IMG/VR virus record: IMGVR_UViG_3300009093_000034 | Coordinates: 156,632 to 220,631 of that record | Direction: 5' to 3' (one strand) | DNA: 64,000 nucleotides | Source: a virus | Part shown: positions 1 through 64,000 of the stretch, one piece after another | Layout of the letters: each line of letters opens with the position of its first letter | How positions within the stretch are numbered: position 1 is the stretch's first letter | The notes under the pieces: generated by a model | Databases searched by the model: none | Told to the model about the DNA's origin: nothing | What the model saw: only the letters and a program-made list of their open reading frames with translations | Position numbers and translations under genes: made by a program

Positions 1-1
1 C

Positions 2-250
2 AAAGAATGGTTTGAACTTCTTGGCATTCAACCTGTCCAAGAGATCTACGATGGCATGTACTACGAAAAAGGCATCAAGGATCTTTGGGACCCAACAAAA
101 GGTTGGGAAGGCTACGTAGTTCGGTTCGCAGAGGAATTTCCTATGAGAGATTTCAATCTCAAGGTAGGAAAGTTTGTTAGAAAAGGCCATGTTCAAACTG
201 ATGAACATTGGATGCAACAAGCTCTGACACCTAATAAACTCCAGGCCTAA
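2..250 (+). CDS. RNA ligase, C-terminal part (cut by window start)
   Basis: The reading frame is open from base 2 and ends in TAA, giving the last 82 residues of a longer protein. It contains EGYVVR, a form of the nucleotidyltransferase motif EG(V/F)V(V/I)R, followed by FVRKGHVQTDEHWM, the lysine-bearing tail seen in RNA ligases of the Rnl2/DRB0094 type. Such enzymes seal nicks in RNA through an adenylated lysine, which would lie upstream of the window. The next gene starts 2 bases later, so they are likely co-transcribed. Known phage members repair tRNAs cut by host anticodon nucleases; with CCA-adding enzyme, PTH2 and a tRNA gene nearby, the same role is a reasonable inference. Confidence 0.72.
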   Translation, partial: KEWFELLGIQPVQEIYDGMYYEKGIKDLWDPTKGWEGYVVRFAEEFPMRDFNLKVGKFVRKGHVQTDEHWMQQALTPNKLQA

Positions 251-252
251 TC

Positions 253-690
253 ATGACTCATCGCATGGAGCGATGCAAACACTGCAAGATCACCTACGCT
301 TACCAAACATCAGGATGGGGATGTCACGACAAAGAAAACGATGATATCTACTGTCCTGAGTGTATGAGAAAGATCCTCAAAGCTCTAGAAGAAACTCCTG
401 TTCGTATGGAACCTGTTTGGCTTCCTCTTTCTTATCCGTCTAAGAATCCAATGACGATTGAGAAGTTTGAAGCTATCAAAGCTGAACAGGAAAAAGATAA
501 TCCTTTTTTCTTAAAACTCTATTATCTCACTGGTTATAAAAATATCCGATGGGACTTTCTAAATGATAAGTCTCCTTTTGGACGACCGTTAAAATACAAA
601 CTCTCCACAAACACAGACACCAATGAAAAACTTTTAGAGATAGAAGTTGAACAAGACACAGAGTCTGGTGAGATTGGAGGGCCTTGGTAA
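253..690 (+). CDS. Hypothetical protein with N-terminal zinc ribbon
   Basis: A 145-residue protein not recognised by family. Cysteine pairs CKHC (about 8-11) and CPEC (about 34-37) suggest one zinc-binding ribbon, followed by a charged domain ending in an acidic tail. It starts 2 bases after the RNA ligase stop and its TAA shares a base with the next ATG, so it belongs to the same operon. Confidence 0.75.
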   Translation: MTHRMERCKHCKITYAYQTSGWGCHDKENDDIYCPECMRKILKALEETPVRMEPVWLPLSYPSKNPMTIEKFEAIKAEQEKDNPFFLKLYYLTGYKNIRWDFLNDKSPFGRPLKYKLSTNTDTNEKLLEIEVEQDTESGEIGGPW

Positions 691-956
691 TGTACTTTTC
701 AGAAGAACAAATCAAAAAAGCACAGCAAGATCACAAGGATTTCTTTGATAAAGCAATACGACCTGACACGCATCTTAGAGTAAATTGGAGTCTTTACAAC
801 GACCTTGTTGAAGAACGGCCTATGGTTAGTGCTGCCGATGAGATCATTCGATATCTTAAACCTGTTTACGACTCTAAACCTAAAAATGAAACGGATGAAA
901 AAGTTTCTAGAAAACCAAAAACAAGCACTAAAAAAGGAAAAGGCAAGAGTGAGTAG
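690..956 (+). CDS. Small hypothetical protein, basic C-terminus
   Basis: An 88-residue protein starting at the ATG that overlaps the previous stop (TAATG). A TTG at 684 in the same frame is less likely. The N-terminal half is helical and charged; the last 25 residues are lysine/serine rich, as in nucleic-acid-binding tails. It ends in TAG, one of only six TAG stops I read in this window, overlapping the GTG start of the AAA ATPase gene by 8 bases. Function unknown. Confidence 0.7.
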   Translation: MYFSEEQIKKAQQDHKDFFDKAIRPDTHLRVNWSLYNDLVEERPMVSAADEIIRYLKPVYDSKPKNETDEKVSRKPKTSTKKGKGKSE

Positions 957-1902
957 CGCAGCTAGCATTCCACGACAGCACATCTTTCATTCCTCTGAAC
1001 TACAACTCAGAGATGACAAAAAAAATCCAATTCTGCTAGACAGATGGGTAGAGATTGGTCACAACGTTTACCAGAAAAGTCCTGAGTCTATCAATAGTCT
1101 TCCAGCTGGAATTTATCAACTCAAGGTTGATGATGGACGACTTCTTTTTGAGCGTCAGTTTCCTCAAACAGATGAGCTCTTAAGCCTTGAAGGTTCTCAA
1201 GAACATCAGGTCTTTGAGGAGATTCAAAAGTTTTGGGAGTCAGGAGATAACTACCATGAGTGGGGTTTTCTTCACAGACGCGGTATCATCTTGTACGGGC
1301 CACAAGGTTGTGGTAAAACAGGGATCGTAACTAGACTTGGTTACCAGCTTGTTGAAGACCATGAAGGCATCATCCTGATTGGAAACAATGCTTCTCCAGA
1401 CTTGATCACCAACGGAATCAAGGCTATCAGAGCTGTAGAAAAAGATCGGCCCATCATCGTTCAGATCGAAGACATCGATGCTTACATCCAACGTACCGAC
1501 GAAGCTGACGTTCTTTCTATGTTGGACGGTCAAGATAGCTGCGACAACATCTTGTTCATCGCTACAACAAACTACATGGGACGCCTTGATCCTCGTATCA
1601 CTCAAAGGCCCCGGCGCTTCGACGTCCGTGTAGAGATTCTTCCTCCTTCTAAGGAAACTAGAAAGGACTACTTCATCAAGAAGTTGAGTGTTCCTCCTGA
1701 AGACGCAGAAGCTTTGGCAAAGAAGACTGATCGTTTCACCTTCGCAGGTCTTAGTGATCTTGTTCTTAGAACTCGAGTTTTGATGCAAGACGAAGACGAG
1801 TCTATCTCTAAGGTTCGTGAAGTTATGGAAATGAAGGTTGACAACTCTAAGCCGCTAGGTCCTGAAAGGGAGATGGGTTTTGGAGCCAGAGCGCTTAGAT
1901 AA
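949..1902 (+). CDS. AAA family ATPase
   Basis: A 317-residue AAA ATPase with the core signature complete: Walker A GPQGCGKT (about 117-124), Walker B IIVQIEDIDAY (about 168-178), sensor 1 LFIATTN (about 202-208) and an arginine motif RPRRFD (about 220-225). The layout resembles single-ring AAA unfoldases or remodelers of the FtsH/Bcs1 type, but no protease domain is fused. I chose the GTG at 949, which overlaps the preceding stop; the frame is open further upstream but that stretch lies inside the previous gene. T4-like phages carry AAA clamp loaders and other remodelers; this does not look like a clamp loader, and its partner is unknown. Confidence 0.8.
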   Translation: MSSAASIPRQHIFHSSELQLRDDKKNPILLDRWVEIGHNVYQKSPESINSLPAGIYQLKVDDGRLLFERQFPQTDELLSLEGSQEHQVFEEIQKFWESGDNYHEWGFLHRRGIILYGPQGCGKTGIVTRLGYQLVEDHEGIILIGNNASPDLITNGIKAIRAVEKDRPIIVQIEDIDAYIQRTDEADVLSMLDGQDSCDNILFIATTNYMGRLDPRITQRPRRFDVRVEILPPSKETRKDYFIKKLSVPPEDAEALAKKTDRFTFAGLSDLVLRTRVLMQDEDESISKVREVMEMKVDNSKPLGPEREMGFGARALR

Positions 1903-2077
1903 ATTTATGTTTCCTTCTGCTACATGGATGGCTACTATTGGTCTTGATAGGTTAGAGGAAATGAAGGAAGAAATCTTTGAACAGTATGACCTTCTCTATT
2001 TTGAACCAGGCTTTGATGAATTCAAAGAAAATTTAAGAAAAGAACTTCAATACAGAAAGTCCACTGAGATATTGTAA
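1880..2077 (+). CDS. Small hypothetical protein
   Basis: A 65-residue acidic, aromatic-rich protein if the TTG at 1880 is used; a purine-rich GGGAG lies 7 bases before it. The alternative is ATG at 1907 (56 residues). It overlaps the AAA ATPase gene by 23 bases. Its last codons (ACT GAG ATA TTG TAA) coincide with a copy of the TGAGATATTGTA motif, so the C-terminal residues are partly dictated by that element. Function unknown. Confidence 0.6.
   Translation: MEPERLDKFMFPSATWMATIGLDRLEEMKEEIFEQYDLLYFEPGFDEFKENLRKELQYRKSTEIL
2065..2076 (+). promoter_or_regulatory. TGAGATATTGTA motif, copy 1 (candidate early/middle promoter)
   Basis: Exact 12-base motif found in five exact (+) copies and one exact (-) copy in intergenic or gene-end positions. 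Here it lies at the end of a gene and about 150 bases before a new one. An ACTAATT box follows at 2092. Promoter function is inferred from recurrence and position, not shown. Confidence 0.55.
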
Positions 2078-2230
2078 GACGTATTGCATTCACTAATTTT
2101 CTAGGTTCTAAACTTTTCAATAAGGAGATGCCACGATGAAGAAGTAGACTCGCGCCACTCAGCCGCCCTAATTGCCTGTTGTGCCTTTGTAGACCAAAAT
2201 CTATCAAATCCATAACAAGGAGAAACAATT
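2078..2230 (+). other. Intergenic region with tandem candidate promoters and a non-coding or decayed stretch
   Basis: This 153-base gap holds an ACTAATT box (2092-2098) and two ribosome-site-like stretches: one just before the ATG at about 2145-2155, the other before the gene at 2231. From the ATG-AAG-AAG near 2155 the frame looks coding in composition but meets TAG, TAA and TAG in turn. I see no complete gene; it could be a decayed small gene, a leader or an untranslated RNA. Confidence 0.4.
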
Positions 2231-2743
2231 ATGGAAACGACTGTGAATACTGAGAAGAGATACTTGTGCGACAAAGAGACCTTCCTGGCTATGAAAGCCG
2301 AGCAGAAGGCAATCGCAAATGAACGTAAAACGGGAGACCTGCGCCGAAAGTACTGGTCAGACTTGGATGCTTGGAACAAGAAAAAGCCCTTCGTCGAACC
2401 AGAGCGTCACTACAAGACTGAGACGTGTAACTTAGGCCATGATCACACCACTTCCAAGCCTAACCCCAAGTATGGGGATTACCTGAAGGCTATGGAAGAC
2501 TGGAAGACCAGCAAGCCCATTGATGGGTCCGTGCTGAGCCACAGTGATCATTATGCCCGTGCGTTCAACATCATCTACGGCATGGTAAGGGGAAAGACTT
2601 ACCGGCAGATCGAGAAAACTTCGTACATGGGAAACCAGACTTGGAGAGACATGATTTCCGAGGCAAGGTCGATCATCAAGAAGTATGGTCTTGATTACCA
2701 AGAGTTCATGGACGTCAATGGAGGAGGATTCAAGAATGCCTGA
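2231..2743 (+). CDS. Hypothetical protein
   Basis: A 170-residue soluble protein, not recognised. A strong ribosome site (AAGGAG) precedes the ATG by 8 bases. The C-terminal third (GKTYRQIEKTSYMG and following) could form a helix-turn-helix, so a DNA-binding role is possible but weakly supported. Codons are more GC-rich than in neighbouring structural genes, as in other genes after the TGAGATATTGTA motif. It overlaps the PTH2 gene by 8 bases, implying coupled translation. Confidence 0.75.
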   Translation: METTVNTEKRYLCDKETFLAMKAEQKAIANERKTGDLRRKYWSDLDAWNKKKPFVEPERHYKTETCNLGHDHTTSKPNPKYGDYLKAMEDWKTSKPIDGSVLSHSDHYARAFNIIYGMVRGKTYRQIEKTSYMGNQTWRDMISEARSIIKKYGLDYQEFMDVNGGGFKNA

Positions 2744-3110
2744 TCCCATCTCCCAGAAGATCGTCGTGAACATGAAGGCAGGAATGCCCATTGGTCGTTT
2801 GGCGGCTCAGATCGCCCACGCCTCATGGCTTCCTATCATCGACAAATCGGAGTGGCACAACGATGAATTTCGTTTTGACACTACAGACTACCCTGGTTCC
2901 CAGTTGTGGTTGAAAGATCAATTCACGAAGGTTTGCCTCCGTGGTTGGGGAGATGAAATGCTCCTCGAGATCAAGGCCAAAGCTGAAGAAGCGGGGTTAC
3001 TTGTGGGTTTGATGGAAGAGGATGGTTTCTGTACCGCCTTAGCCGTTGGCCCCGGATATACGGACGAGATCGATAAGATCTTGAAACCGTACGCATTGCC
3101 TTTGCTTTGA
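2736..3110 (+). CDS. Peptidyl-tRNA hydrolase, PTH2 family
   Basis: A 124-residue protein matching the archaeal/eukaryotic-type peptidyl-tRNA hydrolase 2 fold. The N-terminal strand-helix KIVVNMKAGMPIGRLAAQIAHAS corresponds to the conserved K-x-G-K/R-x-A-A-Q-x-x-H-A segment, and the C-terminal TALAVGPGYTDEIDKIL to the T-x-x-A-x-G-P segment. Such enzymes release peptides from stalled peptidyl-tRNA so the tRNA can be recharged. The start at 2736 has GGAGGA 7 bases upstream; longer in-frame starts lie inside the previous gene. A terminator and then a tRNA gene follow at once, which fits a tRNA-maintenance role. Confidence 0.78.
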   Translation: MPDPISQKIVVNMKAGMPIGRLAAQIAHASWLPIIDKSEWHNDEFRFDTTDYPGSQLWLKDQFTKVCLRGWGDEMLLEIKAKAEEAGLLVGLMEEDGFCTALAVGPGYTDEIDKILKPYALPLL

Positions 3111-3114
3111 TTCC

Positions 3115-3141
3115 AAAACCCCTCGAAAGAGGGGTTTTGTT
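3115..3141 (+). terminator. Rho-independent terminator or processing hairpin before the tRNA
   Basis: A 10-bp stem, AAAACCCCTC / GAGGGGTTTT, with a GAAA tetraloop and a short T-rich tail. It ends 4 bases before the tRNA, so it may end the upstream transcript or protect an RNA processed from the tRNA precursor. Confidence 0.75.
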
Positions 3142-3144
3142 TAT

Positions 3145-3216
3145 GCTCTCTTAGCTCAGTGGTAGAGCCACGGTCTCTAAAACCGATGGTCACGGGTTCG
3201 ATCCCCGTAGAGAGCA
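3145..3216 (+). tRNA. tRNA with anticodon CUA (amber-suppressor type)
   Basis: A full cloverleaf can be folded by eye: 7-bp acceptor GCTCTCT/AGAGAGC, D stem GCTC/GAGC, anticodon stem CGGT/ACCG plus an A-A mismatch at 27-43, a 7-base loop CTCTAAA, a 5-base variable loop and T stem ACGGG/CCCGT with TTCGATC loop. Loop positions 34-36 are CTA, so the anticodon reads UAG. The anticodon arm resembles bacterial tRNA-Trp (CTCCAAA loop) with one base changed, but discriminator A73 differs from the usual G of tRNA-Trp, so the charged amino acid is uncertain. The 3' CCA is not encoded, and the phage carries a CCA-adding enzyme at 6723. Confidence 0.88.
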
Positions 3217-3219
3217 TCT

Positions 3220-3226
3220 TATACTA
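3220..3226 (+). promoter_or_regulatory. TATACTA box before UDP-glucuronate decarboxylase gene
   Basis: TATACTA lies 4 bases after the tRNA and only 5 bases before the next ATG. Similar boxes sit 4-11 bases before several other starts in the window. If it is a -10-like element the transcript would be nearly leaderless. Confidence 0.45.
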
Positions 3227-3231
3227 TCTTA

Positions 3232-4176
3232 ATGCAGGGAAAAAATCGAGTTTTGGTTACAGGTGGCGCAGGGTTTCTTGGAAGTCACCTTTGTGAGTTA
3301 TTGATCGGGGCAGGAAAAGAAGTCATCTGTATGGACAACTTCTTTACTGGCAATAAAAAGAACATTCAACACCTTTTGAGGCACGATAAGTTTGAGTTAG
3401 TGAGACACAACGTCATTGACCCTTTCAACTTTGAAGTGGATCAAATTTACAACTTAGCTTGTCCAGCAAGCCCAATTCACTATCAACATGATCCAATTCA
3501 GACTACGAAGACTTCTATCATGGGAGCCATCAACGTTTTAGAGTTGGCACGTAGGTTGAAAGCCAAGGTTCTTCAAGCTTCGACAAGTGAGATCTATGGA
3601 GATCCTGAGGTTCATCCTCAACCAGAATCATACTGGGGAAGAGTGAATCCTATTGGACCAAGATCTTGCTACGACGAAGGAAAACGTGTAGCTGAGACCT
3701 TGTTCTTTGATTACCTTCAGCAAAGCCAAGTTGACATTCGAGTCATCCGTATCTTCAACACCTACGGACCTAGAATGCACCCGAATGACGGTCGAGTTGT
3801 GAGTAACTTCATTGTCCAAGCTTTGAAGAATCAACCAATAACCATAGCAGGTAACGGATCCCAAACTCGAAGCTTTTGTTTTGTGAGTGACTTGATTTAC
3901 GGCATGTTTGACATGATGGAACAAGATGGTTTTCATGGTCCTGTGAACATAGGAAACCCTGGAGAATTTACCATCTTGGAGTTGGCTCAGAAAATCATTG
4001 AGTTGACAAAGTCAAAGTCAGAGATTCAGTTCATCCCTCTTCCTACAGATGATCCTAGACAACGAAAGCCTGTCATCTCCTTAGCTAAGGAAAAGTTGAA
4101 CTGGGAACCTCATGTTCAACTAGAAGATGGATTGAGATTGACCATTGACTACTTTAGGAAAGAACTAGGAGCATAA
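3232..4176 (+). CDS. UDP-glucuronate decarboxylase (UDP-xylose synthase), extended SDR family
   Basis: A 314-residue extended short-chain dehydrogenase. The NAD-binding [10 protein letters not shown] motif is at 10-19, the catalytic S-T-S-E and Y147-x3-K151 (SCYDEGK) are in place, and the signature NTYGPRM and VVSNFI segments match UDP-glucuronic acid decarboxylases, which make UDP-xylose. Length equals that of soluble UXS enzymes. Start at 3232 follows a TATACTA box with no clear ribosome site. Together with four glycosyltransferases in the window it suggests that the phage supplies a modified sugar for decorating DNA, virion or host surface; the target is unknown. A related dTDP-glucose dehydratase role is less likely. 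Confidence 0.82.
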
Positions 4177-4177
4177 A

Positions 4178-4366
4178 ATGCCGTTCCGACAATTGACGGA
4201 AGAAGAAAAAGAAAAGTATGGGGTTCCTAAGAATCCTAAGGACATCTGTAGAGATCATGCACATGATCCTCCGATGTTTATGGTCTACCCTCCAGGTACC
4301 AACATTTGGGTCTGTCCAAGCTGCGGTCATGAGACAGTGGTCTATGGCCACGAGGTTTGGATATGA
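4178..4366 (+). CDS. Small zinc-ribbon-like hypothetical protein
   Basis: A 62-residue protein starting 1 base after the previous stop. It has C-x-D-H-x-H (about 24-29) and CPSCGH (about 47-52), which together could bind one zinc ion. Its TGA overlaps the next ATG (ATGA). Function unknown. Confidence 0.7.
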   Translation: MPFRQLTEEEKEKYGVPKNPKDICRDHAHDPPMFMVYPPGTNIWVCPSCGHETVVYGHEVWI

Positions 4367-4575
4367 TCAAAGCTTGGGGGTACCTTCATACCAACGGACA
4401 GATTATCTCAAAAAGATACTTAGGACCTGCTTCGGATCTTTCTATCGAAGATGCGAAGACAAGTCCTTTTGTCGTTAAGATCTCAGATATCGCTGAAGGA
4501 GATACTCTAGACGAAGCCTTTGGGAAAGTCATGGCCGATCTAGAGATCTATCAGGAACAACATGACAAAGTTTGA
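4363..4575 (+). CDS. Small hypothetical protein
   Basis: A 70-residue protein; the ATG at 4363 overlaps the previous stop. It contains a mixed hydrophobic N-terminal part and an acidic helix near the C-terminus. Overlaps the next gene by 14 bases. No family recognised. Confidence 0.65.
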   Translation: MIKAWGYLHTNGQIISKRYLGPASDLSIEDAKTSPFVVKISDIAEGDTLDEAFGKVMADLEIYQEQHDKV

Positions 4576-4873
4576 AACACTCTTTCTAAGACATCATTTT
4601 TCTAAACTTGTACCTGAAAAGTTTGGCAGTGATAGTACCATCTTCTCTATGAAAGTTAGAGTCAGTGAGTTCACAGAGTGGAAGTCAACTATAAATTCCC
4701 CCGTCGTTCCAGGTGTTTCCAAAGTTCTTGGAGATCAAGTTCACCAGGACCATGATATTTTTGACGTGTTCTCAGCTATTGGAACTCTAGGTCAATATGG
4801 TTGGGAAGTAAAATCTATCCAAGATCATACAGATTTCACAGACTATCTTTTCCAGAAGCCAATACAAGAATGA
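4562..4873 (+). CDS. Small hypothetical protein
   Basis: A 103-residue protein in the chain of overlapping small genes at 4.2-5.1 kb. No known motif. Its TGA overlaps the next ATG. Confidence 0.65.
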   Translation: MTKFETLFLRHHFSKLVPEKFGSDSTIFSMKVRVSEFTEWKSTINSPVVPGVSKVLGDQVHQDHDIFDVFSAIGTLGQYGWEVKSIQDHTDFTDYLFQKPIQE

Positions 4874-5055
4874 AAACAATTCATGCTATCCCTTGTCCTT
4901 TTTGCCAAGCTAAGGCTAGACCTGTCATAAAGTACATGAGAGACCATCTTTTCTACGTAGAATGCTCTGATGACAAATGTGCTGCCATGGGACCTTCTTC
5001 TAAGGTTTCTATAGAGGACGCAGTACAAAAGTGGAACTTAGCTAAGAGAAACTGA
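4870..5055 (+). CDS. Lar-like zinc ribbon protein
   Basis: A 61-residue protein with CPFC (9-12), CSDDKC (33-38) and a terminal A-V-x-x-W-N segment, the layout of the Lar (restriction alleviation) zinc-ribbon family found in many phages and prophages. Founding Lar modifies type I restriction in E. coli; most small members are untested, so function here is inference. The ATG at 4870 overlaps the previous stop. A TGAGATATTGTA motif straddles its stop codon. Confidence 0.6.
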   Translation: MKTIHAIPCPFCQAKARPVIKYMRDHLFYVECSDDKCAAMGPSSKVSIEDAVQKWNLAKRN

Positions 5056-5064
5056 GATATTGTA
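5053..5064 (+). promoter_or_regulatory. TGAGATATTGTA motif, copy 2
   Basis: Exact copy overlapping the stop codon of the preceding gene and ending 15 bases before the ATG of the next, with a ribosome site (TAGGAG) in between. The short spacing implies that, if a promoter, transcription starts within a few bases. Confidence 0.6.
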
Positions 5065-5079
5065 CCTAGGAGCAACACC

Positions 5080-5259
5080 ATGATCAATGTCAACAGTTCT
5101 ACTGCACGCAAGATCGAAAAGCTGAGCCAGAATGCTGCCAAGCACCAGAACGACTACAAGGCTCGGATCTCCAAGATCAATCCCAACGCCGCTGGATCTG
5201 TTTCCGAAGGGCGTGAAGATGCGGGAATGGTCGTCACTCCTTCTTGGCTGAAGAAGTAA
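5080..5259 (+). CDS. Small basic hypothetical protein
   Basis: A 59-residue protein from ATG 5080 to TAA 5259, with TAGGAG 10 bases upstream. It is rich in Lys, Asn, Ser and Ala, with a positively charged helix in the first half (TARKIEKLSQNAAKHQND) and the ending TPSWLKK. It is a single-gene unit between a TGAGATATTGTA motif and a strong terminator. GC-rich codons match other genes after this motif. Small solitary early phage proteins often act on host targets, but no function can be assigned. Confidence 0.72.
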   Translation: MINVNSSTARKIEKLSQNAAKHQNDYKARISKINPNAAGSVSEGREDAGMVVTPSWLKK

Positions 5260-5276
5260 CCAAACAAAAACTCAAC

Positions 5277-5306
5277 AAAGCTCCTCTTTCGAGGAGCTTT
5301 TTCTTT
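5277..5306 (+). terminator. Rho-independent terminator
   Basis: Stem AAAGCTCCTC / GAGGAGCTTT with a TTTC loop followed by a T-rich run. It ends the single-gene unit 5080-5259. Confidence 0.88.
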
Positions 5307-5313
5307 TATACTA
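5307..5313 (+). promoter_or_regulatory. TATACTA box before exonuclease gene
   Basis: TATACTA directly after a terminator and 6 bases before ATG 5320, the same layout as at 3220. Likely a promoter since the terminator insulates the gene from upstream transcription. Confidence 0.5.
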
Positions 5314-5319
5314 CCCTTC

Positions 5320-5910
5320 ATGGAAACACAAATTTTAGATCCCAAGGTCTTTGCAGTCATGCTTGACTTGGAAACATTTGGGAACGGATCAAATGCATCT
5401 ATCGTTCAAATCGGTGGAGTGATTTTTAACCAAAAGACCGGCGATCTTGTAGATCAGATCTGCCTCAACATCAATCTCCCTTCAAACACAAAGTTTAACA
5501 GAGACATTGATGCTAAGACGGTGGCTTGGTGGATTAGCCAATCTAAGGAAGCTCAAAACACCTTAGACCTAGAAAAAGGTCTAGCTCTTGATGCAGCTCT
5601 TAAGTTGTTTAGTGAGTTCATCAAGCACCACTTTGGTGATGTTAAGCCTCTCATTTGGAGTCACTCTACTTTCGACTTCGTGATCTTAAGCAATGCCTAC
5701 TCTGCTACAGAAGTACGTATGCCTTTCTCTCACAGGTGTGAAAGAGATCTTAGGACTGTAACAGATCTTGGTGGAGAACACTATTGGGAACCAGACTATC
5801 CAGAAGTAAGAGTTGGAGTTCACCATAATGCCTTAGACGATTGTCTCTTTCAGATCAAGTATTGTGTCAAGGCTTATAACAAGTCAACAGCTTGGAAGAC
5901 GACTAACTGA
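5320..5910 (+). CDS. 3'-5' exonuclease, DnaQ-like (DEDDh)
   Basis: A 196-residue exonuclease of the DnaQ/RNase T superfamily. Exo I motif DLETFG has D16 and E18; Exo II includes W-S-H-S-T-F-D-F-V-I near 112-121; Exo III is H-N-A-L-D-D near 169-174, giving the H and last D of the DEDDh set. Overall length and order fit the Rv2179c-like exoribonuclease / T4 DexA group, which degrades RNA or single-stranded DNA. It is followed by the lipase gene after 13 bases with a ribosome site. Confidence 0.8.
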   Translation: METQILDPKVFAVMLDLETFGNGSNASIVQIGGVIFNQKTGDLVDQICLNINLPSNTKFNRDIDAKTVAWWISQSKEAQNTLDLEKGLALDAALKLFSEFIKHHFGDVKPLIWSHSTFDFVILSNAYSATEVRMPFSHRCERDLRTVTDLGGEHYWEPDYPEVRVGVHHNALDDCLFQIKYCVKAYNKSTAWKTTN

Positions 5911-5923
5911 GTAAGGAGACTCC

Positions 5924-6682
5924 ATGAAAAAATCCCCCTACACTGATGGTCAAGCAAAGGCTCTTCTTTACCAGGCTTGGTTAGACTCTGCTACGTGTTA
6001 TCTTCAATCAGATTACGTAAGTGAGTCTGTTGATGCATCTGTCACATTCTTCTCTGACGACAAAGCCCCAAAAACTCTTCGAGTTGCTTTTAGAGGAACA
6101 GTCGATACCAACATCAAGGATCTTCTTAATGATGGAGATATTCTTCCTGTTCTTTGGGAAGACATCATAGTTCACCAGGGGTTTGCTGCTTCTGTAGACA
6201 GCCTTTGGAAGACCATCAAGAAAACTATCACTCAATTCAAGCCTGATAACATCATCTTCGAAGGACATAGTAGAGGAGCTTCTATCGCTCTATTGGCTGC
6301 TTGGAGATTCCGAAAGGAATATGCAGGTCTTGGAATCAAGGCCATTGCAGCAGTTCTAGAACCTGCTCGTTGTGTAGCTTGGTCTTCTTTGGACAATTTT
6401 AACAGAGTCTTTTTCGACCAGGATCCTTTCTCTGTTCTATGGACAAGAAACGATGAAGACATCATCACTCACATTCCTCTCTTCTTCGGAGGTTATGGTC
6501 ATGTAGATGGTAAGTTCCAACTCGGCCACAGAATGTACTGGTGGACTGCTTTTGGTGGAAAGAAATGGGCTCACATGCTTCCAAATCTCATCAACAGCAT
6601 TGAGAAACTCAATGGAGATGTCAACATCGATCCTATCGTAGTTTCAGACATCTTAGAAGAACTAGATAAACAAAAGCACTAA
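5924..6682 (+). CDS. Class 3 lipase-like alpha/beta hydrolase
   Basis: A 252-residue protein with the class 3 lipase layout: oxyanion region VAFRGT (54-59), nucleophile elbow GHSRGAS (114-120, Ser116), and later candidate acid and histidine (FFDQDPF and GYGHVDG). No signal peptide is visible, so the enzyme would stay in the cytoplasm unless exported by lysis. The ribosome site is AAGGAG before ATG 5924. Class 3 lipases cleave acyl esters; a role in host membrane breakdown or envelope remodelling is inference. Confidence 0.72.
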   Translation: MKKSPYTDGQAKALLYQAWLDSATCYLQSDYVSESVDASVTFFSDDKAPKTLRVAFRGTVDTNIKDLLNDGDILPVLWEDIIVHQGFAASVDSLWKTIKKTITQFKPDNIIFEGHSRGASIALLAAWRFRKEYAGLGIKAIAAVLEPARCVAWSSLDNFNRVFFDQDPFSVLWTRNDEDIITHIPLFFGGYGHVDGKFQLGHRMYWWTAFGGKKWAHMLPNLINSIEKLNGDVNIDPIVVSDILEELDKQKH

Positions 6683-6704
6683 AAGTATCAAATCAACTAC
6701 CTTC

Positions 6705-6716
6705 TGAGATATTGTA
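6705..6716 (+). promoter_or_regulatory. TGAGATATTGTA motif, copy 3
   Basis: Exact copy lying only 6 bases before the ATG of the CCA-adding enzyme gene. No ribosome site fits between motif and ATG, so a transcript from here would be leaderless or the start is unusual. Confidence 0.55.
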
Positions 6717-6722
6717 ACCACT

Positions 6723-8111
6723 ATGAATCAGAAGGTAGTTGCTGGTACCATTGTCGCTATTCTCAAGCAGAACAACTTCGAAGGGTTCTTCGTGGGTGGT
6801 TGCGTTCGTGACCGCCTCCTTGGAAAGGAACCCAAAGATTTCGACGTTGTCACCAACGCTACCCCTGAACAGATCGAAAAACTCTTCCGTCACACCAATC
6901 CTGTTGGCCGCCAGTTCGGCATCGTTCGTGTCCTCATGGACGGACAAGAAGTCGAAGTTGCTACCTTCCGTAAGGACTCCTCGACTGGTGATGGACGCCG
7001 CCCTGACTCTGTTGAGTTCACTGATGCCGAGACTGACGTTCAGCGTCGTGACTTCACCATCAACGGACTTCTCGAAGACATCTCAAGAATTCCTGGTGAT
7101 CGGATCATTGACTTTGTCGGTGGTCTGGAAGACATCAAGAACAAGGTTCTTCGTTTCATCGGAGACCCCAACCAGAGGATCGAAGAAGACAAACTTCGGA
7201 TGCTTCGCTTCGTTCGTTTCATGGCCAATCTCGGATTCATGTCCATCTCAGAGCACATCGTCGCTGTAAAGCAAAATGCTCCTAAGATCATTTCGGTCTC
7301 CAAGGAGCGTATCACTGACGAAGTGACTAAGATGCTCTTAGGAAATGATCCCCGTGCTGCTATCGAGACCATGTCTGTTCTTGGTCTTCTTGAGCACACC
7401 TTGCCTGAGATTGATCGATTGATCGACAATCCTGAGGATCCGATCTGGCACCCCAACGAAACCACCTTCTCCCACACTTTGGATGTTGTTTCATCCATCA
7501 ATCGTGCCAATGATTTCTTGTTCTCTGGTGACAATGAGTTTATCAACAAGAACTTGAAGAACCTGATGTGGGCTGCTCTGTTCCATGACTCTGGAAAGCC
7601 TGACACTATCTCGAAAGAGATGAAGAATGGTGTGGAGAGAATCTCCAACAAGGGCCATGAGTTCGTGGGTGAGGATATCGCTCGCAAGGCTTTGAAGGAA
7701 CTCAAGTTCTCCAACGACGATATCGAGATCATCGCCGAGCTAGTTCGGAATCACATGATCCTTCGGAAGATTCCTGAGATGCGAAAGCACAAGCAGCGAA
7801 AGCTGCTGTCCAGCAAGAACTTCGATCTTCAGTTGGTCTTGTGTGTCGCTGACTCTGCCTTCATCCGCCCGGTCGATTGGGTGAAGAAGGTTCTTGACGT
7901 CAAGATGGCTTTGGAGGCTGAAGGTGAACTGATGCCTAAGCCTTTGATCACTGGAGAGGACTTGATCCGAGAAGGTTTCAAACCTTCGAAGTTGTTCTCT
8001 GTCGTTCTTGACCAGCTCTTCGACATGCAGCTTGAGAAGAACCTCGATAAGGGAACTCTCCTCAAGAGAGTTAAAAGTCTGATGAGCTCTGCAGCTGTGG
8101 AGGCCAAGTGA
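6723..8111 (+). CDS. cca: CCA tRNA nucleotidyltransferase / poly(A) polymerase family, with HD domain
   Basis: A 462-residue class II nucleotidyltransferase: GGCVRDRLLG (25-34) and DFD (39-41) are the polymerase metal motifs, RRDFTINGLL the neck/B-motif, and an HD phosphohydrolase domain with LFHDSGKP near 285-292 follows. The size and HD domain fit bacterial CCA-adding enzymes. It adds or repairs the 3' CCA of tRNAs; the phage tRNA at 3145 lacks an encoded CCA, so it would need such an enzyme. PcnB-type poly(A) polymerase activity cannot be excluded. The start at 6723 is set by alignment to the family N-terminus. It overlaps the next ATG (ATGA) and has GC-rich codons. Confidence 0.88.
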   Translation: MNQKVVAGTIVAILKQNNFEGFFVGGCVRDRLLGKEPKDFDVVTNATPEQIEKLFRHTNPVGRQFGIVRVLMDGQEVEVATFRKDSSTGDGRRPDSVEFTDAETDVQRRDFTINGLLEDISRIPGDRIIDFVGGLEDIKNKVLRFIGDPNQRIEEDKLRMLRFVRFMANLGFMSISEHIVAVKQNAPKIISVSKERITDEVTKMLLGNDPRAAIETMSVLGLLEHTLPEIDRLIDNPEDPIWHPNETTFSHTLDVVSSINRANDFLFSGDNEFINKNLKNLMWAALFHDSGKPDTISKEMKNGVERISNKGHEFVGEDIARKALKELKFSNDDIEIIAELVRNHMILRKIPEMRKHKQRKLLSSKNFDLQLVLCVADSAFIRPVDWVKKVLDVKMALEAEGELMPKPLITGEDLIREGFKPSKLFSVVLDQLFDMQLEKNLDKGTLLKRVKSLMSSAAVEAK

Positions 8112-8638
8112 TGACCAAACAGGCGCGTCTTTGTGAAAAGTTGACCAAAGAAGCTACTCAGAAGATCTTTAAGTGGAATCAGGAAGCTGATGCTCTTTCC
8201 AATGAGATCCTGAGTCTTCGATCTGCCATCAAGCTCCACCCTTCCCTCTTTGGTGATCTTAAAGAAGCTATCCGGACAGCTGATGATCTGGATAAAAAAT
8301 TTCTTGAGATCACCAAAGAAAAGGAAAAACTCGTTCAGAATCTTTTCTCGGAGTTGAATGCCGTTCGATCTGGCTTCAACGCCGTCAAGATCATCAAGAA
8401 GTTCAACAGTTCAAGTGTTGCTTCTTGGACTGACTTCACTGACTTCAAAGAAGTGATGGTTGAGGTCTCCAGAGTGTTCAAGAACTCTCCTACTGCTGGT
8501 GGATACGATATCTACGTTAGCTTCGAAGACGAGTACGACGAAGACATCAAATTTTACTCCGGAGCTCATGATGCTCTCGAACAGCTTCAGGACAAGTTGG
8601 AGAAAGGAACTCTTGTTCCCATCTTGGAGGTAGCATGA
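8111..8638 (+). CDS. Hypothetical coiled-coil protein
   Basis: A 175-residue protein. The first 90 residues are strongly helical and charged, likely a coiled coil; the second half has a compact mixed domain with an acidic stretch DEYDED. Start ATG 8111 overlaps the CCA-enzyme stop, so it is translationally coupled to it. Not recognised. Confidence 0.72.
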   Translation: MTKQARLCEKLTKEATQKIFKWNQEADALSNEILSLRSAIKLHPSLFGDLKEAIRTADDLDKKFLEITKEKEKLVQNLFSELNAVRSGFNAVKIIKKFNSSSVASWTDFTDFKEVMVEVSRVFKNSPTAGGYDIYVSFEDEYDEDIKFYSGAHDALEQLQDKLEKGTLVPILEVA

Positions 8639-8847
8639 CCAGTTTCAAGATTATTACCTCTTGTTTCCACTGTGGAGAGGAAAGAGAGTTCACCTGGTTT
8701 GAGAACTGGGAGTGGGGTTCAAACAGAGAAAAACTCATTTGTCCCGATTGTCAAGCAAAGATCGACGATGCAGAAGCCTACGCTGAGATGGTAGCTGAGT
8801 ACAACCATCTCTTTCTTGAAGAGTCAATCGACGAAGGATTCGAATAA
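8635..8847 (+). CDS. Small zinc-ribbon protein
   Basis: A 70-residue protein with CFHC (10-13) and CPDC (36-39) forming a likely zinc ribbon and an acidic C-terminal helix. ATG overlaps the previous TGA; its TAA overlaps the next ATG. Function unknown. Confidence 0.7.
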   Translation: MTSFKIITSCFHCGEEREFTWFENWEWGSNREKLICPDCQAKIDDAEAYAEMVAEYNHLFLEESIDEGFE

Positions 8848-9035
8848 TGGCCATGAAAGAAATTAAGATCACTCTTCAGGTAACTTATCTCGTGGAATTT
8901 GACAACACTACGAGAACCAAAGAAGAGGTTGGCGGAATTCTTCTGAACAATGTTCGTGGATGGCTCCCCACGACCTATGAAGCTGGAGCTGAATACACTC
9001 CCATGTCTGTTTCTATCCTAGACAAAGAGAGTTAA
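8847..9035 (+). CDS. Small hypothetical protein
   Basis: A 62-residue beta-rich protein in the overlapping gene chain after the CCA-adding enzyme. No motif recognised. Confidence 0.62.
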   Translation: MAMKEIKITLQVTYLVEFDNTTRTKEEVGGILLNNVRGWLPTTYEAGAEYTPMSVSILDKES

Positions 9036-9037
9036 AG

Positions 9038-9322
9038 TTGAACTACGATCGCTATCGAGAAAAACACGGAACTTACCCTTGGGGAACTAACAGTGCCAAG
9101 GGTCAGTATGAGTGGGAAAAAGCAAGAGACAAGAAGATCCTCTGGAGAGTTGTGTTTGGTGTCTATCTTGTAGCCACTATCTGCGGAATTCTTATCATTT
9201 GTGCCCAACATTCTTGGCAACTTTGGACCAATAGTCAATGGGAGTTGTTTGGGATGGTTCAAATGGGAGATCTCATGGTTCTCTCTTTGACGTCTGCTAT
9301 AACAACGGTCAGCTCTTCGTAA
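9038..9322 (+). CDS. Small membrane protein
   Basis: A 94-residue protein with a TTG start preceded by an AGAGAG ribosome site. A clear membrane segment spans about residues 34-56 (ILWRVVFGVYLVATICGIL), with a charged tyrosine-rich N-terminus. A second weak hydrophobic stretch lies at the C-terminus. Topology and role unknown; a late holin role is possible but unsupported. Confidence 0.6.
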   Translation: MNYDRYREKHGTYPWGTNSAKGQYEWEKARDKKILWRVVFGVYLVATICGILIICAQHSWQLWTNSQWELFGMVQMGDLMVLSLTSAITTVSSS

Positions 9323-9389
9323 CTTCTAACACCATTATAACCTCTTAACAGTCACTTCTTTCACTAACTTGGGTGGAGAGGTGGACATC

Positions 9390-10433
9390 ATGAGAGTTTT
9401 ATTCATCGTCAAGAAACGAGAAGGCTACGATGCCTGGAATAAGACTGAGGTCTATAGTTACAGCAACACCCTTTCATCTGGACTCCTCAATTCTTCTCAA
9501 ATGGTCTCTTTCGAGCTTGCCAAGCATGTAGAGGCAAAAACCATTGAAGTCGTAGACAACAACGAGATTGACAAAGAGGTTCACCACTTCAAACCTGACG
9601 TGGTTGTTATCGAAGCTCTTTGGGTCGTTCCTTCTAAGTTCAAAGAACTTGTTCCTCTTCATCCTCATGTCAAGTGGATTGTTCGACTCCACAGCAACAC
9701 TCCTTTCATTGCAAGTGAAGGCATAGCCCTTCAGTGGTGTTTTGAGTACCTCAAACACAAAAACGTTTACGTAGCTCCCAACCATGTCAAGCTCTATAAA
9801 GAACTTAGGCACCTAGCCGGTCGTCACGAAGAAAAGGTTCTTCACCTTCCTAACTTCTATGAGTTGGAAGAGGTTGAAGCTAAGAAGAGAGTCAGACCTC
9901 ACAATGAAGTCAACATCGGTTGTTTTGGCGCTATTAGACCTTTAAAGAATCAATTGATCCAAGCTGTATCAGCTATCCAGTTTGCTGATACCTACAACTA
10001 CAAACTCAAATTCTTCATCAACGTCACTCGTGTTGAGACCAGAGGAGACTCTGTTCTACAAAACATCAGAGCTCTTTTTAAGAACTCAGACAAGCACGAG
10101 CTTGTTGAGATTGAGTGGTTAGACCACAAGAGCTTCTTGAAGTTCCTCAAAGAGAACATCGATCTTGGTCTTCAAGTTAGCTTTACTGAGACCTTCAACA
10201 TCGTTGGTGCAGACTATGTCTCTCAAGACATTCCTATCGTCGCTTCTAAAGAGATTGATTTCGTCTTAGCTCCTTTCCAAGCAGATCCAACGTCTTCTAA
10301 AGACATCGTTTCTAAGATGGAATGGGCTTGGTTCGCCAGAAAACTTGGACTTACCAACGCTAACAGACACCTTCTCAAGAGTCTCAACAAAAAAGCCATC
10401 CGAATCTGGGTGGACACTCTTACTCAGATCTAA
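9390..10433 (+). CDS. Glycosyltransferase, GT-B (GT4-like)
   Basis: A 347-residue protein with two Rossmann-like halves: an N-terminal part starting MRVLFIVKK, and a C-terminal part with NIGCFGAIRPLKNQ, the donor-binding segment typical of GT4 enzymes, and SFTETFNIVGADYVSQDIPIV, which carries the conserved E-x-x-x-x-x-x-x-E-like nucleotide-sugar loop in altered form. The ATG at 9390 is preceded by GGTGGAGAGG; a GTG-like earlier start at 9369 is less likely. It stands alone before a TGAGATATTGTA motif. Donor and acceptor are unknown. Confidence 0.68.
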   Translation: MRVLFIVKKREGYDAWNKTEVYSYSNTLSSGLLNSSQMVSFELAKHVEAKTIEVVDNNEIDKEVHHFKPDVVVIEALWVVPSKFKELVPLHPHVKWIVRLHSNTPFIASEGIALQWCFEYLKHKNVYVAPNHVKLYKELRHLAGRHEEKVLHLPNFYELEEVEAKKRVRPHNEVNIGCFGAIRPLKNQLIQAVSAIQFADTYNYKLKFFINVTRVETRGDSVLQNIRALFKNSDKHELVEIEWLDHKSFLKFLKENIDLGLQVSFTETFNIVGADYVSQDIPIVASKEIDFVLAPFQADPTSSKDIVSKMEWAWFARKLGLTNANRHLLKSLNKKAIRIWVDTLTQI

Positions 10434-10440
10434 GTCTTTC

Positions 10441-10452
10441 TGAGATATTGTA
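10441..10452 (+). promoter_or_regulatory. TGAGATATTGTA motif, copy 4
   Basis: Exact copy 7 bases after a stop codon and 37 bases before ATG 10490, with a TTTGGAG ribosome site nearer the ATG. This is the clearest promoter-like placement of the motif. Confidence 0.62.
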
Positions 10453-10489
10453 TCAAACATCTTCTCGCGCTTTTTGGAGATCTATAAAT

Positions 10490-11035
10490 ATGATCAAAGG
10501 TATGATTAACTATCCGAGCCAGAAAGGTTTCGGATTATTCGCTGTGACTGGAGAACAAGCAGCTGAGGTTCAGAAATCTCAAGCTCTTGCTTTCTTGAAC
10601 GACCTTCCTGAGGTCTTCGAGGTCACTGGTTCTCGTTTCATGGGTTACCCCAAGATGGAGTCTGACTTTGATTTCATCTTCATGGGAGACGGTTACAGCA
10701 GCTATGGTTTCACCCTGAGTGAAAAGCTTCGTAAAAGATTTCCTGATTACCAGATGATGTCTAGCTATGCTAGCGACATCGAAGAAGCCTCCTCGATCGA
10801 CTCAGACCTTCTCTATGTCATCAGAATTGTTGATGGCATTACTTCCATCGACATTCAGTTTGTTGGTCGACCTGTGCTTCGTGTCATGTGTCGTGATTTT
10901 CTCAAAAAGAACTTCCACGATTGGGCACAACTCAAGTCCAAGGACAAGAAAGCAGCTGCTTACCTTTGGAACGTTGCCAAGAACCACTGCATCAAGACTT
11001 TCAAGTACAAGTACTTGACCAAGGAGATGAGGTAA
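10490..11035 (+). CDS. Nucleotidyltransferase (pol beta superfamily)-like protein
   Basis: A 181-residue protein with GSRFMGYPKMESDFDF (about 46-61), the G-S-x9-D-x-D motif of polymerase-beta-type nucleotidyltransferases, and a later ITSIDIQF that can supply the third aspartate. No HD or PAP domain is fused. Relatives transfer nucleotides to tRNA, antibiotics or proteins; the substrate here is unknown. ATG at 10490 has GGAG 10 bases upstream; ATG 10502 is an alternative. It opens a run of coupled genes after a TGAGATATTGTA motif. Confidence 0.6.
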   Translation: MIKGMINYPSQKGFGLFAVTGEQAAEVQKSQALAFLNDLPEVFEVTGSRFMGYPKMESDFDFIFMGDGYSSYGFTLSEKLRKRFPDYQMMSSYASDIEEASSIDSDLLYVIRIVDGITSIDIQFVGRPVLRVMCRDFLKKNFHDWAQLKSKDKKAAAYLWNVAKNHCIKTFKYKYLTKEMR

Positions 11036-11241
11036 TGGACTCTGACGCTATTGAATACACCAAGAGCAACTTAGTTCATCTGTGCAAGGAGATGGTTCTT
11101 CGTAAGACGCTCGGAGCTCCTCTTTCTCAGTGCCCATATCTGAGAACTCTCCTTGACATGCTCTCTTTCAAGGATGTCAAGATCGCTGAAGATGTGATCG
11201 GAACATTCGCTGCCTTTCACATAGCCGAGAATAGCAAGTGA
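11035..11241 (+). CDS. Small hypothetical protein
   Basis: A 68-residue helical protein. The ATG at 11035 shares a base with the previous TAA (TAATG); ribosome site AAGGAGATGAGG lies upstream. No family recognised. Confidence 0.65.
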   Translation: MDSDAIEYTKSNLVHLCKEMVLRKTLGAPLSQCPYLRTLLDMLSFKDVKIAEDVIGTFAAFHIAENSK

Positions 11242-11516
11242 TCAAGATCTATCTTGACATGATCAACAACCATCTTGTCGGAGTTTACTACTTAGAAGAT
11301 GGTCAACTCTTTGTAGACATGAATGGTCGAAGGAAAGGTTCTGAAAAGTACAAACCTTTGATCATCAAGATCGAAGAAGAGTGGTTGTGGATCCTTGTTC
11401 GTTGGTATCTTAGGGACAACTTCTTCAATCCCTTCACTGAAAAGTGGGAGAGATTGGAGTACCCAGACCAAGAGTGGGATACTCTATTGAAGTATGGAAA
11501 GAAACACACTCTCTGA
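11238..11516 (+). CDS. Hypothetical protein
   Basis: A 92-residue aromatic-rich protein, starting at a GTG that overlaps the previous stop (GTGA). The next in-frame ATG is at 11259. Not recognised. Confidence 0.65.
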   Translation: MIKIYLDMINNHLVGVYYLEDGQLFVDMNGRRKGSEKYKPLIIKIEEEWLWILVRWYLRDNFFNPFTEKWERLEYPDQEWDTLLKYGKKHTL

Positions 11517-11667
11517 AGAAGAGATTCTTAATCTTCTTCAAGAAAGTTCAGCGGCTACCATCATTAGGTGTCGACCAGATCGACACATCGAGTTCAAAGA
11601 TCTTCCTGCTTTGGCCAAGAAGATTACCTTACTACTTGGAGAAACAACAAATGAACGTCAAGATTGA
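11494..11667 (+). CDS. Small hypothetical protein in overlapping frame
   Basis: A 57-residue frame from ATG 11494 to TGA 11667 that fills the gap between two better-defined genes, overlapping the one before by 23 bases and the one after by 17. Its composition is coding-like (acidic N-terminal helix EEEILNLLQESS, then a basic and a helical part), and without it 130 bases of an otherwise dense operon would be empty. No homolog recognised. Confidence 0.6.
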   Translation: MERNTLSEEEILNLLQESSAATIIRCRPDRHIEFKDLPALAKKITLLLGETTNERQD

Positions 11668-12022
11668 GATTGAAGGTTGGCTTAAGGCTTTTGCTTGGTA
11701 CGGTTTGATTCTAGGAATTCTTGGTTGTGCTGCCATTGGGTTTGTCCCGTACCTTCGTGGAATTGACATTTTCTTTTTCTTTTGGGGAATCGCTCAGATT
11801 GCTGTGATGATCATCCTCATCAGGAACCCAATTCTTGGTATCAAGTTGAGCCGAATCTTTCTCTGGTGTTCCATCATCATCGGCATCTTCCAGCTATTGA
11901 CTAACTATCAAGCAGATGGTCAAGTTGTCCGTCTCATCGTTGAAGGAGCCTTTTTGGTTTACTTCTACGACTCCGACCAAGTGAAGGGTATCCTTAGCTT
12001 GGAGAACAAAAAAGAAGAGTAA
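11651..12022 (+). CDS. Small multi-pass membrane protein
   Basis: A 123-residue protein with about four hydrophobic segments separated by short loops and a charged C-terminus (SLENKKEE). The ATG at 11651 is chosen because the frame upstream is non-coding in style. Unknown function; membrane location is inferred from hydrophobicity. Confidence 0.65.
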   Translation: MNVKIEIEGWLKAFAWYGLILGILGCAAIGFVPYLRGIDIFFFFWGIAQIAVMIILIRNPILGIKLSRIFLWCSIIIGIFQLLTNYQADGQVVRLIVEGAFLVYFYDSDQVKGILSLENKKEE

Positions 12023-12024
12023 TC

Positions 12025-12750
12025 ATGTCCATTGTCATCTCAGGGGATCTTCACGGAACCCACGACTATCATACCATCACTAACAAGAATGTGAAGAAAC
12101 AGCTCAGCCAACAAAACAAGGACTATCCTCCTAACTACCACATCGTAGCAGGAGACTGGGGTGCCATCTGGAACGACTCTCATGAATCTCTGAAAAGAGA
12201 GAACCATCTCATCAGATGGTACAATGAGAAACCTTGGGAGACCTTGGTTGTTCTTGGTAACCATGAAGGCTACTCTAGAATCTATCGTCTTCCGATCATA
12301 GAAAAGTTTGGAGGACCTATTTGGAAAGTTTCTGACAGGATTCACATCCTCCAAAATGGGCATGTTTATGAGATTGAAGGGAAGAAGTTCTTAGTTTATG
12401 GTGGAGGCGACTCCATTGATAAAGCTAGCAGACAACCTTTTGTCTCTTGGTGGCCTGAAGAGATTCCTACCTATCGTCATTTCATGCAAGCCATGGAGTC
12501 CATCGATCAAGTCTCTGGAAAGGTTGACTATGTCATCACCCACACGTGTCCTAACAACGTTCTTGATCATATGGTAGAGAACAAACTTCTCTACTCAGGT
12601 CAAAAGTTATCAGACCCTACGGTTCCTCAGTTAGATGGAGTTCAAGCTGCTTTGGTTGACTACAAGAAGTGGTTCTTCGGACACTTCCATGTTGATTTTG
12701 AGTTTGAAAAATATCAGTGCCTTTACAAAAAGTTGGTTGTGATAAACTAA
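12025..12750 (+). CDS. Calcineurin-like metallophosphoesterase
   Basis: A 241-residue phosphoesterase with the full motif set: GDLHG (7-11), GDWGA (43-47), GNHE (78-81), a later T-H-T histidine near 175 and GHFH near 223-226. These bind two metal ions. The family includes phosphatases, nucleotidases and Mre11-type nucleases; the short length and lack of a capping domain do not fit the phage Mre11 homolog gp47. Substrate unknown. Starts 2 bases after the previous stop. Confidence 0.8.
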   Translation: MSIVISGDLHGTHDYHTITNKNVKKQLSQQNKDYPPNYHIVAGDWGAIWNDSHESLKRENHLIRWYNEKPWETLVVLGNHEGYSRIYRLPIIEKFGGPIWKVSDRIHILQNGHVYEIEGKKFLVYGGGDSIDKASRQPFVSWWPEEIPTYRHFMQAMESIDQVSGKVDYVITHTCPNNVLDHMVENKLLYSGQKLSDPTVPQLDGVQAALVDYKKWFFGHFHVDFEFEKYQCLYKKLVVIN

Positions 12751-12762
12751 CTCAGTAACAGC

Positions 12763-13626
12763 ATGTCTATCTTCAAATTTTTCACCGTAGCTGACAACAA
12801 TCTTTTTCTAGAGCTTGCAGTTTCATGCGCTGAGACCTTTTTGTCTGGAACCTCGTTACCTTTTTCTATCTACTTCTATGGTCAAGTACCACAGAGTGAT
12901 CGATTGAACTCTCTTCAGAAAGCCTATCCTGATAGATTCAACTTGATCACAAGGAAGCTTGAAAAGCCTCTAGACCAGAAGATAAGTTACAAGTGGAGTC
13001 CGGTGATCCTAGAAAGGTACTCAATCCTGGACGAGTTAGGTGTAGGATCAATTTACGTTGACTGCGATGTGTTTCTTTTAAGAAAGATCTCACAAGAGGT
13101 ATTGGACAAACTTGAGAAAAGAGTTTTGTCTAGTACCTCTTCTTTTTTTGCCTTCTTAGACAATCCAATCCACGTAGAAAAGTTCATGCCAGGTTATATT
13201 GGGATGATCAAGAACTACGTTTGTTCTGGGTTCTTGATCAAAGGCAATGGATCAATTGACAATAGAATGATTCGTCAAATCTTGATCAACCACTACAACT
13301 TCCACAAAATACCTATGGTGAATGGCGATCAAGATGCTTTGAATGCCTACAACTCAAGAACCAATTTCATCTCTGTTTTAACTGACGATGACTTAGTGTA
13401 TTGGTCCCCTGACCGATATTTCCATGAAAAAAGTCCAGATTGGGCCACAAAAACAGGAAAGTACTGGGCAGATCCTTTGAGACGAATGTTTTTAGAGCCA
13501 TCTTTTTTGGAGAGTGATCAAAATAAAGAGTTCATCTTTCACTTCTTTGGAAAGAAAGATCCTGACTACATCTCATACATCTTGAGAGAAGTGGGAAGAT
13601 TTAAAGCAACTCAATCTTCTTCTTGA
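12763..13626 (+). CDS. Glycosyltransferase, GT-A fold (GT8-like)
   Basis: A 287-residue protein opening MSIFKFFTVADNNLFLELAVS, a GT-A N-terminus, with a DxD metal motif in YVDCDVF (D100, D102) and NGDQDALNAY, the conserved acceptor-side segment of GT8-type enzymes. The last 26 bases overlap the convergent gene 13601-14353, which is also a glycosyltransferase. The two enzymes face each other next to the tail fibre operon, which suggests a role in decorating virion or host surface. Confidence 0.72.
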   Translation: MSIFKFFTVADNNLFLELAVSCAETFLSGTSLPFSIYFYGQVPQSDRLNSLQKAYPDRFNLITRKLEKPLDQKISYKWSPVILERYSILDELGVGSIYVDCDVFLLRKISQEVLDKLEKRVLSSTSSFFAFLDNPIHVEKFMPGYIGMIKNYVCSGFLIKGNGSIDNRMIRQILINHYNFHKIPMVNGDQDALNAYNSRTNFISVLTDDDLVYWSPDRYFHEKSPDWATKTGKYWADPLRRMFLEPSFLESDQNKEFIFHFFGKKDPDYISYILREVGRFKATQSSS

Positions 13627-14353
13627 TGTCTTTCCAATCTGGCTTAGACCCTTCTCTGAAATGAAGTAAGCCACCATCTTTGACGGTGTTCTTAGTCAGA
13701 TAAGTGTTCTTCAAAAAGGTGATGTTGTACTTTCTATCTAGCTCTGTCACAAGGTCATCTCCATATCTCTCTTTGAAAGAAATGAAGAAGTAGTTCAAGA
13801 GACCTTGATCATTGTTGAAGTTCTTAAAGAAGCTCTCGTAGTAATTCTTGGTCAAGACCTTAACAAGAAATTTCTTGTAGTAAGTGATCTCACTCTCTGA
13901 CCACTTTGACAAGTCCCAATAAATCACACCACTATTGAATCTCTCAACTCCAGAGAACTCCTCACTCACCATAGCCAGCTTTTCATTTACATTGAAAAAG
14001 CTAGAGTTTGTGTTGGGGAGAACATATAGATCTGAGTCTAGGTACCAAAATGGTACTTTATTGAAGAATAGAGGAAAAAAGATCTTCACAAAAGGAAGAC
14101 CTGTAAAATGATAGTTATGGAACTGAGTCTTAGCAAGTTCTAGGCCATCTAGAACAGAGATGTCAAGTTGATCTTGAACCGATAGCTCAAGATCAGTCAA
14201 GGTAAAGACTTTGAATTTAGAAAGTTCTTTTGGTGGCTTAGTTCTTTCGGCCCAGAAGACTGCTATCTCTTGACTAAGAGATTTTACTTGTCCTATGAGA
14301 TGGTAAAGATTTTTCAGATACCATTTGTTGTTATCAACTAAGAAAACAATCAT
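13601..14353 (-). CDS. Glycosyltransferase, GT-A fold (GT8-like)
   Basis: A 250-residue protein with a DxD motif in WYLDSDLYVL (D106, D108), SGVIYWDLSKW typical of GT8 enzymes and DQGLLNYFF, the family's late D-Q motif. It is the last gene of the leftward tail fibre operon (portal, fibres, unknown, GT), 3 bases after the previous gene. Its 3' end overlaps the convergent gene by 26 bases with no terminator between. Confidence 0.72.
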   Translation of the reverse strand: MIVFLVDNNKWYLKNLYHLIGQVKSLSQEIAVFWAERTKPPKELSKFKVFTLTDLELSVQDQLDISVLDGLELAKTQFHNYHFTGLPFVKIFFPLFFNKVPFWYLDSDLYVLPNTNSSFFNVNEKLAMVSEEFSGVERFNSGVIYWDLSKWSESEITYYKKFLVKVLTKNYYESFFKNFNNDQGLLNYFFISFKERYGDDLVTELDRKYNITFLKNTYLTKNTVKDGGLLHFREGSKPDWKDIKKKIELL

Positions 14354-14356
14354 TCT

Positions 14357-15103
14357 TTAGTTCAGAAGGCACTTCTCATAAGGAAGATAGGCAAACCATA
14401 GACCGTTGTAACTTTTAACTGGAAGTCCAAACAACGGAGCTATCTTATCTAATGATGCCTCTGGTCCTCCTAGTAAAACTTTCTTAGCAACATAATGAGC
14501 TGCTAGTGAGATGTAGTATATAGCGCGAATCTTAGGATCAGGCTCTGGAACGTAATCTGTGTTGTTTCTAGTAAAGAACTCTTCTAGAAGAAAGTCGAAC
14601 AAGATCTGTTTTGAAGAACACACAAAGGAGTTTGCTCTATTGTTAGGATCGAACATCTTTGCAGTGTAAACGTTTTGAAGACCATTCAAAACAAAGAACC
14701 CAATCTTACTCATAGCGGTTTCAGAGTAATCTCTTTTGACATCAAGAAGAATAGATAAAAGTTGATTTTTATCGATCTTAACCACAATCAAGTTGTTAAC
14801 GTCTTCAGGCTTTGGCTCTGTTCCAAAAAATCCTTTAACAAAGAAACTCGAGTCAATGGCGATGTAGTTAAACTCCACGTTCTCAACTGGAAGATCATCA
14901 AAGTTACTCTCCATATACAAGAAGTCTTTAAGATCTTGATCTGTTGAATTGATGTCTAGTAATCTCCAAGACTGAAGAACAAGGTTTCCTAAGTGTTCGT
15001 GAGGAGCTGTTGAAGGAATAGAATCTGGAACATCTTCATAGATAAACTCAGAGACTTGAGGTTTTAAGGTGTGTCTTGGATTTGGAAACGTAATTCTTCT
15101 CAT
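14357..15103 (-). CDS. Hypothetical protein downstream of tail fibre
   Basis: A 248-residue protein, not recognised. The start at 15103 overlaps the fibre stop region within 1 base; an in-frame start at 15142 lies inside the fibre gene. It sits where many phages keep a fibre assembly chaperone or receptor-binding accessory protein, so such a role is possible. No cysteine motif or membrane segment. Confidence 0.65.
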   Translation of the reverse strand: MRRITFPNPRHTLKPQVSEFIYEDVPDSIPSTAPHEHLGNLVLQSWRLLDINSTDQDLKDFLYMESNFDDLPVENVEFNYIAIDSSFFVKGFFGTEPKPEDVNNLIVVKIDKNQLLSILLDVKRDYSETAMSKIGFFVLNGLQNVYTAKMFDPNNRANSFVCSSKQILFDFLLEEFFTRNNTDYVPEPDPKIRAIYYISLAAHYVAKKVLLGGPEASLDKIAPLFGLPVKSYNGLWFAYLPYEKCLLN

Positions 15104-15104
15104 G

Positions 15105-18100
15105 TTAGAAAATACCACCGTATGAAACAGAAAGATCTGCATAACTTAGGCTGAGGAACACAATGTTGTTAATAGTTTGGTTAGCAGCCAAAGACATTCC
15201 AGCTGGACCACCATAGTTAACCCATGTTTGATTGGACGTGGTTAAAACAATAGAAGAGGTATTTTGGTTGAACGGCGATGCAGTTAGGTTTGTTGTACCT
15301 CCAGCGTTGTACTGAACTTGAATACCGCCGCCGCTGCTTATTGATGGAATGGTAGGAGAGAATGGAGGTGCTGACGTTGCTCTAACTTGAGCCGTGAACA
15401 ATCCAGCGTCTGTTCCATAAATTCCTGTTCCTCCCGTGTTAACGTCCCAAGTAACTAGAACACCAAGAGCAGAAGGACTTACTGTTCCAGCAAAAGTTGG
15501 AGGAGTGAAGGCTAGGAAGTCTGTGTTTCCAGCCGTTGCAGCCCAAGTCCAAGTGGTTCTGTTTCCTGCGTTGTACTCAGTGACCAAGATGTTAGCAGTG
15601 TTTCCAGATCCAGTTCTTCCTGAACCAGAGTTGGCCCACGTTGGAGTTCCTGGGCTGATACCAGAGTTAAGAGTTGCATTGTTGACAGAGACTGTCCAAG
15701 CTCCTGCACCACCGTTAGAAGCTGCAGCTGTGACTGTATCATTCAACTTGTTTGGAGCAACTAGAGCCGTGTTAGCAGTGTAGGACAACAGAGGGTTCAT
15801 GGCTGTGTAGTCTGTGTTTCCTGCTGTGGTGAACACAAACACAAGAGGGAAGTTTGCAGCATACTCAGAAGGTTTGATGGTTCCTGTTAGTCCAGATCCT
15901 GAGTGAACTGTGACTGCACTCAAGTTCTTGGTGGTCCATGTCACACTAGGTGTGAGACCAGATGCTAGAACGATGCTAGAGATGTTGTTAGAGTTGATGA
16001 TCAACGTCCAACCAGTTGCTCCTGCTGCACCAGCAGAAACAGAAAATGGGAAACCAGAAACTATGGAATCAGCTTTAGTTCCAGGAGCTTGTGAAGCTGT
16101 AAAGGTGTAAGCTGGGTTGGTGTCAGAGTAAGCACCATTGGTATAGGTCTGTCCAAAACCAATGTAGTCAGTTGATGTAGCAGTTGTCCAAGTCCATCTC
16201 AATCTATAACCAGTAGCGTACACACTAGGAGGTAAGGTGTTGGTGACTGTTAGTCCTGTACCATGACCAGAAGCTCCACTGGTTGGAACCGTGGCAACTG
16301 GAGTAGACGTGTTGTCCAACACATCCCATGAAGGGGTTCCTGGAGAGGTAAGGGAAGTAAAGGTAGGCTGTACAGCTGTGTTTCCCCATTGTCCAGCTGA
16401 GGATGTAGCCGGAGATGAGACTGTGTCATGCTTAGGATAAGGCGTGGCAGACACCGTGACAGTATAGCTAGGGAAGTAAGAAGATCCTCCCGTGAATGGA
16501 GTTACAGCAGCACTGTTAGAAATCGATCCTGAAGATGGAGCGTTGTTGTTATGAGTATGGTCTGAGAGAGTTCCAACCAAACCATACACAGGAGTTGTGA
16601 TAGAACCATCAAAAAAGACTCCCCAAGGTTGAGGCGTGGCTGTTTTGGTTCCAGTTACTCCTGGAACTGCTAATGTTAGGGGTAGAGGTACGTAACTAGA
16701 CCAAGCTCCTGCTGTGGTGTAAGGTGTAGCTCGGTAACGTACAGCGATCTGATAGACAAATTGTCCAGAGTATCCACCATGAGTGGCTACTTGTGGAACA
16801 GAGAGTCCAGTTGTTCCTGCACTAAAGAAGTTTGAAGGTAGGTCTCCAACCAAGGAAACCCAAGTAATTCCACCGGTGGTATCGAAGATTTGGATTCCGC
16901 TTAGAGATCCCAGGTAAAGTTTAGTTCCTGATAAGAACGGCGCAACCATTAATATAGTTCCTACTTGACTCCAAGTAGTTCCTCCGTCCGAGGAAGCAAA
17001 GGTCTTAGCATTTACCGTATTAATGTAAACCGTGTTAGATCCAGTTGCTACTACTATCTGAATTTGATTGGCATCAAATCCACTAGAAGATGTTATGGTG
17101 GTAAAGGATCCACTTCCGTCCATGGTGGTGGACTTCATCAATCCTACGTTGGCACCAATGTAGATTGCACCACTTGTAGCAGAGACTGATCTCATTACGT
17201 TGGTAGAACCAACCTGATATGAGTTCCATGTTGTTCCACCGTTTGTAGAAACTAGAAGTCCCGTGGTGGTGCTATCAATACCAATGGTGTAAATGGTTGA
17301 GCCATTTACAAATAGGTCTCTAGCTCCAAAGAAAGTTCCCCAACCTGAAGTTCCTGTTCCATAGTTTGTCCAAGAAGTTCCGCCGTTAGACGATACAGAG
17401 ATTCCCGCTGATGCCATAGCAACATAGATCTTTCCTCCTGATACAACCGTCTTTTGAACAGATGCGTTGGGAATTCCGCTGTTTCCGTTGTTGAAAACGG
17501 ACCAGCTAACACCATTGGTGGTTGAAACTGCAAGTCCTCCCGTGTTTGTACCAACGTAGATGGTCGTACCAAAGATAGCCACAGATACGATGGTGTTGCT
17601 TGGGAGTCCGTTCGCTGTGGTGTAGGTGTTCCAAGTAACTCCTCCGTCTGTGGAGACGAAGAGTCCTGCAGAGCCAGTAGCGTCGAAACATGCCATCAAC
17701 AATCCGTTGACTGCTACTGTTGAGATGATCGTGTTAGAAGGTAAACCGTTGGACGTAGTGATACTAGAGTTGTAGTTAGGTCCACCAACAGACCATGCAT
17801 TGTTAGGACCATACCCTAACATGTATTGAATGTCAAACTCAACGAGACCAGTGTAACCAGCAGCATCTGTGTAAGGGTAAGTAAGAAAGCCTCCACCGTT
17901 AACACCAAGAGTTCCTAGAATAGGGACTCGGGTCTGAGAGGCTTGTGTTCCGTTAACTCCTGTTTGAAACAGAGTTCCTAGGTCGACACCATTGATCTTA
18001 AAACCTGTGGTTATGGGTGAGTTGGCTCCAGGAGTTTGTAGGTTAGCTGCTAGAAACTCAGTCTCGGCATCTTTAGGAGTTCCAGGGAAGGCTGTGTCAA

Positions 18101-18212
18101 AAAAATAGCCTGGAACGTCGGTTCTCTTGTATGAGACACCTGCTAAAACGTTGTCAGTTCTGAGTAGATTATTATCTAGTGAAACGCCACCTGATTTGAG
18201 ATTAGACGCCAT
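15105..18212 (-). CDS. Large tail fibre / adhesin with Asp-box beta-propeller and C-terminal repeats
   Basis: A 1035-residue Ser/Thr/Gly/Asn-rich protein. The N-terminal 140 residues are likely the virion attachment region. From about 150 to 450 there are six blades each with an Asp-box-like S-x-D/N-x-G-x-T-W motif (STDGGVTW, STTNGVSW, SSNGGTSW, STNGGTTW, SSDGGTTW, DTTGGITW), as in BNR/sialidase-type propellers. The C-terminal half has three related repeats of about 100 residues (NTDYTAMNP, NTDFLAFTP and STDYIGFGQ types). Asp-box propellers bind or cleave glycans, so receptor binding is likely. It overlaps the S74 fibre gene by 11 bases. Confidence 0.75.
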   Translation of the reverse strand: MASNLKSGGVSLDNNLLRTDNVLAGVSYKRTDVPGYFFDTAFPGTPKDAETEFLAANLQTPGANSPITTGFKINGVDLGTLFQTGVNGTQASQTRVPILGTLGVNGGGFLTYPYTDAAGYTGLVEFDIQYMLGYGPNNAWSVGGPNYNSSITTSNGLPSNTIISTVAVNGLLMACFDATGSAGLFVSTDGGVTWNTYTTANGLPSNTIVSVAIFGTTIYVGTNTGGLAVSTTNGVSWSVFNNGNSGIPNASVQKTVVSGGKIYVAMASAGISVSSNGGTSWTNYGTGTSGWGTFFGARDLFVNGSTIYTIGIDSTTTGLLVSTNGGTTWNSYQVGSTNVMRSVSATSGAIYIGANVGLMKSTTMDGSGSFTTITSSSGFDANQIQIVVATGSNTVYINTVNAKTFASSDGGTTWSQVGTILMVAPFLSGTKLYLGSLSGIQIFDTTGGITWVSLVGDLPSNFFSAGTTGLSVPQVATHGGYSGQFVYQIAVRYRATPYTTAGAWSSYVPLPLTLAVPGVTGTKTATPQPWGVFFDGSITTPVYGLVGTLSDHTHNNNAPSSGSISNSAAVTPFTGGSSYFPSYTVTVSATPYPKHDTVSSPATSSAGQWGNTAVQPTFTSLTSPGTPSWDVLDNTSTPVATVPTSGASGHGTGLTVTNTLPPSVYATGYRLRWTWTTATSTDYIGFGQTYTNGAYSDTNPAYTFTASQAPGTKADSIVSGFPFSVSAGAAGATGWTLIINSNNISSIVLASGLTPSVTWTTKNLSAVTVHSGSGLTGTIKPSEYAANFPLVFVFTTAGNTDYTAMNPLLSYTANTALVAPNKLNDTVTAAASNGGAGAWTVSVNNATLNSGISPGTPTWANSGSGRTGSGNTANILVTEYNAGNRTTWTWAATAGNTDFLAFTPPTFAGTVSPSALGVLVTWDVNTGGTGIYGTDAGLFTAQVRATSAPPFSPTIPSISSGGGIQVQYNAGGTTNLTASPFNQNTSSIVLTTSNQTWVNYGGPAGMSLAANQTINNIVFLSLSYADLSVSYGGIF

Positions 18213-19122
18213 GAGCCGATCTTACCTCTCCTGCAAGCTCTTGAACGGCCTTTAAGAGAAGACCGATGGTAGTGTTGATGTCAAAGTGCTTTTGATCTGG
18301 TCCTGAGATAAGAGGATCGGTGTCCTCAGCGATGAAACCAACCATCTCCTTGGCATCAGCACCTTGGTTCTTGTACTTGTAGGATACAATGTCGATGCCA
18401 TTGATGATATCAATGGCGGATTGCTTGAACTTCTTAATAGCTCTCTTTGCAGTTCTTGATGATGTTGCGTTGAAAGAAGGAGCATTGATCTGAGCGTTGG
18501 CTGTGATCTGTCCTGTTCCTTTGGAGTTCAAGAGAAGAGCTGCATTGGAAACAGTACTTACCACACTGACACTTGCTTGAGCAACATCACGAGAGAACTG
18601 AAGCCAACTGTTAGAGCTGGCAACTGCGATCAAGTCAATGATGGGGTTTCCAGATGCATCGTTGACAAAGGTTGCTGTGGTGTTGTTCTCTGCTACGTTA
18701 GAGAACTTGATGTTGTTTCCTGCGGCTGCATCAAAGGTGAGACCAGTTGCAACGATCTCAATACCATTGTTGAACTTAACGGAACCAGAGACAGCTTGGA
18801 ATGGGTCGTTAACTAGAATGTAAGCAGCAGTGTTTTTCTTTAAGGTATCAACTTGAATGTTGGTGGCGATGAGAGTAGGAACAGTAAGACTATTTCCTCC
18901 ACCAGAGAAGGAAACGTTTCCACTAACACTGATTGAAGTTGCTTGAAGAACTAGGTTGGCAGTGTTTCCTGCACCAATTTGGATCGTGTCTGTTCTAGGA
19001 GTGACTGCATCAATGATGAGTTTGCTAGTTGAACTATCATAGTTGATAGCGATGGTTCCGTTAACTGGAACGATATCGGTACCAAAAAGAATTTTACTTG
19101 TAGTAAATGCAGATGAACCCAT
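18202..19122 (-). CDS. Tail fibre with peptidase S74 intramolecular chaperone
   Basis: A 306-residue fibre. The first 220 residues are beta-rich, low in Cys and rich in Asn/Thr/Val, as in trimeric fibres. The last 85 residues match the peptidase S74 chaperone: SSRTAKRAIKKFKQSAIDII, then SYKYK, MVGFIAEDTDP and GLLLKAVQEL. In the family, a Ser and a Lys five positions apart cut the chaperone off after trimer folding; S-x4-K is present at the domain start. The gene follows the portal gene with a hairpin and an ACTAATT box before it. Confidence 0.83.
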   Translation of the reverse strand: MGSSAFTTSKILFGTDIVPVNGTIAINYDSSTSKLIIDAVTPRTDTIQIGAGNTANLVLQATSISVSGNVSFSGGGNSLTVPTLIATNIQVDTLKKNTAAYILVNDPFQAVSGSVKFNNGIEIVATGLTFDAAAGNNIKFSNVAENNTTATFVNDASGNPIIDLIAVASSNSWLQFSRDVAQASVSVVSTVSNAALLLNSKGTGQITANAQINAPSFNATSSRTAKRAIKKFKQSAIDIINGIDIVSYKYKNQGADAKEMVGFIAEDTDPLISGPDQKHFDINTTIGLLLKAVQELAGEVRSAHGV

Positions 19123-19124
19123 TT

Positions 19125-19156
19125 AACACCACTCCTATTTTCTAATTAGTGGTGTT
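19125..19156 (-). promoter_or_regulatory. Inverted repeat with internal ACTAATT box before S74 fibre gene
   Basis: Arms 19148-19156 and 19125-19133 (AACACCACT / AGTGGTGTT on the minus strand) are perfect 9-base complements with a 14-base loop. ACTAATTA (19143-19150) straddles the 5' arm and loop; the AGGAG ribosome site begins at the 3' arm. Read-through RNA from the portal gene could hide the ribosome site, whereas RNA started at the box would lack the 5' arm. Confidence 0.55.
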
Positions 19157-21440
19157 ACTCTTCCTCGAAAAGCTCTCCAAAGTAATCTGGGCTATCAAGA
19201 TGCTCTCTAAGCTTTGAGAAGTTCAACTCTCCCTGAGGAATTCTGTCTTCCTTAGCCATCTTCTCGAGCTCTTCACGAAGAGTGAGTCTCTTCTCAAATG
19301 GGTTATGACCAGACTTGTCAGCTTCTCTCCACTTGATCATGGTGTCAAAGTAAGTCTCGTCTTCCACTCGTGGCTTATCGGAGATCAACTTTCTGTAGTA
19401 TCCACCACCAGTAGACTCTGTGATCCTGTTCTTGGTAAGAAGTTCAAAGTAGGTCTCGTAGAACTTTTGCTTGTTCTTGTTATATCTCTCTGTGAGCTCT
19501 TGTTCTCTCATTCTAGCAAGATACTGCTTTCGTTGTTCAGCAAGTCTCTTGATGGTTCCTTGAGAGATAGCAGATTCTTCAGTTGGAGCAGCCGTTTCAG
19601 CGCCGCCCTCTTCTGGAGTAGGAGCTTCTCCACCTTCAGATCCTTCTTCTTCAGGTGCTGCTTCTCCACCGCCACCTTCTCCAAATCCACCAAAGTCAAG
19701 GTCAAGAGTTTCTCCACCCTTAGCAGCTGCTGAACCCTGTTCAGCAGAGCCTTCATCCGAGGTGGCCTTTGCCTTTTGTGCCAGGACGCTCATGGAGACC
19801 TTTTGGGTCCACTTGAGAACGTCAGTAGGGTTCAAGAAGGTGTATTTAGCGAGAATGTCCTTAACAACGTCAGGAGGTAGAGGTTCTCCCTCTTCAACTC
19901 CCATGGAAGTTCCGATGACGTCGATGATCTTTTGAGCCATGTCCAAGGTAGCAGATCTAGCTTGTTGTTTTTCATCAGAAGCTTCTTCTGCTGGGAACCT
20001 CATGGCCAAGGAGAATGGAGTGGTGAAGTCAAACTCACCGGTGATGGCCATGTGAAGACGAATCAAGCTTCCAAGACCGTCAAGGAAGTTGGATTGCAAT
20101 GTGTGAACGTGAGTAGCAAAAGGCTTCCATTGTTCAACAAGAGAAACGGCTGAGTTACCAAAACCACCCCACTCTTGAACTAGGTAACCTTTAGGGATAC
20201 CAGAAGCGATAGCGATTCTGTCGATGTACATCTCAAGGTCTGCCACGAAGTCAATGTCTGCTTCTGACTTTGCGATCTCCACCTCAAGAAGACCATCTGG
20301 CAACCACATTTTAGTGTTGACAGAGAAGGCTTCACCTGAACCTGCTGTAGGTGAGACGCCGATGTTGTCATACTGTTCACGAGTCTTGTTAACGTGAGAC
20401 CAAACCTCAGCCTCAGATTGACCAGGAGCTGTTTTGACCTTATACAAGGTGACAGGGAAGCTCAAGATACGAGCAATGGACTGAAGAGTCATAGTAGAAG
20501 CAGCTTGCTTGAACGGAGCCAAACAAGCTAGAAGGTGAGGTCTTCCGTATGGATAAAATTCTGAGTGGTCAGCATCATTTCTGAAGTGAGTAACGGCCCA
20601 AGGAGGAATGACCGTATCGTTATCAACAACAAAACCAAAGAGCTTAGTCTCAAACATCTCAGCGAAGTCTTCTGCATTGTTGATGGCCTCGAATTGGTCA
20701 AGTAGAAGAGCCATCTTCTGGTCTCTGTTGATGGCGTTCATCACAGAACCTTGTCTAAGTCTGATGATCTCTGCGACCTTGGTCGGGTTGAACTCAAGTC
20801 TTTCTAAGATCTGGTTGACTTGAAGAGGGATGATCTTCTCAACACCTCTAGAAGTAACTTTCTGAGCCCAGAAGGCTTCACCGAATAGTTCTAGATCAAA
20901 GAAGGCTCCGTGAACTCTAGATTGAGTGATTCCCCAAAGATCAAAGAGCTCGTAGATCCTATCAACAAAAACAGGGTTTGGAGACTCAACAGAGATGAGT
21001 CTGTCTTGAATAGTAAGTTGAGTAGCTTCGTCTGGAGCTAATTGTGTGACTCTAGAGATGAATGGATCGTTGTAGTACATGAACTTGAGTTCATTGATTC
21101 TCTTTTGTCGATCGCGTAGGTCATCGTAACCATTTGTGCTGTCTCGAAGCCAAGCGTCAAAGAGTTTTCCTAACTTATCACTGAATGGACTCTTACTGAA
21201 GAGCTCGCCTAATCTGGCGTCAGATCCACGTTGAGACATGTTATCGAGGTCAACTCGAACCATGTCAATACCATACTTTCCAGCGATGCTGTTGCTAGAC
21301 TTTCCCTTTTCAGAGTTTGGTCTCCAACCCCACCATGACGTGAGACGTGAAAGGAACCCAGTTCTAGCTATGGAAGACTGGTTTCCCTTTCCTGTGATGT
21401 AGGTTGTAAAGTTATTCTCTCTGAGTCTTTCTTTTGCCAA
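19155..21440 (-). CDS. Portal protein (T4 gp20-like)
   Basis: A 761-residue protein with the expected long portal layout: basic N-terminus, central region with AIASGIPKGYLVQEWGGFGNS, which resembles the conserved portal loop of T4-type portals, a wing domain before it, and a Glu/Gly/Ala-rich low-complexity segment near 580-640 followed by a charged helical tail. Portals form the 12-subunit ring through which DNA enters and leaves the head. It is preceded by a small zinc-ribbon gene and followed by the two fibre genes in one leftward operon. Family assignment rests on pattern recognition, not a search. Confidence 0.75.
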   Translation of the reverse strand: MAKERLRENNFTTYITGKGNQSSIARTGFLSRLTSWWGWRPNSEKGKSSNSIAGKYGIDMVRVDLDNMSQRGSDARLGELFSKSPFSDKLGKLFDAWLRDSTNGYDDLRDRQKRINELKFMYYNDPFISRVTQLAPDEATQLTIQDRLISVESPNPVFVDRIYELFDLWGITQSRVHGAFFDLELFGEAFWAQKVTSRGVEKIIPLQVNQILERLEFNPTKVAEIIRLRQGSVMNAINRDQKMALLLDQFEAINNAEDFAEMFETKLFGFVVDNDTVIPPWAVTHFRNDADHSEFYPYGRPHLLACLAPFKQAASTMTLQSIARILSFPVTLYKVKTAPGQSEAEVWSHVNKTREQYDNIGVSPTAGSGEAFSVNTKMWLPDGLLEVEIAKSEADIDFVADLEMYIDRIAIASGIPKGYLVQEWGGFGNSAVSLVEQWKPFATHVHTLQSNFLDGLGSLIRLHMAITGEFDFTTPFSLAMRFPAEEASDEKQQARSATLDMAQKIIDVIGTSMGVEEGEPLPPDVVKDILAKYTFLNPTDVLKWTQKVSMSVLAQKAKATSDEGSAEQGSAAAKGGETLDLDFGGFGEGGGGEAAPEEEGSEGGEAPTPEEGGAETAAPTEESAISQGTIKRLAEQRKQYLARMREQELTERYNKNKQKFYETYFELLTKNRITESTGGGYYRKLISDKPRVEDETYFDTMIKWREADKSGHNPFEKRLTLREELEKMAKEDRIPQGELNFSKLREHLDSPDYFGELFEEE

Positions 21441-21674
21441 TTAGAACACCAACTTTTGTCGACCAGAAGGTCTAGGTGCATTCTTCATGTGAGTTACCAT
21501 TGCTGTAAAATCATTGTCGGCAAAGTAGTCAGGAACGTGGACAGATGGTTTCTTCATCACCCTTTTCATCTTGTGATCGTGATCACAAAGGACTTCCTTT
21601 GGAGGTCCATCTTGGATGGCGTAGGAAACTGTCTTAGTCTGATTGCACTCTTCGCATGTAAAATCTACTCGCAT
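21441..21674 (-). CDS. Small zinc-ribbon protein (FmdB-like)
   Basis: A 77-residue protein with CEEC (7-10) and a C-D-H-D-H segment, followed by KMKRVMKKPSVHV. This resembles FmdB-type putative regulatory zinc ribbons, common in phages. The stop abuts the portal start, so they are coupled. AAAGG lies before its ATG and an ACTAATT box 14 bases further up. Confidence 0.62.
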   Translation of the reverse strand: MRVDFTCEECNQTKTVSYAIQDGPPKEVLCDHDHKMKRVMKKPSVHVPDYFADNDFTAMVTHMKNAPRPSGRQKLVF

Positions 21675-21688
21675 AAAACGCCTTTATC

Positions 21689-21695
21689 AATTAGT
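21689..21695 (-). promoter_or_regulatory. ACTAATT box upstream of portal operon
   Basis: ACTAATT on the minus strand 14 bases before the start of the gene at 21674, with AAAGG in between. The 33-base divergent gap also serves the HNH gene on the other strand. Confidence 0.5.
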
Positions 21696-21707
21696 TACTT
21701 ATTGTCT

Positions 21708-22085
21708 ATGGATGCACTAATCGCTGAACAGAAAACCAGATTTAGAACTCTAAAGATCTGGAAAGAATTTAGACAACATCTGATTGAGGTCAGAGGTCCT
21801 AGTTGTGAGTGTTGTGGAACAACCTACTCAGGTAAAAGAAAAAAGCAACTCCAGATCCACCATTTGTACCCATCTCAGTACGAACTTCTTGAGGAGTTCA
21901 GATTCAAGATTCTTTGTAGCAGATGTCACGACGCTGTTGAAACAATTAACATAAAACTCAAATCTAAGAACCAAACGTTGATCAGAAGAGATTTATTTCT
22001 TGCTCTATATGGTGAATTTCTTCCACGCGAAGAGCCCTTAAGATCTAAGTATAACCTTGAACAGTTCGAAAAGGATCAAAATTAA
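21708..22085 (+). CDS. HNH endonuclease
   Basis: A 125-residue protein with C33/C36 (CECCG), the HH pair at 51-52 in QIHHLYPSQY, and C70-x2-C73-H74 (CSRCHD), the zinc-ordered HNH (beta-beta-alpha metal) nuclease layout. It is divergent to the portal operon, a typical place for a free-standing homing-type or packaging-linked HNH nuclease. No DNA-binding repeat is fused. No ribosome site is obvious before ATG 21708. Confidence 0.78.
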   Translation: MDALIAEQKTRFRTLKIWKEFRQHLIEVRGPSCECCGTTYSGKRKKQLQIHHLYPSQYELLEEFRFKILCSRCHDAVETINIKLKSKNQTLIRRDLFLALYGEFLPREEPLRSKYNLEQFEKDQN

Positions 22086-22124
22086 TCTACCTCTTGTTGA
22101 TCTGGGCCGTGCCCTAAGTACTAA

Positions 22125-22151
22125 GATTCTTATAGTTAAATGATTCTTATA
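22125..22151 (+). repeat. Direct repeat GATTCTTATA x2
   Basis: Two identical 10-base copies spaced 17 bases apart start to start, upstream of the helicase gene. Possibly a regulator site; function unknown. Confidence 0.5.
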
Positions 22152-22240
22152 TATGCTACTCGATGTGCACACTATTCAAAATGAACAATCTAGGAATCCA
22201 TATTAACTTATTGAAAAGATGACAAGTTTCAATAATCTGG

Positions 22241-22247
22241 TATATTA
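22241..22247 (+). promoter_or_regulatory. TATATTA box before helicase gene
   Basis: The block GTATATTA-2nt-GGTA-n-GAATGA before ATG 22257 is almost the same as the block before the gp46-like gene at 54777, where GTATATTA is followed by AGGTAAGAATGA. The repeated arrangement suggests a shared promoter plus ribosome site unit. Confidence 0.55.
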
Positions 22248-22256
22248 CAGGTACGA

Positions 22257-24188
22257 ATGAGTATCCAGATCAAGACCGAGAATGGTAAGATCGTTTGTAA
22301 GTTCTGGTCACCAGATAGCTTCACAGACATTGTTGCCACTCTTAAACAACATAGATGCAGATTCTCACCTGAGTCCAAAAGTTGGACCATTCCTCACCAA
22401 AAGTACGATCGAGTTCTTGAAGATCTTCAAGAGTTTGACATCGTTGATACGTCGTTGTTTGATGAACAACAGATCTACAACATCACAGCAGGACAACCAG
22501 AACTTAAGATCTCAACAACTAGGATGTTATTTGATAATAAATTATTAAAGCATCCTCCTAGACTAGGAAAAACTCCTTTTGAACACTACCAACAAGAGGA
22601 TATCACAAAAGCTTTTAACAGAAACAGGTACGCTCTATACTGGGAAGTTGGAACAGGAAAAGCTTACGCAAAAGCTGCTATCATTGCTCACCTAAGAGCA
22701 CATGGAAAAGCTAAAAAGGTTCTATTGCTGTCTTCAGGCATTGGTTCCATCAACATGGTTCACGAACTTAAGAAGTTCTTGCCTCTAAATGAGAATGAGA
22801 TCGTTGCAGTCACAAAAGCTGGAAAGGATCGAGAACCATTTAAGAAAGATGCTTCAATCGTGGTCACTAACTACAACACCTTCAGAATCATTTGTGAACA
22901 CTATGAGAAACTTAAGTTTCCCAAGAAGATAGCAAAAAGAAAAGAAGAGTTAAAAAAGGCAAAAGAAGAAGGGAAAAAAGCTCCCAAGAAATCGGCAACA
23001 AAGCCCGAGGTTCTTCCTTTGTTAGAATGGTTTGATGGTGAAGACGCCATTCTATTGATGGACGAGTGTCACCTAATCAGCAACCCAGATGCTGAACAAA
23101 CCAAGTGGATGTTGGCTCACTGTGATCGCTTTGAGTACCGATATCAATTCTCTGGTACTCCGTTTGATAAGAACGAAAAGCTGTACGCCCAACTAAGAAT
23201 CCTAGATCCATCTTTAACTTTGAGACTTTCCTTCAGCGATTGGAAGGAGCACTATGCTATCTTGGGAACAGAGTTTTCCCAATATGGCATCAGAACTTGG
23301 AAGTATGACAAAATCAAAGAGCTCAATGAGAAAGTTAGAAAAGGTTATGGCGGAATAATTAGAAAAGCTTCTGAGGTTCTTGCTATTCCTCCCAACCACA
23401 TCAAGAAGATGTACGTTGATCTTTCTCCTCTTCAAAAGTCTATTTACAGAGCTTTCACCATCTCAACTCTTGAGAGACTTCAAGAGAACAAGAAAGCTCT
23501 GTTGACTAGAGACATCATCAACACTTTCCCATTCCTTCAGATGGCTATTGACCAACCACAAGAACTCTTGGTTAAGCATCCAGATCTTCTCTCTCCAGAG
23601 TTGACTAGGATGATCAAAGAGTTCGACTATGAAGAAGATCACGCCAAGATTGATCTTACCGATGAGATCGTCAAAGAGCACGTTGACGAGAAGGATGAAA
23701 AAGGCATCCTTTGGTACTGGCACCCTGCTACAGCTCACGCTTTGATGAAGAAGTACGCCAAGTACAAGCCTTTGATGATTTTGGCAGAAACTCCAGATGA
23801 CGAACGAGCTAAGATCCTAGAGTTGTTTAGAACAAGTAAAGAACACAAGCTATTGCTTGGATCCATCCTCATACTAAATACCTCTATCACTTTGGTTGAG
23901 GCCAAGTTTCAAGTGTATCTTGAACGTGTCTACAACTACTCACAATTCACCCAAAGTATGGGTCGAATCTCCAGAATTGGTCAGGACCAAGAAACACAAA
24001 CTTACATCCCTATTGCAGACAACACCATCGATTGTGCTCTCGACGTCAATTTATCCACAAAAGACCTTCTGAACAACAAATTACTAAGCAAGGACTTCTT
24101 AACACTTGACGAATGGAAAAGAATCTTTAATTATTCAGAAGAGGATGCCTTTGAGGACTTTGGTTCTCAAGCACTTCTTACAGCTTAA
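22257..24188 (+). CDS. SF2 / SNF2-type helicase-like ATPase with altered Walker A
   Basis: A 643-residue protein. The N-terminal 80 residues resemble the short wing seen before SNF2-type phage helicases (K-x-W-x-I-P). Helicase motifs: I GTGKA (132-136), II DECH (near 268-272), III SGTP (near 299-302) and VI QSMGRISRIGQ (near 566-576). Motif I has Ala where Thr/Ser normally binds the Mg-ATP, which may reduce hydrolysis. A lysine-rich insert lies near 230-250. Likely acts in recombination or replication restart. Its end overlaps the transglycosylase frame. Confidence 0.78.
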   Translation: MSIQIKTENGKIVCKFWSPDSFTDIVATLKQHRCRFSPESKSWTIPHQKYDRVLEDLQEFDIVDTSLFDEQQIYNITAGQPELKISTTRMLFDNKLLKHPPRLGKTPFEHYQQEDITKAFNRNRYALYWEVGTGKAYAKAAIIAHLRAHGKAKKVLLLSSGIGSINMVHELKKFLPLNENEIVAVTKAGKDREPFKKDASIVVTNYNTFRIICEHYEKLKFPKKIAKRKEELKKAKEEGKKAPKKSATKPEVLPLLEWFDGEDAILLMDECHLISNPDAEQTKWMLAHCDRFEYRYQFSGTPFDKNEKLYAQLRILDPSLTLRLSFSDWKEHYAILGTEFSQYGIRTWKYDKIKELNEKVRKGYGGIIRKASEVLAIPPNHIKKMYVDLSPLQKSIYRAFTISTLERLQENKKALLTRDIINTFPFLQMAIDQPQELLVKHPDLLSPELTRMIKEFDYEEDHAKIDLTDEIVKEHVDEKDEKGILWYWHPATAHALMKKYAKYKPLMILAETPDDERAKILELFRTSKEHKLLLGSILILNTSITLVEAKFQVYLERVYNYSQFTQSMGRISRIGQDQETQTYIPIADNTIDCALDVNLSTKDLLNNKLLSKDFLTLDEWKRIFNYSEEDAFEDFGSQALLTA

Positions 24189-24873
24189 CAAATCGTTTGA
24201 GACGATCACTTTAGGAGTCCTAGGACTTTCTGCTGTGCTCTTGCTCATTTTAGTTACCTCAGGTCTCAGCAGTTTTCCAAATTTGAGCAAGTTAGCTCAA
24301 CTTGAGAGACCTCAAGCGATTATGACACCTGCTCCAGTTAAGGTGGAGACATCTCCTAACCCAATCTTGATTGACTTTTGGACTCACTCATACTTTGTTG
24401 GAGTTTTGAGCAAAAAGATAGATTCAGTCAAAGCCAATTATATTGTTACTCTAGTTGAGAGATACAATGTTTCTAAGATTGAAGAATCTCTCATCTTCGC
24501 GTTGATGTGGAATGAATCTGAGTTTATCTCAGAGTGTCATTCTGACAACTTAGATCCAATAACTCAAGAGATTCTTAGTACTGACTATGGTTTATTTCAA
24601 TTGAACTCTAGAACATACAAGAATTATACTGATGAACAGTTGTTAGATGTAAACACCAATGTAAGATTAGGAGTACAACACTTAGCACAAAATCTTTCTG
24701 ATTTTGATGGCAATGAAAAAAGAAGTGTTATGGCATATAATGCTGGAACAGCAAAAGGTTTTGCGCCACCTGATCGCACATCAATTTATGCAGATCGTAT
24801 ACTTAATTTGAAGGTTGTTTATGATACAAATCTACAAAAGTACATCAATTCACAACAACTTGTCCTAAGATAA
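24145..24873 (+). CDS. Membrane-anchored lytic transglycosylase (SLT-like)
   Basis: A 242-residue protein. After a short cytoplasmic part there is one strong membrane segment (LGVLGLSAVLLLILV), then a Pro-rich linker and an SLT domain: LIFALMWNESEF with the catalytic Glu near 123, DYGLFQLNS, and SVMAYNAG, the family's later motif. Such enzymes cleave peptidoglycan glycan strands. It may act during infection (virion) or lysis. The start is uncertain because the frame overlaps the helicase gene; ATG 24145 is the best available. Confidence 0.75.
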   Translation: MPLRTLVLKHFLQLNKSFETITLGVLGLSAVLLLILVTSGLSSFPNLSKLAQLERPQAIMTPAPVKVETSPNPILIDFWTHSYFVGVLSKKIDSVKANYIVTLVERYNVSKIEESLIFALMWNESEFISECHSDNLDPITQEILSTDYGLFQLNSRTYKNYTDEQLLDVNTNVRLGVQHLAQNLSDFDGNEKRSVMAYNAGTAKGFAPPDRTSIYADRILNLKVVYDTNLQKYINSQQLVLR

Positions 24874-24883
24874 AGGAATTATC

Positions 24884-25573
24884 TTGATTCAACTTCAGTC
24901 AGTCAAGAGCAAAAAGTTACATGAAAATGGAGAAGATATTGGTGTTTCTCCTTTGATCATGTCAAAGAGCTCGTTTCATAACGCATTAGCACATCAACAT
25001 GACTTTTATCTCTCTGGTGAAGTTAAAGAACCAGAAGAGTACGTAGATTGGTTTCATATCATCAGGAACGCTAAAGATTCTGATATTGTTGTGATTCACA
25101 TCAACAGCATTGGCGGATATGCTTCAACAGCAATTCAATTCTTGAGGGTCTTAGAAGAGACCAGTGCACGAGTTGTCGTTTCAGTTGAAGGCGATTGTAT
25201 GTCCGCTGCAACAATGATCTTTTTATCAGGAGACATCTACCAAATCTCCGAACACAGCTCCTTCATGTTCCACTCCCATAGCTCTATGGTAGCTGGAAAG
25301 TCCAGTGAGATCCATGACAACGTAACCTTCAGTAAGACCTGGGGAGATAAGTTGATCAGGGATCTTTATCAAGACTTCCTCACCGAAACAGAGATTCTTG
25401 CTATCATCAATGGTAAAGACATTTGGATGGATGCTGAGACAGTCGGAAAAAGATTAGATTCAAGAAATAAAGCCCTAGAAAAGAAAGCTAAGGAAGAAAA
25501 AAAGAAAGTAACTACTAAGTCTAAAGAATCTCTGACTCATCTGACTCAAGAGCCAGCAAAAGAAAATCAGTAG
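24884..25573 (+). CDS. ClpP-like serine protease
   Basis: A 229-residue protein with the ClpP fold markers: NSIGGYASTAIQF, which resembles the oxyanion glycine strip, GDCMSAATMI with the nucleophile Ser107, and FMFHSHSSM with the histidine (130 or 132). The C-terminus is a charged, lysine-rich tail. The start is TTG 24884 with AAAGGAA upstream. Location near the portal and other head genes makes a prohead protease role possible, but Clp-type proteolysis of host proteins is also plausible. It ends in TAG. Confidence 0.75.
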   Translation: MIQLQSVKSKKLHENGEDIGVSPLIMSKSSFHNALAHQHDFYLSGEVKEPEEYVDWFHIIRNAKDSDIVVIHINSIGGYASTAIQFLRVLEETSARVVVSVEGDCMSAATMIFLSGDIYQISEHSSFMFHSHSSMVAGKSSEIHDNVTFSKTWGDKLIRDLYQDFLTETEILAIINGKDIWMDAETVGKRLDSRNKALEKKAKEEKKKVTTKSKESLTHLTQEPAKENQ

Positions 25574-25647
25574 AGTTTAGATTTGGTATGTTTAGGATTC
25601 TGTGTTCAGAATTAAAATGATAGTCTCCAAAACAAATGGAGTAAATC

Positions 25648-26151
25648 ATGCCACGTGGAAGGAAACCCACTTACGAAAAAAACAGTTTGACGGATGCATT
25701 TCAATTCATCAAATTGAACATTGAAATTAGGAAAGGTAAAGGTCAATCAACAGACCAAATAATCGCGTCTTGCGGTGGTCCACTGAGACAATTTGTCTAC
25801 CCTAAAGAACTGCCTACAGGAACTTTTACGTTGTATCATCTTCATCCAAAAGATGAAGCTAACAAGAGAACAACACTCGACGAGTTATTCTCTCGTACTA
25901 CAATGATCAAGTGCTTAACAAGAGCATTCTTATCAGGAATGTCAGAAAGTGAAGCTTTGAAGAGAATAGTTCATCTGTGTATGAATGCATACGTCACTTC
26001 TGAGGAAAATCAGTTTCTCAGAGATTTTCAAGGTGGAAAATCCTTGAAACTTCAAATGGCTTTCATTGGTAACTATGATGACTTCCTTGCTGAGGTCAAT
26101 CAATATCTTGCCGATTACGATGCTCATCTTGAAGAAATACGAAAACAATAG
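25648..26151 (+). CDS. Hypothetical protein
   Basis: A 167-residue protein starting MPRGRKPTYEKNS, a basic N-terminus, with a GGAG ribosome site. The basic start is common in nucleic-acid-binding phage proteins. Ends in TAG. Not recognised. Confidence 0.7.
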   Translation: MPRGRKPTYEKNSLTDAFQFIKLNIEIRKGKGQSTDQIIASCGGPLRQFVYPKELPTGTFTLYHLHPKDEANKRTTLDELFSRTTMIKCLTRAFLSGMSESEALKRIVHLCMNAYVTSEENQFLRDFQGGKSLKLQMAFIGNYDDFLAEVNQYLADYDAHLEEIRKQ

Positions 26152-26161
26152 GAGGTTCTAA

Positions 26162-26863
26162 TTGGAACCAACAATATTTAGAATGTACTTTTCTCTTGGG
26201 TCCGTTGGACCTTCATTAGGTCTAAGACTTGTAGACCTTGAGTTGCTTGATGTTCCTAACATCAAGGCTGATGACGTGGTCAACACTATTCTTGGTGAAC
26301 TAGAGAAGATAGACCCTGATCTTAGGACTGCCGTTCTTTGTGGAAACATTCCCATCATGTTCTCTGGAGACAAGAACAAGGAACTTGAGATCACTGATAT
26401 CGATGCTCGTAAGTTGATCGACGAGATCATGGACGGAATATCGAAGATCGCCCTTGATCTTCAGGTTCACGGATTGAACAGAACTGCTCAGCAGTTAAAG
26501 CCCCCTTACTTCGGTCTAATCACTTGGGCTCCAAGTGCTTTGGGTGGAGACTCATACTTCTATGACAACTTCAATCAGATCCACGTTCCTCAATCTGATA
26601 AGAATGATGCTATGGCCCTTGCCGAGATCGTAAGACATCCCTTCTCAATCACATTGATCAGAGCAGAAGGAGACTTTGAGGCCAAGGTCAAGGAAGCTCA
26701 TGCTGTGTTCCCCACAATGAGAACCTTCTTGATTGTAGATTCTCTTGCAGATATGGAGCTTCTTGACAAGGTTCGAGACGTTGCAATCAGAACAGGCATC
26801 AGACCTCAGATGGTTTCTAGCATCAATGGTCTCTATCAAGTTTTCCCAGGTCCAACTAACTAA
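26162..26863 (+). CDS. Hypothetical virion-associated protein
   Basis: A 233-residue protein with a TTG start 7 bases after TAGGAGG, a very strong ribosome site. Rich in Asp/Ile/Leu, alpha/beta in style, with no known motif. It lies between the head-type protease gene and the tail cluster, so a structural or assembly role is plausible but unproven. Confidence 0.68.
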   Translation: MEPTIFRMYFSLGSVGPSLGLRLVDLELLDVPNIKADDVVNTILGELEKIDPDLRTAVLCGNIPIMFSGDKNKELEITDIDARKLIDEIMDGISKIALDLQVHGLNRTAQQLKPPYFGLITWAPSALGGDSYFYDNFNQIHVPQSDKNDAMALAEIVRHPFSITLIRAEGDFEAKVKEAHAVFPTMRTFLIVDSLADMELLDKVRDVAIRTGIRPQMVSSINGLYQVFPGPTN

Positions 26864-26990
26864 ACACCGATAGCCCGGCCGGACTAAGGAATCTACCCTG
26901 ACAGGAGGCAAGCTGAAGACGCTTCAACGTCGACCTCGTAGAGGAGGACGCTAAATAGTGACTTTAGTTCCTAAGGAGTATTGCTACCTA
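26864..26990 (+). other. GC-rich intergenic region, possible small RNA or decayed coding remnant
   Basis: A GC-rich stretch unlike its neighbours. One frame across 26909-26955 looks coding in style (xRRFNVDLVEEDAK before TAG) but has no start or ribosome site. The short hairpin CCTC/GAGG lies within. It ends in a terminator. Nothing firm can be called. Confidence 0.35.
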
Positions 26991-27024
26991 AATCCGGTGC
27001 TTCGTGGGCGCCGGATTTCTTTTT
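26991..27024 (+). terminator. Rho-independent terminator
   Basis: Perfect 7-bp stem AATCCGG / CCGGATT with a GC-rich 13-base loop and a T-rich tail. It separates the GC-rich region from the gene at 27035. Confidence 0.65.
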
Positions 27025-27034
27025 GGAGAGAAAA

Positions 27035-27325
27035 ATGTCAGATCAGACTAACCCAGAGAATGCGATGGAACTTCTTAAGCCAACACCTAAACCAGGTGAT
27101 GTGATTGGAAAGAAGATGTTGTGCCCAAAGCACGGAGACATCACTGGAAGTGCTCTTTCCATTAGCCTAGGAAAGACCGTTGAAGGTAAAACTACTCAAA
27201 GTCAGTACTTGTACTGTGTTGAGTGTTTGAATGACGTTCTTCTTACCTTCCAGAAGAACAAGGCCATTGAAGTGGTCACGGTTCAAGACGTAATTTACCA
27301 ACCAAACGAGAACGACGAAGAATAA
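27035..27325 (+). CDS. Small zinc-binding hypothetical protein
   Basis: A 96-residue protein starting at ATG 27035 after GGAGAG. It has CPKHG (about 27-31) and CVEC (about 65-68), which could form a zinc site. Not recognised. It is between a terminator and the tape-measure gene. Confidence 0.7.
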   Translation: MSDQTNPENAMELLKPTPKPGDVIGKKMLCPKHGDITGSALSISLGKTVEGKTTQSQYLYCVECLNDVLLTFQKNKAIEVVTVQDVIYQPNENDEE

Positions 27326-27350
27326 TCCAAAGTAGTTCTCACACTAGTGA

Positions 27351-27399
27351 CCCCATGGACGATTTTGTCAGAGTAAAATTTGACTAATTATCCATGGGG
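27351..27399 (+). promoter_or_regulatory. Inverted repeat bracketing an ACTAATT box and the tape-measure start
   Basis: CCCCATGGA (27351-27359) and TCCATGGGG (27391-27399) are perfect complements; the second arm contains ATG 27394. ACTAATT (27383-27389) sits in the 31-base loop, 4 bases before the ATG. A T-rich run follows the second arm, so the full stem may also end read-through RNA. Confidence 0.6.
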
Positions 27400-30078
27400 T
27401 TTCTTTTTTCCTACGAGCCAAACATTTATTACTCACCTGATAATGTAGGCGGCATCCCTAACGGTGCAGGTCCTCCCTCACCAGAGATAGCTCAACTCAG
27501 TTCTTCCATTGCTCAATCTGAACAAGCTGCTGCAGCCCAAATGGTCTCAGCTTTTGAGAATGGACTTCACCCTCTAGAAGAAGCTGAGAAAGAGAACACC
27601 CGACTTCTTCAACAGTACCTTCAATCCCAGGATAACAACGCCCAAGAACTTCTAAAAGCTTTTGGTGTTCAAACTGAATCTCTCACTGGACTTGTGGGAG
27701 GTATGGACGCCAACAAAGGTCTTGGAAGTTCCAATGATCCTCTTCAAGAACAAGTTCTTCAAAGTCAAGCCAAAAACCTAGCTGCTTCTCCAAAAGAAAG
27801 ACCAACAGTCCAAGATATGCTCAAGCTCTCTGTTGAGAACTCCATGGGTTTCTTGCTCTTGTACCAAGAGTTGATTCAGATCAAAGCTCTTCTTCAAGGC
27901 CAAGTCGCTGCCAAGGATCAAAAGAAGAGTGGAAAGGGAATCGGAGACATCTTCAAGGGTCTTCTTGAAGGCGCAGCAGGAATTGCTCTACTCGCCGTTG
28001 GCTTGATGGTCTTTGCTGGTGCCTTGATGATCTTTGGTCAGATGGGACTTGGTGAGTGGATGAACGCCTTAGCAGGAATGGCAGCCTTTGCCTTGTTTGT
28101 TCTTGGGGCCATAGAAGTTGCCAAGCTCGTGAAGGATCACGTGAAGGACTTCTTGGAGTTCACAGCTGGAGTTCTCATCCTAACAGCTGGTCTAGCTCTC
28201 TTTGCTCTTACTCTCATCCTTGCAGCTCACACCTCACAATATGTCTTGGCTGCTATCCCAACTCTTCTACTCTTTGCTGCCTTTGTTCTTGGTGTAGTTG
28301 GAATTGCTTTACTTCTCACAGAAGCTGAACCAGCCTTGATTGCTTTCAGTGCTTCTGTCTTGATCATGACTGCAGGCTTTGCCTTGTTTGGCTTGACTTT
28401 GATGCTCTTCGCCAAGATCGGTCCAGACATTCCTCCTGCTATTGCAAACCTTGGATTGGCTATGCAGTTGATCCTCGGTCTAGCTCCGTTCTTTATTCAA
28501 ATTGGACTTCTTTCTCCATTGATCGCTTTGGCTTCTGTAGCCTTGGCAGCTTTGTCCATCAGCTTACTTCTTTGGACAGCGGCCGTGGCCGTCATGTCGT
28601 TGATTAGTCCTCAGATGATAGTCAAAGCTTCTGCAGTGGTGTTGGCCTCTGAAGATCTTATCTCCCATCACTTGATGGGAATGTTTGCCTTACTAGGTCT
28701 TCTCTCTCCTTTGATCGCTCCAGGATCTGCTGCTCTCCTTCTTTTGAGCATCAGCTTACTTGCATGGTCTGCTGTCTTGGCAGTCATGTCTTCTCTTGAA
28801 CCCAAGATTCCGGCTGCTCAATCAGCCATTCAACAATCTAATCAAATCATCAAACAAACAGCAGACTTCGCTATGAGCTTGATCCTTCAAGTTCCAGCTC
28901 TCGGTGTGTTTGGTGTAGCCATCGGAGTTCTTTCTCTAGGACTAGGTGCCTTTGCAGACGTTCTCAAGAAGATGGCTTCTATCCAAAAAGATGGAACTCT
29001 AGCTGAAGCTCAAGGAGCTTTGACAGGAATCATCGATTGGATCGCTAAGCCATCCAAGGACGGAAAGTCCTTACTCAACCTTCTAGACACCTTCTCAGGT
29101 GGTCCATTTAGCTTCTTGACTGGTGGTTCTGTCTTTGATAAGCTCAAAGCCTTTGGTGAAGCTATCAAGCCATTCAGTGAAGCCTTCATCAACCTAGCCA
29201 AGGCTATTCAACTCGTTGCTCAAGTAGGTTCTCCTGCTAACCTCAAGGCTGCTTCTGTTGCTCTAGGATCAATCATCGGCTGGTTGATCGGAAAAGATCC
29301 TGTCACTGGAGCTGATGTTAAAGGAAGCATCGTTGGTCTTGTCCAAACCTTAGATGGTGGAAAGATCGAACAACTCAAGAAGTTCGGTCAAGCTCTTGAT
29401 CCTCTAGCAGACTCCATGATGAAACTCGCAGGAGTCATGGACAAGATCAAGGGAGTTGGAGACCAAAGCAAGGCGGCACAAGCTGCTGTTGCAGCTACCT
29501 TGAGCTTAGCTAACACGGTTGGAATGATCCAAACCACCAACCAAGAACTAGATAACTCCAAGAGATTCCAAGAAGCTTTAAATCACATTGGAGATGGTAT
29601 CGCTGACTTCACTAGAAAGGTGAGCTCAGGCCAAAATGATGGCTTCGACAAATTGGCCAAGTCCTTAACGACCATCTCAAGTCTTAACCTTCATCAAGTT
29701 TTTGAACCTCTCATGACGGCACTAAATAGAAATGGTGATCTTGATAGGATGGCTGCCACCCTAGAAAGGATTGTCAAAGCAGTCGGTGCCAACCCTAACG
29801 GAGGTCTGTTTGAGTCTGTTGGAAGTCTTCTTAACGGAGGAACCCAAGGAAAGTCTCAACAAGAATCTGTAGCAAGCGGCGTCCAATCAAGCGGACACAA
29901 CAGAGACGTTGATCAAGCAGTTCTTGGAATGTATGGTCTTCTTCAGAAATGGGATAATCAGATCACTCAGAATGGTGTTCTTCCTGGTCAGCCTGTGACC
30001 AATCCAGTCACCATCGTTCAACAGCAAGCCGCCGCAGTTAATCCTTCGGCAGGAAGAGGAAAGTTCCAGTCTCAATAA
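27394..30078 (+). CDS. Tail tape-measure-like protein
   Basis: An 894-residue protein with the tape-measure profile: a Gln/Ala/Glu-rich helical N-terminal part, a long stretch of strongly hydrophobic helices (about 190-480), more amphipathic helices (480-740), then a low-complexity Gly/Ser/Gln C-terminus. In the tail cluster, first of a run of co-directional structural genes. If it acts as a ruler at about 0.15 nm per residue, the tail would be near 130 nm, an estimate from general knowledge. No ribosome site precedes ATG 27394, as expected for a near-leaderless late message. A membrane protein role is a minor alternative. Confidence 0.7.
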   Translation: MGFLFSYEPNIYYSPDNVGGIPNGAGPPSPEIAQLSSSIAQSEQAAAAQMVSAFENGLHPLEEAEKENTRLLQQYLQSQDNNAQELLKAFGVQTESLTGLVGGMDANKGLGSSNDPLQEQVLQSQAKNLAASPKERPTVQDMLKLSVENSMGFLLLYQELIQIKALLQGQVAAKDQKKSGKGIGDIFKGLLEGAAGIALLAVGLMVFAGALMIFGQMGLGEWMNALAGMAAFALFVLGAIEVAKLVKDHVKDFLEFTAGVLILTAGLALFALTLILAAHTSQYVLAAIPTLLLFAAFVLGVVGIALLLTEAEPALIAFSASVLIMTAGFALFGLTLMLFAKIGPDIPPAIANLGLAMQLILGLAPFFIQIGLLSPLIALASVALAALSISLLLWTAAVAVMSLISPQMIVKASAVVLASEDLISHHLMGMFALLGLLSPLIAPGSAALLLLSISLLAWSAVLAVMSSLEPKIPAAQSAIQQSNQIIKQTADFAMSLILQVPALGVFGVAIGVLSLGLGAFADVLKKMASIQKDGTLAEAQGALTGIIDWIAKPSKDGKSLLNLLDTFSGGPFSFLTGGSVFDKLKAFGEAIKPFSEAFINLAKAIQLVAQVGSPANLKAASVALGSIIGWLIGKDPVTGADVKGSIVGLVQTLDGGKIEQLKKFGQALDPLADSMMKLAGVMDKIKGVGDQSKAAQAAVAATLSLANTVGMIQTTNQELDNSKRFQEALNHIGDGIADFTRKVSSGQNDGFDKLAKSLTTISSLNLHQVFEPLMTALNRNGDLDRMAATLERIVKAVGANPNGGLFESVGSLLNGGTQGKSQQESVASGVQSSGHNRDVDQAVLGMYGLLQKWDNQITQNGVLPGQPVTNPVTIVQQQAAAVNPSAGRGKFQSQ

Positions 30079-30102
30079 ACTGGAAAGGAAAGTTCTAAAT
30101 AG

Positions 30103-31161
30103 ATGAATCTTTATCAAGTTAACGACGGAAGTCCTAACCACTACATTCATCCCTCAAAGATCATCCAGCTCAACTCTGCTGGACTGGACTGGAGAAAGGC
30201 TCTCCTAGGACCTAACGTCAACCCAGACGACTACATCGCTCCAGGTATTGCTCTTACGGTTGAAGATCCTGAGTCTATCGCGTTTACGTCATCCATGGAA
30301 ACGGATCTTCCTCTTCAATCGTTGATCAACAAGCTCTCACAATCCACTGTTGGTCAGATCGCTAGTGCTATCACCAAAGTCGGTGACGCTGTTGCTGGTG
30401 CCACAGGAAAGAGCATCAGCGTTGTTCCTCCTAACGTTCGTTTTCAAACAACACTCTCTCAACTTCCAGCATGGAAGAGCTCTGATGCCGCAGGTATCTC
30501 AGATATCACCTTCAAGTTTTACTTTGGTCAAGGTGGAGTCTTTGATGGAAGAACCGAGGTCTACAACCCCGTCATTCTTCTCAGCCGAGTAAACGTTCCA
30601 GACCTTGTTGGTCAGAACACTCACATCCTAAGAGGACCTTTACCAAGCATCGCTTACATCTACGGAGCTCTAGGAGCTTCTGTTGCTCAATCTGTGGCAG
30701 ACATCGCCAAAGGTGTAGCAGGAAACGCTACCACCTCTCAATCAGCTGAAGCTAACTTTGAATCTCAAGTCAACTCTCTACTTACCGGAATGGAAAACAG
30801 AATGTGGAACGCCATGAAAGGTTTCAAGGGCGTCATGACCATGAGAGTCGGAACTAGGATCTTCCTTCCAGAGTTCTATGTCAAAGAAACGAAGTACCAC
30901 TTTGGAACGGAGGTCGATGACTATGGTTTCCCAATTTACGGAGAAGTAACTTGGTCCGGAATCAAAACCATCCAACTCGTCAACAGTGGAATGCCTCAGT
31001 ACCAGCTCTACGGAAGTGCTGGTACTCCACCAGACCCCAAGGATCCTACGGTTCCATCTCCATATCCAACTGTGGAGAAAGAGCCTACGACCATGCCAAA
31101 TGCGCCTAATAATCCTCCTGATTCTAACACAATCGACCCAGCTATGAAGTACGGATACTAA
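30103..31161 (+). CDS. Probable tail/baseplate structural protein
   Basis: A 352-residue protein with an Asp/Gly/Val-rich body and a long Pro-rich C-terminus (PPDPKDPTVPSPYPT). The gene lies directly after the tape measure and before hub-like genes, the usual place of tail tip or baseplate proteins. FYFGQGGVFDG and TKYHFGTEVDDYGFPIYGEV are beta-rich. No family match recalled. Confidence 0.62.
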   Translation: MNLYQVNDGSPNHYIHPSKIIQLNSAGLDWRKALLGPNVNPDDYIAPGIALTVEDPESIAFTSSMETDLPLQSLINKLSQSTVGQIASAITKVGDAVAGATGKSISVVPPNVRFQTTLSQLPAWKSSDAAGISDITFKFYFGQGGVFDGRTEVYNPVILLSRVNVPDLVGQNTHILRGPLPSIAYIYGALGASVAQSVADIAKGVAGNATTSQSAEANFESQVNSLLTGMENRMWNAMKGFKGVMTMRVGTRIFLPEFYVKETKYHFGTEVDDYGFPIYGEVTWSGIKTIQLVNSGMPQYQLYGSAGTPPDPKDPTVPSPYPTVEKEPTTMPNAPNNPPDSNTIDPAMKYGY

Positions 31162-31163
31162 AG

Positions 31164-31529
31164 ATGGTAGATCAAACACAAACCTTTTCATCAGCAACAC
31201 CTTCTACCTCGATGTACTCCAGATACGATCTTCTTGGTCAATCCATGGTCACAGACAAGGAGTCTGGTCAAGCTTATCCTGATCCTCTCTCCAAACTATT
31301 CAACACTCTCCAATTGACAGCGTTGCCATTGAGTACAACTTTATCAAGTGGAGACCTAGCTAAGTTTTGGTTCTGGTACTATCAGAAGTACAACGGGGCA
31401 ACTGACGGTGATGACATTCTCTTGATCATGAACGGAATTCCTTACTTAGGAAGCGTCACCCCAGGAGATACCATTTACCTTCCAGGATCCTCAGACATCA
31501 GAACTCCAACTTTCGCACAGGTATCTTAA
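31164..31529 (+). CDS. Baseplate-like protein with LysM-style C-terminus
   Basis: A 121-residue protein starting 2 bases after the previous stop. The end GSVTPGDTIYLPG looks like the T-P-G-D-x-I-x-L-P-G strand of LysM-like modules used by baseplate wedge and hub proteins (as in T4 gp53-type proteins). Function inferred from position. Confidence 0.6.
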   Translation: MVDQTQTFSSATPSTSMYSRYDLLGQSMVTDKESGQAYPDPLSKLFNTLQLTALPLSTTLSSGDLAKFWFWYYQKYNGATDGDDILLIMNGIPYLGSVTPGDTIYLPGSSDIRTPTFAQVS

Positions 31530-31530
31530 C

Positions 31531-32766
31531 ATGCAAAGAGCTTATCTAGAAGTAACACTCGTGGACGAGGGCAATGCTAAATTGCCAGCTGAGTTCATTG
31601 AGACGTTCAAGGTTTCGACCAGCATCTACACCTCATACCCAATCGCCGAGATGATCATCAATGACAATGAAGGCCGTATGAATGCTATGCTCACCATCAA
31701 GCCTGGAAACTTCATTCAGTTCAACTTTCAAGACGTAGATTCTGGAGCCAACTACCAACTCACTCCTTTTGTTGTTTCAGGTATCGAACAAGTTGGACAC
31801 TCAGAAGGTCTTCCTAACTCAGGAAAGATGGCTTCTCTTGGTGGCATGGTCAAGATTCACATGTGTCATCCTTGGGAGATCTACACAGACTGGAGTGATC
31901 AAGCTTTTGACACGAACATCAGTTCTATCGTTTCTGACCTGGCTAACCAGGCTAAGAAAGGTTGGTCATTCTCTTCGGTCAAGGTAGACAAGACAGATGA
32001 TAGTCAAGGAACCATCAGATACAAACTTCAAGAGTCTGAGACTGAGTTCATATTAAATAAACTTTTACCTTATGCTACAATTGACCATCAAGCCGTTTAC
32101 ACTTTTGTAAACGAAAAGAACGAGTTTCACCTTCATGACTTTGCTTCTATGTTCTCTGCTGTTTCAACGGCTGTTATCCTTCCTAGACCAGAAGAACTAT
32201 CCCAATCTCCAAGCGTAGCTACGGCTTTGAAAGGAGAGTTAGGGAGTCTTCCTCCTCATTTCATCACAGATGGAACTTGGTACCTAGGTCGAGACTTTAA
32301 GAACATGATCAGGGCCATTCAGCCTAACTTGTTGATGGAAGAACCAAAAGCCGGAATTGCTTTTGGTGGAAATTTCAGTTATCAGACCCCGATCCCAGGT
32401 TACACTCTCCTTAAGAACACGTATGTCACATCGTTGACTAACACGTCATCTTATGCCATTCCACATAGAGTCTTGGATGACGGTCTCAGATTGTTGATCA
32501 ACCAAGTCGGTATCTTGAACTCTTTTCTAGAGATCAAGATCGTTACCACTTTGATCTTTGACATAGCCTTGGTAGGCGGAGTCATCAACCTTCTTTTGGC
32601 ATCAACTCCTGAAGTTGCCACTCATTGGATGAATGGAAAGTGGTTGATCTCTGGAGCGGATCACTTTTTGTCTCAAGGACAATACTTTACTCAACTAACT
32701 TTGATCAAACCGGTGATTGAGACACCAACAACAGACCAGCAAGCTGCTCTGTACAAGTCAAGCTAA
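31531..32766 (+). CDS. Baseplate hub-like protein (gp27/gpD type)
   Basis: A 411-residue protein. The N-terminal ISTSIYTSYP-like region, alternating beta strands and the late WLISGADHFL...YFTQLTLIKP segment match the late-protein-D/gp27 hub layout, where a domain is built of repeated beta barrels. Hub proteins join tail tube to spike. Order (tape measure, small baseplate proteins, hub, spike) supports this. Confidence 0.6.
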   Translation: MQRAYLEVTLVDEGNAKLPAEFIETFKVSTSIYTSYPIAEMIINDNEGRMNAMLTIKPGNFIQFNFQDVDSGANYQLTPFVVSGIEQVGHSEGLPNSGKMASLGGMVKIHMCHPWEIYTDWSDQAFDTNISSIVSDLANQAKKGWSFSSVKVDKTDDSQGTIRYKLQESETEFILNKLLPYATIDHQAVYTFVNEKNEFHLHDFASMFSAVSTAVILPRPEELSQSPSVATALKGELGSLPPHFITDGTWYLGRDFKNMIRAIQPNLLMEEPKAGIAFGGNFSYQTPIPGYTLLKNTYVTSLTNTSSYAIPHRVLDDGLRLLINQVGILNSFLEIKIVTTLIFDIALVGGVINLLLASTPEVATHWMNGKWLISGADHFLSQGQYFTQLTLIKPVIETPTTDQQAALYKSS

Positions 32767-33509
32767 TGCAATCCCAATTCGACATCAAACAAAGACAAGT
32801 TTCTCCAGCAGTCGACAACCTTCAGTTGTACAGAGCAAGGATCTATCAAAAGATGGAACCAGGAGATGACCGTCTTCAAGTTAGGATCATGCCACAGATG
32901 GCAGCTCTTCCAAACCCAAGTCGATATCTTCCAAAGTTTCCTCCTTTCTTTCAAGGTCAGATCATCACAGGAAGAACAGAGATTAAAGAAGGTCAGTTAG
33001 CAGATTTTGTCTGGGTCGCAGCTCTCCCTGACTTCTCCGTTGGTTACGTTCTTGGTCTTGCTAACGGTTATGGTAGAGCTTACGAGGTCATGCAGAACAG
33101 CTTGAACTTTACCAGTGTTCTCCAAGGATTGATCAACAGAGGCATCGCGTCAGGAGACCTTGACTACAAGAACATTCAAGTCCTTCATAGAAGTCAAAAT
33201 CACTTAGACATGGTTGACACTGTGAACGGAGATAGGTTCACTATGCTCAGCAACGGTACCATCTTCTCAATCACAAGAAACCAGATCTACATGAGAGTTG
33301 GAACTCCAGACACGACTCAAGGACGAAACGATTTCTCGGCCATCAGAATCTCAAGAGACGAGATCAACTTGTCTACACCAACTTTCAGAGTCAAAGCTAC
33401 GAACGTCATTCTAGGAAATAAGGGAATGAGTGTTGTTGCAACTCCAACAGAGTTCGCTCACTCAGTAGAAGGAACAAGCCATGTTCCTCAGAACAACATT
33501 AGGGTTTAA
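32766..33509 (+). CDS. Baseplate spike / OB-fold hub protein (gp5/gpV-like)
   Basis: A 247-residue protein with an OB-type core (LQVRIMPQMAALP, FFQGQIITGRTEI, ADFVWVAALPDFSVGYVLGL) and a beta-helical tail (NDFSAIRISRDEINLSTPTFRVKATNVILG), as in spike proteins of contractile tails. Shares a base with the preceding stop (TAATG). No lysozyme domain is present. Confidence 0.6.
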   Translation: MQSQFDIKQRQVSPAVDNLQLYRARIYQKMEPGDDRLQVRIMPQMAALPNPSRYLPKFPPFFQGQIITGRTEIKEGQLADFVWVAALPDFSVGYVLGLANGYGRAYEVMQNSLNFTSVLQGLINRGIASGDLDYKNIQVLHRSQNHLDMVDTVNGDRFTMLSNGTIFSITRNQIYMRVGTPDTTQGRNDFSAIRISRDEINLSTPTFRVKATNVILGNKGMSVVATPTEFAHSVEGTSHVPQNNIRV

Positions 33510-33512
33510 GAG

Positions 33513-34853
33513 ATGTCAGACACACCACAGAACGGACCAATCGAAGACCTAATTCCTCCTTTCACTCCTTTGTACAACAGGTATCTTCCGTCAGACTTCA
33601 CTCCAGGAACTGACAACCTCAACCCAAAGAGACCTATCACAGCAGAGGACAACTCTGCTCAACAGATCTCTCAAGTTCAGGCTATTCTCTTCTTAACCTA
33701 TCAGAACACCCTTGCTAAGTTGGCTGCACTAGGAGACAACGCTCAAGGACTTCCTCCTGGAGCCGTTGGTATTCCTTACTCTCAAAGAACTCAGGTTCAA
33801 GGAACCGCGGACCTTGGAAACAGGACTCCATTCTCAAACATCCCTCCAGATCCTTCCATTCCTTTGGCCTACAACTTAGGAGTCTTGTCAGTTGTTACGG
33901 GAGGAGTCATCACCAGTAGCTCTGGTATCTTGACCATCATCCCTCAAGAAGATTTGACCATCGATGCTTTGAAACAAGCAGCTTTGAGAGAACTTCCTTA
34001 CGACTTTTGTAGCACGTACTCTGGAATCACGAACAATGGTATCAACAGTTTCGCTCAAGCATCAAACTCGAACCTTTCAAGTGACCAACAAGCTCTTGTC
34101 ACGGCCTTAACCTCTGCTCTTGATGGTCTTCCTAACGTTGCTCAACTTTCAGGAAACTCGTCTCCTGCTGCTTGTTTGGCTCTAGAGCTTCAATGGCTAA
34201 AGATGATCCTTTGGCTTCTTGGACTTCTTCAGCAAGTCATGCAGCTTGAGAGAACCGTTCTAGCCATCATCTGGCCTATCATCAACATCGCCACGATGAT
34301 CGCTAACATCTGGAACAACCCTTCAGAGATCGGACGAATCGCTAGGTACTTGGTAGGCATTGCTCAAGCCATCATCACAGGCGCCTTGACTCAAGCCATA
34401 GAGACCTTGATCGATAGTTGGGGTTTAGATTGTCTTCTCCAAGGAACCTTGGAAGCTGTTCAACAAATCCTAGGAACTCTCACAGGTGTTTCAGACATCG
34501 GAGCTTCGATTGGAGCCTTTGTTCAATTCAATGAGAACCTAAACAACTCCTTAACATCAAGCCTTCAGATTATCACAAGCAGTTTTACAAACAGAATGAA
34601 CCAACTCGATGCAGAAGGAAAAAACCCTATCACTGAGATGTTGGGAGCTTTCACCTCTGCTGCCTTTGGTCAAGTTCAAGTAGTTGGTCAACAGTACTTG
34701 AAGGATGCTGAAGCTCCTGTAACAACAGCAAAGGTCGTTGCAGCTCAGATCGACAATGGTGTCAAGAATCTAGAAAAGAACGTAGCTCAGTTATCTTCTG
34801 ACGGTGCCGCAAATGTCATCACCACAAGAATGACAAATGTGACCGTTTACTAA
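33513..34853 (+). CDS. Probable baseplate/tail structural protein
   Basis: A 446-residue protein; the first 190 residues are Pro/Asn/Ser rich, the central part has hydrophobic helices (about 240-300), the remainder is helical. Not recognised. It lies within the baseplate gene run, and a possible inverted repeat with an ACTAATT box lies at its end. Confidence 0.6.
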   Translation: MSDTPQNGPIEDLIPPFTPLYNRYLPSDFTPGTDNLNPKRPITAEDNSAQQISQVQAILFLTYQNTLAKLAALGDNAQGLPPGAVGIPYSQRTQVQGTADLGNRTPFSNIPPDPSIPLAYNLGVLSVVTGGVITSSSGILTIIPQEDLTIDALKQAALRELPYDFCSTYSGITNNGINSFAQASNSNLSSDQQALVTALTSALDGLPNVAQLSGNSSPAACLALELQWLKMILWLLGLLQQVMQLERTVLAIIWPIINIATMIANIWNNPSEIGRIARYLVGIAQAIITGALTQAIETLIDSWGLDCLLQGTLEAVQQILGTLTGVSDIGASIGAFVQFNENLNNSLTSSLQIITSSFTNRMNQLDAEGKNPITEMLGAFTSAAFGQVQVVGQQYLKDAEAPVTTAKVVAAQIDNGVKNLEKNVAQLSSDGAANVITTRMTNVTVY

Positions 34854-34891
34854 CTAGACTAATTCCTTAACATGGCAAAAAACGGCGTCAC
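34839..34891 (+). promoter_or_regulatory. Imperfect inverted repeat with ACTAATT box before the 1123-residue protein gene
   Basis: GTGACCGTTT (34839-34848) can pair with AAACGG-CG-TCAC (34880-34891), a 10-bp stem with a two-base bulge. ACTAATT (34858-34864) and ATG 34872 lie in the loop. Weaker than the copies at 19125 and 27351. Confidence 0.4.
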
Positions 34892-37800
34892 GGCGGCTTA
34901 CACCCAAGCCACCATCTCTCAACAACAGTTGATCACGGCTCAAGCTGCTCAAGCTCAAGCCATTCAACAGTTCAAGAACCTCTATCTATCTCCACAAGGA
35001 GATGCCAACAGTCGAGTTGGAACAACGATCTCGACAACTAAAGACCCTGTCGACGCTTCAGCCTTCCCTCCTTTTCAAAACATCTCTGTTGAACCAGACC
35101 CAACCTTAGGAACTGCTTTAAGATCTGGTGGTTTTATCCAAGTTAACAAACAGATCAACGACCTTCAGATGGTTGTTTTGTTTCTCACAGGCCAGATCAG
35201 AACGAAGTTGACTGAGTGGGACATCTCAATTTACCTTCAAGAAGGATTAATTGATAAAGATGTATCTAATGTAGAAGAACAAGTAAAGGCACAAATCCAA
35301 GCTACTCAAGCCAGAGACACGGCGTTAGGAATTCCAAAGCCTCCATTGTCTGCCTACTACTTGACAGGACATTTCTATTCTCTCTTGTACAACATGGTCA
35401 AAGACAATCCAATGGGTTACTCTGAACCAAGACAAGCCGCTGTTTTTGGAATGCTCAACGCAGCTCTCACCTCGTGGAGACATGAGACTTGGGATCCTAG
35501 ATTCGATCCTGACCTTCAGTATTGGGTTTATCCAACCACGATCAACAGTCTCATCTCATTATCAGAGAACTTTGCTAAAGAGCAAGCTGCTGCTAACAAC
35601 ATCTTTGGAGATTATTCAACTGTTGTTAGAACGAATCTTCCAGCTTCTTCTACACAACCAACACCTTTGGCAACTTTGCTCAAGGAACACAAGAATGATT
35701 CTTATTGGATCAAGCAGATCAGAGCTTATTGGGGAGGAAATCCTCTCTTAGGCGATCTAGAACTTCCTAAGTATTGGCAACTTTTCTTTACAAGTCCAAA
35801 CTATCTCCCAACCTCAAACGATCAGCAGAATTTTGAGAGCTACTACGACTCTTACCGAACAACTGACCAAGCTGCTCCTTCTTCTACTAACGCCATTGGA
35901 CTTAACACGGCTTCCAGTATTGGCTTGAATGGAAACTCGGTTGAGGACTCAAGTCCAATCTTCTCTGGAGGACCTTACGGTTCAAAAGCAGATCCTAGAT
36001 CCTTGGGTTCTTTCTTCGTTTCAGGTTATGATTTTCCAAAGCTTCCACCAACAAGAGGAAGTATCATCTCTCAGTCGTACATCTCGTCAGATCCTTACGA
36101 TGAGTTCTTCCAGCTAAACGCTGCATGGTTTAGCCAAACTCCTATCTTAAGTGCTTCTAGCTACGCCGTTCCTGCTGTCAGCGTGACCAATGTCACCAAG
36201 AACAACTACGGTCAAATAACGGGTAGCTCTACAGCCATTGAAAAAGTTCTATCTCCAGTTCTAAGAAGTGTCTGGGCCATCTTGAACCCAACCACCGAAA
36301 GAGCCTACGGATATGGTGCTCAACAGAACGTTACCATACCAACTTTCCAAGCCACAGGTTCATACAACCAAAAGACTGGATATTGGCCAAATGGAGTCTT
36401 GGTCACTCAAAATGCTGTCCCTAACATCGTAGATGGAATCATCGTTGGTCCAAAGTCTAAGATCACCTTGGTTCCTTACGGTGATGCCACCAACGTGTTC
36501 TCCCAGTTGTCCGTTGGAGAAAGTGCTGCAATCACCTTGGTCACCCAAGACAAGAAGTATGTTGTCGAGGCTGTCATCAAGCACGAGACTAGAACGATCT
36601 ACGTTCCAGGAACGACTTACAAGTTCTTGTCATGGACATGGACTCCGTCTGTTGCTGTTACTCAAGACATCTTGACCATCGATGCTTACACAGGTGTTGA
36701 CCTTTATCCTGTTGATCTTTCAGACTTTACCCAAGAAGACGTCACAACTCCAAGACTTACGAGCATCGCACAGTTCTTTGCTAACCCAGGAGTAACTTTC
36801 CAAGGATTGTACTTCAGCATTCCACAAAGAACCTTGACCAACACTCAAAGTGTGATCAGAGACGGTTGGACGACTCTAGGAACCCCAATCCCACAAGATC
36901 AAGGTATCGCTCTAGCTCGATCCAGACTTACCTTCCTTTGGAGAAACGGAGACCTTGTCTCCTTCCCATCATCTGTTGCTCCTTTCAGAGGAATGCTCAA
37001 AGCCTTCCACAGAACGATCTCTCCTCTTTTCTCAAGGATCCAAGAGAGCATCATCCCTATCCTTGATAGCTTAAGTCTCAGTGCTCTTCAACTTGTGTTC
37101 ACGCCTGGACAAGTGCTAGACGCATCTACCTTGAGTTCAATGGTGGACGTTCAGAACTATTTTATGAACTCCAACTTGACTCAGCTATCCAACGAGTTTG
37201 TTCAAGCTAAGCAGACCTTCCAGAACTTTGTCAACATCTTCATCGACCAAACACCAGGTTCCAACGATCCTACTCAACTTGGTCTTCTTTCTTTGGTCGA
37301 GTATCTTTGTGGTCTTGGAAGTTATGCTGTTCCAGTTGGAACAAACGTTACTCACACCTTGGATCAACGATTTACCTTAGCTGCTTACAATCAGTTTAAG
37401 AACTTCTACTTTACTCAGCTTTCTAACTTCACAACAGCTACCTCTCAGACCTTGCAACTCTACAAGATGCTAGATAAGTACTTGAGAGTTCTGTACGAAA
37501 GAAGATTCTCTATTCTCAAAGCTAGACTTAACATCTCCGGAGGAACTCTTCTTCAAGTAGCAAGAATGGAAAGTGCCATCCTTCTTGTTCAACAGACAAC
37601 TCAACCTCCTACCACGTCTAGTTTAGGCCAATCTCCTCTTGAAGATCTTCCTGTAGTTTTCCAAGTCACGAGTCAAACCCAATCGATGAAAGCCATAGCA
37701 TTGGCCAACAATATCACTCTTCCTCCAGAACTTTTGTTGATCGTTTACACTCCGGTTCAATATGACAACAGCAACAACATCATTAGACCTTCCACAGGAA

Positions 37801-38243
37801 CTTACTACTTGGTCTCAATGGAGTACGCACTAGATACGAAAGGAAAAGTTCCTCAGGTGTCTTTCCCATTGACCTTCGTAGAAGGAAATGCTCCGCCTAT
37901 CATCCATGGAGTTCCAACAGGAATTGACACTGTCAAGTTTGCTGAAGCTCAAGCTCAAAACGCCTTGACTCTTCAAGAGAAGATTTGTTTTGCTGTTCAG
38001 ATCAATGACCTTTGGGAGATTGTTATCCCAACACCTCAACCTCTTCGTTCAGACTACTTGACCAATCTTCACTTGATGACCATGCCTCCAACTCAAGCCA
38101 TTGAAGATGTTACCGCTATCTTAGGTGGAGGTACTCCATCGCCTGTTCACGAACAACCTACCAACACGCCAATTCCTGCTTCTACTTGGATCTCTGCGCC
38201 TAATTCTACACAAACTGCAGCAGGACTTTCTTCCGACGCGTAA
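34872..38243 (+). CDS. Large baseplate/tail structural protein
   Basis: A 1123-residue protein, the second largest in the window after none but the tape measure in length class. It is Gln/Thr/Ser rich at the N-terminus with helices, then beta-rich parts (GQITGSSTAIEKVLSP, TTYKFLSWTWTPSVAV) and a mixed C-terminus. No recognised domain. Its position at the end of the baseplate run fits a wedge or tail tip protein. It may be related to large phage structural proteins of the baseplate group; uncertain. Confidence 0.6.
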   Translation: MAKNGVTAAYTQATISQQQLITAQAAQAQAIQQFKNLYLSPQGDANSRVGTTISTTKDPVDASAFPPFQNISVEPDPTLGTALRSGGFIQVNKQINDLQMVVLFLTGQIRTKLTEWDISIYLQEGLIDKDVSNVEEQVKAQIQATQARDTALGIPKPPLSAYYLTGHFYSLLYNMVKDNPMGYSEPRQAAVFGMLNAALTSWRHETWDPRFDPDLQYWVYPTTINSLISLSENFAKEQAAANNIFGDYSTVVRTNLPASSTQPTPLATLLKEHKNDSYWIKQIRAYWGGNPLLGDLELPKYWQLFFTSPNYLPTSNDQQNFESYYDSYRTTDQAAPSSTNAIGLNTASSIGLNGNSVEDSSPIFSGGPYGSKADPRSLGSFFVSGYDFPKLPPTRGSIISQSYISSDPYDEFFQLNAAWFSQTPILSASSYAVPAVSVTNVTKNNYGQITGSSTAIEKVLSPVLRSVWAILNPTTERAYGYGAQQNVTIPTFQATGSYNQKTGYWPNGVLVTQNAVPNIVDGIIVGPKSKITLVPYGDATNVFSQLSVGESAAITLVTQDKKYVVEAVIKHETRTIYVPGTTYKFLSWTWTPSVAVTQDILTIDAYTGVDLYPVDLSDFTQEDVTTPRLTSIAQFFANPGVTFQGLYFSIPQRTLTNTQSVIRDGWTTLGTPIPQDQGIALARSRLTFLWRNGDLVSFPSSVAPFRGMLKAFHRTISPLFSRIQESIIPILDSLSLSALQLVFTPGQVLDASTLSSMVDVQNYFMNSNLTQLSNEFVQAKQTFQNFVNIFIDQTPGSNDPTQLGLLSLVEYLCGLGSYAVPVGTNVTHTLDQRFTLAAYNQFKNFYFTQLSNFTTATSQTLQLYKMLDKYLRVLYERRFSILKARLNISGGTLLQVARMESAILLVQQTTQPPTTSSLGQSPLEDLPVVFQVTSQTQSMKAIALANNITLPPELLLIVYTPVQYDNSNNIIRPSTGTYYLVSMEYALDTKGKVPQVSFPLTFVEGNAPPIIHGVPTGIDTVKFAEAQAQNALTLQEKICFAVQINDLWEIVIPTPQPLRSDYLTNLHLMTMPPTQAIEDVTAILGGGTPSPVHEQPTNTPIPASTWISAPNSTQTAAGLSSDA

Positions 38244-38246
38244 GTG

Positions 38247-38258
38247 TGAGATATTGTA
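38247..38258 (+). promoter_or_regulatory. TGAGATATTGTA motif, copy 5
   Basis: Exact copy 3 bases after the stop of the large baseplate gene. It separates late structural genes from two small GC-rich genes with their own terminator, consistent with a separate promoter. Confidence 0.62.
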
Positions 38259-38281
38259 TGACGCAAGGAGAACAACCGGAG

Positions 38282-38431
38282 ATGACTAAAGGTAAGACTG
38301 AGGTTCAGAAGGTTGTGGATTACGCCATGAAGAAAGCTCTTCGTGAACGGATCCGGCACGAGATGAAAAAGCCCGAGTATGCTGCTCGGATTCAGATTCT
38401 CGAAGAGAACGATCACCTGGCCTACAAGTAA
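38282..38431 (+). CDS. Small basic hypothetical protein
   Basis: A 49-residue charged helical protein, rich in Lys/Arg/Glu, from ATG 38282. AAGGAG lies upstream with a second GGAG next to the ATG; an in-frame ATG at 38258 overlaps the motif itself and is a longer alternative. Codons are GC-rich. Function unknown. Confidence 0.6.
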   Translation: MTKGKTEVQKVVDYAMKKALRERIRHEMKKPEYAARIQILEENDHLAYK

Positions 38432-38440
38432 GGAGTGAGA

Positions 38441-38623
38441 GTGAGAACTTTCAAGGTCGTCGCTGATTTCAACAACTTTGCCTTTGGTGGCAAGTTGAGC
38501 TTTTTCGTTCAGGCCAATTCGAAAGAAGAGGCTGAGCAGATCGGTTTGAAGAAACTGAGCATCCACTTCAGTGGGAACAGTACTGTGTACGAAGCCCAGG
38601 GAGTGAAGGTTTACAACGCATAA
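38441..38623 (+). CDS. Small hypothetical protein
   Basis: A 60-residue alpha/beta protein from GTG 38441, 5 bases after AGGAG; a GTG at 38435 in the same frame is less well spaced. Contains FFVQANSKEEAEQIGLKKL, typical of small phage beta-alpha proteins. Ends before a terminator. Confidence 0.62.
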   Translation: MRTFKVVADFNNFAFGGKLSFFVQANSKEEAEQIGLKKLSIHFSGNSTVYEAQGVKVYNA

Positions 38624-38668
38624 ACGTTGTAACCTAGTTTAAGTAGAGATACGATCTTCACTAGAAAG

Positions 38669-38700
38669 GGGTCTGGAAGTTTTCCAGACCCTTTTTTTTA
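38669..38700 (+). terminator. Rho-independent terminator
   Basis: Stem GGGTCTGG(AA) / (TT)CCAGACCC followed by eight T residues. It ends the two-gene unit and lies against the 3' end of the convergent gene at 38702. Confidence 0.88.
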
Positions 38701-38701
38701 T

Positions 38702-39478
38702 TTAGGCTGAGATCTTCGCTGTTCGAGTGTTTACGTACGGAACACCATAAGTTTTGGCGTAGATGTGCCTTGCTTGGTTTCTTGTTTTAGCCTCAATCGG
38801 CTCAACAGGATCTCCAGGGTTCGTTGTAGAGATCTCCCAAACCCCCATCTCAGGATGAGCAACAGGTTCAGCAGAGGCATCAACAACTTCTAATTGTTGA
38901 GAGATCTTGTCGGTCAAGCTACTCAACATGTCAAGAGCTTGTTGAATATGCTTGGTGATTCTAACGTTGGATCTTCTTAGATTTCCAGAAGCTGCGTGAT
39001 AAGATCTCCAAATTCCATTTCCAGGTGTTCCTTGAAAAGGGAACACCGTTCCATTCTCTCTAGCCAAGTCTTCCCAAGCTCCTTGGTAATAGAAAGAAGC
39101 ATCATCTGAGTGAACTTGGATTGGACAGTTCCTCAACATCTGGGTGACCAAAGTTCTTTTGTTCTGGGTCTGAGAGTAGCTTTGAGGGTCTCCAAGAGCA
39201 GATGACACGTTCAAAAATCTGATCAAGATCTCATAGAGGTTGGTAGTGGTCATGCGACCATGGTTGTCTGTCTGTTGACCTGTGTTCTCAGTAGGTTCTG
39301 CTGCGAACTCTAAAGTAACACAATCTTTAGTTAGATCCCACTCAACTCCGATCAATTCCATTCCAGAATAATAGTCTGGATTGGTCATTCTCTCTTCCCA
39401 CGAGTTTGTGGTGATGCCTGAGAGGGCTTGGCTCTGCACGTCTTTGAGAAAGATGTCTTCCCACAGTTGAATTTTCAC
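38702..39478 (-). CDS. Hypothetical protein, probable virion component
   Basis: A 258-residue protein. MKIQLWEDIFLKDVQ is followed by a large mixed domain with Trp-rich and Asn-rich parts. Lone minus-strand gene between plus-strand groups; ends at the terminator 38669. Not recognised. Confidence 0.65.
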   Translation of the reverse strand: MKIQLWEDIFLKDVQSQALSGITTNSWEERMTNPDYYSGMELIGVEWDLTKDCVTLEFAAEPTENTGQQTDNHGRMTTTNLYEILIRFLNVSSALGDPQSYSQTQNKRTLVTQMLRNCPIQVHSDDASFYYQGAWEDLARENGTVFPFQGTPGNGIWRSYHAASGNLRRSNVRITKHIQQALDMLSSLTDKISQQLEVVDASAEPVAHPEMGVWEISTTNPGDPVEPIEAKTRNQARHIYAKTYGVPYVNTRTAKISA

Positions 39479-39488
39479 TGATTCCTCT

Positions 39489-39495
39489 TATATTA
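39489..39495 (+). promoter_or_regulatory. TATATTA box in divergent region
   Basis: TATATTA 27 bases before the TTG start at 39523, in the short divergent gap. A TATATTA-type box is also used before the helicase and gp46-like genes. Confidence 0.4.
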
Positions 39496-39522
39496 TTTAG
39501 TGGAAAGAAGAGGACTATTCAC

Positions 39523-39753
39523 TTGGCAACTAAGAAACTTCAAGAGTTCGTCTATGAGAAAGACGGAACAAAATCAACAAGAAAGGTGATCGCATTCACC
39601 AATAACGACCAGTTTGTAGAAGGTATTGACCTGAAGGAGCTCACTCCAGCTGAACAAGCTGATTTGATCTCTAAGGTCGAGAAGTTTGAAGAAGATCTTG
39701 CCCCTTACGTAAATAAGGGTTGGCGTCGATTCCTTAAATCAAAGATCAGCTAA
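39523..39753 (+). CDS. Small hypothetical protein
   Basis: A 76-residue acidic/charged protein with a TTG start and AGAAGAGG upstream. LQEFVYEKDGTKSTRKVIAF and following is a beta-rich conserved-looking segment, but I do not recognise a family. It is followed after 1 base by thymidine kinase. Confidence 0.65.
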   Translation: MATKKLQEFVYEKDGTKSTRKVIAFTNNDQFVEGIDLKELTPAEQADLISKVEKFEEDLAPYVNKGWRRFLKSKIS

Positions 39754-39754
39754 G

Positions 39755-40345
39755 ATGATGGGGTCTATCCATCTCATCTTAGGGCCGATGGCATCAGGCA
39801 AGAGCTCTGAGTTGCTTCGGCTATTAACTCGAGCATCCATCGCCAAGAAGAAACCAGTCATCTTGTTTAGAAGTCAAATGGACACAAGAGACTTCTTGAC
39901 TAGAAACAAGACTGTGCTAGATCCTAGCATCCTTCAACTACAAGTTAAGGATAGTTTATTGGGCTATGTCTCAGAAAATTCTGAGTACTTGGTTAACAAG
40001 ACCATAGGGATCGATGAAGGTCAGTTCTTCAAAGACCTAGCTATGGGTTGTCAGATCCTTACTAGTTTTGGTTCTGATGTTGTAGTCTCAGGACTAAACG
40101 GAACCTCAGAAAGAGGTGCTTTTTCAGAGATCTCTGAGTTGATCCCTTACGTTGAGACCATCACAAAACTCAATGCGATCTGTTCTTGTTGTGGCTCTGA
40201 ATATGGAGCCTTTACTCATTATAAAGGCGACAAGACCAAAGATACGGAGATTAAGGTTGGTGGAGATGATCTCTACGAAGCCTTGTGCAGAGATTGTTAT
40301 CACGAATCACTCATATCGGAGTCACTTCATGGAAAACAAGCCTAA
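39755..40345 (+). CDS. tdk: Thymidine kinase
   Basis: A 196-residue class II thymidine kinase. P-loop GPMASGKS (10-17), the catalytic/Mg region DEGQFF (87-92) and a zinc site formed by CSCC (143-146) and CRDC (near 179-182) all match. It phosphorylates thymidine for phage DNA synthesis. ATG 39755 or 39758 may be used. Overlaps the next gene by 17 bases. Confidence 0.87.
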   Translation: MMGSIHLILGPMASGKSSELLRLLTRASIAKKKPVILFRSQMDTRDFLTRNKTVLDPSILQLQVKDSLLGYVSENSEYLVNKTIGIDEGQFFKDLAMGCQILTSFGSDVVVSGLNGTSERGAFSEISELIPYVETITKLNAICSCCGSEYGAFTHYKGDKTKDTEIKVGGDDLYEALCRDCYHESLISESLHGKQA

Positions 40346-40535
40346 GATCGTTCTAGAGTTTGACTCTATCGAAGTGTTCAAAGAACACACAGACAAGATC
40401 GATCTTTTAGATTCTTTTCTTCTTGGTCTTAAAGAGCTGAGCAGGTACGATCCTGCTACACAAATCGCCATCAAAAGAGTTCTCGCCATCTTTAAGAAAC
40501 ATGGCGTTCCTATGGAGTTAGCTAATGAGAATTAG
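40329..40535 (+). CDS. Small hypothetical protein
   Basis: A 68-residue helical protein, ATG inside the end of tdk. Ends in TAG, overlapped by the next gene by 11 bases. Longer in-frame starts lie inside tdk and are not needed. Unknown. Confidence 0.65.
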   Translation: MENKPKIVLEFDSIEVFKEHTDKIDLLDSFLLGLKELSRYDPATQIAIKRVLAIFKKHGVPMELANEN

Positions 40536-41115
40536 AAAGTCTTTCGTTCATTTGGGACGAAAAGTAACACTCACGTTGAATGATGCTGGTCAGAATCTGG
40601 ATCAAGAGATCGGTCTTCTACATCTTAAGATTCAACTTTATCCCACAATGGAAGATACCATCAAGTACATGTTTGCTACGATCTCAACAGAGTTAGAAAG
40701 ATCCGAAGCTAGTCTTGCATCAGTAGAGATGTTCTACACTGTCAATGGTATTGAAACGTCTCTCTTGTATACTAGAGAAGACTATCTAGACGATACAGGT
40801 GGATGGGTAAGTTTCACTTCCCCTGGAAACGGAATCTTTGATTCGAAGAGATTCAAAGAGGCCTGGTCAAGAGAGATGGGAGAGTATTGGAAGACGATGA
40901 ACTCGATCGCTACCATGAGCCCAGAATTTTTTATCAATCAATCTAAAGAAGATCCTCCTTCCATTTCTGAGTACACTCAGAAACTTGTTGAAGAAGGACT
41001 TATCACCCAAGAACAAGCCGATCGAACAGTTCGATATTGGGAGATCGCACAGTCCTATCCACAATGTGCTTGTGGTCAAGATTGTGAATGTTCCACAAAG
41101 AAGGAAGGAGAATAA
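40525..41115 (+). CDS. Hypothetical protein with Cys-rich tail
   Basis: A 196-residue protein. The tail CACGQDCECS is a likely metal-binding cluster resembling that at the end of SecA-like or metallothionein-like proteins. The body is mixed alpha/beta. ATG 40525 overlaps the previous gene. Confidence 0.68.
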   Translation: MRIRKSFVHLGRKVTLTLNDAGQNLDQEIGLLHLKIQLYPTMEDTIKYMFATISTELERSEASLASVEMFYTVNGIETSLLYTREDYLDDTGGWVSFTSPGNGIFDSKRFKEAWSREMGEYWKTMNSIATMSPEFFINQSKEDPPSISEYTQKLVEEGLITQEQADRTVRYWEIAQSYPQCACGQDCECSTKKEGE

Positions 41116-41116
41116 A

Positions 41117-41293
41117 ATGGACGAAGGACTTAAAGTAGGAGACATTGTCTACCTACGATCAGGAAGTGTTGCTCTCACAGTAGCTGAAGACCAAGACAAC
41201 GATGACGAAGTCAAGGTTTATTGGTTCAATGGAGAGTTCAACGAAGAGTATCTTGCAGCTGGAACTTTGACAAAAACAAAGCCTAACCAGTAA
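41117..41293 (+). CDS. YodC-like (DUF2158) small protein
   Basis: A 58-residue protein whose start GLKVGDIVYLRSGSVALTV and following WF-G-F region match the YodC/DUF2158 beta-barrel. AAGGAAGGAG is a strong ribosome site before ATG 41117. Function of the family is unknown. Confidence 0.65.
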   Translation: MDEGLKVGDIVYLRSGSVALTVAEDQDNDDEVKVYWFNGEFNEEYLAAGTLTKTKPNQ

Positions 41294-41302
41294 GGAAACA
41301 GA

Positions 41303-41977
41303 ATGGACCAAAATTACACAGAGATTCTTGCCATTGTTGACAAGTCTGGCTCAATGGAGCATCTCACAAAAGATACCGTTGGAGGTATCAACTCTTTTAT
41401 CTCAGATCAGAAGGCTCTGCCTGGAAAGGCTAACCTTTCTGTTCTTCTCTTTGACAACACCCCTCACTATTGGCAGTCAGCTGCTGACGTGACCAAGGTC
41501 AAGGAGTTCACTGAAAAGGATTACAAAGAAGGTGGCATGGGCGGAACAGCTCTTTATGACGCCATCGGCTTTGGGTTCGAAGAACTCGGTTCTCGCCTGA
41601 AGGGAATGAAGGAAGAAGATCGACCTGGAAAGGTCATCATTGCCATTCTTACTGATGGTGGTGAGAACGCTAGTACTAAGTTCTCTCTTGAGAAGATTCA
41701 AGAGATGATCAAAACTCAGACTGAAGTTTATAGTTGGGGTATTCTTTACTTGGCCGCAGGTCCTGAAGCATTTGAGGCCGGCCAGAACATCGGACTTCAC
41801 TTGAACAACTTGGTCTCCTTTGCTAACAACGCAGGAAACACAAAGTCTGCTTACTCTACTATCAGTAGGTCAGTCAAGACCTTGAGAGCTAGTAAGAAGT
41901 CTGGAGCTGAGTACGCCAATGAACTCAATCTTACCGCAGCTTATACCGCTGAAGGCGGAGAGGCAGATAACGTCTAA
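41303..41977 (+). CDS. Von Willebrand factor A (VWA) domain protein
   Basis: A 224-residue single VWA domain with an intact MIDAS site: DKSGSM (13-18), T in GMGGTALYD (near 80), and D in LTDGGEN (near 115). VWA domains bind partner proteins through a metal. In bacteria they pair with MoxR ATPases or act in stress (TerY); no MoxR or ter gene is adjacent here. The role in the phage is unknown. Its TAA shares a base with the next ATG. Confidence 0.8.
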   Translation: MDQNYTEILAIVDKSGSMEHLTKDTVGGINSFISDQKALPGKANLSVLLFDNTPHYWQSAADVTKVKEFTEKDYKEGGMGGTALYDAIGFGFEELGSRLKGMKEEDRPGKVIIAILTDGGENASTKFSLEKIQEMIKTQTEVYSWGILYLAAGPEAFEAGQNIGLHLNNLVSFANNAGNTKSAYSTISRSVKTLRASKKSGAEYANELNLTAAYTAEGGEADNV

Positions 41978-42177
41978 TGGCATCGTCAGTAGAGTTTACA
42001 AACCTTAAAAACCTCGTTGAAAAAAACATCTCTGAACAAGAACTCAGACGAATGGCAGAACTAGCTATTCGTTCTGGAGCTTTGTACGATTATGCTCCCA
42101 CCAAAGACAAGGTCTTCTTGAAAGAGACCAAGGTCAGTGAGTGGGTTGCTGTTCAATGGGCACCATCTCCAGCATGA
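41977..42177 (+). CDS. Small hypothetical protein
   Basis: A 66-residue protein, ATG overlapping the previous stop. Helical N-terminus, aromatic C-terminus. Unknown. Confidence 0.62.
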   Translation: MASSVEFTNLKNLVEKNISEQELRRMAELAIRSGALYDYAPTKDKVFLKETKVSEWVAVQWAPSPA

Positions 42178-42485
42178 TAAGACTCTACGATAGAAATAAC
42201 CCACCAGAAGTGGACAGAGTGGCTGTTCTTTACTTAACTGCAGCCAACGATGGATCACGAGCTACTTATTCAAAGATCTTGGAAAAGCTCTCTGATGAGT
42301 TCACTCAGATCCCTGTCTACATGGTGGAATTAGAAGATCATCCAGATCTCGTCATGACCTTTAGGGTTGTTGGAGTTCCTGAGCTGGTTGCTTTCCCCAT
42401 CAAGAATGGAGAACCAACCGATAGAATGATCGGAGCTAAACGTAAAGGTGAAACCTTAGCATTTTTTGAAGGACTACTAGTATGA
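42174..42485 (+). CDS. Thioredoxin-like protein without CxxC
   Basis: A 103-residue thioredoxin-fold protein: VAVLYLTAANDGSRATYSKIL stands where the active-site strand-helix is expected, PVYMVELEDHPDLVMTF and VGVPELVAF match the later thioredoxin strands and the cis-proline region (VPELV). The CxxC motif is replaced by AANDGS, so no disulfide redox activity is expected. ATG overlaps the previous stop. Confidence 0.65.
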   Translation: MIRLYDRNNPPEVDRVAVLYLTAANDGSRATYSKILEKLSDEFTQIPVYMVELEDHPDLVMTFRVVGVPELVAFPIKNGEPTDRMIGAKRKGETLAFFEGLLV

Positions 42486-43081
42486 GTGACGCACCAGTAA
42501 GAAAAGTAAGAACCATCAACAATTCAGAAGATCAACGAGTCACTCAATTCGAACCTGAACCTTCTTTAGAAAAAGAGATTGATGCAGAAGCTAAATTGAT
42601 GAAGTTCATCGGCGATGAGATCGACAAGATGAAGCAATACACCAATCTTTCTGGTTCATCAAAGGAACCTACTTTTTATGATGTTGACAGAGCTCTTACT
42701 GCTTACCAAGACGTTCAGTTAGGTCTTCTTGCTTCACACAACTTAGCTAAGATGAACGCAACTAAAGCAAAGGAAGCCTTTGAAGACTGGTACGCCGGAG
42801 CTTATCTCGATGTTAGAGAGAAGATGAATCCAAGAGCTTTGTCTGCTCAGAAGTGGTACTCTCAAAAAGAGATTGAGATGCAGGTCCGTAGAGATTACGG
42901 AAATGAGTATCGAGAAAGAAATGAAGCTCTCATGCTGGCAGAGCATGAACTTAACTTCTTTAGACGTCTTCTAGATTCCTGGGAAAGATATGCTTTCGTT
43001 CTCAACAACTTGAGCAAGAACTTGATCGCTGAGGTTCGTGGTCTGGGTGTGTCATCTGACATGCTGACAGATAAAACTTAA
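42482..43081 (+). CDS. Hypothetical helical protein
   Basis: A 199-residue charged helical protein with a disordered acidic N-terminus and probable coiled coils. Overlaps the previous stop. Role unknown. Confidence 0.65.
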   Translation: MSDAPVRKVRTINNSEDQRVTQFEPEPSLEKEIDAEAKLMKFIGDEIDKMKQYTNLSGSSKEPTFYDVDRALTAYQDVQLGLLASHNLAKMNATKAKEAFEDWYAGAYLDVREKMNPRALSAQKWYSQKEIEMQVRRDYGNEYRERNEALMLAEHELNFFRRLLDSWERYAFVLNNLSKNLIAEVRGLGVSSDMLTDKT

Positions 43082-43105
43082 CTTCCCACTAATTACCTCA
43101 GTATG
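43060..43105 (+). promoter_or_regulatory. Inverted repeat with ACTAATT box, arm covering the start codon
   Basis: CATGCTGA (43060-43067) pairs with TCAGTATG (43098-43105) through 8 bp including one G-T; the second arm contains ATG 43103. ACTAATTA (43088-43095) is in the loop. Same design as at 27351. CTCAGT-ATG-ACTGAG also forms a small palindrome over the start codon. Confidence 0.5.
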
Positions 43106-43510
43106 ACTGAGATTAGAGTTGCCTGCCAAACCCTTAGACAACTGGTCCCAGCCCTCTTTAGAAGAGAGTCAGACTTCAAGAAACACGTTTTCTTGATCTC
43201 CCCAGCAGCTACTCTTAAATCGCTTAAGAGTACGTTTGGGGTGACTCTGATCGGGTCCATGTCTATCAATTTACCATCCAAAAAACGTCCGACAACAGGT
43301 CCACAGAAAGTTGACATCAAGGTAGATGTTAAAGGTCTCGAGTGGAATAGTATGGTTGACATCAATCTTCAAAACCTGATCAAGGGAGAGAAGAAGGAGC
43401 TGATTCAGGCTCTGTTCTTAGTTTGCTTGATGGAGTTGGGGATCTTCAATAACTCTGACAAAAGAAAGAGTTTTCAGTTCTTAGTCAACTGGCCCGAGGA
43501 GAAGGCCTAA
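43103..43510 (+). CDS. Hypothetical protein
   Basis: A 135-residue basic protein with mixed alpha/beta structure and no known motif. Its ATG lies 7-8 bases after an ACTAATTA box with no ribosome site. Confidence 0.65.
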   Translation: MTEIRVACQTLRQLVPALFRRESDFKKHVFLISPAATLKSLKSTFGVTLIGSMSINLPSKKRPTTGPQKVDIKVDVKGLEWNSMVDINLQNLIKGEKKELIQALFLVCLMELGIFNNSDKRKSFQFLVNWPEEKA

Positions 43511-43535
43511 CATCTTAATGAAAGGAGTAAACACA

Positions 43536-43730
43536 ATGACATCAGCGATGACCATTCAAGAAGCATCCAGAGTTGCTCACGATCTTTTTAGCTTTAGAGA
43601 AAGCTCTTCAGATCGATCATCCTCAGGGTATCAAACAATCACCTTGAAAGAAGCCGCCGTCCTTAATGGAGATACTCATCTCCCAAAGAACACCAAGCTT
43701 TATGTAGAATTAGCGCCTGCTGGAGTATAA
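43536..43730 (+). CDS. Small hypothetical protein
   Basis: A 64-residue Ser-rich protein; ATG 43536 has AAAGGAG at a good distance, so I prefer it to ATG 43518. The stop lies inside the terminator stem. Unknown. Confidence 0.62.
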   Translation: MTSAMTIQEASRVAHDLFSFRESSSDRSSSGYQTITLKEAAVLNGDTHLPKNTKLYVELAPAGV

Positions 43731-43755
43731 CGTCTCCAATTAGCAGGCGATTTTT
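43714..43755. terminator. Bidirectional terminator
   Basis: Stem CGCCTGCT / AGCAGGCG with inner GGAG / CTCC. T residues follow on the plus strand. It lies between the ends of convergent genes and overlaps the last codons of the plus gene. Confidence 0.7.
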
Positions 43756-43758
43756 ATT

Positions 43759-45237
43759 TCAGGCCGTACTTTCTATGAACGGCCAAGAGTCTATCGCGCC
43801 ACTTAACGTGTCATCAATATGACAGGCGCGGTGAGTATTGCAAATGTAGTACGTTTCACCCTTAACTATTGACTTCCAAACAGCGAGCTCAGGATGGCGC
43901 TTTCCATCTAGACCATAAAAGTTCCAGATAGCGCCAGCAGCTCTTACCTTTTTAGCTTCCTCTTTATCTAAAGGAGTCTTGTGTTTCTCAAGAGTCTCCC
44001 AACGAGGATGCTTTCTTTTTGTCTTCTCTTCAAGATTATAGATCACATCATTGTCTGGAAAAGTGATCCAAAAAGCTGTGTATTTAGGAATACCAAAAGC
44101 TTCTTTTGTTTCAGAACCTGGAATTTTGTCTCCAATCATCTTCATGAATCTTCGATACAAAGATAGCTTTCCCTTCTCTTGAGTTTTACAGCTAAAAGTA
44201 ATTCCATGGACAGTAGCATCAATCTCCGCTAGTTCTTTGATGAAGATAAAAAGTTCTTGTTTGATGACTGTAAACAACTTTCCAACGATAGAAAAATCCG
44301 ATCTTTTGATCATGTCGTACATATCAGATCTAGCGTCCATCTTGCTATCATAAAACTCTACTGAGATTATGTGAGAGACTGGGTTCAAGTAAAGTTCAAT
44401 TATTATCTCTACATCACCATGAATGAACTCTACTTTCTTAGTTCTAGGATATTCATCCTCGTCAATGATCGTCAACTCAACATCATCTAGAGTAGCATCA
44501 AGCATCTCAACAAGTCTAGCAGACTCATCAAACAACTCTTTCACAGTCTTGTTGTAAGCCTTAACTTCTTTACTATGGCTTCGGCTAGGTGAACCATCAA
44601 ACAAGCCAACGATCCTAGGTTCTCCGTCTACCACAGCAAATGAGAAGGTGACAGGATCTTGCCAGTCTCCACCTGCTCTAAACTGAAGGTAGTCATCACC
44701 AACATAGACCATGTCGCAGTTCTCAAGATCTAGTTCTTTTGGGAAACCAGGGAGATCTTTGAGGTGATAGTGTCCATCTTGATGGTAGATCTTATTGAAG
44801 ATCTTCATGAACTCTGGATCATCTGTCTTGAGCTTGGTGCTTTCATGAAGTTTTTTGGAGTTAGCGTAAGCATTATCCATTGGATCATCAGAAGACTTAA
44901 GACCAAGTCCATTCAGTCCAACCATGTTCTCAGGAGCAAAGCCTGAGAAGTTTCCAGACATTCCTACTCCAACACTCGCGTCCTCGGCCAATTGGTCGGG
45001 CAATAAGAACCCATGTTCTCTGAAGATCGGGATCAAGAGGTCATAGTCTCTCAACTCAGTTCCGCACTCTTTGTGACAGAACTCACAGTCAACGTAGATG
45101 TCGTTAGAGTCTAGATCTGTGACATGACCGCCATGATAGTTTCCAGGTGTGATGGTCTCCCAGTAGTAAAGACCTTCTTTTGCACCAAGGTCAGGTCGAC
45201 GAGCATAGAGTTTGGCGATCTTGTTTGAGATTGACAT
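43759..45237 (-). CDS. Large hypothetical protein with repeated LDDV domain
   Basis: A 492-residue protein. It carries an N-terminal Cys site (CEFCHKEC) and a mid domain of beta strands. The segment from about 240 to 400 (VEMLDATLDDVE ... GKLFTVIKQEL ... LYRRFMKMIGDK) is a copy of a domain that occurs twice in the next gene upstream. The domain family is not recognised. It starts by overlapping the stop of the 449-residue protein. A virion or injected protein is plausible. Confidence 0.7.
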   Translation of the reverse strand: MSISNKIAKLYARRPDLGAKEGLYYWETITPGNYHGGHVTDLDSNDIYVDCEFCHKECGTELRDYDLLIPIFREHGFLLPDQLAEDASVGVGMSGNFSGFAPENMVGLNGLGLKSSDDPMDNAYANSKKLHESTKLKTDDPEFMKIFNKIYHQDGHYHLKDLPGFPKELDLENCDMVYVGDDYLQFRAGGDWQDPVTFSFAVVDGEPRIVGLFDGSPSRSHSKEVKAYNKTVKELFDESARLVEMLDATLDDVELTIIDEDEYPRTKKVEFIHGDVEIIIELYLNPVSHIISVEFYDSKMDARSDMYDMIKRSDFSIVGKLFTVIKQELFIFIKELAEIDATVHGITFSCKTQEKGKLSLYRRFMKMIGDKIPGSETKEAFGIPKYTAFWITFPDNDVIYNLEEKTKRKHPRWETLEKHKTPLDKEEAKKVRAAGAIWNFYGLDGKRHPELAVWKSIVKGETYYICNTHRACHIDDTLSGAIDSWPFIESTA

Positions 45238-46586
45238 TATGGTAGGTCCTCGTGAACAATGAACTTTGATTTTGGATGATGATCAGCATACCACTCAGTT
45301 TGACCATCGCCTTCTGAGTACTCGTCTATCCCACAATCATAAATAGTATCCACGATGTCAGAGAGCTCATTTAGGATAGAAACAGCTTCTTGAATTGGAT
45401 GCTTAGAGTTTTTGCTAAAGGTGTAACCAGTAGTTTTGTTGAGATCAAAGCCTGCAGCAAATGCCATTCCAGCTTCTCCTTTATCAATGTCATCAAACGA
45501 AGTGTGAGCATTTTGATTTCTAGTAGGTCCACCATTTTTCCAGTAGTTTGGAGAGATAGATTCTTGAGTTCTAGGTGGAATAAGAGTAATATCAAACAGT
45601 ATCTCTTCATTGGCAGCTGGACTTTCATGCCAGTACCACCCTAGTTTATCTGCAATCATCTTTGCAAATCGACGATAAAGAACAGTTCTACTTGGTTCTC
45701 CAACTTTGGATGTGAAATAAATGTTATCTACTTCAGGTTTTTCTTTCAAAATTTGTTCAAGTTTTTTGGAAATGAATGTAAAAAGTTTGAACATGATGCC
45801 TGGATTGTCTCTAGGATGAAGATCGTAACCAGAAGTAACTGAGTCTCTAAAGTTAATTGATATGGTATCTGGAAATCCAGAGTCAAAGTTAACAGTTAGA
45901 TAAGCTCCACCATACTGAAACTTGTAAAAGTGTCTTTCAGGATAAGGCTTGATGATAGTGACATCGTCAAGAGATGAATCTAGAGTTTCTTTTAGAGTAG
46001 ATTTTTTCATCTTTTCTTTTTTAGAAGAAAAATCAATGTAAAAAGCAATGTTATCTGATCTAGTTGTTTCTGTCACATTACCTTCAAATTTTTTAGCTAA
46101 CATCTTAGAAAATGTTCTATAGAGTTTTACTCTAGAAGATTCAGAAGACTTACTCAAAAACTTGATCTCATTAATTCTTTGTCCTTCTTCACTATCCATG
46201 ATAGACATCAGTTCTTTGTTGATAAACGTAAATAATTTTCCAACTAAAACAGGATCATTTCTTGGAATTAACTCGTAGCCTTCGTATTCTCCAGGAGGAT
46301 TAAAATCTGAAAAAGTAATTGAGATCAAATGAGTATCATTGTAACTTTCTATAGCAAAATTTATCTCTAAGGTTATATCTTTGTAATCAAAAAAATATTT
46401 TTTGATGACCCATGAGTCTGTAGGACGAAGATCTGGCATTTTCTCAATTTTAACATCGTCTAAAGATGCATCGAGCATCTCAACAATTCTATCCATATTC
46501 TCAAAGAGTTGATCAATGCTTTCTTTTTTGGTCTTTGGTTTCTTTCCAAAGGTTCTTTTTTCTTGGAGTTGATTAGAAGACGGCAT
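45237..46586 (-). CDS. Large hypothetical protein with two LDDV domains
   Basis: A 449-residue protein. Two tandem copies of the domain, about 30-190 and 200-345, share LDASLDDV / LDSSLDDV, K-L-F-T-F-I-x-K-E-L, F-x-S-K and L-Y-R-x-F-x-K-M. A linker STLKET separates them. The C-terminus is a disordered Asn/Gly-rich stretch and an acidic part. It overlaps the glycosyltransferase stop by 14 bases. Not recognised. Confidence 0.7.
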   Translation of the reverse strand: MPSSNQLQEKRTFGKKPKTKKESIDQLFENMDRIVEMLDASLDDVKIEKMPDLRPTDSWVIKKYFFDYKDITLEINFAIESYNDTHLISITFSDFNPPGEYEGYELIPRNDPVLVGKLFTFINKELMSIMDSEEGQRINEIKFLSKSSESSRVKLYRTFSKMLAKKFEGNVTETTRSDNIAFYIDFSSKKEKMKKSTLKETLDSSLDDVTIIKPYPERHFYKFQYGGAYLTVNFDSGFPDTISINFRDSVTSGYDLHPRDNPGIMFKLFTFISKKLEQILKEKPEVDNIYFTSKVGEPSRTVLYRRFAKMIADKLGWYWHESPAANEEILFDITLIPPRTQESISPNYWKNGGPTRNQNAHTSFDDIDKGEAGMAFAAGFDLNKTTGYTFSKNSKHPIQEAVSILNELSDIVDTIYDCGIDEYSEGDGQTEWYADHHPKSKFIVHEDLP

Positions 46587-47445
46587 TTGGTAACATCCAT
46601 GGCTTAATTCCCCCAGAGTAGTGGAGAAGTTTTACATTTTTATACTCTATGAGATCATCACTTGAAAGAACGTCTTGAAGATAAGCATCTGCACTAACAG
46701 CAGGAATATAGGAACCTAATTGCATAGCTCCGTTGAACTCTTGCTCAACAACGAGATAGTACTCAGTGTGAAAGTTGTATCGAAGAGGGAGGACCGCATA
46801 AGGAAACATCTCGCCTAGTTTTTGGATGAACCAACCATCAAACAACCAATCTGGCATTGTTTGAATGTAAGGAGTTGGGGAGTTTCCTCTTAAGACTGGA
46901 TCTTTGTCAGAATTTTGGTACAAAGCCTGAATCTCTGTAGCATGATTTCTCCAGTAGGTAAGGTTGAGAAGAAGGACACCTGAGTGAATGTTCTCCATGT
47001 CTCCAATGATGAGTTTTCCGTTGATCTCACCCTCAGGAGTTGGACTATAATCATGAGAAGCACCAAAGATCTTGTTGGTAAGATCTGTGGTCCAAAGACC
47101 AGTCAAATCTCCTTTACAGAGAACATCAGTATCAAGGTAGATGACTTTTGAGATCTCGTCAGGAAGAGAACAGTAAAGCCAAAGTCGGTAATAGCTTGGT
47201 TCCGACCAGCTTCTGCTGTGAATGAAGTCAGGAGTGTAACCGCCAAAGTTCAAGGGAAAGTAATTCAAGATCCAACCAGCGTTGTTGGCGATCATGACTA
47301 GATCCGACCAATCTTCATCTTGAGTCACGTCGTCTCTAGACACGAAACAAACAGAGTGTTTTCCAGGGTTGTTCTTGATCAAGCTCTTTAAGGAAGCTTT
47401 AGAGTACCTGAGGTAAGATGAGTCAACTGTGTAACAAAAAACCAT
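46573..47445 (-). CDS. Glycosyltransferase GT8
   Basis: A 290-residue GT8 enzyme: FCYTVDSSYL N-terminus, DxD in VIYLDTDVL (D105, D107), SGVLLLNL, LRYNFHTEY and the C-terminal LHYSGGIKPW with the conserved H-x-x-G-x-x-K-P-W motif. These are the complete family markers for galactosyl/glucosyl transfer from UDP-sugars. ATG 47445 has GGAGG upstream. It overlaps the next genes in the leftward operon. Confidence 0.87.
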   Translation of the reverse strand: MVFCYTVDSSYLRYSKASLKSLIKNNPGKHSVCFVSRDDVTQDEDWSDLVMIANNAGWILNYFPLNFGGYTPDFIHSRSWSEPSYYRLWLYCSLPDEISKVIYLDTDVLCKGDLTGLWTTDLTNKIFGASHDYSPTPEGEINGKLIIGDMENIHSGVLLLNLTYWRNHATEIQALYQNSDKDPVLRGNSPTPYIQTMPDWLFDGWFIQKLGEMFPYAVLPLRYNFHTEYYLVVEQEFNGAMQLGSYIPAVSADAYLQDVLSSDDLIEYKNVKLLHYSGGIKPWMLPNAVF

Positions 47446-47447
47446 GG

Positions 47448-47945
47448 TTAGATCTCCCTCCATCCTGGAATCACTGAACGTTCTTCAACAAGAAGAACCC
47501 TTAAAAATCTTTGACTACTTGGGCTAAAGAAGACCTTTGTTCCACCCAGCTTCAAGATCTTTAGAGCTTCTTTGGTGTTAAAGGAATCTTCTCCAAAGAC
47601 CTCATTTCTGATTGATAGCCACTCTTGAATCCTAGCGTCATTAGCTTCAGAGCTTCTAAATAGTCTGAATGTTGGAGTAGAAGGAAACATAACTTTTCTG
47701 TAATGTAAGAATAAAGCGTAGTGATAAAGTTTTTGAGAAGGAGTTTTGCTCTGAGGTTTCCACAGAGGAAGAGTCTTTAACTCCCAAGGAAACACCTTGT
47801 CATAAGGTGGGGAGTTATGTTCTAGATCGTAGAACAAAGTTTCGTTCTTCCAGTTGTAAAAACCTCTTAGGTCTGTAGGATCACTTGGGTTAGCGAGATA
47901 GTCTGTCCAATCCAAGTTGTTGAAATTAAGATCTGCTACACTCAT
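47448..47945 (-). CDS. Hypothetical protein
   Basis: A 165-residue protein, aromatic-rich with W/P motifs (NWKNETLFYDLEHNSPPYD). It lies between a virion-type gene and the GT8 gene in one operon. Not recognised. Confidence 0.65.
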   Translation of the reverse strand: MSVADLNFNNLDWTDYLANPSDPTDLRGFYNWKNETLFYDLEHNSPPYDKVFPWELKTLPLWKPQSKTPSQKLYHYALFLHYRKVMFPSTPTFRLFRSSEANDARIQEWLSIRNEVFGEDSFNTKEALKILKLGGTKVFFSPSSQRFLRVLLVEERSVIPGWREI

Positions 47946-47946
47946 C

Positions 47947-48477
47947 TTACCACCCTAACATCCCGCGTCTTCTAGCCATAGCATCAATCATCTCGATGAT
48001 CGAAGATGGAAGTTCTTGATTGTAATAAACCACGTTGAATTTTCCAAAGATCACAGATTGTGAACCAAAAGTAGCAAGAGACTCAACAACCTGATAGCAC
48101 ATAACCAAAGGTGTCTCCACATCTGGTTCTAGAACAACTCTAAAGAGTAAGTCGTCTAGATAGACCTCAGAAAAGTAAGCTGTGTATACTTCAATAGGAA
48201 AGAGTTCGTTTGCGGCTGGAAGTGTTTCCAGTTGCCAAGTCTTGTTCTCTCCTTGAATCATTCTTCTTAGAGGAACGTCTTTAAGAGGTGGGAAGACAAA
48301 GGGGAGAACCTTAGCATCATCAATGATTCTAGTTTGAATATCTCCCTGCTTATTGTTGGTCGTTCTGACCCTGATGTAGTCAGTGGCAGCGCCAATCAAT
48401 GAGATGGAGTTATCAAAGAGTTTTCTACGAATTCTATCATGGAAGTGTCCCATTCGACTTTGGACGGTTCTGGTCAT
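47947..48477 (-). CDS. Hypothetical protein, possible structural
   Basis: A 176-residue alpha/beta protein starting with a basic N-terminus (MTRTVQSRMGHFHDRIRRK). First gene of the leftward operon. Its ATG is 4 bases after an ACTAATT box with no ribosome site. Unknown. Confidence 0.65.
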   Translation of the reverse strand: MTRTVQSRMGHFHDRIRRKLFDNSISLIGAATDYIRVRTTNNKQGDIQTRIIDDAKVLPFVFPPLKDVPLRRMIQGENKTWQLETLPAANELFPIEVYTAYFSEVYLDDLLFRVVLEPDVETPLVMCYQVVESLATFGSQSVIFGKFNVVYYNQELPSSIIEMIDAMARRRGMLGW

Positions 48478-48481
48478 TAAC

Positions 48482-48488
48482 AATTAGT
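48482..48488 (-). promoter_or_regulatory. ACTAATT box before leftward operon
   Basis: ACTAATT on the minus strand, 4 bases before ATG 48477, in the 30-base divergent gap. The same TTGACTAATT context occurs before the tape-measure start. Confidence 0.55.
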
Positions 48489-48507
48489 CAAAAACAAGGA
48501 GAAACAA

Positions 48508-49047
48508 TTGGCGTTTAGTGAAGAAAGATATGATATAGGTATGCAAGCCTTACAAAAATTTGTAATGCCTCAAATAGAGATGTTTGGGTACGAGATACAC
48601 GGTTCGTTAAGGAAGTCTGTTCAAGATTTACACTACATAACAGACGGGGTCATTACTGACGACACAGGCCAAACTAAGATCCTGTTTGAACACAAGCATG
48701 GAAAAAATGATGAGACTACAACTTTAGTAGTTAGGTACAAACAAAAAAAGTGGCCAACTTCAGACTTTGACAAGATCATCTCAAATCATCCTAAGATTTT
48801 AGCTAGGTTACCTAGACTTTGGTTTGTTAGAACTTATGGTTCTGTTGACCATGGATCTGGAAACATAACTTGGGTCTCTGGTAAAGACGTTTTTGATTGG
48901 TGTAACAAGAATAAAGAGCGCGTTATGAAATCTTTTAAGGAAAAAGATGAAACATTGTTCACCTTAAAGATCGAAGATTGGTTCTTATTGATCCCTCTCT
49001 CAGAACTTAAGGTCGAGAAGATTCCTCCTTGTCTAACTAATTCTTAA
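48508..49047 (+). CDS. Hypothetical protein, possible PD-(D/E)xK nuclease-like
   Basis: A 179-residue protein from TTG 48508 (AAGGAG upstream). ITDGVITDD and ILFEHKHGKN resemble the D and E-x-K of a PD-(D/E)xK core (D, E, H, K), but alignment is not firm. It is divergent to the virion-type operon. Confidence 0.5.
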   Translation: MAFSEERYDIGMQALQKFVMPQIEMFGYEIHGSLRKSVQDLHYITDGVITDDTGQTKILFEHKHGKNDETTTLVVRYKQKKWPTSDFDKIISNHPKILARLPRLWFVRTYGSVDHGSGNITWVSGKDVFDWCNKNKERVMKSFKEKDETLFTLKIEDWFLLIPLSELKVEKIPPCLTNS

Positions 49048-49060
49048 TCAGGAGAAGAAG

Positions 49061-49729
49061 ATGCCACGAAGGTCTGTGACCGAGACTCTAGACAGTCTTG
49101 AAAAGAAACTAGACAAATTACTAGAGACTGAGGTCTCAGATCTCGAATCAAAGGTCTTGAAAGGCGCTTGGAGAAAGAAGAAGCATGATGATCTTTCTTC
49201 AAACCTAAAAGACAATCATGGTTGGTTTAGCGTTGAAGACGTCATGTCTGCACCTGAAGACACCAAAAAAGGCATCGATTCTCTTATCAAGAAAGGTCTT
49301 TTGACCATCTTAACTGATGAAGAAAATTCAGATGACCATGAGTTCAAGCCCACTGAAAGAGGTCTTGAGGTCATGTACGACTTGTTTGACAAGTCTGGAA
49401 AATCCAATCGAGCTGGGGCTGGAAAGAAATTCCCAGTTAGAAAAGATCCAAAAGCTCCAGTCACCAAAGATGACATTGCTAGAGTTGGAGAGTTTCTTCA
49501 AGAGTTTTATCCTGAGATTGATTGGGACTTTGAAGAAGGCCTTGGTCTTGGTCGCCGAGGTCCAAAGTTCGCCTTCATCTTTGTCAATGGTATCTCTCAT
49601 AACAAAGACGAGATTCAAACCACAGCCAAGAGAATTGTTCTTGATTTCAAAGGTCAAGGTTTCTTAAACACCACTGAAGACATCAGTTTTGAGAATGGCT
49701 TTGCTGTGATTGAGTTGGAGGTGTGGTAA
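49061..49729 (+). CDS. Hypothetical protein with winged-helix-like middle
   Basis: A 222-residue charged protein starting MPRRSVTET, with a long N-terminal coiled coil, then HGWFSVEDVMSAPEDTKKG and following, which looks like a winged-helix DNA-binding segment. It opens with VTE|T, a possible head-protease site. TAA shares a base with the next ATG. Confidence 0.62.
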   Translation: MPRRSVTETLDSLEKKLDKLLETEVSDLESKVLKGAWRKKKHDDLSSNLKDNHGWFSVEDVMSAPEDTKKGIDSLIKKGLLTILTDEENSDDHEFKPTERGLEVMYDLFDKSGKSNRAGAGKKFPVRKDPKAPVTKDDIARVGEFLQEFYPEIDWDFEEGLGLGRRGPKFAFIFVNGISHNKDEIQTTAKRIVLDFKGQGFLNTTEDISFENGFAVIELEVW

Positions 49730-51099
49730 TGAAGTTGACCAAGTTCATCCCATTAAGAGAAGACGATCATACCATTCCTCATGAAGAGAACTTCTATGAC
49801 TTGAACCCAGATCTTCAGATCGGTCCTAAGTTTGAAACTGGGGTTGATGAGTATTGTATTGAGTGTGGAGAACCTATGGATCCTCCAGACATCGATGAAA
49901 GTGGCAACCTGGTTTGTCCACATTGTGGCTTTGTAGAAGAGGATGACGTAGAAAGATGGCTTCGCTCTCGAACTGGCACTAATTACATAAGAGAGGCTAT
50001 CAGAATGGCACGAGAACTAACCAAATTCATCTCGATTGACGAACAAGTCAGTCCTAACTACAAGATGGTGTCAGGAAAGAACCAAACTACACCACAAGGC
50101 AACGGAAGTGTTGCTACACCACTTAAGAAACAAGGATCCCCATCGGATCCAGCATCTTCCCCAGGTGGACTTCCTAAGGGCGGAAAGCTCTCTGGAAAGT
50201 TTACCAACCACAGTGAGCTTAGTACTTACAACAGCAAGGAACCAATCACAGAGTCTACCAAGCTAGAAGAAACAACTCACGATGATTTTGTTGCCAACTA
50301 TGGCGTTGAAATTAAGAGAGCTATTAAGAACTTGAAGTCTATCGGAAAGATCCTCAACGCTCTTCCTGAAGATTCTCCTTTCTTTGCTAAGTGGGAACAG
50401 GATCCTCATGATCCATTGAAACTAGCTGACCAAGTTATCGCTCAAGCTATTGAATCTTGGGCCGGGTCTGCTAATGACGTTTCAGTTGGAGAGATCGCAA
50501 GAGCAGCTGTTGCTAATCAAACTAGAAATGGAACTGAACCACAACAGGTTCTCTTCACCATTGAAGACCTTCTTAAGTACCTTGAGAGAAACACCAAGGG
50601 ACTTGAGAAAGCCGTTGTTCATGAGTCCGTAGAAGTTTTGAACGAAAAAGAATCTCCTGAAAGCCATGGTCCTGGAGAAGATCCAGAGAAGCTTGCTGAT
50701 GCTAGAGCATATGCTTATGCTAAGCTCGTTGACGACTTCGGTCTTAATGATGATGAAGCCTTTGAAGCTGTTGCATCAGCAGATGTTGGTCCATCAAGAG
50801 ACCTTGATGACATGATTGATGCCATCGTTTGGGACGTAGTTGTCAACGACATCTCCCCATCCGACTTCTCTGAATCACAAAAGACACTTACAACCTTCAA
50901 ACCTCTCAATGAGGATGGTGCCGCAGGCCGAACCACTGAGTATGCTACTGAGTCCAAGGAGATTGGAAAAGATTCTAAGACCCCTCTTCCAAAAGGTGGA
51001 GAGCTCTCTTCTGAGTTCAACAACGGAGAGAAGATTTCTCGTGGTCAAGAGATGATGCCAGAGAGTGGAAAGTTCACCAAGTTCACCCCTCTCAAATAA
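49729..51099 (+). CDS. Zinc-ribbon protein with LxE-type processing sites
   Basis: A 456-residue protein. The start MKLTKFIPLRED and later LTKFISIDE, LTTFKPLNE and FTKFTPLK form a recurring short F-x-x-L/I-x-E pattern, as at T4 prohead protease sites ((L/I)xE). A zinc ribbon CIEC ... CPHC (about 45-71) has a counterpart in the next protein. The rest is disordered Ser/Gly/Pro-rich and helical. Likely a packaged or scaffold head protein; inference. Confidence 0.62.
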   Translation: MKLTKFIPLREDDHTIPHEENFYDLNPDLQIGPKFETGVDEYCIECGEPMDPPDIDESGNLVCPHCGFVEEDDVERWLRSRTGTNYIREAIRMARELTKFISIDEQVSPNYKMVSGKNQTTPQGNGSVATPLKKQGSPSDPASSPGGLPKGGKLSGKFTNHSELSTYNSKEPITESTKLEETTHDDFVANYGVEIKRAIKNLKSIGKILNALPEDSPFFAKWEQDPHDPLKLADQVIAQAIESWAGSANDVSVGEIARAAVANQTRNGTEPQQVLFTIEDLLKYLERNTKGLEKAVVHESVEVLNEKESPESHGPGEDPEKLADARAYAYAKLVDDFGLNDDEAFEAVASADVGPSRDLDDMIDAIVWDVVVNDISPSDFSESQKTLTTFKPLNEDGAAGRTTEYATESKEIGKDSKTPLPKGGELSSEFNNGEKISRGQEMMPESGKFTKFTPLK

Positions 51100-51109
51100 G
51101 AAGGAAATA

Positions 51110-52840
51110 ATGGATTCTATTCTAAGAGAAGCTACTCTCCCCAAGTACGGTGTTTCGTTATCGCCAACTCGAGATCACGGTCAATTCATTGACTTTTTAG
51201 ATACTCAATACAAGGTCCAAACAGCATCAGAATGGTTTAGAGATCCTGATCTAAAGAAATTAGAAGACAAAGTTAGGGATTGGTTTGTAGATAGAGAGAT
51301 CACTTATGACATCTCTTCTATAAGAGGAACAAGAGACTTTTTGAAAACTTTATCCTTTCCAGACAATTGGGAAGATCTTCTAGACTCTTGTGATGTTTCA
51401 GTTATAACAGCTAAAGATTTACGATCAGCTATAGCTCTTGCTCGTAGTGAATCCTATGATGAGAGTACAAAAAAGACACTTACTCCCTTCAAAACTATGA
51501 ACTCTTTCAAGTCTCTCCACGAAAATTGGACAGATGACTATGAAGATGGGGACATCGACGAACACTGTGTTGGTTGTGGTGCTCCTATTGATGATTACTT
51601 TGAAAGTGAGAACGGTGAGTTTGTTTGTCCTATTTGCGGTTTCAACGTAGGACCAAACGAAGAAGACCAAGAGTACTTTGACGAACTAGAAGTTCCAGGT
51701 GCCAGCATTGGTCGAGAACGTCCAGGTCTCTCAGACGAACAACAAGCTTACATTGATGCATGGGGTGAACATGATCCAGATGACATCAACTTCGATGATT
51801 TTGAAGACTTCGAGTGGATGGAAGAATCAACACATCCCATCCTAAGAAAAAGATACTTTCAGGTTATGCTTGAACTAGATGCTCTCATGAGAACAGAAAA
51901 GACACCTCGAGTTCAGAAGCAAATTGAGATTCTTGAAAAAGAATTTGATGAACTAGAACGCGAGTTTGATGCTGAACAACTTAAAGAAGCTTCAAGGAAG
52001 CCATTACCTTCGTGGGAAGAGCTTCAAGAAGTCTTAGATATCATCTCAAATGGAAAATGGTATCTTGTTGAAGATGATATCAAAAATTGGCCAAAGGTTC
52101 TTAAAGACAAAGTAGTCTCTCTAGCTGAGATGTTTGAGGAGATCTACAACATTAACTTTGGAGCTTCTGAATCTGGTGATCGTCGAAGACTTTCACTTGA
52201 GAATCAGATAGCTAGAAAGTGGGGATCGATCGAGAGACTAGTTAAGTCTCGTGTGTCTGAGTCTGCCCAACAAAACATCCATGATGTAGAAAAGACTGAA
52301 GAACAACTTCACGTTGATATTGACATGGATGGAGAGAAGGGAGAATCTGCTGAACATCGAAAGAAGGTGTTAGGAGAGTCTAGAAGCGGATACCTTCTTA
52401 GCTTAACTCTTAAGTTCAAAAAAGGAGAAATTTCTATTTGGAAGGTTAGAGAAGCTCAAGCAGAAGCTGGGTGGACTGATACTAAATTGGAAACTTTTTG
52501 GAAAAAGTGGTCAAGTAAGATAGATCCTAAATCTGGATTTATTCGTACCCCAATCTTAGACGAATCCTGGTATAACAACTCAGAAGATCTTAATGAGATC
52601 AGTGAGATCCTTCAAATGCTTCCACCTGGTGAGATCAACAAGCTTAGAAAAGAACTAGATCTAGATGATTGGGAGCTCTCTGTTTTGTCAGGACTTACAG
52701 TCAATAAACCTTTGGCTGAGAGTACCACACCTATTGTCCAGGACGACTCAGAAGCGTCTCCAGTTCAAGGCAATGGTGATGAGATAGGTGATTACTACAA
52801 TGCTTACAAAGAAGCAGTTAAACTAGTAGATAGACTGTAA
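51110..52840 (+). CDS. Zinc-ribbon protein, paralog-like, with many LxE-type sites
   Basis: A 576-residue protein. A zinc ribbon CVGC ... CPIC at about 160-190 resembles the one in the preceding protein (GCGAPID ... vs ECGEPMD). It contains LREA, LHEN, LKEA, LGES, LDES and LAES, similar to T4 gp21-type cleavage sites. Rest is acidic and helical. ATG 51110 after AAGGAA is chosen; a longer frame lies inside the previous gene. Ends at a terminator. Confidence 0.62.
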   Translation: MDSILREATLPKYGVSLSPTRDHGQFIDFLDTQYKVQTASEWFRDPDLKKLEDKVRDWFVDREITYDISSIRGTRDFLKTLSFPDNWEDLLDSCDVSVITAKDLRSAIALARSESYDESTKKTLTPFKTMNSFKSLHENWTDDYEDGDIDEHCVGCGAPIDDYFESENGEFVCPICGFNVGPNEEDQEYFDELEVPGASIGRERPGLSDEQQAYIDAWGEHDPDDINFDDFEDFEWMEESTHPILRKRYFQVMLELDALMRTEKTPRVQKQIEILEKEFDELEREFDAEQLKEASRKPLPSWEELQEVLDIISNGKWYLVEDDIKNWPKVLKDKVVSLAEMFEEIYNINFGASESGDRRRLSLENQIARKWGSIERLVKSRVSESAQQNIHDVEKTEEQLHVDIDMDGEKGESAEHRKKVLGESRSGYLLSLTLKFKKGEISIWKVREAQAEAGWTDTKLETFWKKWSSKIDPKSGFIRTPILDESWYNNSEDLNEISEILQMLPPGEINKLRKELDLDDWELSVLSGLTVNKPLAESTTPIVQDDSEASPVQGNGDEIGDYYNAYKEAVKLVDRL

Positions 52841-52844
52841 ATTA

Positions 52845-52868
52845 AAAAGGTCCCTTTCGGGACCTTTT
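52845..52868. terminator. Bidirectional terminator
   Basis: Stem AAAAGGTCCC / GGGACCTTTT with a TTTC loop, T-rich on both strands. Ends the (+) gene at 52840 and the (-) nadA at 52872. Confidence 0.88.
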
Positions 52869-52871
52869 CTT

Positions 52872-53831
52872 TTACCTGTTCAACTTGACTGCCAACATTG
52901 CATCGATTGCTCTTCTAGCAGGCTCAATTAACTCTTCAGCCACAGTCACCTCAGGCAACTCGTTCTGAAGAGCAAGAAGAACCTTAGGAAGGGTGATCTT
53001 CTTCATGTGGGGACAAAGGTTACAGGGCCTGATGAACTCGGTGTCAGGGAAGTTGATGGCTACGTTGTCGGCCATCGAACACTCGGTGATTAACGCGATC
53101 TTCTCAGGCTTGTTCTTCTCCACATACTTGATCATCTGTGCCGTCGAACCAGCAAAGTCTGCAGCTTCAACAACAGGAACAGGACATTCAGGGTGAGCGA
53201 TGACCATCAGCTTCTTTCCATGCTGTTCACGAAGAGTCGTGATCTGTTCAGGAGTGAAGAGCTCATGGACCATGCAGCTTCCGTTCCAAAGATGAAGTTT
53301 CTTCTTGGTCAGTTTCTGGATGTTTCTTCCAAGGTACTGGTCAGGGATGAAGATGATCTCGTCAGCATCCAAGCTCTCAACAACCTCGAGAGCGTTACCC
53401 GATGTGCAGCAAACATCCGTGACTGCCTTAACCGCAGCACTCGTGTTAACGTAGGTGACGACAGGAGCACCAGGATGTTGTCTCTTCATCTCCAAAACGT
53501 CTTCAGCTGTGATGCCTTCACTGAGTGAACAACCAGCAGCCAAGTCAGCGATCAGAACCTTCTTGGTAGGGTTGAGGATCTTCACCGTCTCGGCCATGAA
53601 GTGAACACCACACATCACGATGATGTCAGCATCCGTGTTCACAGCTTCCTTTGCCAAAGCAAGAGAATCACCAACGATGTCAGCGATCCCATGGAAGATG
53701 TCTGGGGTCATGTAGTTGTGGGCCAAGATAAGAGCGTTCTTCTCTTTCTTCAGCCGGTTGATCTCATCGATGATGGGACCAATGATGGCCCACTCGACGT
53801 CGGGCACAAAGTTCTTAAGTTTGGGATTCAT
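52872..53831 (-). CDS. nadA: Quinolinate synthase NadA
   Basis: A 319-residue NadA. Three Cys of the [4Fe-4S] cluster are at C74 (CGVHFMAE), C186 (GSCMVHE) and C273 (CPHMK). LAHNYMTPDI, VTYVNTSA and AHPECPVPV match the substrate-binding segments. The enzyme condenses dihydroxyacetone phosphate and iminoaspartate to quinolinate for NAD synthesis. Full length, no sign of decay. ATG 53831 is chosen by family length. An upstream TGAGATATTATT-like motif and ACTAATT box suggest its own transcription. No nadB/nadC in view. Confidence 0.93.
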   Translation of the reverse strand: MNPKLKNFVPDVEWAIIGPIIDEINRLKKEKNALILAHNYMTPDIFHGIADIVGDSLALAKEAVNTDADIIVMCGVHFMAETVKILNPTKKVLIADLAAGCSLSEGITAEDVLEMKRQHPGAPVVTYVNTSAAVKAVTDVCCTSGNALEVVESLDADEIIFIPDQYLGRNIQKLTKKKLHLWNGSCMVHELFTPEQITTLREQHGKKLMVIAHPECPVPVVEAADFAGSTAQMIKYVEKNKPEKIALITECSMADNVAINFPDTEFIRPCNLCPHMKKITLPKVLLALQNELPEVTVAEELIEPARRAIDAMLAVKLNR

Positions 53832-53861
53832 GATGTCCTGCCTTATGCTCAATCTGAGCAT

Positions 53862-53868
53862 AATTAGT
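53862..53868 (-). promoter_or_regulatory. ACTAATT box before nadA
   Basis: ACTAATT on the minus strand, 30 bases before the nadA ATG. A TGAGATATTATT-like element lies 8 bases further upstream, giving a tandem arrangement also seen at 2065-2098 and 54738-54754. Confidence 0.45.
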
Positions 53869-53875
53869 ATTCATC

Positions 53876-53887
53876 AATAATATCTCA
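53876..53887 (-). promoter_or_regulatory. TGAGATATTATT, variant of TGAGATATTGTA, before nadA
   Basis: Minus-strand element with two changes from the consensus, directly after the terminator of the upstream gene. Conserved GAGATATT core. Confidence 0.5.
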
Positions 53888-53916
53888 AAAAGAAAAAGCT
53901 CTGCCTAGGCAGAGCT
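53888..53916 (-). terminator. Terminator of upstream (-) gene
   Basis: Minus-strand stem AGCTCTGC / GCAGAGCT with loop CTAG and a T-rich tail. It ends transcription of the gene at 53954 just before the nadA promoter-like elements. Confidence 0.8.
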
Positions 53917-53953
53917 CTAACTTCTTCACAAACCTGCTATTTTTCGTACAGGT

Positions 53954-54340
53954 TTAGACAATGGCCATCTTGATGACTTTGTACTTAGCTGTCTCAAGTC
54001 GCTCAATCAATCTTTGATTAATTGCTGAAGCCAAAAGAGTATCAACAACGTTGTCAATCTCTGTATGCTTGTCATCATGACTAAAAGAACTAAAAGAATA
54101 AATTCTTTCTCCAGTGACATCAGGACATTCATTTTGAATTATGGCTTTCAGTTCCCATCTTTCAAAAAGAGTTCCTGTTCCAATTTTGTCACAGTCACTT
54201 TTGTTATGTTCATTCTTGTTGTAGATAACTTCCATACCATCCAACATAAGATTGAAGCACTTAGCTCCCTTCTCTGTGGCCTCGGAAACTCCTCTCCACC
54301 GACCAAGTTCAAACCGACCAAAAGCTGTTCGTGTAGCCAT
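53954..54340 (-). CDS. Small paralogous hypothetical protein A
   Basis: A 128-residue protein paralogous to the one at 54394-54717: shared R-F-E-L-G-x-x-R-G-V-S, G-A-x-C-F-N, TGER, EIDNV-x-x-T-x-LASA, and a final Y-K-V. Function unknown. An exact TGAGATATTGTA motif lies before it. Confidence 0.75.
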   Translation of the reverse strand: MATRTAFGRFELGRWRGVSEATEKGAKCFNLMLDGMEVIYNKNEHNKSDCDKIGTGTLFERWELKAIIQNECPDVTGERIYSFSSFSHDDKHTEIDNVVDTLLASAINQRLIERLETAKYKVIKMAIV

Positions 54341-54365
54341 GATTTATGTTTCTCCTCGCAGTGTT

Positions 54366-54377
54366 TACAATATCTCA
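54366..54377 (-). promoter_or_regulatory. TGAGATATTGTA motif, minus-strand copy
   Basis: Exact copy on the minus strand (TACAATATCTCA on plus), ending 25 bases before the start at 54340, with a GGAG ribosome site between. Presence on both strands, always oriented toward a gene start, supports promoter function. Confidence 0.65.
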
Positions 54378-54393
54378 AGAAGAAACAAAAAAG

Positions 54394-54717
54394 TTAAACG
54401 TATTCCCAGTTTACCTTGTACATGCCTTCGAAAACTCTGTCGATGACCTTCTGTCGAACAGCAGAAGCAAGGATGGTTCCCATGACATTGTCAATCTCTC
54501 TGGACTTGTCTTCTCCAAAGAGGTAAGGACGTTCTCCGGTAATACCGTGTCCAAATTGTTCAATGTACGATTTGAACTCTTGGCGAGAGAAGGTATCACT
54601 ATCGATATCTTCAAGAAGATCTAAGAACTCATTAAAGCAACGAGCTCCTTCAATAGTTTCATCGCTTACTCCTCTGTTTTTACCTAATTCAAAACGAGGA
54701 AAAGATTTTCGTGACAT
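54394..54717 (-). CDS. Small paralogous hypothetical protein B
   Basis: A 107-residue protein, paralog of 53954-54340 (about a third of aligned residues shared by eye). AAGGAG precedes its ATG. No function recognised. Confidence 0.75.
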   Translation of the reverse strand: MSRKSFPRFELGKNRGVSDETIEGARCFNEFLDLLEDIDSDTFSRQEFKSYIEQFGHGITGERPYLFGEDKSREIDNVMGTILASAVRQKVIDRVFEGMYKVNWEYV

Positions 54718-54737
54718 AGATATGTTCTCCTTAAGTG

Positions 54738-54754
54738 TTCAATATCCAATTAGT
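54738..54754 (-). promoter_or_regulatory. ACTAATT box followed by GGATATTGAA variant
   Basis: Minus strand: ACTAATT (54748-54754) overlaps TTGGATATTGAA (54738-54749), which keeps the GATATTG core of the 12-base motif. Lies 20 bases before ATG 54717. Confidence 0.42.
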
Positions 54755-54761
54755 TATTTCG

Positions 54762-54768
54762 TATATTA
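54762..54768 (+). promoter_or_regulatory. TATATTA box before gp46-like gene
   Basis: TATATTA followed by AGGTAAGA and the ATG at 54777; nearly the same block stands before the helicase gene at 22257. Confidence 0.52.
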
Positions 54769-54776
54769 AGGTAAGA

Positions 54777-56819
54777 ATGATTTCACTTCATGAACTAAAC
54801 ATAAAGAACTTTATGTCCATTGATTCTGCAGATTTTGATTTCTCAGACGGTGGATTCTTCGTTTTCAAAGGCCAATTCGGAGCAGGAAAGAGCTCTGTTT
54901 TGGCAGCTATCGCTCTTTGTTGGATCGAACATAGGCGAGGCGACTCTTACAAAGACTTCATTAAACAGGGAACTGAAGACTGTTCAGTACACCTAACTGG
55001 CATGCTATTGGGTCATCCTATCGAGTTTGAAACTACGATCAACGACAAATATGGTGTCAACAAAAAGATCATCTACAAAGGTACTACGTACAAAAACTCA
55101 GAGTGTACCACCTTCTTAGCGTCTCTTGACATAGACTATCTCCAACATATCATGTTCTCCATGCAGGGTGAGGGTAACATCACTGACCTCAAGCCAGCTG
55201 AGAGAACTAAACTTCTTAAAAAGATCTTTGATTTTGAGTTTCAATCAGAGCTATCCGAGCTTGAGAAAAGACAGAATGAAGCCATAGAAAAAGGCCACAC
55301 TCTTCGTGTTCAACTAGAGATGTTGAATCGTCGAGAGTTCAAAGATCAAGAGCTTCGTCCTGTTCTTTCTCCAAGTGAGAAACAAAACAAGAAGGTTGAA
55401 CTTGAGAGACTTGAGATCGAGGAACAACACAATCAACGAGTTCGGTCTCAATATCAACTCACGTTAAGTAACAAAGAAGCTATCCAAAGAAGCTATGATT
55501 CTTACTCTGCTCAGATTGCTAGCATCGGTTCCCAATGTGAAAGTCAAGAGAACTATCTTACTTCGTTGAGATCTAACTTGACTTCTACCGAAGGTCATCT
55601 AGTCAATCTCTCAAATGAGAAGGACATTCAAGATCAGATCGATGAACAGAAGAATCTGGCCAACAAGTTCAACATCTTTAGAGAGTCTGAGCTCAAACAA
55701 CTTCTGAACTTAAAAGATAGGTCTCATGAAGAACTTCAGAGAAAGCTTGAGATAGAGACTCACATCAAAGCTCATAGTCAAGGTATCTGTTCTCAATGTG
55801 GTCAAGCAACACATCCTGAGAACCTTCCTCAAATGGCTGACGAACTAGTAAGAGTTTCTGAGAACTACAAGAACTATAAAACCGGATTAGATGAGAAAGA
55901 GAAGAACCTATCAGCTAGAAACCGACAGATTTATGAGGCTGAGTCTAGACAACGTCAGTTAGAAGAAACCTTGATCTCAAGCAGAGCCCAAAGAGAAACT
56001 GTCTCTAAGAGAATCAACGAACTCAAGTCTCAGATCACTCAAACAGAACAATCCTTGTCTAAGTTGAAGGACTCAAAGAGAAAAGCAGAGATGGATAAAG
56101 AGATGGTTGGAAAGCAACTTGATCTTGCCAACGTTGCTATTCTTCCTGAACCTAAGAGTAATCAATCGGCCATAGCAGACCTTCAGGCTATCTTGAGCTC
56201 TGATGATACAGCTGTTGAGGTGAATAAGGTTCTTCAGAATCAGAACAAGAAACTTCAAGAAGAGAAGATTCAGAACAAGAAAGATGTTGATGAGAACATC
56301 AAGCAACAACAAGTCTTGGCTTCTGAAACAGTAGCTCTTCGAGAAGCTCAAAAGATCATTGAGGTAGATCTTCCTAATTACATCATTGTCAAAGCATGTG
56401 GAAAGATCGAGAAGTACATCAATGAGTTTATCCAAGAGGTAAAGCCTGAAATGGCTGTCCGTCTTCTTCAAAAGAGAGGTGGAGTTGACTTCTTCTACAG
56501 TCCTCTTGAAGGGGTTTCTGAAGACAAGTGGTTATCAACTAAGATGGCCTCAGGCTTTGAGAAAGAACTATTGAGTATCGCCTGGCGAGTAGCCTTGGCT
56601 AGAGCTTACCATCTTCCTATCTTGATCTTAGACGAGATCGATAGTGCAGCAAATCCCGCTGCTTCAGAAGCAACTTACAAGACATTAGCAAGACAAGAAG
56701 AGTTTGAACAAGTTTTTGTCATCTCTCACAAAGAAGAAATTGCTAACACACTAACTCTTGAAGCAGAGAACGTAGCAGTTTGGCTCGTAGACTCTGGAAC
56801 ATTCACAAGAGAAATTTAG
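54777..56819 (+). CDS. Recombination endonuclease subunit gp46 (Rad50/SbcC-like)
   Basis: A 680-residue SMC-like ATPase. Walker A GQFGAGKSS (32-40), a long coiled coil about 170-570 interrupted by the zinc hook CSQC (338-341), a signature-like SGFEKELLSIAWRVALARA and Walker B LILDEID (near 617-623), ending with VISHKEE. In T4, gp46 partners with nuclease gp47 to resect DNA ends. No gp47-like gene is visible near it; the phosphoesterase at 12025 does not look like gp47. Start at 54777 by family N-terminus. Ends in TAG. Confidence 0.88.
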   Translation: MISLHELNIKNFMSIDSADFDFSDGGFFVFKGQFGAGKSSVLAAIALCWIEHRRGDSYKDFIKQGTEDCSVHLTGMLLGHPIEFETTINDKYGVNKKIIYKGTTYKNSECTTFLASLDIDYLQHIMFSMQGEGNITDLKPAERTKLLKKIFDFEFQSELSELEKRQNEAIEKGHTLRVQLEMLNRREFKDQELRPVLSPSEKQNKKVELERLEIEEQHNQRVRSQYQLTLSNKEAIQRSYDSYSAQIASIGSQCESQENYLTSLRSNLTSTEGHLVNLSNEKDIQDQIDEQKNLANKFNIFRESELKQLLNLKDRSHEELQRKLEIETHIKAHSQGICSQCGQATHPENLPQMADELVRVSENYKNYKTGLDEKEKNLSARNRQIYEAESRQRQLEETLISSRAQRETVSKRINELKSQITQTEQSLSKLKDSKRKAEMDKEMVGKQLDLANVAILPEPKSNQSAIADLQAILSSDDTAVEVNKVLQNQNKKLQEEKIQNKKDVDENIKQQQVLASETVALREAQKIIEVDLPNYIIVKACGKIEKYINEFIQEVKPEMAVRLLQKRGGVDFFYSPLEGVSEDKWLSTKMASGFEKELLSIAWRVALARAYHLPILILDEIDSAANPAASEATYKTLARQEEFEQVFVISHKEEIANTLTLEAENVAVWLVDSGTFTREI

Positions 56820-56829
56820 GAGAATCATT

Positions 56830-57141
56830 GTGGCATCATTAGCAGACGAGATGTTCGAATTTATTCAAGATCTAGTTGATACAGACGCAGACCAAGAGAC
56901 CATTGAAGAAGAGTTGATGCACACTTATGGCATTAACAAGGGCGAGGCCGTCGAGATTTATCGAGACTGGTTAAACGACAAAACTGGAGATTATGACAAG
57001 ATCTCAAATGGAGACATTGAAGCTAAGTTTGAAACTTTAGTTGAAGACGGCTTCGAAGATTACGAAGCACTTGAGATTCTTCAAAAGAAAACAGGTTACT
57101 CTGTCTCTGAGTTAAAAAAGATCCTTAGTGAGTATTTCTAA
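56830..57141 (+). CDS. Small acidic hypothetical protein
   Basis: A 103-residue acidic helical protein with a GTG start and TAGGAG 8 bases upstream. Directly follows the gp46-like gene. Function unknown. Confidence 0.68.
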   Translation: MASLADEMFEFIQDLVDTDADQETIEEELMHTYGINKGEAVEIYRDWLNDKTGDYDKISNGDIEAKFETLVEDGFEDYEALEILQKKTGYSVSELKKILSEYF

Positions 57142-57145
57142 GACT

Positions 57146-57155
57146 TATACTAATT
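57146..57155 (+). promoter_or_regulatory. TATACTAATT, combined box before 57245 gene
   Basis: Joins TATACTA and ACTAATT in one element, which supports treating both as one promoter family. A hairpin starts within a base of its end. Confidence 0.55.
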
Positions 57156-57183
57156 CTTTGTGTCGTCGTTGACGCACAAAGAA
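57154..57183 (+). promoter_or_regulatory. Stable 5' leader hairpin
   Basis: A 13-bp stem (TTCTTTGTG-CGTC pairing with GACG-CACAAAGAA, one bulged base, GTT loop). No T run follows on the plus strand, so it is not a normal terminator for rightward RNA. It would sit at the 5' end of RNA made from the TATACTAATT box. Confidence 0.55.
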
Positions 57184-57244
57184 GAAAAAGACCTACAATG
57201 GTCAAAAATAAAACGATCCGTTTGTGATCAAAAAGGACATCATT

Positions 57245-58540
57245 ATGTCAGATATTAATGAACTCGATGACGAGTTTATGGCAGCAGCCGACGAGTATGC
57301 TCAAGAAGAGCAGAACAGAACTTCTCGTCGAGGAACTGGTGGAAACCAAGAGTACATTCCTCTTAAGTGGACTGGCTTGGTCACCAAACAACCCAAGATC
57401 ATTCGCGTGTTAGGCGGTGTTCCTAACAAGCCAAACCCTCTCAACACAGACGCAAGACTTACTCAGGTAGCTCGAATCAAGGGCGATGACGGAAAGTATT
57501 TTAGGTGTATCCTTCCCCTTAAGGAAGAAGGTGCAGACCACGTTCTTTGGCGTATCATCAACCGAATCAACGAGACCGCCTACGTCAACAGGAAGCGCAT
57601 CTCTGTTAATGAGACCAAGCACAAGGAGATCTTCGATCTTGTCAACTACAACGGACTAGTTGAAGGTGACAAGGGAAGGATGTACGAGCGTGGTTGGGAA
57701 GGTTCCAAGGTCATCGTCATGAACGTGATCGACCGTGAGCAGATGTCTTGGCACCGTGAGAACAAGCACACCATGCTTCTCTCTAAGAACATCAACAAGA
57801 ATGGAGACCGAGAGTACGTCACAGAGGGAGTTCCTTCTTTTGGTTTCTACACCTTGATCGTTTCTAGTTTGTTCAAGAACTACGGTAGTTGGGAGAACTA
57901 TGACATCCAGGTCATCAGAACTGGTAACACACAACCAGCTTACGAGGTACTTAATGCTTCTGCTTTCGTTAAGGGAAAGATCCCTCAGATCCTTCCAAGT
58001 CTTGTTCCTCTCGTTTCTCTTGAGGAGCATCTCACTGAAGAAGAGAAGAGCTGGGAACGCTATGACCTTTCTAAGCTTTACCACCCAACCAGCTACACCA
58101 AGATCTTCAACAAGTTGAAGGTTGCGGTCCAGAAGATCGATGCTCGCCTTAACACCAAGTTCTTTCAAGAGCTTGAGCACGAAGTAGAGAAGGAAAAGGC
58201 TGCTCGTGCAGCAGCTCAACCTCAGGAAGCAGGGCCTGCTTCTGAAGCTCCAGTCGTTGAAGAGGCTAAGCCAGCCGCAGCTCCTGCTGTTGCTTCTAGG
58301 CCGATCATCCGTGAAGGTACCAAGTATCATCTCTCTGCAGAGGAGATCTCTTCTCTCAAGGGATATGGACTCTTGACCCCTGAACAAGCTTCTATCATCC
58401 GTGGTGTGAAGATCAAGAACGGAGAGGTTGCTGAGATCGATTTCGATACTCAAGAACCAATCGTTGCTTGTCCTTCTTGCCGAGTAGCAAGCCCTGAGTT
58501 CTTTGATAAGGGTTGTGTTGCTTGTGGTATTTCTTGGTAA
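57245..58540 (+). CDS. Candidate single-stranded DNA-binding protein (position-based)
   Basis: A 431-residue protein between gp46-like and helicase-loader genes. The first 230 residues form a beta-rich core (IPLKWTGLVTKQPKIIRVLGG and following) that could hold an OB fold. A disordered Ala/Pro/Glu linker follows (about 320-370), then a helical part and a C-terminal zinc site CPSC / CVAC. Dense, highly expressed-type codons and a leader hairpin recall T4 gp32 regulation, but I cannot confirm the family. ATG 57245 has AAAGGA upstream. Confidence 0.45.
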   Translation: MSDINELDDEFMAAADEYAQEEQNRTSRRGTGGNQEYIPLKWTGLVTKQPKIIRVLGGVPNKPNPLNTDARLTQVARIKGDDGKYFRCILPLKEEGADHVLWRIINRINETAYVNRKRISVNETKHKEIFDLVNYNGLVEGDKGRMYERGWEGSKVIVMNVIDREQMSWHRENKHTMLLSKNINKNGDREYVTEGVPSFGFYTLIVSSLFKNYGSWENYDIQVIRTGNTQPAYEVLNASAFVKGKIPQILPSLVPLVSLEEHLTEEEKSWERYDLSKLYHPTSYTKIFNKLKVAVQKIDARLNTKFFQELEHEVEKEKAARAAAQPQEAGPASEAPVVEEAKPAAAPAVASRPIIREGTKYHLSAEEISSLKGYGLLTPEQASIIRGVKIKNGEVAEIDFDTQEPIVACPSCRVASPEFFDKGCVACGISW

Positions 58541-58561
58541 GATTCTTACTGTAAATACAAG

Positions 58562-58586
58562 GGCCCTGAGCATTCAGGGCCTTTTT
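58562..58586 (+). terminator. Rho-independent terminator
   Basis: Stem GGCCCTGA / TCAGGGCC with a GCAT loop and TTTTT. Ends the gene at 58540. Confidence 0.9.
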
Positions 58587-58590
58587 CATT

Positions 58591-58597
58591 TATACTG
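58591..58597 (+). promoter_or_regulatory. TATACTG box before helicase loader
   Basis: TATACTG 11 bases before ATG 58609, directly after a terminator. One-base variant of TATACTA. Confidence 0.42.
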
Positions 58598-58608
58598 ACA
58601 AGATCAAA

Positions 58609-59388
58609 ATGGAAGATCCAAAATTCATCCCATGCAGAAAATGTGTCTCAAAGCGTGGCCCGAAACCAGGTTACTTCTACTCCCAAGTTCAATGGGAGGG
58701 GAAGAGTTACATAGTTGCGGAAGAGTGCGATTGCCACAAAGAGTACATGAAGACCAGAACCTTCTATCACAAAGCTGTGATAGCTGGAATCTACCCTCAG
58801 TCCTTTGACTATGATCTAGACAGAGAGTATCAAGGAAAAAAGTCTCTTGTAAACGTAAGCAAACTCAAGAAGTATGCCTTAGGTTTCTCAGACCAATTTC
58901 CTGATGCCATGGTTTACATCTATGGACCAAACGGAACTCAAAAAACAACCTTAGCTCATTGGGTTGGTGCTCAAGTCATCTCACAAGGAAAGTCGGTCAA
59001 GTTCATCTTGATGCAGAACCTTCTTTCACTTTTATCTCGAGACCCTTTCAAAAAGGATGAAGAGACTAGTGATGAATTGGAAGCTTTGAACAGGACAGAC
59101 TTGATCATAGTTGACGAGGCCTTTAGTAGTGACAAGGTGACTCTATATAAGTCAGGCTATCAAATTCCTTTCTTAGACGAGTTCATTAGAGGTCGAATTG
59201 AAGGTCAAAGAAAAGGGATCTTGTTCATAAGTAATACGAACCCTGACCAACTTGAACCTCAAGGGTTCTCTCGGTCTATTCAAGATCTGGTGTCTCGTAA
59301 CACCATAGCTAAGGGAACAGCTTTGGAGTTTGTGGATAATTACATCCAAGAGAAGAGTAACTTCCCAGTTAAAGGGCTATTCGATTGA
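58609..59388 (+). CDS. DnaC-like helicase loader ATPase
   Basis: A 259-residue DnaC/IstB-type AAA ATPase. N-terminal CRKC ... CDCH (about 9-46) likely forms a zinc site, Walker A is GPNGTQKT (106-113) with Gln in place of the usual Gly before Lys, Walker B LIIVDEAF (near 164-172), then sensor FISNTNPDQL. The next gene is the replicative helicase, overlapping by 4 bases, which supports the loader role. Confidence 0.78.
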   Translation: MEDPKFIPCRKCVSKRGPKPGYFYSQVQWEGKSYIVAEECDCHKEYMKTRTFYHKAVIAGIYPQSFDYDLDREYQGKKSLVNVSKLKKYALGFSDQFPDAMVYIYGPNGTQKTTLAHWVGAQVISQGKSVKFILMQNLLSLLSRDPFKKDEETSDELEALNRTDLIIVDEAFSSDKVTLYKSGYQIPFLDEFIRGRIEGQRKGILFISNTNPDQLEPQGFSRSIQDLVSRNTIAKGTALEFVDNYIQEKSNFPVKGLFD

Positions 59389-60827
59389 GCAACAACACAC
59401 GACCAGATGATCGACCAATCGCAATAGCTGAGTACAGACTTCTCAATGCTCTTGTCAAGAACCCTGTCTTCTTGGCTGACACAAAGATCAATGAGGACCT
59501 GTTCTATCACACAACAGCACAATCTCTCTTTCACGCTCTAGTCTCTCTTGTTGAAGATGGAGTTCCTCTCTCAGAGGCTGCCTTCTACCAGAAGGCTAAC
59601 GAGGTTGACTACCGAATCACACAAGAGTCTATTGACCACGTGTTCAAGGTAGATGACAACGGAGCAACTTACCTAGACGACATTCTTGAGACCTTGCACA
59701 AGGCTAAGATCAAGCGTGAGGTTTTGAACAGCACTCAAAACGCTGTCATTGAAGCAGGTAAGAACGGAGACCTTAACGTCGAGGCTGTTTCTCAGTATCT
59801 TGAAGAAGCCCAAGAAGCTATCCTGAGCAAGATGTCAAAGTCTAAGATGAAGGACTTTGATGCACTTCTCAGAGATTACCAAGATCAGCTTAGAGCCCGG
59901 CTGGACGGTAAGCAATATCCGTACGGAGATCTTCACTTAGACAAGTTTTCTCTAAAGGGAGCTTATCCAGGAGCTTACACTGTCATCGCTGCTGACACAG
60001 GAATGGGAAAGACCACATTCGTCTTGAACTTGATCAATGGTATGATCAACCAAGGCATTCCTTGCATGTACTTCTCTTTGGAGATGTCTGAGACTGCCAT
60101 CATGGACAGACTCATGGGAATTAGGCGTAACCTTCCTCAGTCTGCATTGTTCGATATCAATGCCATCGATAACTTGATTGAACTGGTTGAACAAGAACGT
60201 CAGTCCTTGGTCTCCCAGAGAATCCCCTTTGAGATGGTAGATGATGCAGGTATCAACTTGAAAGGTATCAAGAAGTGTATCAGGGACTTCAAGAGAAAGT
60301 ACAACGTTGATTACCTCGTGATCTTCGTTGACCTTTTGACTCAGCTTCCTGAGTTCACGGATACCGGCCGAGGTGGTGGAAACCTTGCCAATAAGATTGA
60401 GGCAGGTATCAATGAGTGGAACAGACTTCTAAAGGACGAAAATGTCCATGGAGTTGGCGTTGTCCAGTTTAGACGAGATGTTGAGTCAGGCATTAGGATC
60501 AAGAGTTATGATGATCTTTACCTTCTTCGTCCGATGTTGCATCACATCAAGAACTCTGGTGCCATCGCAGAACGATCTCGGTTGGTCTTGAGTTGCTTCA
60601 GAGCGAAACACTATGGGATCAAGTACATCCCAGATGATCCTCAAGTCATAGAGATGGATGACCAAATGGAGATCTCCATCATGAAGCAAAACGATGGTGA
60701 GTTAGGACGGTTCTATTATACTTTTGATGGACAAGTCTTCACGATCACGCCGATCTTGGACCAAAGTCAAGAGCTTACACAAGAAGAACTTGATAAAAAA
60801 GAAGCAATAAAGCATCTAAGTTACTAG
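59385..60827 (+). CDS. DnaB-like replicative helicase
   Basis: A 480-residue DnaB/gp41-type helicase: N-terminal helical domain with EYRLLNALVKN, Walker A ADTGMGKTT (near 203-211), FSLEM motif, VDYLVIFVDLLTQ Walker B segment, and C-terminal RecA core with FRAKHYG. It unwinds DNA at the fork. The start is a TTG overlapping the loader stop. Ends in TAG. Confidence 0.87.
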   Translation: MSNNTRPDDRPIAIAEYRLLNALVKNPVFLADTKINEDLFYHTTAQSLFHALVSLVEDGVPLSEAAFYQKANEVDYRITQESIDHVFKVDDNGATYLDDILETLHKAKIKREVLNSTQNAVIEAGKNGDLNVEAVSQYLEEAQEAILSKMSKSKMKDFDALLRDYQDQLRARLDGKQYPYGDLHLDKFSLKGAYPGAYTVIAADTGMGKTTFVLNLINGMINQGIPCMYFSLEMSETAIMDRLMGIRRNLPQSALFDINAIDNLIELVEQERQSLVSQRIPFEMVDDAGINLKGIKKCIRDFKRKYNVDYLVIFVDLLTQLPEFTDTGRGGGNLANKIEAGINEWNRLLKDENVHGVGVVQFRRDVESGIRIKSYDDLYLLRPMLHHIKNSGAIAERSRLVLSCFRAKHYGIKYIPDDPQVIEMDDQMEISIMKQNDGELGRFYYTFDGQVFTITPILDQSQELTQEELDKKEAIKHLSY

Positions 60828-60831
60828 ATTC

Positions 60832-60838
60832 ACTAATT
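60832..60838 (+). promoter_or_regulatory. ACTAATT box before sigma-like gene
   Basis: ACTAATT 28 bases before ATG 60866, with a strong purine-rich ribosome site (GGAGGG) between. Confidence 0.48.
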
Positions 60839-60865
60839 AAAGAATAGGAAAGGGAGGGAAGCTAA

Positions 60866-61753
60866 ATGGCTGAACGAATGTACGAATCGATTCCGAGTTT
60901 TCAGAGTTATCTATCTGACGCAGCTAAAAAGGAAGCCTTGGACACTTGGTCTCCTAAGATGGCGACTCGCGAAGGTCAGATTGAGATCCTCGACGCAGGA
61001 CGAAACAGAGTTCCCTCAGCAATTAACTTTCTATTCCTCAAAACCATTCCACAGACCTCCAAGTCCTTTTGGAAGTACTTTCTTGGACCTAACCCTAAGT
61101 GGCAGAGAAGCAGAATCGCTCACGAAGACGCATTCAACGTCTACGCAGGTATGGTCATGGAGACTCTTCTAAACCACGGCGAAGAAGGTGGTTCTGCTCC
61201 GTTGATGAACTTCGACCCAGAAAAGATGCCTAACACTGATGACTTGATCAACAAGTTTGGTTACTACATGGAGAACTCCATGGGTAACGAGTCTCGTAAG
61301 TTCAACAGTCAGAGAGATCGAGCTGGCTTCACTGGAAACATCAGCAAAGAAGATCAAAAGTTTGCTAAGGTTGGATCTCTAGACGACGCTCTAATTAAGA
61401 ACTCTTCAGGATCGCAAAAGCACACAGATCTTCCTAGCGAAGATACCTCTTTTGATGTCACCTCTGACGTCGATGCTTGGGGTTCTTTCTGTGAAGATGA
61501 AGAGCTTGACGAAGGTAAGTCTCCAACCCCAAGAGAGGTTCTTGTTGCTTACCTTGAGATTCAGGCAGAGAATGGTTCTAAGTGGACCATTCAAGACGTC
61601 ATTGATAAACTTGGAAATGTTTCCAAACCAGCACTCATGAAGCGACTTGAGACAATTCCTACTATCTTAGAGGATCACGGTCTTGATCAGCAAGCTCTGA
61701 CCAGACTTATGTCTTCCCTAGGAGTAGAAGAGCTTCTAGACGTTCTAAAGTAA
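60866..61753 (+). CDS. Possible sigma-like transcription factor (gp55-like)
   Basis: A 295-residue protein. Residues 84-150 (AHEDAFNVYAGMVMETLL, MNFDP, FGYYMENSMGNESRKF) resemble sigma region 2, including the F-D-P and Y-x-x-x aromatic patch. A later part (TIQDVIDKLGNVSKPALMKRL, about 240-262) looks like a helix-turn-helix. An acidic linker joins them. In T4-type phages gp55 lies near gp46/gp47. Assignment is pattern-based; the alternative is an unrelated replication protein. Confidence 0.4.
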   Translation: MAERMYESIPSFQSYLSDAAKKEALDTWSPKMATREGQIEILDAGRNRVPSAINFLFLKTIPQTSKSFWKYFLGPNPKWQRSRIAHEDAFNVYAGMVMETLLNHGEEGGSAPLMNFDPEKMPNTDDLINKFGYYMENSMGNESRKFNSQRDRAGFTGNISKEDQKFAKVGSLDDALIKNSSGSQKHTDLPSEDTSFDVTSDVDAWGSFCEDEELDEGKSPTPREVLVAYLEIQAENGSKWTIQDVIDKLGNVSKPALMKRLETIPTILEDHGLDQQALTRLMSSLGVEELLDVLK

Positions 61754-61775
61754 ATTTTAAGGGGTTTCTCCATAA

Positions 61776-62882
61776 ATGGCGAAAACATTCAATGTCAACG
61801 ATCCTACACCAGCTAAGCCAGATCTTAGCAAGATGAAGGACGTAAAGTTGTCCCAACAGACGACACCTCCACCGGGATATATCCCGGTGGAGCTCTCAAC
61901 TAAGGGGTTTGTTGGAGCCCCTAAGCTTTTTCACATCAGAAACTTTGACACCGCAGACCTTGTTGGTCTTGCTCTCACCGATGAAGATAGACTTCCTATC
62001 ATTGTCAGTGAGATGTTAGACGGTTTGATCTGGGAAAAAGATGTTTCAGTCTCTACCTTCCACGAAAAGGAAGTCGTCGAGACCATCGTTCGTCTCTACC
62101 AAGCTTTCTACTCAGATGTTCTCAAGGACGTTGAGTTCCCTTGGAACGAAGAGGACATCGATGCCTTGAAGAACAAGCTTGGAGACTCTGATGAGACTCG
62201 AGCTCAGATTCAAGATCTTAGAACTAGAAAGTGGATCCCACGAGTAGATATTCAGTTATCTAAAGATGTCAATACATTTGACATCAATCCAGATGAGCTC
62301 AAGAAAGAACTCTATCTTAAGGACAAGACCGGCTTCACAGTAGGTTTCAGCTACCCAAGGTACGGTGACATCCTTACTCTTCGTGAGTTCATGAAGGAAG
62401 CCTACAAGGACACAGATCAACAGTTTGCTTCTTTGAAGAACACCTTGAAGTTCCGTCAAGATGCCGAAGAAAGAATGAGACAAGGCGAGAACATCGTCAT
62501 GTCAAGAATTCCAAACGTTCCTGACTTCGAGAAAGACAAGTACATCCAGTATGAGTCTGAGAAGCAAAAGTTCGGTATCCAAGCCATCAAAGCTCTTCAC
62601 CTTGTTTACTACGAAGGCCAAGACGTAAGAAACCTTCCTCTCGCAGAAAGGACCACCCTTGTAGCCTCAGATTTCCGTATTGATTATAGAATGACAAAGG
62701 CAGTCAACGAGTACTTCTCAAACTGGAAGATCGGGTTGAAGCCTGAGATTGAGATGGCAAACCCATTGAAGGGGGTCGTGGAGTCACGTAAGTACTCCTT
62801 TCGACTCGTGGATCTTCTTCAAGCCATTAAGTTATACGACACTACTGAGTATGACTACGACTTTGAGCCGCCACACAGCTAA
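61776..62882 (+). CDS. Hypothetical protein, possible T4-type baseplate assembly protein
   Basis: A 368-residue protein. IRNFDTADLVGLALTDEDRL and the following helical region recall T4 gp26-type baseplate assembly proteins, but I am not sure. The protein is charged and lacks Cys. An overlapping gene in the +1 frame follows. Starts after AAGGGG. Confidence 0.5.
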   Translation: MAKTFNVNDPTPAKPDLSKMKDVKLSQQTTPPPGYIPVELSTKGFVGAPKLFHIRNFDTADLVGLALTDEDRLPIIVSEMLDGLIWEKDVSVSTFHEKEVVETIVRLYQAFYSDVLKDVEFPWNEEDIDALKNKLGDSDETRAQIQDLRTRKWIPRVDIQLSKDVNTFDINPDELKKELYLKDKTGFTVGFSYPRYGDILTLREFMKEAYKDTDQQFASLKNTLKFRQDAEERMRQGENIVMSRIPNVPDFEKDKYIQYESEKQKFGIQAIKALHLVYYEGQDVRNLPLAERTTLVASDFRIDYRMTKAVNEYFSNWKIGLKPEIEMANPLKGVVESRKYSFRLVDLLQAIKLYDTTEYDYDFEPPHS

Positions 62883-62898
62883 TGACGTCAACTCTCTT

Positions 62899-63072
62899 AT
62901 GAAACAACCGTTCCACTTCGTCCTAGGCTTGTACAACACCTTGATCAAGCAGACAGAAGAAGAGAACAAAAAGCAAAAGGAAGCTCAGGCTTCGGCTAAA
63001 TCCCAACAGCCTAAGCTTCCTTACATGCCTTCAAGTGTGAACGTTGGTGGAAAAAAGATTTCTGTTCGGTAA
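62899..63072 (+). CDS. Small hypothetical protein in +1 frame to previous gene
   Basis: A 57-residue protein (MKQPFHFVLGLYNT ... ) with a Lys/Gln/Glu-rich helical middle. ATG 62899 has no ribosome site; the frame is open back to 62851, overlapping the previous gene by about 30 bases. It could be made by frameshift from the previous gene or by coupled restart. Confidence 0.52.
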   Translation: MKQPFHFVLGLYNTLIKQTEEENKKQKEAQASAKSQQPKLPYMPSSVNVGGKKISVR

Positions 63073-63077
63073 ACTTG

Positions 63078-63089
63078 TGAGATATTGAA
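63078..63089 (+). promoter_or_regulatory. TGAGATATTGAA, variant copy of the 12-base motif
   Basis: One mismatch from TGAGATATTGTA, 6 bases after a stop codon and 19 bases before the GTG at 63108, with a GAGGTGA ribosome site. Confidence 0.55.
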
Positions 63090-63107
63090 GTCACGAGGTG
63101 AAGTCGA

Positions 63108-63416
63108 GTGAATCTCACTTTTACGAGTAAGACAGGAGAAAAGATCAGGATTCCTATGGGAGCTCCTGGTCATTCCGAGATGAACAGGATCTTGTGGATC
63201 AGTTTCATCAATGCAGGTTTCAACTTTTTGAGCAGGATCATTGCCTTCTTTGGCGTGGTCTTGACGATTGTTGCGGCCCTTGGTGATCATAACTTTTCTA
63301 CTTCGATTTGGTGGTGTGGTACGGCCATTGTGCTGTGGTTCGCTACCTTCGGTATCGGAAAGTTTCTTGGTTTTCGTTCCATCCGAATCTTGAAAAAGAT
63401 CGGTATCATCAAGTAA
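63108..63416 (+). CDS. Small membrane protein
   Basis: A 102-residue protein with a GTG start and two membrane segments (about 31-58 and 67-88). The N-terminus is charged and C-terminus basic (RSIRILKKIGIIK). Role unknown; an inner-membrane early protein is plausible given the upstream motif. Confidence 0.65.
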   Translation: MNLTFTSKTGEKIRIPMGAPGHSEMNRILWISFINAGFNFLSRIIAFFGVVLTIVAALGDHNFSTSIWWCGTAIVLWFATFGIGKFLGFRSIRILKKIGIIK

Positions 63417-63425
63417 GGACAATGT

Positions 63426-64000
63426 ATGATCCCTCTACCATATGAGGGGTTTTCGATCTCAGAAGACGCTACTCAAGTTAAGACCCCGGAAGGGGTCTTT
63501 TCTTTGATTCCCGGAAAGAACTTCTATTTTGTCAACCCCAACACCGGCACAAAAACATTTGCCAAGCCTAACGAGCTCCTTGAAAGAGCTAAGAGATTTG
63601 TCGAGACTGGTGGAGTTCTTCCACCAAAGAAAGTTCCGGCTAAGAAATCAGCTCCAAAGAAAAAAGTCCAAAAAGTCAAGGTTCCTACTCCGGCTCAGCT
63701 TGAAAGAGCTCGCCTAAAGAAAGAACGAGAAGACAAGAAGAAGGCCAAAGAGGCCGAGAAAGTTGCCAAGGCTCACAAGCGCGAGATGAGAAAGAAGGCA
63801 GCAGAAGAGAAGAAGATCAAGGTTGCTAAGAGAAAGCATCAGCTTCTTCCAGACTTCGTAGCTGACAGGTTCAGAGAACAGTTGGCCAACAGACGAAAGC
63901 GTGAGTCTGGAGAAAATCCTAAGGCTCACGTTTGGAACGGTTTGTTCATCGACTACGAGAAGACCAATCGAGTCACAGAGCTTGTAGCTAACGCTGCTCT
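63426..64000 (+). CDS. Lysine-rich hypothetical protein, cut by window end
   Basis: An open frame from ATG 63426 to the window end, 191 codons seen. The first 75 residues are a compact mixed domain (GVFSLIPGKNFYFVNPNTG); then comes a long Lys/Ala/Glu-rich helical stretch with PAKKSAPKKKVQK, typical of nucleic-acid-binding proteins. AAGGAC precedes the ATG. A terminator-like hairpin lies inside the frame at 63480-63505; a TTG start at 63504 just after it is an alternative. Confidence 0.68.
   Translation, partial: MIPLPYEGFSISEDATQVKTPEGVFSLIPGKNFYFVNPNTGTKTFAKPNELLERAKRFVETGGVLPPKKVPAKKSAPKKKVQKVKVPTPAQLERARLKKEREDKKKAKEAEKVAKAHKREMRKKAAEEKKIKVAKRKHQLLPDFVADRFREQLANRRKRESGENPKAHVWNGLFIDYEKTNRVTELVANAA
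63480..63505 (+). terminator. Terminator-like hairpin inside a coding frame
   Basis: Perfect AAGACCCC / GGGGTCTT stem, GGAA loop, then TTCTTT. It has the form of a rho-independent terminator but lies within the frame starting at 63426. A weaker hairpin CCCTC / GAGGG plus TTTT lies at 63431-63453. May cause attenuation. Confidence 0.5.

Follow-up and report, generated by a model that had tools for sequence, protein, structure and literature searches.

Suppressor tRNA genes with anticodon CUA have already been described in phages that use the standard genetic code, namely XacN1 (PMC5852040), RsoM2USA and the Delepquintavirus phages DLP3 and DLP5 (PMC7326821). In XacN1, whose authors inspected 18 amber stops, none emerged as a target of readthrough (PMC5852040). 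For crAss-like phages, the suppressors have been proposed to cause readthrough directed against the host (PMC11025619). The XacN1 and Atu_ph07 papers give PTH2 and the suppressor tRNA as separate items (PMC5852040, PMC6102473). The suppressor tRNAs of non-recoding phages have so far been without explanation, and the recurrent two-protein cassette described here makes them a testable system.

The window, a 64,000-nt stretch of a 305,833-bp phage record, carries a tRNA gene with anticodon CUA, adjoined by a gene for a PTH2-type peptidyl-tRNA hydrolase-like protein and by a gene of an unnamed family that we call RGK. The tRNA is intact, TAG is kept as a stop, and the three parts recur together in many other phages, in some of which RGK and PTH2 are fused. 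The partner genes, absent from the preliminary description of this DNA, are the stronger finding. Judging from sequence, we give about an even chance to the suggestion that the RGK protein, the PTH2-like protein and tRNA-CUA, charged by a host synthetase, form a dedicated amber-suppression cassette.

ARAGORN and Rfam detected one tRNA with identical coordinates, 3145-3216 on the plus strand (RF00005, 68.6 bits; gathering score 29), and agree with the preliminary description on the loop CTCTAAA and the anticodon (CTA); neither called a different one. The ARAGORN label 'tRNA-Pyl' stands for the CUA anticodon and nothing more, and the intact fold with this anticodon marks a tRNA of amber-suppressor type. 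CCA is not encoded, and A73, noted earlier, is present. Its anticodon stem has 4 bp, A27.A43 being mispaired, and closes a loop of 7 nt. According to earlier work summarised in a 2026 paper (PMC13092985), CUA tRNAs in which the 27-43 pair is unpinned read through UAG more strongly and may read through UAA as well. Two exact-pattern IMG/VR scans for CUA-loop tRNAs gave us 109 loci, and a single-base variant of the first pattern, carrying the Trp anticodon, gave at least 120 control loci. Mispairing at 27-43 was found in 25/88 phage CUA tRNAs vs 9/98 Trp controls among the matches listed (p 0.001); the mismatch is not a fixed feature, because tRNA-CUA of the distant relative G002 has five pairs. 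The discriminator base over the CUA tRNAs is A in 35, G in 29, T in 21 and C in 3, and in the Trp controls G in 83/98 among the matches listed. With discriminators so mixed, it is less likely that the CUA tRNAs share a single conserved amino acid, and more likely that their function is suppression itself.

The likeness of the anticodon arm to tRNA-Trp, proposed in the preliminary description, is a fair reading, as tRNA-Trp of Ruegeria phage DSS3_MAL1 carries GGTCTCCAAAACC, but the best whole-gene match is tRNA-Arg(UCU) of a T5-like Klebsiella phage (~82%), and descent from tRNA-Trp may be only one option among others. Among other CUA tRNAs, that of Sinorhizobium phage Phosso matches best, at 87% over 60 nt. 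At this Phosso locus (L070:983-4151), ARAGORN reads the anticodon CUA in a tRNA annotated 'tRNA-OTHER', which has a CysRS gene on one side and, on the other, a gene for a class II synthetase-like protein of 250 aa. The tRNAs of the present phage (array G000:C1:108000-150200) cover nearly every amino acid. A CCA-adding enzyme of the tRNA nucleotidyltransferase type (6723-8111, plus strand; Pfam PolyA_pol, PolyA_pol_RNAbd and HD) is encoded outside the cassette and probably finishes the phage tRNAs. An RNA ligase gene at record positions 222433-223527 suggests tRNA repair.

Upstream of tRNA-CUA, the RGK-family gene (2231-2743; motif R..HIAY..RGK..EQIE) and the PTH2-like gene (2736-3110; Pfam PF01981, 2e-14) are both on the plus strand, the end of the first and the start codon of the second overlapping by 8 nt; the cassette, tRNA included, spans 2231-3216. 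For RGK, the PHROG comparison gave no match and the Pfam comparison no convincing one, and close relatives of the PTH2 protein were not found in the IMG/VR search. A perfect 11-bp hairpin (3114-3139, plus strand), terminator-like or a processing signal, lies 5 nt before the tRNA and is the strongest upstream of any of the 50 tRNAs here. The order RGK, PTH2, hairpin, tRNA-CUA is retained in G002 (170.6-kb record), where the hairpin is likewise the strongest among 26 tRNAs; the PTH2 proteins of the two phages are 40% identical and the RGK proteins 27%, and the G002 tRNA-CUA has a different body with the identical loop CTCTAAA. Just before the RGK gene, at 2136-2231, we observed a frame reading ATG AAG AAG TAG ... 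TAA ... TAG with a good ribosome-binding site. The small ORF MKK-TAG-TRATQPP at 2136 was rejected as a gene, having no clear coding signal and a codon score near zero, and the motif TTATACTA was rejected as a promoter, being strand-biased, yet with a frequency near chance.

With about 50 tRNAs in the phage, and with phage tRNA-Trp and tRNA-Arg only a few bases apart from tRNA-CUA, the latter could be a functionless member of a large collection whose anticodon has drifted. We consider this very improbable: tRNA-CUA stands outside the main array at 108-150 kb, its score ranks second among the tRNA matches of the record, its gene order is kept in a distant relative, its partners are recurrent and the same loop is found in different tRNA bodies.

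The recurrence of the partners was analysed in the CUA and Trp loci. The PTH2 and RGK profiles were refined by iteration on the very loci that they then scored, giving the CUA set some advantage; the Trp control loci are from other, often smaller contigs, and many loci are truncated. On this basis, 43/109 CUA loci have a PTH2-like ORF on the tRNA strand no more than 1 kb away vs 2/120 Trp controls among the matches listed (p 3e-14). Within 500 nt there were 27 such CUA loci and no Trp control among the matches listed. The contrast persists after similar loci are collapsed (39/89 CUA vs 2/94 Trp among the matches listed, p 1e-12), in loci with at least 1.3 kb of flank on both sides (32/57 CUA vs 2/82 Trp among the matches listed) and separately in loci with 0-1, 2-4 and at least 5 tRNAs, the controls again being those among the matches listed. 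PTH2 is upstream of the CUA tRNA in 34 cases and downstream in 12, on the same strand throughout. Where another tRNA is also present, the CUA tRNA is nearer to PTH2 in 14/27 loci, and the tightness of the linkage therefore varies. PTH2 does not stand beside a CUA tRNA in XacN1, SCTP-2, Atu_ph07, Myrna and Astolliot, so the linkage is not general to phage PTH2.

An RGK gene was found within 1.5 kb of the tRNA in 34/109 CUA loci vs 1/120 Trp loci among the matches listed (p 2e-11). Of the 109 CUA loci, 29 have both partners, 51 have either one and 58 have neither, many of the last being truncated. In six loci, RGK and PTH2 are fused into a single ORF that precedes the CUA tRNA, and proteins whose genes are fused usually work jointly. 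The model of the fused protein (pLDDT 95) has known-structure matches for the PTH2 half only, and a fold search with the RGK half matched nothing outside the PTH2 half; the cassette gives the unnamed RGK family a context. In DSS3_MAL1, the CUA tRNA is just upstream of the RGK gene.

Several other tRNA loci were observed in the course of this analysis. In Agrobacterium phage OLIVR1 (L355:2312-2388), a Val-annotated tRNA, to which ARAGORN gives an 8-nt loop (ccta), adjoins an RGK-family gene annotated 'putative structural protein'. A 608-kb viral contig has three PTH2-family genes and two adjacent CUA tRNAs (L023:4091-4256), of which one shows a long variable arm. Two further viral contigs carry tRNA-like genes of ~105 nt (L024:7631-7735; L025, minus strand, near 50-163), with an extra anticodon-like arm inserted between the CUA anticodon arm and the T arm, possibly reflecting introns or double-arm tRNAs. 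Structured-looking non-coding stretches lie between PTH2 and the CUA tRNA at L142:4850-5390 (minus strand), L188:5590-6010, L144:3670-4370 (minus strand), L314:2710-3330 (minus strand) and L329:8015-8420, that of L142 resembling a tRNA interrupted by a long insertion; these stretches are possible self-splicing introns.

The cassette PTH2 ORFs match the Pfam PTH2 family in 23/33 cases and phrog_1866 in 32/33, and their profile retrieves archaeal Pth2 structures. The window protein belongs to this group by both sequence profile and fold, since the leading PDB matches of its AF2 model (pLDDT 94) are Pth2, most with TM 0.7-0.8. The column that holds Asp in archaeal-type phage PTH2 is Glu in 30/33 cassette proteins, and the Thr near the C-terminus is retained in 31/33. 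The two columns correspond to catalytic residues of archaeal Pth2, and with Glu at the Asp column the hydrolase activity of cassette PTH2 is therefore not assured.

The changed column, from Asp to Glu, is in agreement with the PTH2-like protein being a putative deacylase that would strip amino acids off tRNA-CUA, making a suppressor with its own brake or timing. The tight linkage of PTH2 to one tRNA points in the same direction, as do the mixed discriminator bases, which could allow mischarging. We consider this doubtful, though plausible, because the known activity of the fold is on peptidyl-tRNA. That activity, suggested by the family match, would suit a counter-defence or rescue function, in which stalled ribosomes and peptidyl-tRNA resulting from host defence nucleases or infection stress are cleared and UAG reading is secondary; the RNA ligase and CCA enzyme of the phage would fit tRNA repair as well. 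A rescue function would leave unexplained why the partner is a CUA rather than a sense tRNA (Trp 2/120 among the matches listed), and we regard it as quite unlikely.

TAG is the stop of 28/394 genes called in the whole record by our own simple, unpublished caller, which has an overlap limit of 60 bp. This agrees with the low TAG use reported in the preliminary description, and five of the six TAG-ended genes given there are in our set (ends 25573, 26151, 40535, 56819 and 60827), the gene ending at 956 being missing because its 62-bp overlap with a neighbour exceeds the limit. TAG makes up 5.8% of stops here and 10.3% in G002, compared with ~28.5% in intergenic sequence; in three relatives that lack a CUA tRNA, the figures are 14-15% of stops and 17-23% intergenic. 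TAG stops are rarer in the two CUA-bearing phages (33/472 vs 126/858 in the three relatives without the tRNA, p 3e-5), a scarcity that is suggestive only, because base composition differs (GC 42-44% vs 29-31%).

UAG is not reassigned in the phage and the standard code is kept, as the preliminary description held in arguing against wholesale recoding. When TAG-opened ORFs were compared with the relatives, none spanned an in-frame TAG inside a common gene. TAG-through ORFs compared with two records of one relative gave TAG-spanning matches that were all in the wrong frame, and recoding on this basis was rejected. Among 55 reciprocal best hits with G002, TAG is the stop of three genes here and of five there, and in 0/55 it is the stop in both phages, so no conserved readthrough target was found. 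The G002 homologues terminate at about equal positions wherever the alignment covers the C-terminus. Sequence beyond the TAG stops is short or non-coding, except for two cases with the next gene in frame: the apparent 842-codon readthrough at genome position 293354 joins two separate genes that share a frame and have two TAGs between them, and that at 59147 enters the next gene, whose start is 6 nt on. The selective readthrough of particular phage genes that had been proposed is not borne out by these comparisons. The excess of backup stops after TAG (11/33 vs 75/439, p 0.03) was discarded as a signal, because phages that lack the tRNA show a similar tendency (45/126 vs 209/732, p 0.11).

A CUA tRNA is a hallmark of TAG-recoded phages (PMC13037316), and UAG might accordingly stand for an amino acid in some genes of the phage, as in code-15 phages. 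We hold such selective recoding to be extremely improbable: common genes have no in-frame TAG, homologues of the TAG-ended genes stop at about the same place, the phage has no release factor gene (no match to RF-1), and the code test flagged none of the CUA loci as TAG-recoded. A pyrrolysine system was ruled out, the synthetase not being found in the phage (no match to PF01409, PF00587 or PF00152). None of the four synthetase families compared has a match in the phage, no phage protein combines the HIGH and KMSKS motifs, and tRNA-CUA is therefore most likely charged by a host enzyme.

Under the proposed amber-suppression cassette, the phage CCA enzyme would finish tRNA-CUA and a host synthetase would charge it; A73 together with U35 would presumably allow lysine, judging by tRNA identity elements. 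The charged tRNA would compete with release factor 1 at UAG, leading to partial readthrough. The PTH2-like protein, together with RGK, may act on the peptidyl or aminoacyl form of tRNA-CUA or of other tRNAs, and this action may clear or limit suppression products. The effect would be mainly on host messages, because the phage seldom uses TAG. More generally, the distribution of these genes suggests, with the chances roughly balanced, that standard-code phages have a widespread and undescribed translation-interference system, in which the suppressor tRNA, a PTH2-subfamily enzyme and RGK would act jointly on host UAG termination.

In the open literature, with subscription papers and preprints outside the search, we found no paper linking PTH2 with a phage suppressor tRNA; the novelty is therefore provisional, and the new part appears to be the neighbourhood, the RGK and PTH2 cassette, and not the CUA tRNA itself. 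The TAG-recoded (code 15) phages, including Lak, crAss-like and jumbo phages with CTA tRNAs, share the CUA suppressor tRNA, whereas in the present phage TAG stays a stop. Archaeal and eukaryotic Pth2 (PDB 2zv3, 3erj and 1xty) share the fold, the sequence family and the conserved QxxHA and Thr, but in most proteins of the cassette Glu replaces the aligned Asp, and their genes are linked to that of a tRNA. Agrobacterium phage Atu_ph07 is also a jumbo phage with a suppressor tRNA, PTH2 genes and a tRNA nucleotidyltransferase (PMC6102473); its suppressor, however, is opal (UCA), and no annotated tRNA lies within 5 kb of the PTH2 examined. Xanthomonas phage XacN1 is a standard-code jumbo phage with 56 tRNA genes, CUA suppressors, a CCA enzyme and PTH2, but there the terminal repeats hold the suppressor tRNAs, and the PTH2, of archaeal type, is encoded elsewhere (PMC5852040). 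The Delepquintavirus phages DLP3, DLP5 and Summit are alike in having a CUA tRNA in an isolated standard-code phage (PMC7326821); the accessible part of that paper does not describe a link between RGK and the tRNA. PTH2 was not found in DLP5. In the Stenotrophomonas phage isolates DLP5 and Summit, 7 nt separate the RGK-family gene from the CUA tRNA downstream of it, DLP3 carries an RGK homologue, and these three together with DSS3_MAL1 are isolated phages for work on the cassette.
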